Below are positions 1 through 14,048 of a stretch of DNA of 14,048 nt, piece after piece; position 1 is the first letter of the stretch, and every line of letters starts with the position of its first letter. Location: contig JAICHN010000086.1 in assembly GCA_025924845.1 (NCBI GenBank), forward strand, positions 1 through 14,048, read 5' to 3'. A program made the translations under genes and the position numbers. This stretch comes from Chloroflexota bacterium. GTDB taxonomy: Bacteria > Chloroflexota > UBA5177 > JANWHV01. The notes beneath the pieces are model-generated. The model saw only the letters and a list, made by a program, of their open reading frames with translations. It was not told the origin of the DNA and did not search any database.

Positions 1-2
1 CA

Positions 3-1709
3 CATGGTGAAGCAGCGGCCTTCCCCTGGCGGGCTTTGGTGCTCAGCGGGCTGGCCTATCTGGCTATGGCTATCGCCTACACCTGGCCCTTGGCCGCTCA
101 TCTCAGCAACGGCATGCTCAACGAGGTCGATGCACAGGACGGCTACGAGCAGATCTGGGTCATCGCCTGGGTGCAACATGCACTGGCTACCGCGCCCACC
201 CATCTGGTCGACGCGCCGATCTTCTATCCTACGCCCGGCGTACTCGCCTATCAGGATCACATGACGCCGCTCGCCATACTGCTCTTTCCCGTGCAATGGC
301 TTACCGGTAATCCGCTCGTCGTCTACAATGTGGGCCTCATCCTGGCCTTTCCATGCACCGCCCTGGCCATGTACCCGCTCGCCTGGTACCTCAGCGGCGA
401 TGCGCGAGCCGCGTTTCTGGCCGGGATCATCGCGGCCTATTCTCCCTATCGGGAGCGGCACATCGTTCATCTCAACCAGTCCAGCGCCGAGGCGGTGCCG
501 CTGATCATCGGGAGCTTCGAGCGCGCGCGCCGGGACGGGGGCGTAGGCTGGTGGCTCGCGCTCGCGGGTGGCCTGTTTCTGTGCAGTACACTCAGCAACT
601 ACTACCTGGGCTACACCGTGCTCGGCCTGGGCGTTTACAGCCTGGTATTGCTGATCCGCCGTCAGCCGGTCGTCACCAGACAATCGCTCCGGAGCAGTTG
701 GGCCTTTGTCCTTGGTCTAGCCCCTCTTGTCCTGGTGCTGCTGCCCTACGTGCATGTGCAACAGACGGTGGGCGGCGAACGCAGCCTACAAGACGTGGTG
801 TACTTTTCAGCCGATGTTCGCGACTTCCTGCACGCGGGCCCGGAAAGCCTGCTCTACGGCTGGACCGACGCGCTCTGGCGCATTCCGCCGCTCAATGTGG
901 AGGTCTATCTCTTTCCTGGCTGGCTCGCCCTCGCCTTGCTCACCATTGGTGTATGGCGATCACGCGCGCCCCGCGGCGACTTCCTGGACATTGTGCGCGG
1001 GCGGGCCGTAGCCTATGCGCAAAGCGCCTTCGCGCTCGGGGTGCTGGCCCTGGGACCCTATCTTCGCCTTTTTGGCACCCTTACCCACCTAGCGCTGCCC
1101 TATATGGCCGTGTACTTCTGGCTGCCCGGTTTCAGCGGGTTCCGCGACGTTGGTCGTGTAGATCAAGTACTTACCGTTTTTGTGGCAGGGGCGGCGTCCG
1201 TGGGCGCCGCGCGCCTCCTGAGGCGCCGCTCACAACGGGCGGCCCGAACCATACTGGTTGCCCTGGCCGCAATTTTGATCCTCGAGTACGCGGTTATACA
1301 GAAACCGCTGTTTCCGGTGACGAGCGGCGACGCCATTCCCTCTGTTTACAAGTGGCTGGCCGCTCAGCCCAGCGGTGTGCTCCTTGAGCTACCGATCTGT
1401 GGGCTGCCCGGTCAGCCATGCCTGGAGGAATCCACCTACATGTATTACTCAACCTATCACTGGCATCCCTTGGTCAATGGTGGGGGCGGGTTCTTTCCGG
1501 CCGGCTGGAACGGGCGTGTCGCCCCTCTGCAGACCTTCCCTTCGGCCGCCGCCGATGCGATGATCAAGCAGCTTGATGTGCGCTACGTCATTGCGCACCC
1601 CACCTTTCCCCGCTATAGCGAGGCAGAGCACTTTTGCACCCGCGTCAAGCCCTGTGCGGGCTACCGTAGGTTACAGTTTGGGCGCGACCTCGTATTCGAG
1701 GTTGAGTAG
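3..1709 (+). CDS. Polytopic membrane protein, GT-C glycosyltransferase-like (5' partial)
   Basis: The reading frame is open from the left edge (first full codon at 3) to TAG at 1707-1709, so the true start probably lies outside the window. The first in-frame start codon is a TTG at 36, but the upstream in-frame residues (FPWRA before the first membrane helix) look like genuine coding sequence. About 10-11 hydrophobic segments are spread over the protein, starting with LAYLAMAIAYTWPLAAHL. The first loop has acidic residues (NEVDAQDGYEQ), then DAPIFYPTPGVLAY, a layout I know from large Chloroflexota/Acidobacteria membrane proteins of GT-C or YfhO-like type. The C-terminal part is a soluble domain with YYSTYHWHPLVNGGGG and DVRYVIAHP. 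Such proteins are thought to move sugars from lipid-linked donors on the outer membrane face, but neither donor nor acceptor can be read here. The gene is last in its direction and is followed by a convergent gap. The membrane-protein call is firm; glycosyltransferase is a family-level guess. Confidence 0.75.
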   Translation, partial: HGEAAAFPWRALVLSGLAYLAMAIAYTWPLAAHLSNGMLNEVDAQDGYEQIWVIAWVQHALATAPTHLVDAPIFYPTPGVLAYQDHMTPLAILLFPVQWLTGNPLVVYNVGLILAFPCTALAMYPLAWYLSGDARAAFLAGIIAAYSPYRERHIVHLNQSSAEAVPLIIGSFERARRDGGVGWWLALAGGLFLCSTLSNYYLGYTVLGLGVYSLVLLIRRQPVVTRQSLRSSWAFVLGLAPLVLVLLPYVHVQQTVGGERSLQDVVYFSADVRDFLHAGPESLLYGWTDALWRIPPLNVEVYLFPGWLALALLTIGVWRSRAPRGDFLDIVRGRAVAYAQSAFALGVLALGPYLRLFGTLTHLALPYMAVYFWLPGFSGFRDVGRVDQVLTVFVAGAASVGAARLLRRRSQRAARTILVALAAILILEYAVIQKPLFPVTSGDAIPSVYKWLAAQPSGVLLELPICGLPGQPCLEESTYMYYSTYHWHPLVNGGGGFFPAGWNGRVAPLQTFPSAAADAMIKQLDVRYVIAHPTFPRYSEAEHFCTRVKPCAGYRRLQFGRDLVFEVE

Positions 1710-1771
1710 CGAGGTGAACCTTCGTGCTTGACGCTGAACTAGTACAGCTTGGCGTAAGTGTTCTCACGCTT

Positions 1772-1837
1772 GTAGGGGCACCCCTTGTGGGTGTCCTGGT
1801 TCGGGCCGCCAAGGGCACCCACAAGGGGTGCCCCTAC
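1772..1837. repeat. Long near-perfect inverted repeat in a convergent gap
   Basis: The arms 1772-1796 and 1813-1837 pair over 25 positions with a single T-G wobble, and 1797 pairs with 1812, leaving a loop of about 14 nt. The arms begin GTAGGGGCACCCC and end GGGGTGCCCCTAC. A second, outer pair (CTTGGCG at 1748-1754 with CGCCAAG at 1853-1859) encloses the structure. It sits between the 3' ends of the membrane-protein gene and the minus-strand DUF5808 gene. It could act as a two-way terminator, though there is no T-run. It also resembles the dispersed GTAGGGGC-type palindromes I know from Chloroflexota and cyanobacterial genomes; copy number cannot be judged from one window. Confidence 0.85.
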
Positions 1838-1878
1838 GACACCCAACGGAACCGCCAAGGTATTTGGGCCAAGCGATA

Positions 1879-2070
1879 CTAGCGACGACGGATGAGGCCA
1901 ATACGGCGACCTAGCTCGTAGAAGTTGATGTCATAGCCCCACCCAAACGCCTTCGGTGTGAGGACATGGCGATCATTCGGATTCCAGGACCGCTGCTTTA
2001 TCCGCGCCATAGTCGGCCTGCGCCAATCGTAGGGGAAACCAAGAAATCGCTTTGGCTTATTTGAGCTCAT
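1879..2070 (-). CDS. DUF5808-type small protein
   Basis: This is a 63-residue minus-strand gene. Its start is fixed by a strong GGAGGTG ribosome-binding site 4 nt before the ATG; an in-frame ATG 14 codons further up has no such site. The sequence reads FLGFPYDWRRPT, then WNPNDRHVLTPKAFGWGYDINF, matching the DUF5808 pattern (FLG-PYDWR-PT, WNPDDP, FTPKVFGWGY-INF) that I know from Actinobacteria and Chloroflexota. In larger members the domain is attached to membrane segments; here it stands alone and has no signal peptide or membrane helix. It is basic, ending in IGLIRRR. The function is unknown. It is transcribed towards the 1772-1837 hairpin and divergently from the kinase gene. The main doubt is its small size, but motif conservation plus the ribosome-binding site make a real gene likely. 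Confidence 0.8.
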   Translation of the reverse strand: MSSNKPKRFLGFPYDWRRPTMARIKQRSWNPNDRHVLTPKAFGWGYDINFYELGRRIGLIRRR

Positions 2071-2074
2071 GTTG

Positions 2075-2081
2075 CACCTCC
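2075..2081 (-). promoter_or_regulatory. Ribosome-binding site of the DUF5808 gene
   Basis: The minus strand reads GGAGGTG, close to the full anti-16S complement, 4 nt upstream of the ATG at 2070. It selects this start over the longer frame. Confidence 0.75.
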
Positions 2082-2398
2082 AGAACGCCCAAGGGTTCAA
2101 GCCGGGCCGCACGGCTGATGTTATCAGCCGGCATGCTCCACTTTGAGTGTCCTACCGCGCCACGCAAAGCGCAAGATTGCCCTTGAAACTTGCCACCCCT
2201 TCCTATACCCTGCCGGCCCGGCTACGCTTGCCATGCTACAATTTGTGGAGCATCTAAATATGATTCAGTCTGTCGGTCCCGGACAGAGCGGCTGCTTCCA
2301 TCGCCGCGGTCCGCCACGGAACTTCAGTGCGATCCGGTGTGGTACGAGCAGCGCCTACGGGACTGGCGGCAGCATGGGCTGAACGAGGGCGGGCTCCG

Positions 2399-2404
2399 AA
2401 AGGA
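2399..2404 (+). promoter_or_regulatory. Probable ribosome-binding site of the histidine kinase gene
   Basis: AAAGGA lies 10 nt before the GTG at 2415. It is of medium strength and slightly far, but it supports this start over the in-frame TTG at 2190. Confidence 0.45.
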
Positions 2405-2414
2405 CAGAAGCGCA

Positions 2415-4091
2415 GTGATCGGTGAGACCGGCTTTAGTACCCCTATCGCACTCGACCGCGGCGTATTTATGCGCCGGCTTATCGCCGGCCTCGGCCATCT
2501 CAACGAGGGCATCCTGGGCAGCGACGTGGCGGGCGCCTACGTGATGAACGTAGGTCTCTCGATGGGGGCGGCTATCGAGGCGGAGTACAAGCGGTACTGG
2601 GGGATCGATCGTTCCTTTACGGTGAGCGAATATGCTCACGTCATCATCGACCTCAAACAGAAGATCAACGGCAACTTCTCTCTGGTCTCCAAAGATGATG
2701 AAAAGGTGGTGGTGCGCACCACGTCGTGCCCGTTTGACGAGTTCGTGCGCCAATCGCCGTCGCTGTGCTTCATGACCAGCTCCGTATTCGGCGGCATCGC
2801 CGCGCGAAACTTCGGCTACGCCAAGACCGTGCTCCATAAGCGGATCGCCCTTGGTGACCCCGGCTGCTACGTCAGCGTCTATCTCAAACGAACGCCCGCG
2901 GCAGTGAAGGCGGTCGGTAAAGAGTATTTTCCGGACATCAACCGGGCCAGTCCCGACATTGCCGAGCAACTGCGCCTGATGGAGAGTATTCGTGACCTAA
3001 GGCGACAACTCGGCGAGACCAGCTCGCGTTGGGAGGAGATCGCCCATGCGGCGGCCGAGGCAATCCTTGTCGTCACGCCTGAAGGAAAGATCGTCTTCGC
3101 GAACGCGCGCTGGCGGGACATGCTCGGCGTCGAGGGCGCCGAGTTGGTCGGAGGGCCATTCTCTCGCATCGTACACCCTGAAGACCAGGCCGGAGTGCAT
3201 GACCTCCTGGAGACGGCACTGGCGGGCCGACGGGCGATCGGACACGAGTGCCGACTGCGCCACCGCGACACCAGTTGGCGCGATGCCGGCGTGAGCGCCG
3301 GTCCGGTTCGCGACGACGAACAGCATGTGGTGGGGGCTCTGGCCATCGTACGCGACGTGACCGAGGAGCGCGATACTCAACGCCTGAAGGATGCCCTGCT
3401 TTCTACCGCGACCCATGAACTGCGGACACCGGTGACGACGATCAAGGGTTTAACCCAGGTGCTCCTCCGCACCCTTGAAAAGGGCGGCAACGTTGACTCG
3501 GAGGAATTCGCCGCCCGGTTGCGGACGATTCAACACGAGGCGGATCGCCTGGCCTTGCTGGGTACCGAACTGTCCGATGCTGCCCGACTCCGCACGGGCA
3601 AGCTCGCGGCCAACCTGCAGCGGTTCGACTTGCGGGACATCGTGGAGGATGCCGTAGGTAGGGAACGTGAGTTGCTCGACGCCGGCTCAAGGCACCGCCT
3701 GGAAGTTTGCCGGCCAGCGGAGCCCGTGCCGGTGAAGGTTGAGCGGGCCCGGATCGAACGGGTTGTTACTAACCTGATCGAGAACGCGATTAAGTATTCG
3801 CCCGCGGGCGGCTCAATCACGATCGCCACCGATGCGACGGACTCAGCGGCCCGGGCCATCGTTACCGACCAGGGCATCGGCATTCCGGAGGCTGATCTCG
3901 CCAGGCTTGGCACACCATTCTTCCGAGGCTCGAACGCCTCGGCGCGCAACTTCAATGGCCTGGGCCTTGGCCTGCACCTTAGCAAGGCGATCGTCGAGGC
4001 CCATGGTGGTGAGTTGACTTTCAACAGCATCGAGGGCGCCGGGACAACGGTGATCGTTTCCTTGCCGCCGGCCAATACCGAAGGCCCGTAG
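2415..4091 (+). CDS. Soluble histidine kinase: MetOD1-like domain, PAS, HisKA, HATPase
   Basis: This is a cytoplasmic sensor kinase of about 558 residues with no membrane segment. Residues about 9-160 match the 'methanogen output domain 1' family, with the run YVMNVGLSMG, TSCPFDEF, SLCFMTSSVFGGIAARNFGYA and ALGDPGC. Three cysteines (about C105, C118, C151) sit in its most conserved motifs. A short helical linker leads to a PAS domain (about 205-325). The HisKA H-box is THELRTP with the phospho-accepting histidine at about 334. The ATPase has an N-box (NLIENAIKYSP, about 453), a G1 box (DQGIGIP, about 485) and a G2 box (NGLGLGL, about 514-520), so it looks catalytically intact. Its likely partner is the receiver encoded 3 nt downstream. 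I chose the GTG at 2415 because the conserved part begins just after it and AAAGGA precedes it. The kinase call is firm; the ligand is unknown. Confidence 0.9.
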   Translation: MIGETGFSTPIALDRGVFMRRLIAGLGHLNEGILGSDVAGAYVMNVGLSMGAAIEAEYKRYWGIDRSFTVSEYAHVIIDLKQKINGNFSLVSKDDEKVVVRTTSCPFDEFVRQSPSLCFMTSSVFGGIAARNFGYAKTVLHKRIALGDPGCYVSVYLKRTPAAVKAVGKEYFPDINRASPDIAEQLRLMESIRDLRRQLGETSSRWEEIAHAAAEAILVVTPEGKIVFANARWRDMLGVEGAELVGGPFSRIVHPEDQAGVHDLLETALAGRRAIGHECRLRHRDTSWRDAGVSAGPVRDDEQHVVGALAIVRDVTEERDTQRLKDALLSTATHELRTPVTTIKGLTQVLLRTLEKGGNVDSEEFAARLRTIQHEADRLALLGTELSDAARLRTGKLAANLQRFDLRDIVEDAVGRERELLDAGSRHRLEVCRPAEPVPVKVERARIERVVTNLIENAIKYSPAGGSITIATDATDSAARAIVTDQGIGIPEADLARLGTPFFRGSNASARNFNGLGLGLHLSKAIVEAHGGELTFNSIEGAGTTVIVSLPPANTEGP

Positions 4092-4094
4092 CCG

Positions 4095-4463
4095 GTGGCC
4101 GAGGATCAGACCATACTGATCGTGGATGATGATCGGGGCTTGCAGGAGACGCTGAAGGCGATCCTGGCAACGGCCGACTACAACGTGGTGGTGGCTGGAG
4201 ACGGCCTGGAGGCACTGGAAAAGGTCGGCGAGCATACGCCGCACCTCATTCTCCTTGACCTTGTGATGCCTCGCATGGACGGCTTCTCCTTCGTAGAGGA
4301 ACTGGAGCGCCGTGGGCTACGCTCCCTGCAGCCTATCCTCGCTCTTACCGCCGACGCCCGTGTCGAGGAGAAGGCGGCACGGTTGCGCGCCGACGCCTAC
4401 GTGGCAAAGCCGTTCGACATGGACGATCTCCTCGCCAAGGTGGCGCGGCTAATCGGGTGCTGA
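4095..4463 (+). CDS. Stand-alone response regulator receiver
   Basis: This 122-residue CheY-like protein starts with GTG and lies 3 nt after the kinase stop codon, so the two are almost surely co-transcribed and possibly translationally coupled. All receiver landmarks are present: the acidic pocket (ILIVDDD, D11-D13), the phospho-accepting aspartate D55 in LLDLVMPRMDG, the switch threonine T85 in ALTAD, and the conserved lysine K105 in AKPFD. There is no DNA-binding or enzymatic output domain, because the frame ends soon after the last receiver helix. It must therefore act through protein contact, as a phosphorelay intermediate or as an allosteric partner. Kinase plus single-domain receiver pairs are common in Chloroflexota. 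The target cannot be deduced. The paralogous membrane-protein cassette starts about 460 nt downstream on the same strand. Confidence 0.93.
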   Translation: MAEDQTILIVDDDRGLQETLKAILATADYNVVVAGDGLEALEKVGEHTPHLILLDLVMPRMDGFSFVEELERRGLRSLQPILALTADARVEEKAARLRADAYVAKPFDMDDLLAKVARLIGC

Positions 4464-4598
4464 GCGGCTACCGCCCCCTGGACCTACTCCGCAGGCTGGA
4501 AGGCGCGCATCCCGGGGCATAGCAAGCCAAAAGAGGCGTTTAGCCAGGGCGCGGACGCGGTTCGCGGCTGCGCCACGACTTCTTCTTTCGGCAAGGGA

Positions 4599-4627
4599 TT
4601 GACGGGGCGCGCTATCCCATGTAGGCT
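4599..4627 (+). promoter_or_regulatory. Candidate sigma-70-like promoter upstream of gene A
   Basis: TTGACG (4599-4604, five of six matches to the -35 consensus) is followed after exactly 17 nt by TAGGCT (4622-4627, only three of six matches to the -10 box). The -35 box and spacing are good and the -10 box is weak. It would serve the A-B genes and perhaps C. Confidence 0.3.
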
Positions 4628-4908
4628 GCTGTCCATGGGCAGCCATTGTATCGTATGCGGTTTTCCGGGATTGTAGCGATCCCGCGCGCTGCGGATGCAT
4701 GGCCGGTCTGCGACCCTCCGGTGATGGATACACCTCCTCAGTTCAAGGCTCGTGACAAATGCTCATGCGAGGCGCGGATCGTGAAGGGCTTAAGGGATTC
4801 AATCGGACTATGATGACTGGTGAGCACGAACTCGGCTTGCAAGCGGTGATCCGCATGGTTACATTGGACGCACTCGACTCGAACATCAAACCGTGGTTGC
4901 TCAGGGCA

Positions 4909-4916
4909 GGGAGAGG
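4909..4916 (+). promoter_or_regulatory. Ribosome-binding site of gene A
   Basis: GGGAGAGG, with AGGGAG at 4908-4913, lies directly before the ATG at 4920. It decides against the in-frame GTG at 4893, which would put this purine tract inside the coding sequence. Confidence 0.65.
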
Positions 4917-4919
4917 CTG

Positions 4920-6551
4920 ATGGCCGAGTCGATACGCCTGGAGGGTCTCGCCCCTACCGAGGGCATCAGCCCCGGCGGAAGCCGCCGCATCGTACTCACC
5001 GTGACCAACGCGGGCGAGATCGTAGACCAGTATATGCTCAGCGTGACCGGGTTGGATGAAACGTGGTACACGTTGGAACCGGTCGCCGTGTCGCTCTTTC
5101 CGGGAGCGAACGGGCGGGCCGAACTGACCCTGCATCCGCCCGCGGGCAAGGAAGGGCAGGCCGGTGTCTATCCCTTCAGCGTACACGCAACGTCCAGCAG
5201 CGACGCCGCGATCCATACCACGGCCGAGTGCGAGCTGCGGATCAGCACGGTCGGCAAGCCCGGCGTGGATGTCCGACCGCTGCGGGCCGAAGGACGCCAG
5301 GCGACCTTTCGCGTGGCCTGGAAAAACCCCAGCAACGGCCCGGTAAATATAGAGTTGATGGCGCGCGACGCCGAGGCCGCCCTTAACATGTTCATTAATC
5401 CCATCGGACCGGTACCTGTACCGGCGGGCGAGGAACGCACCGTGGAAGTGACGGTGCGGCCCCGCCACCGAGAGACAGTGGGTGGACCGCACCTCTATGA
5501 ACTGGAGTTCCTCGGCCTCAAGCCGGGCACCGATGACTTGCTGGAACCGGGACTCAAACGGTTCGCCCACTATACCTACGTGCCGCCGATTCGGACTCTC
5601 TCCTTGCCGAGGTGGCTGCGCCGTCTGCCAATATGGGCCCTGCTCGCGTTGCTGCTGTTGCTTATCGCGGTGCTCTTCTTGGGCGGCCGTAAGGTAGGCA
5701 ACGCGGTAGCGCACTCCACGCGGGCCACTTCAACCCGCACCGCAACGGCCAGTCCCACCGTGCCCAAGCCGACGGCCACTCTGGTGCCCACGGCGGTGCC
5801 CACCCAGGTACCGCCGCCCAAAGTCGGCAGTTTCGGTGTCCAGGTCGATCCAAAGGGCAACGCCGCCCTCGCCTGGGCGGTGCAAGGAGCGAAGCAAGTG
5901 ACCCTTGACGGAAAGCGGGTTGAGTCCAGCGGCAATCTTCCGATCAAGGTTATTAAGCCGCGAACCTACGTATTGAGCGCCTCGGACGAGGCCGGCACCG
6001 TATCGCGATTCCTCGAGGTGGTGCCGCCTCCAATCAAGAAGCTCTCGGTAGCCCAACCGGACCAGCGCCTGGATCTGCCAAGCATCCGGCAATTCGCCAT
6101 CCACGCCGATCCTCGTTCGGGCGCCCTTACCGTGACTTGGCAGACGCAGGGTTCCGATCAGCGCACCCTGAACAATAAAAAGATCGGGGCCAAAGGCAGC
6201 GCCGCCGTGCCCGTAAAGGGCCCACGCCGCTATGTACTTAGAGCAATGAATGGGGCAGGGGCAACCACCGCCATTCTGATGCTCCCCGCCGCGCCGGCGC
6301 CGCGGGCGCGCACCGTCGTCCTCAAACTCCCTTCCATACCGCTCTTTACCCTCCGCCATCCCCATGAAGGAACGCCGTATTCCCTGGTCTGGCGCACCAC
6401 CAACGCCGTGTCCGTCACCTTGAACGGAGTGGCCGTCTCCACCTCCGGCAGTCAAGTGTTGCATCCGCCTCTTTCCAGCAAACGGTACATTCTGCTGGTC
6501 ACCAATCAGAACGGCCAGGTGCGCGGACAGGTAGAGGTGGTGGTCAAATGA
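4920..6551 (+). CDS. Cassette gene A: single-pass membrane protein, two beta-sandwich domains plus three Ig-like repeats
   Basis: The protein has 543 residues and no signal peptide. Residues 1-105 form a NEW3/CARDB-like beta-sandwich with landmarks shared by all four cassette proteins: VDQY, ETWY, SLFPG, HPP and AG-YPF. Residues about 110-225 form a second sandwich (GRQATFRVAWKN, RPRHRETVG). Then comes a basic juxtamembrane motif, LSLPRWLRRLP, and one membrane helix (about 238-256). By the positive-inside rule the N-terminal domains are cytosolic and the rest is outside. The outer part has a short Thr/Pro linker and three Ig-like repeats starting near residues 298, 386 and 470, each with a pattern like F...L.W...V.L.G..V..SG...Y.L.A.N..G. 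Its last codons overlap gene B (ATGA). Similar actinobacterial proteins are named 'hydrolytic protein' (COG1470-like), but I see no hydrolase motif. A tether, adhesin or receptor role is inferred. Confidence 0.88.
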   Translation: MAESIRLEGLAPTEGISPGGSRRIVLTVTNAGEIVDQYMLSVTGLDETWYTLEPVAVSLFPGANGRAELTLHPPAGKEGQAGVYPFSVHATSSSDAAIHTTAECELRISTVGKPGVDVRPLRAEGRQATFRVAWKNPSNGPVNIELMARDAEAALNMFINPIGPVPVPAGEERTVEVTVRPRHRETVGGPHLYELEFLGLKPGTDDLLEPGLKRFAHYTYVPPIRTLSLPRWLRRLPIWALLALLLLLIAVLFLGGRKVGNAVAHSTRATSTRTATASPTVPKPTATLVPTAVPTQVPPPKVGSFGVQVDPKGNAALAWAVQGAKQVTLDGKRVESSGNLPIKVIKPRTYVLSASDEAGTVSRFLEVVPPPIKKLSVAQPDQRLDLPSIRQFAIHADPRSGALTVTWQTQGSDQRTLNNKKIGAKGSAAVPVKGPRRYVLRAMNGAGATTAILMLPAAPAPRARTVVLKLPSIPLFTLRHPHEGTPYSLVWRTTNAVSVTLNGVAVSTSGSQVLHPPLSSKRYILLVTNQNGQVRGQVEVVVK

Positions 6552-9500
6552 GTAAGGATTTGACGCTCCAGCTCAGCCCGGCTCAGGCGACCATCGCTCC
6601 GGGCGGCCAGGTAGACATCACCCTCACCGTAACCAATGCAAGCACCATAGTCGATCGCTACCGCGTGAGCGTGACAGAGGTGCCGGAGGACTGGTATGAG
6701 CAGGAGGCCAAGCCGCTCTCCCTTTTCCCCGGCGAGAAAAAGACAGCCCGGATCACCCTCCACCCTCCCGAAGGTATAGCGACCACCGCCGGCTTGCTCC
6801 CCATCACGGTGACCGCCGTGAGCGACGCCGACGATCAAGTGCAAACCTCGGCGGAATTTGCCCTCACTATTCAGGCAACCGGAGCCTTGCAGTTCGATCT
6901 GACGCCCAAACGGGTGACGGGGCGAGATGCACGCTACCAGGCCCGCCTGCGAAACCAATCCAATGCCCTGGCTGTGTTGTCTCTAGCGGTGCGAGACGCC
7001 GAAGACGGATTGCGGTTCAGTCCGGACGTCGAAGGTTCGATGGCGCTGACTCCCGGTGAACAACGCACCGTTGCCTACGATGTGATTCCCAAGCGACGAG
7101 AGACGATCGGGGAACCGCATCCGTATGAGATTGAGATGTGGGTGGTAGACCAGGGAAAGACACCGGAAGATCCCCCTAACCCTGCTCTGCTGCGGCGCGT
7201 GACCTTTACCTATACGCCCAGACTGAGCGCCCTCTCACTTCCCCGCTGGATGCGCCGTCTGCCACGCTGGGCCCTCCTGCTCCTGCTTCTTCTCCTCCTC
7301 CTGCTTGTCGCGTTGGCGGGCGGGCGAACGGCGGCATCGGAACATGCCGCGAAACCGACCATCGTCCCTACCCGGCCCGTCCTCCCCACGGCGCCGCCCA
7401 CCCTCCCCCGGCCCACGGTGGTGTTGCCGCCCGCCCCAACCGTCAAGACATTCGCTGCCGCGGCCCTCCCCGACGGCTCAGTCAAAGTGACCTGGGCGGC
7501 AAGCGACGGGGCTAAAGTGCGCCTGGGCGACCAAGCGGTGGACCAAGCAGGCCAACAGACCTTCCGACTTACCAAAGCCCGTACCCTCGTGTTGAGCGCG
7601 GCGAACGCGGGCGGCACGGTATCGCGCATGCTGGTGCTTCAGCCGCCCCAAACTCAGGCGAGCGGCGACCCGGTAGGGGCAGCGCAATATCTGCCGGTAG
7701 TCAAGCAGTTGACTCAAACCCTGGATCCGAAAACCGGCGCCCCCGTGCTCACCTGGCAGGTAAGCTCGGCCTTGAGTGTAATGATCGATGGGCGAAAGGT
7801 TGCCGCCTCGGGCCGGAGGGCGGTGCGCGCCGGTCCCGCCACCTATCACCTCACCGCTACCAATAAATACGGTACTGTGGTATCGAGTTTGAAGGTGACA
7901 AACCGCGCGGCAGCCGGCGCCGGCAAGATAACCCAGGTAGCGCTGCGTCCTCCAACCATAAAGAGCTTCACCTTCCAAGCATCATCTGGACCGAAGGGAA
8001 GCAGCCTGCAGTGGCAAACCACCGGCGCCCATCTGGTGCTGATCAATGGGAAACGAGTCGGGCTCTCCGGCGTGTTGGCGATCGGCACGCCGCGCACGGG
8101 CCAGACCTACGAACTTCTGGCCGATAACGGCTACCTGAACAGTCGGTCCACCTTGCACGTGACGACGACGGGAGGCAAGGGCGCCTCCGGCAAATTCGTC
8201 GTTGCCTTGCCGCGCATACAATCCTTCGCGGTGAGCGGCAGCGCCAACGGCAAGTTCCTCTCCTGGCATGTGGTGGGCGCGGTCAAGACCAGCCTGGGCG
8301 GGAAGGTGGTCGGACTGAGCGGCCACGCGCCCGCCCCGCCCGGATCCAAGCTGGTCGAACTCGAAGCAACCAACGATGCCGGCACCGTTCACGCGATTGT
8401 GGTGGTAGCCGGGCCAAGTCCAACGCGGACGAAAACGCCCACCGCGACGCGGACGCGTACCGCCGTTCCTCGCCATACCCATACGCGCATCCCCACCCGT
8501 GTACCTACCCACACTCACACCCCCACCGCCGTGCGAACTCACGTGCCTCGGCCTACGCATACGCCGACCGCCGTGCGTGTGGCCACGCATTTGCCCACTG
8601 TCGTCCGCGCTCATACGCATACGCCGACGCCGGTCCGCGCCCTTACCCATACACCAGTCCCCGCCCGCACCCATACTCCTACGCCACGACCGGCCACCCA
8701 CGTCCCGGCACACACCCATACCGTCACGCCCACCCAGACGCCAACCGCTACGCCGACTACACCGCACCATGTGGTCGTGGTGACGCATGTCCCAACCCAT
8801 GTGCCCACTGCCGTGCCCACGCATACGTCAACCGCCCAGCCACAAAATCCCACGCATACCGCCACGCCGCGCAAGCCGACACGCACTGCTACGCCGCGTA
8901 AACCCACGCGCACTCCGACCAAGACGCGTCATACCGCCACGCCGACGCGCACCCCCAAGCCGCATACACCAACCAGGACCGCGACCAAAACGGCAACGCC
9001 TTCGTTCACGCGAACCAGAACAGCTACTCCTACGTTTACGGCCATTCCTACCGCGACAAGCACCAGCACCAACACGCCGACGGCGACAGACACAGCCACG
9101 GCGATCCCGACAGATACGGCCACCCCCATCCCGCCTTCAATCCTGGTGGCGCCGAATCCGCTGATTCTTCAGCGGTCGCAAACCGGCATATCCACTCTGG
9201 AGGTCGTCAATCCACCTATAGCGGGTACGCTCGTGATCACCAATACCGGTCCGGGCCCACTTGCCGGCCCTGTTTCGGTATCGCTCACCACGAACGGCAG
9301 TTCCCAGTTCTCCCTGGTAGCCGGCTCGAATCCCTGCTCCGCCATAAGCGCGGCGAATCCGCTGCCTGCCGGCACGAGTTGCGATACGGGTGTCGTATTT
9401 AAGGGGTGCTACGATGGAGCGCCGCCGCCTGCCACCCTGAACGTCATCGCGCCGAACGCCGCGAACGGCACGCAGACCGTTCCGATCTTGTTCGCCAAGG

Positions 9501-9889
9501 GCGTGGGCCAGTGCGTGCCTAGCATCTCTGTGTCACCCTCCGAGGTCGACTTGGTCGCTTGCCCGAATAACTCGGACGGCCAGTCCGACTGCACCCTGCC
9601 CCCCAACCCGGTGGACGTCACGATTTCATCGGTTGGAAGCGGTACGGTGCAGATCAGCTCGATAAAGGCGAACGGTTTTGCCACTCGGGGCGGCGGTACG
9701 TTCACCGTTTCGCCCGGCGCGGGCTGCACATCGATCCCACCCGGCGGCTCCTGTACGGTGAGCGTCGGTTACAAGTTTGGCACGGTGCCAAGCATCAAAC
9801 AGTCGGCGACTCTGCTAATCGACAGCAACGCAGTCGAGGGTGAGCAGTCGGTTACCCTGATCTGGCCGGGCTTCACTACTATTTTTTAG
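6548..9889 (+). CDS. Cassette gene B: large membrane-anchored stalk protein with Ig-like repeats and Cys-rich tip
   Basis: The protein has 1113 residues and is translationally coupled to gene A through a 4-nt ATGA overlap. It has the same two N-terminal sandwiches (VDRY, EDWY, SLFPG, LHPPEG; then TPKRVTGRDARY and IPKRRETIG). The juxtamembrane motif LSLPRWMRRLPRW is nearly identical to that of gene A, and an almost pure leucine helix follows (about 241-258). Outside there is a Pro/Thr linker, four Ig-like repeats starting near 297, 382, 466 and 554, a low-complexity Thr/Pro/His/Arg stalk (about 623-862), and a C-terminal pair of ASH-like ('choice-of-anchor D') sandwiches (about 866-1113) with motifs LPAGTSCDTGVVF and IPPGGSCTVSVGYKF. 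All eight cysteines lie between about C930 and C1069, which fits disulfides in an exported domain. There is no LPXTG or other anchor signal at the C-terminus. It is probably the longest outward-reaching member of the set. Confidence 0.88.
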   Translation: MSKDLTLQLSPAQATIAPGGQVDITLTVTNASTIVDRYRVSVTEVPEDWYEQEAKPLSLFPGEKKTARITLHPPEGIATTAGLLPITVTAVSDADDQVQTSAEFALTIQATGALQFDLTPKRVTGRDARYQARLRNQSNALAVLSLAVRDAEDGLRFSPDVEGSMALTPGEQRTVAYDVIPKRRETIGEPHPYEIEMWVVDQGKTPEDPPNPALLRRVTFTYTPRLSALSLPRWMRRLPRWALLLLLLLLLLLVALAGGRTAASEHAAKPTIVPTRPVLPTAPPTLPRPTVVLPPAPTVKTFAAAALPDGSVKVTWAASDGAKVRLGDQAVDQAGQQTFRLTKARTLVLSAANAGGTVSRMLVLQPPQTQASGDPVGAAQYLPVVKQLTQTLDPKTGAPVLTWQVSSALSVMIDGRKVAASGRRAVRAGPATYHLTATNKYGTVVSSLKVTNRAAAGAGKITQVALRPPTIKSFTFQASSGPKGSSLQWQTTGAHLVLINGKRVGLSGVLAIGTPRTGQTYELLADNGYLNSRSTLHVTTTGGKGASGKFVVALPRIQSFAVSGSANGKFLSWHVVGAVKTSLGGKVVGLSGHAPAPPGSKLVELEATNDAGTVHAIVVVAGPSPTRTKTPTATRTRTAVPRHTHTRIPTRVPTHTHTPTAVRTHVPRPTHTPTAVRVATHLPTVVRAHTHTPTPVRALTHTPVPARTHTPTPRPATHVPAHTHTVTPTQTPTATPTTPHHVVVVTHVPTHVPTAVPTHTSTAQPQNPTHTATPRKPTRTATPRKPTRTPTKTRHTATPTRTPKPHTPTRTATKTATPSFTRTRTATPTFTAIPTATSTSTNTPTATDTATAIPTDTATPIPPSILVAPNPLILQRSQTGISTLEVVNPPIAGTLVITNTGPGPLAGPVSVSLTTNGSSQFSLVAGSNPCSAISAANPLPAGTSCDTGVVFKGCYDGAPPPATLNVIAPNAANGTQTVPILFAKGVGQCVPSISVSPSEVDLVACPNNSDGQSDCTLPPNPVDVTISSVGSGTVQISSIKANGFATRGGGTFTVSPGAGCTSIPPGGSCTVSVGYKFGTVPSIKQSATLLIDSNAVEGEQSVTLIWPGFTTIF
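8414..9130 (+). repeat. In-frame low-complexity Thr/Pro/His/Arg stalk of gene B
   Basis: About 240 codons are built from short units with no fixed period. There are three zones: first His-rich (THTHTPTAV, AHTHTPTPV, RTHTPTP), then Lys/Arg-rich (TATPRKPTRTATPRKPTRT, which contains a direct repeat), then nearly uncharged (TSTSTNTPTATDTA). At DNA level it reads as CATAC, ACGCC and CCGAC words, with many synonymous changes that keep the peptide pattern. Such stalks in Chloroflexota secreted proteins are likely extended and possibly O-glycosylated (inference). Confidence 0.9.
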
Positions 9890-9918
9890 AACGCACGGGA
9901 GAGAATCGAGCACGATAC

Positions 9919-10806
9919 ATGGCTAGCGGATTAAACGTGGACGTTCAGCCGACCAGCTTGACGGTCGGCCCGAATGCACCTCCCTTGACCCTCATGATCA
10001 CCGTACACAACGGCACGGCCGTGGTGGATCAGTTCAAGCCGGTTATCGAGGAGTTGCCGGAAGAGTGGTACACCATGCCCGCCGGGCCGGTGTCCTTGTT
10101 CCCTGGCGCCCGAGAAATCATTCGCGTCACCGTGCAGCCCCCCGGCGGGACGACCGCGGGGGACTATCCCCTCCGGGTCGTGGTCACCTCCACCGCCGAT
10201 CCGGGCCTGCGCTCGGACGCGCAGGCGGTCGTACATGTCACCGCGAACAACCAGTTCGACCTCGACATGACGCCGAAGAAGGTGATTGGCCGGAAGGGTC
10301 GATACACCCTCATGGTGCGCAATACGGGCAACGCCGGACTCACTTTGAGTCTGGAGGCCACGGACGACGAGGAGCGCTGCCGCTATCATTTTGAGACCGA
10401 GGAAGTAGTGCTGGAACCGGGACGAAGGCAGTCCGTGCGACTCACGGTCCGCCCCCAGCGATCAGGGTGGGTGGGCCAACGAGCGGAATATGGATTCCAG
10501 GTTATTGCCAAGCCTGCCAAGGGCCAGACCAAGACGATTCAGGGACGGATAGTCCATACGCCGCGCCTGCGTACCTGGCGGCCCGTGATCAGTGTTTTCA
10601 AGTTTTGGGTTGTTGTGGCCATAATCGCCGCTTTTGTGGCCTCGCAGGGCGGCATTTCCGGGGTCCAGCAAAAGGCGCCGGGGTGGAAGGCCGACGTGAC
10701 CAGGGCAACCTGTGATAGGATGAATCTTTTCTGTGCAACGCCGACCGTCGTTCCCAATGTGATTAAGCATAAAGTTGTCAAGGTGCATCCGGGTGCCTCC
10801 GGCTAA
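9919..10806 (+). CDS. Cassette gene C: short-tailed paralogue with CX6C motif
   Basis: The protein has 295 residues and starts 29 nt after gene B. The ribosome-binding site is weak (GGGAGAG about 15 nt upstream, or GAG about 8 nt). The first sandwich shows VVDQF, EEWYTM, SLFPG, QPPGG and AGDYPL. The second shows MTPKKVIGRKGRYTLMVRN, GNAGLTL, CRYHFE, LEPGRR and TVRPQRS. The membrane helix (about 223-241) is preceded by RLRTWRP, so the N-terminal part is predicted cytosolic. The outer tail is only about 50 residues and contains CDRMNLFCA (C265 and C272). The same motif, with the same spacing, occurs in gene D, so C and D form one subfamily and A and B another. With no Ig-like repeats outside, C may be an inner partner or assembly subunit of the long proteins. 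The function is unknown. Confidence 0.85.
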   Translation: MASGLNVDVQPTSLTVGPNAPPLTLMITVHNGTAVVDQFKPVIEELPEEWYTMPAGPVSLFPGAREIIRVTVQPPGGTTAGDYPLRVVVTSTADPGLRSDAQAVVHVTANNQFDLDMTPKKVIGRKGRYTLMVRNTGNAGLTLSLEATDDEERCRYHFETEEVVLEPGRRQSVRLTVRPQRSGWVGQRAEYGFQVIAKPAKGQTKTIQGRIVHTPRLRTWRPVISVFKFWVVVAIIAAFVASQGGISGVQQKAPGWKADVTRATCDRMNLFCATPTVVPNVIKHKVVKVHPGASG

Positions 10807-10972
10807 AGGCGGGTGCAAGGCGGCATGACTTATCATTGTTCACAGATCACGCCGGCAGGTTGGAGCGCGTCGTTTTTTTTTGGTAGGGGTGGCCGCGGCA
10901 ACTACAGTAGTATGTATGGACCATGATCAGGACCAACGGAAAGCTTGTTGGGGCAGGTAGAGGGGTAGGACA
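10807..10972. other. C-D intergenic region with T9 run and weak promoter-like boxes
   Basis: The 166-nt gap is the largest inside the cassette. It contains nine consecutive T at 10873-10881, exceptional in this GC-rich sequence. The preceding bases give only a poor stem (ACGC with GCGT and a long loop), so a terminator is doubtful. Directly after it, TTGGTA (10880-10885) and TACAGT (10903-10908) stand 17 nt apart and could be a weak promoter for gene D. Confidence 0.35.
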
Positions 10973-12037
10973 ATGGCGGATTCGATAAAAGTTTCCCTGA
11001 ATCCCGATCGGATCGTGGTCAATCAGGGCGGTGCGACCGTTGACTGCGAAGTGATCATTCAGAATATGGGCACCACGGTAGACCAGTACGCCGTGGAACT
11101 CGATCAACTGCCTTCGACCTGGTATAGCCTTTCCAATGTAGCCGTCGCCTTATTTCCCCAGGACAAAGAAACCGCCACGCTCTCTATCCATCCGCCACAA
11201 GGCAGCGTGACCAAGGCCGGCACCTATCCCTTCACCGTAACTGCTCTCTCGCGGGCTGATCCCTCACAAACCAGCCGCGCCGAAGGCGTACTTCAGGTCG
11301 GCGCGGTCACCTCGTTCGAGGTTCAGATCACGCCGACCAAGATGACGGGACGACGCGGTAAATACGCCTTGACCTTGAAAAACGGCGGCAACGCGGATAT
11401 CCAGGTCGAACTAACGGCGGAGGACTCCGAGGACGGCTGTCGCTTCAGCTTCAGTCCGAAAGAGGTGACCCTTGGGCCGGGACAGAAGGCTACCGTTCAC
11501 CTAAAAGTGAAGCCGCGCCGCTCGTCCATTGCCGGGGCGCGGAAGTATTTCGACTTCCAGGTGAAGGCCACGCCGAGCGCCGGCCCCACCAAGATGGTCG
11601 CTGCCCAGCTCATCCACAAGCCGTTCTTCCTGACCTGGCGCCCAATTCGCCGGCTCATCTACTTCCTGATCGTGCTCGGCATCATCGCCTTCGCGGCGTC
11701 CTGGGTCCGCGCCAATCAGAGTTCGCTTTCCAGCGCCAATGCCTGTAGTCGCTTTCACCTCTTCTGCGCGAAATCGAATGCCCTGCCGACGCCGATGGGC
11801 CACGTCGAGGGTGGTAAGCCCAAATTTATTGGCGCCTTTCTAGAATTCCACAAACACGCCAAATCGCTGGTCGGTAAGCCCCTCGAAAATGAAAGCACCT
11901 CCGGTCGGGCCGCTACGCAGTTCACCAGTACCGGCATGCTCCTCTTTGATCGGCACGACGGAGTGACCTATCTGATCCGCTCCTCGGATTCCACCGTTTG
12001 GGAATATTACAAGGGGAAAACACTGCAGGTGCGCTAG
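10973..12037 (+). CDS. Cassette gene D: paralogue with CX6C motif and small exported module
   Basis: The protein has 354 residues. AGGGG 7 nt upstream of the ATG is the ribosome-binding site. The first sandwich shows TTVDQY, STWYSL, ALFPQ (Q where the others have G), HPPQG and AGTYPF. The second shows ITPTKMTGRRGKYALTLKN, GGNADIQV, CRFSFSP, LGPGQKATV and VKPRRSS. The helix (about 228-244) follows LTWRPIRR, again predicting a cytosolic N-terminus. The tail has CSRFHLFCA (C258 and C265), matching gene C, then about 85 residues with FLEFHKHAKSLVGKPLENE, ATQFTSTGMLLFDR and SSDSTVWEYYKG. That part recalls the FLEYW..GG..FGYPLTEE..QYFER modules on Chloroflexota surface proteins and hydrolases; the match is by eye and weak. 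It is the last gene before a strong terminator. Confidence 0.85.
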   Translation: MADSIKVSLNPDRIVVNQGGATVDCEVIIQNMGTTVDQYAVELDQLPSTWYSLSNVAVALFPQDKETATLSIHPPQGSVTKAGTYPFTVTALSRADPSQTSRAEGVLQVGAVTSFEVQITPTKMTGRRGKYALTLKNGGNADIQVELTAEDSEDGCRFSFSPKEVTLGPGQKATVHLKVKPRRSSIAGARKYFDFQVKATPSAGPTKMVAAQLIHKPFFLTWRPIRRLIYFLIVLGIIAFAASWVRANQSSLSSANACSRFHLFCAKSNALPTPMGHVEGGKPKFIGAFLEFHKHAKSLVGKPLENESTSGRAATQFTSTGMLLFDRHDGVTYLIRSSDSTVWEYYKGKTLQVR

Positions 12038-12056
12038 CGCCTAAACCGCCAACTTC

Positions 12057-12099
12057 AAGCGCCCCCGGCGAGTGCCCGTACTCGCCGGGGGCGCTTTTT
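12057..12099 (+). terminator. Intrinsic terminator closing the cassette
   Basis: A perfect 17-bp stem (12057-12073 with 12080-12096) has a 6-nt loop (GCCCGT) and runs into five T at 12095-12099. It lies 20 nt after the gene D stop. The stem is very GC-rich. It separates the A-D cassette from the Tat/DUF4331 unit. Confidence 0.92.
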
Positions 12100-12234
12100 C
12101 GCGCGCGTTTGATCCAATCGGCGGTTGGCCGCGTATCACCTCCAGCCGGAAATCCACGCGGTCGGCAGCGGGTTCCGGTGAGAGATCGGATGGTGGGACG
12201 CCGCGTCCGGTCTTGATCCACGGCGCGGAACGGC

Positions 12235-12259
12235 TGAGCGGTCGGATCCGACTCGCTCA
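12235..12259. promoter_or_regulatory. Dyad symmetry upstream of the Tat-leader gene
   Basis: A perfect 12-bp palindrome, GTCGGATCCGAC (12241-12252), is flanked by TGAGCG on the left and CGCTCA on the right, which are also complementary, with a single extra T at 12253. The 25-nt dyad ends 36 nt before the ATG at 12296, a typical place for a repressor operator or a leader hairpin. No good -10/-35 pair is visible beside it. Confidence 0.45.
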
Positions 12260-12295
12260 CCATGAGACCAAGGGGTACTGGCAAAGGAGATCACA

Positions 12296-12571
12296 ATGGC
12301 GAAGCTGACACGGGGCAGTTTCCTGAAGCAGGCGTCTGCCGGCGCGGTGACCGTCGGGGCCTTCGCGGCCCTGCCCGGTATGGCCGCGGGCGCCCACGCG
12401 GCGCCCAAAACGCGCACGACGGTGGAACAAACCGCGGCATCGCAGCACGGGCCCCAGGTGGCGCGGGTAAAGGACATTACCGGCGGTGAGATCTCGCTGC
12501 TGGTCGGCACTCGTGAAATCACCCTGCATAACCCCGAACTGGTGAGGCAACTGGTCAGGGCCGCCCGCTAA
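12296..12571 (+). CDS. Small exported protein with degenerate Tat-type leader
   Basis: The protein has 91 residues. AAAGGAG (12283-12289) lies 6 nt before the ATG, an ideal ribosome-binding site. The N-terminus is MAKLTRGSFLKQ, then a hydrophobic Ala/Gly/Val stretch, then AHA-AP, a likely signal-peptidase site near residue 39. The pattern is that of a Tat leader (S/T-R-R-x-F-L-K), but the second arginine is glycine (GGC; one base from the arginine codon CGC). The mature part is about 53 residues, with GEISLLVGTREITLHNPELVRQL at its end. I recognise this as the type of short 'twin-arginine signal domain-containing protein' common in Chloroflexota; its function is unknown. The gene comes just before a DUF4331 gene, 49 nt away, and probably shares its transcript. 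Its stop codon lies in the loop of a hairpin. Confidence 0.82.
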   Translation: MAKLTRGSFLKQASAGAVTVGAFAALPGMAAGAHAAPKTRTTVEQTAASQHGPQVARVKDITGGEISLLVGTREITLHNPELVRQLVRAAR

Positions 12572-12579
12572 AGCGGGCG
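12562..12579 (+). promoter_or_regulatory. Hairpin holding the stop codon of the Tat-leader gene in its loop
   Basis: CGCCCGC (12562-12568) and GCGGGCG (12573-12579) form a perfect 7-bp stem whose tetraloop is TAAA, including the TAA stop codon. No T-run follows, so it is probably not a terminator. It could influence transcript stability or coupling to the DUF4331 gene 42 nt further on. Confidence 0.5.
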
Positions 12580-12606
12580 CGCACCGATCTAATGTCGGCA
12601 TGCCGC

Positions 12607-12613
12607 GGAAAGG
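12607..12613 (+). promoter_or_regulatory. Ribosome-binding site of the DUF4331 gene
   Basis: GGAAAGG lies 7 nt upstream of the ATG at 12621 and decides against the in-frame ATG at 12600, which would place this site inside the gene. Confidence 0.6.
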
Positions 12614-12620
12614 CAATCTT

Positions 12621-13985
12621 ATGTCATCGCATCGAGAAGCCCCGGAAATCTCCAAGGATCCCGTAGCGGACAGTACCGATCTCTACGCGTTCGTCAGTCC
12701 CGATCAGCCCGGCACCGTCACTCTGATCAGCAACTATATCCCTCTGGAAGCGCCGGACGGCGGCCCGAACTTCTACGAGTTCGGCGATGACGTGCTCTAC
12801 GAGATCCACATCGATAACAATGGGGATAACGTGGCGGAGATCACCTACCAGTTTCTCTTTCAAACCCAGGTACGCAACCCCAATACCTTCCTCTACAACA
12901 CCGGTCCAATCACGTCGCTGGACAGTCCCAATTGGAACATCCGCCAGACCTATAGCGTGAACAAAGTGTGGCACGGCAAGGTTATCCCCCTGGGAAGCGG
13001 TTTGACCTGTCCCCCGTGCAACATCGGCCCCCGCTCCACCCCGAACTATGCTGCGCTGGCCCAGGCGGCGGTCCATAAGCTGACTACCGGCGAGAAAGTG
13101 TTCGCCGGACAGCGCCTGGAAGGGTTCTACATCGATCTCGGCGCGATCTTCGATCTTGGCGACCTCCGTCCCTTCCAGCAACTCCACCTGATCCCCAGCC
13201 CGGCCGCTTTAGGGGTGGACGCCACCAAGTCGTCAAACGTCCATTCCATCGCCATTCAGATTGACAAGTCCCAACTCACCAACAACGGCTCCTATGCGAC
13301 AAGCGTGACCGACCCCAATTCGACCATCGGCGTCTGGTGTACGGCGAGCCGGCAAAAGGTCCACCTGCGCGGCGAAACAGACGGCGCCTCAACGGCAGTT
13401 GGCCCGTGGGTACAGGTCTCCCGCCTTGGGCAGCCTCTGATCAACGAAGTGATCATTCCACGCGGCCGGAAGGACTACTGGAATACGACCGAACCGAAGG
13501 ACGACGCCCAGTTTGTCCAGTATTATGAGCATCCCGAACTGGCCGGCCTGCTCCCCGTACTCTATCCCAAGGTATTCCCGCACCTGGCAGCCTATAAAGC
13601 GCCACGCGCCGACCTCGCGGCGATTCTCTTGACCGGGGTGCCTGCCGGGATCGTCCCTGGATTCCAGACCCTGACCGGGAAGAGCCCGGCCGATCTGCTC
13701 CGCTTGAACATGGCGATCCCGCCCGCCGCGAAACCGAGCTCGGGCGGAGTGCTGGGTGGCGACCTGGCAGGTTACCCGAACGGTCGGCGCGTCTTCGACG
13801 ACGTGTTCACCATCGAATTGCGCGCCGTCGCCGGCGTGACCATTCCCCTGGTGGACAAGTCATTTACCCCGGACGCGGCGGCGTCCAAGGTATCCGACAA
13901 CCTTACACCGGGCGCCGATCGCTACATCAGCAGCTTCCCCTATTTGGGAACGCCCAAGGACGGCTTCAGTACGCCCAGTTCCTAA
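12621..13985 (+). CDS. DUF4331 family protein
   Basis: The protein has 454 residues and starts MSSHREAPEISKDPVADSTD, the hallmark N-terminus of DUF4331 (SHREAP, then D-TDLYAF). Further matches are FYEFGDDVLYEIHIDNNGD near the N-terminal third, and YPNGRRVFDDVFTIELRAV from about residue 385, followed by the conserved SFPYLGTP-DG end. The length is normal for the family and no truncation is seen. Many proteobacterial members carry a signal peptide; this one starts directly at the SHREAP motif and has none, nor any membrane helix. The biochemical function is unknown. The small Tat-leader gene just upstream, probably on the same transcript, raises the possibility that the two are partners. The family call is very safe; any role would be a guess. 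Confidence 0.95.
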   Translation: MSSHREAPEISKDPVADSTDLYAFVSPDQPGTVTLISNYIPLEAPDGGPNFYEFGDDVLYEIHIDNNGDNVAEITYQFLFQTQVRNPNTFLYNTGPITSLDSPNWNIRQTYSVNKVWHGKVIPLGSGLTCPPCNIGPRSTPNYAALAQAAVHKLTTGEKVFAGQRLEGFYIDLGAIFDLGDLRPFQQLHLIPSPAALGVDATKSSNVHSIAIQIDKSQLTNNGSYATSVTDPNSTIGVWCTASRQKVHLRGETDGASTAVGPWVQVSRLGQPLINEVIIPRGRKDYWNTTEPKDDAQFVQYYEHPELAGLLPVLYPKVFPHLAAYKAPRADLAAILLTGVPAGIVPGFQTLTGKSPADLLRLNMAIPPAAKPSSGGVLGGDLAGYPNGRRVFDDVFTIELRAVAGVTIPLVDKSFTPDAAASKVSDNLTPGADRYISSFPYLGTPKDGFSTPSS

Positions 13986-14048
13986 GGTAGGACGGTGGAG
14001 CGAGAGGTAGGCGGTGTGCGCTCCCCCATACACTAGCACAGACCAAAG
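13986..14048. other. Right edge, no feature seen
   Basis: These 63 nt after the DUF4331 stop show no hairpin with a T-run and no start of a further gene. A terminator may lie outside the window. Confidence 0.5.

Follow-up and report, generated by a model that had tools for sequence, protein, structure and literature searches.

The window (that is, the entire 14,048-base contig that was analysed) carries four consecutive genes, A to D. Judged by sequence homology, their products are bitopic proteins of the Sco4256 type, a family associated with contractile injection systems (CIS) and represented here in the Chloroflexota. On balance we favour, over the interpretation of this family as injected cargo, a role as a membrane docking and sensing apparatus that would pass a firing signal to a cytoplasmic CIS.

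The gene array and its shared inner module

The genes and their parts are as follows (residue numbers in brackets).

4920..6551, + strand: gene A, 543 aa; inner module, transmembrane (TM) helix, linker and three Ig-like repeats
4920..5579, + strand: A inner module, two beta-sandwiches (1-220), from the four-way alignment, AlphaFold2 model and hhalign
5625..5681, + strand: A single TM segment (236-254), from hydrophobicity, with a helix at 238-254 in the AlphaFold2 model
5820..6539, + strand: A outer part, three Ig-like repeats (301-367, 388-454, 472-540), from AlphaFold2
6548..9889, + strand: gene B, 1113 aa; inner module, TM segment, four Ig-like repeats, stalk and Cys-containing tip
7268..7324, + strand: B single TM segment (241-259), from hydrophobicity
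7433..8425, + strand: B four Ig-like repeats (296-626), from internal and A/B alignments, boundaries set by eye
8426..9133, + strand: B Thr/Pro/His-rich stalk, 236 aa (81 T, 42 P, 22 H), from composition
9134..9886, + strand: B tip, 251 aa with 8 Cys and a HYDIN/ASH-like stretch (1025-1093), from sequence
9919..10806, + strand: gene C, 295 aa; inner module, TM segment and short tail with CX6C
10585..10641, + strand: C single TM segment (223-241), from hydrophobicity
10973..12037, + strand: gene D, 354 aa; inner module, TM segment, CX6C and small C-terminal domain
11654..11710, + strand: D single TM segment (228-246), from hydrophobicity, with a helix at 223-252 in the AlphaFold2 model
11804..12034, + strand: D outer domain (278-354), from AlphaFold2 and a sequence pattern

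All four reading frames lie on one strand; A begins at an ATG (an alternative GTG at 4893 would add nine residues), and the start of B overlaps the stop codon of A by 4 bp. A histidine kinase (2190-4091) and a response regulator (4095-4463) directly adjoin the array upstream, on the same strand. No CIS gene was found on the contig, and the link of the window to CIS is therefore one of homology. The Pfam matches of the window's nine main ORFs included no phage or plasmid family, and an Rfam search returned no matches.

The sequence-only reading had proposed that the four proteins share two N-terminal beta-sandwiches and one membrane helix and diverge thereafter, and this description was confirmed by alignments, by AlphaFold2 models of A and D and by hydrophobicity. 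In the four BLASTP comparisons that were run (of six possible pairs), A and B were 37% identical over 549 columns (E 3e-84), C and D 35% (E 9e-64), B and D 34% (E 2e-35), and A and D 32% (E 1e-30); residues of the N-terminal motifs quoted in that reading are among the 35 invariant columns of the four-way alignment. The model of D (mean pLDDT 86) displays two sandwiches (strands 5-215), the helix, and a small helix-plus-strands domain at 287-353, while that of A (mean pLDDT 77) contains two sandwiches and the helix, then a linker modelled with low confidence and three repeats rich in strands. Structures matching these models included, among others, ASH domains of HYDIN/Cep192 and chaperones of the FimC/YadV type; the VIA-align rows for A and D barely test the tails. 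With a profile of D, a search of solved structures returned three sequences at E 1 or better, two of them HYDIN (E 0.2) and the third the chain TMH4C4. The inner modules of C and D matched PF10633 and PF22544 above the Pfam cut-off.

Each of the four proteins contains one hydrophobic segment, in no case N-terminal, and none has a signal peptide: the mean Kyte-Doolittle hydropathy of 19-residue segments starting at residues 1-30 never exceeds 1.02. Export as a pilus, S-layer or secreted surface protein was rejected on that ground. The assignment of the modules to the inside of the cell and of the tails to the outside is a putative topology for the window proteins.

The outer tails

The makeup proposed for the tails was likewise upheld by the sequences and by the models of A and D: three Ig-like repeats in A; four, followed by a stalk and a Cys tip, in B; a CX6C motif in C (265-272) and D (258-265); and an additional domain in D. 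The four tails do differ in architecture, with one correction: B's tail is related to that of A, whose three repeats align with the first three in B. Pfam matches were faint, with the repeats of A reaching PF06832 at E 7.8e-5 and the tip of B reaching PF22544 at E 0.0041, both below the family cut-off. The outer domain of D, which carries the pattern F..F......LVG.P.ENE......Q.T..G.L.FD, found no confident family or structure (best E 1.2 against PDB and 0.011 against Pfam) and no trustworthy lectin or toxin match in either. Across A to D, Pfam matches included no toxin family, and neither a kinase nor an FHA domain.

Identity of the family

The sequence-only reading knew of no described system of this composition, an opinion that the literature overturns, since the family was described by Casu 2023 and Vladimirov 2023 (PMC10066040, PMC10020575). 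As presented in those papers, Sco4256-4258 of Streptomyces coelicolor are three CIS 'effectors' with the same N-terminus, one TM segment and different C-termini, homologues of which are reported in Chloroflexi. The N-terminal domain is described as present in all homologues and as pilus chaperone-like by HHpred, the proteins as encoded in a type IId CIS region, and a third domain as lectin- or toxin-like in about a third of homologues (PMC10020575). SCO4256 is also listed, with one TM segment, in an S. coelicolor membrane glycoproteome table, and is therefore read as having an outside part.

Homology between the window modules and this family was established by hhalign, in which a profile built solely from the window's four modules was matched to twelve Streptomyces relatives (99.8%, E 3e-28) across both sandwiches and the start of the TM segment; these twelve, which include PGB- and RICIN-tailed members, stood in for the Sco4256-4258 sequences themselves. 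A tblastn search with D against S. clavuligerus produced a match at E 4e-16 to a gene within the CIS locus. Like Sco4256-4258, the window genes are consecutive paralogues with a similar N-terminus, one TM segment and different C-termini. They differ in number (four) and in that no CIS gene is visible on their contig, and where the Streptomyces relatives carry RICIN or PGB tails, those of the window consist of Ig repeats, a stalk with a Cys tip, and the D domain. Another relative is a protein of the Deinococcus aquaticus pDATS01 CIS locus, encoded beside sheath, baseplate and VgrG genes, in which, by eye, the same module adjoins a TM segment and Ig-like repeats; unlike A to D, it also possesses an N-terminal kinase (9-271) and an FHA domain (333-410).

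Distribution and linkage to contractile injection systems

Relatives were surveyed in 400 genomes of unstated quality, drawn evenly from the phylum of a dehalococcoidian relative (G001), which we take to be the Chloroflexota. The module was found in at least 67 of these genomes (a lower bound, because at most five candidates per genome were scored), a sheath in 85, and both in 58, an association with a Fisher p of 5e-39 in which the relatedness of genomes is ignored; in nine of the 67 module genomes a sheath was not detected. In 27 genomes module and sheath occupied one contig, the nearest pair lying within 18 kb every time. Three rows of the survey profile came from CIS loci (two from L006, one from L007). 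A profile restricted to the four window rows recovered all 108 module ORFs at E <= 1e-3 (among retrieved ORFs only), and at E <= 1e-10 gave 58 of 66 module genomes with a sheath (p 7e-40, for retrieved ORFs and with relatedness again ignored). A further three ORFs (G155, G211 and G243), which match both the module and Tail_P2_I, are not counted among the 108.

With a run defined, by our own convention, as copies on the same strand with gaps below 600 bp, the module genes formed 85 runs. Thirty of these, in 29 genomes, lie less than 2.5 kb behind a Tail_P2_I or DUF4159 gene on the same strand, in what corresponds to the tail-fibre/CisA slot, and six of the thirty overlap the stop of that preceding gene by 4 bases. 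Among the nearest whole-genome relatives of the window, G083 and G055 carry module copies of the slot type in CIS operons; within the class of G055, a match was found in one of seven genomes, G055 itself. In 39 runs, a CIS gene was absent from the stretch examined.

The TM segment adjoins the end of the module in 98 of the 108 ORFs. The L006/L007 proteins have an Ig-like repeat before the TM segment and a tail of 29 aa, and such repeats are therefore not always outside. At least four ORFs (G218, G194, G090 and G200:C5) have hydrophobic segments at both the N- and C-terminal ends and terminate 4-5 aa later, and that of G091 is similar; these five look like another kind of protein, and were kept among the 108.

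The expectation of an ordered tandem set with modular tails was borne out in part. In G083, three tandem copies (of Ig type, Ig-plus-stalk type and D-tail type) sit directly behind the CIS operon, and wherever a tandem set includes a D-tailed copy (the window, G083, G171), that copy is the last. Tail types also accompany their own module clades among close relatives of A and D, as judged by coverage and tree: 12 of 16 homologues of A cover at least 98% of it, and 27 of the 33 homologues of D other than D itself cover at least 91%. The exceptions are P0032 and P0033, whose similarity to D is confined to the module (64% of D); P0032 clusters with D in the tree. Two contigs, of 51,038 and 19,171 bases, seem from their matching lengths to carry homologues of both A and D. 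Against the expectation, 74 of the 85 runs are single genes, only 11 containing two or more copies (up to six, in G168 and G342), and the tails of farther relatives differ, comprising Calx-beta domains (Pfam), a propeller-like match below the cut-off, and, by eye, beta-helix-like and LamG-like forms.

Kinase and FHA domains on the module and on the baseplate

Many relatives of A to D are fused to signalling domains. A Ser/Thr kinase was detected in 39 and an FHA domain in 56 of the 108 module ORFs, so that 60 of these proteins, from 35 of the 67 genomes, carry one or both; among nine module relatives checked with Pfam, four contained a kinase, seven an FHA domain and none a match to a toxin family. 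In two of the 60, the FHA match is short and lies elsewhere than before the module. Eight have no TM segment adjoining the module, some of them at contig ends and the others being whole ORFs of 617-698 aa in long runs. An FHA domain is also present on 17 of 33 Tail_P2_I baseplate ORFs (Pfam agreeing in both of two tested), and contigs with kinase or FHA modules more often have FHA on Tail_P2_I or DUF4159 than those without (20 of 23 versus 2 of 11; p 1.8e-4, relatedness ignored). The kinase, FHA, Tail_P2_I and other HMMs were our own few-row models, some of whose matches were confirmed by Pfam. Judged by its domains, the kinase/FHA fusion is the architecture of resident receptors.

Regulation of a contractile machine by a membrane kinase together with FHA is familiar from the threonine phosphorylation pathway of the type VI secretion system (T6SS), in the form of PpkA and Fha1. 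The kinase/FHA relatives resemble that pathway in combining a membrane kinase with FHA, whereas A to D, by Pfam, lack both, and to our knowledge neither the paired-sandwich module nor the Ig tails are part of it. The words kinase and FHA are absent from the main texts of PMC10066040, PMC10020575, PMC12237407 and PMC12998442; that of PMC8213781 lacks FHA and uses kinase three times (referring to a histidine kinase, to proteins that activate regulators, and within the title of a reference). Open-access literature combining contractile injection with FHA chiefly concerns T6SS by title, along with a Xenorhabdus genome and phage, and nothing there joined CIS with COG1470 or 'hydrolytic protein'.

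Relation to CisA

CisA (Sco4242) of S. coelicolor is described in the CisA paper as bitopic, with a largely unstructured N-terminus located inside, as encoded behind the baseplate genes, and as thought to mediate contact of the CIS with the membrane; the paper predicts Cis11 as its partner, and does not mention a Sco4256 protein in its text. Sco4256-type module proteins are likewise bitopic, with relatives encoded behind baseplate genes. An identification of A to D as CisA was rejected, in that they match neither the zinc-ribbon nor the F5/8 families at E <= 0.1 in Pfam; of three CisA-like proteins, all matched a zinc ribbon, two an F5/8-like family and none the module domain.

CisA-like matches occurred in 22 genomes, 13 of which (12 with the module) passed E <= 1e-12; the nine weaker ones were dropped. 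At that threshold, CisA-like proteins were found in none of the 29 slot genomes versus 12 of the 38 other module genomes (p 7e-4, relatedness ignored), while relaxing the threshold to E <= 1e-5 admits a match in one slot genome, G248 (E 9e-6). The underlying profile has three rows, of which that of S. clavuligerus was called CisA by position and architecture rather than by comparison with Sco4242. In S. clavuligerus a CisA-like gene and a Sco4256-type gene share one locus, and the two are therefore not mutually exclusive there. The Roseiflexus CIS study reports that no close homologue of cisA is present there. The kinase and FHA domains on module ORFs, the FHA domains on Tail_P2_I and the scarcity of CisA-like proteins among slot genomes are new here.

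Proposed function and competing explanations

The docking proposal starts from what can be read in the sequences: homology, the order of module, TM segment and tail, the linkage of relatives to CIS genes and their placement in the slot, the fusions, the baseplate FHA and the rarity of CisA-like proteins. From these we infer contact with the baseplate, docking, triggering, and the existence of a CIS in the window's organism. In this scheme the envelope would be held or sensed by the outer tails (the Ig rods, the stalk with its tip, and the D domain), the helix would span the membrane of the producing cell, and on the cytoplasmic side the paired sandwiches would touch the CIS particle at its baseplate end; A to D may thereby dock a cytoplasmic CIS to the inner side of that membrane and relay the signal to fire. 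In many relatives this contact would be controlled by phosphorylation, through the kinase and FHA on the membrane protein and the FHA on Tail_P2_I. Several findings weigh against the proposal: the contig shows no CIS gene, A to D lack kinase and FHA domains, Cis11 is the partner predicted for CisA, CisA-like and Sco4256-type genes occur together in S. clavuligerus, 39 runs lack a CIS gene nearby, nine module genomes show no sheath, most runs are single genes, eight kinase/FHA proteins have no TM segment adjoining the module, and the Ig-like repeat of L006/L007 precedes the TM segment.

The published reading of Sco4256-4258 holds instead that such proteins are carried inside the CIS tube and, once it has fired, serve as toxic, envelope-targeting effectors with toxin or lectin tails. 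It is favoured by published experiments: in an S. coelicolor triple mutant about 85% of tubes are empty, as compared to about 97% filled in wild type, and nisin-induced (stress-induced) death is lost; the proteins are toxic in E. coli (PMC10066040); and Sco4256 was detected in purified particles (PMC10020575), where the lectin- or toxin-like third domains are also reported. The kinase and FHA fusions in over half of the module ORFs, the adjoining TM segment in nearly all of them, the absence of toxin families from the Pfam matches of A to D and nine relatives, and the 1113-aa length of B, stalk included, argue against it, and we regard it as a serious but rather unlikely account. Slightly less probable still is an arrangement that overlaps docking, in which A to D would stand side by side through their inner modules with outer parts of graded length; the ordered sets, the runs of six and the pairing of tails with module clades are in its favour, whereas the preponderance of single genes and the divergent tails of farther relatives are not. 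Finally, the proteins could be surface or wall proteins that have departed from a CIS locus for another purpose, for example under the upstream histidine kinase and response regulator. The contig without a CIS gene, that adjoining pair and the nine module genomes without a detected sheath would fit such a departure, which is nonetheless improbable given the G055 and G083 copies in CIS operons and the sheath in 58 of 67 module genomes.

Implications

To the question of how a cytoplasmic CIS finds the membrane and receives its signal to fire, CisA is one of the answers, in Streptomyces. Kinase/FHA membrane proteins encoded directly behind baseplate genes, together with FHA on a baseplate protein, offer a concrete and testable answer for the Chloroflexota and call into question the 'effector' label of the Sco4256 family. 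We put forward more tentatively, as somewhat short of an even chance, the broader proposal that the Sco4256 family is not cargo and may instead be a phosphorylation-controlled dock and trigger for CIS, filling the tail-fibre slot and replacing CisA in Chloroflexota, with the window as a kinase-free version made of four proteins.

Four paralogous membrane proteins of a known family

The window is a single contig of 14,048 bases. In it, genes A to D lie head to tail, with A and B overlapping by 4 bases and the later gaps measuring 29 and 166 bases.

Features of the window
3-1709: membrane protein, open-ended, matching YfhO weakly (E 0.016)
2190-4463, same strand as A and directly upstream: histidine kinase (MetOD1 plus PAS) and single-domain response regulator (Pfam)
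4920-12037, plus strand: A to D
12296-13985: small ORF without a Pfam match whose N-terminus looks Tat-like by eye, then a DUF4331 protein (E 1.2e-141)

Judged by sequence, the N-terminal halves of A to D are paralogous beyond doubt, and structure models of D and A display two beta-sandwiches (the 'module'), one helix and separate C-terminal domains. Each protein contains a single hydrophobic segment, never at the N-terminus, from which we infer that the sandwiches lie inside the cell and the tails outside; Pfam matches revealed neither kinase nor FHA domains. The closest named relative of D is P0007, from a Chloroflexota bacterium (69%). The two-component pair upstream could control the array.

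The four-gene set proposed by a sequence-only reading, with its order of module, helix and tail, is real and was well described. Its further remark that it knew of no described system of this composition was not borne out: A to D are a version of a known family linked to contractile injection systems (CIS). Their membership of the Sco4256-type family is close to certain, and a working CIS in this organism is very probable. At least one homologue of Sco4256-4258 type was reported in 47 of 94 CIS-bearing Streptomyces strains, the proteins were toxic in E. coli, a triple mutant of S. coelicolor displayed mostly empty tubes and lost nisin-induced death, and the three were named CIS-associated effectors (Casu 2023, PMC10066040). 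Close Sco4256 relatives were found in 90% of 105 Streptomyces IId eCIS and further ones in other Actinobacteria, filamentous Cyanobacteria and Chloroflexi; they were described as rare outside eCIS regions, with a chaperone-like first domain (Vladimirov 2023, PMC10020575). The printed annotation of SCO4256 is "putative hydrolytic protein". Our equation with Sco4256 was drawn from Streptomyces relatives other than the S. coelicolor sequences themselves, by architecture, tail types, "hydrolase" annotation and the CIS linkage of one member.

Linkage to injection systems across the phylum

We sampled 400 genomes evenly across the phylum of genome G001; the module profile matched 67 and the sheath (PF17482) 85, with both in 58, module alone in 9, sheath alone in 27 and neither in 306 (linkage p-values treat genomes as unrelated). 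Of these 58 genomes, 27 carried both on one contig, where the closest pair was in every case within 18 kb. All 107 module places were fetched, yielding 108 ORFs in 85 runs (same strand, gaps under 600 bp; mostly single genes); a profile of window rows only recovered all 108. A CIS gene was present in the fetched flank of 46 runs and absent from that of 39, 11 runs held two to six copies, and 30 (29 genomes) lay directly behind the baseplate-end genes Tail_P2_I or DUF4159 on the same strand, a position reported for fibres or CisA in other systems. CisA-like proteins at E <= 1e-12 occurred in 13 genomes of the sample (12 with the module) and in none of those 29, one of which has a weaker match; S. 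clavuligerus holds both CisA-like and Sco4256-type genes.

D-type tails were confined to three of the 67 module genomes (G083, G055 and G171, which count among the nearest whole-genome relatives), whose module proteins had no kinase or FHA match to our own HMMs. The CIS operon of G083 (Pvc16_N, sheath, tubes, CIS_tube/LysM, VgrG-like, Baseplate_J, Tail_P2_I and DUF4159, with no gp25 gene identified) is followed after 23 bases by module proteins of 620, 687 and 369 aa, the second with a Thr/Pro-rich stalk (by eye) and the third with a D-type tail. A similar operon in G055 includes an AAA gene and finishes with a single D homologue; a different contig encodes a 661-aa relative whose tail is of another kind. 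In G171 an Ig-type copy precedes a D-tailed copy on a 5,940-base contig with no CIS gene, the sheath lying elsewhere in the genome. In a quick tree (SH-aLRT support only), one group of 11 rows (support 99) joins the A-type modules to B, and another of 13 rows (90) joins D-type rows to G055; the latter also contains P0032, a protein with another tail. G083 and G171 have their D-tailed copies outside it, in a larger group of 19 rows (92). Two A/D homologue pairs occur on contigs of matching size (19,171 and 51,038 bases), which points to A and D being kept together.

Kinase and FHA domains

A Pfam scan of nine module relatives placed Pkinase (four) and FHA (seven) in front of the module, and HMMs built from these relatives matched 39 (kinase) and 56 (FHA) of the 108 ORFs, that is, 60 proteins in 35 of the 67 genomes, 52 of them with a TM segment adjoining the module. 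In a Deinococcus protein, kinase (9-271), FHA (333-410) and module (from 422) are followed by a TM segment and Ig-like repeats (by eye). Our FHA HMM also matched 17 of 33 Tail_P2_I ORFs and five DUF4159 ORFs, with Pfam confirmation in both Tail_P2_I proteins tested; such matches occurred on 20 of 23 contigs with kinase/FHA modules versus 2 of 11 others. The predicted fusions, the FHA domains assigned to baseplate-end proteins and the CisA-like distribution are new here.

Features in fetched loci (L) and sampled genomes (G)
L058:5504-6586 and L060:13235-14293 (minus): baseplate proteins (Tail_P2_I) whose N-terminal domain is FHA (Pfam)
L058:3900-5504 (minus): methyltransferase between Tail_P2_I and array (Pfam PKMT_2nd, MethyTransf_Reg; G342)
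L006:3629-5395 and L007:649-2421: module, Ig-like repeat, module and TM, then hardly any outer tail; located immediately behind genes of the baseplate end
G133:C113:3236-4534 and G233:C172:15189-16499: CisA-like proteins from the same phylum, with zinc ribbons, a hydrophobic segment and an F5/8-like domain

A similar-looking ORF occupies the methyltransferase position in G168 and G331, and Tail_P2_I ORFs of L070, L067 and L117 (G211, G155, G243) also match the module profile.

Docking or cargo

A protein that resides in the membrane, with its tails towards the envelope and a cytoplasmic module encoded in the fibre/CisA position, would be well placed both to bring the CIS particle to the membrane and to report envelope damage. 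Because kinase and FHA domains occur on module proteins and FHA on the baseplate, a phosphothreonine-controlled contact is suggested. PpkA/Fha1 of the T6SS is phosphothreonine-controlled, and the likeness extends to the kinase/FHA relatives but not to A to D, which, like the proteins of G083, G055 and G171, lack both domains, so that their contact with the particle would be direct.

The published alternative, that these proteins are injected cargo, draws its strongest fact from the empty tubes in S. coelicolor, which are also the strongest fact against docking. Both could hold, provided that Sco4256-type proteins are needed for loading, and we lean slightly towards docking and sensing over cargo. 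No docking or trigger mechanism for the family was found in the open-access papers searched. The wider anatomy of the family in the sampled phylum, as read from its genes, suggests such a mechanism.
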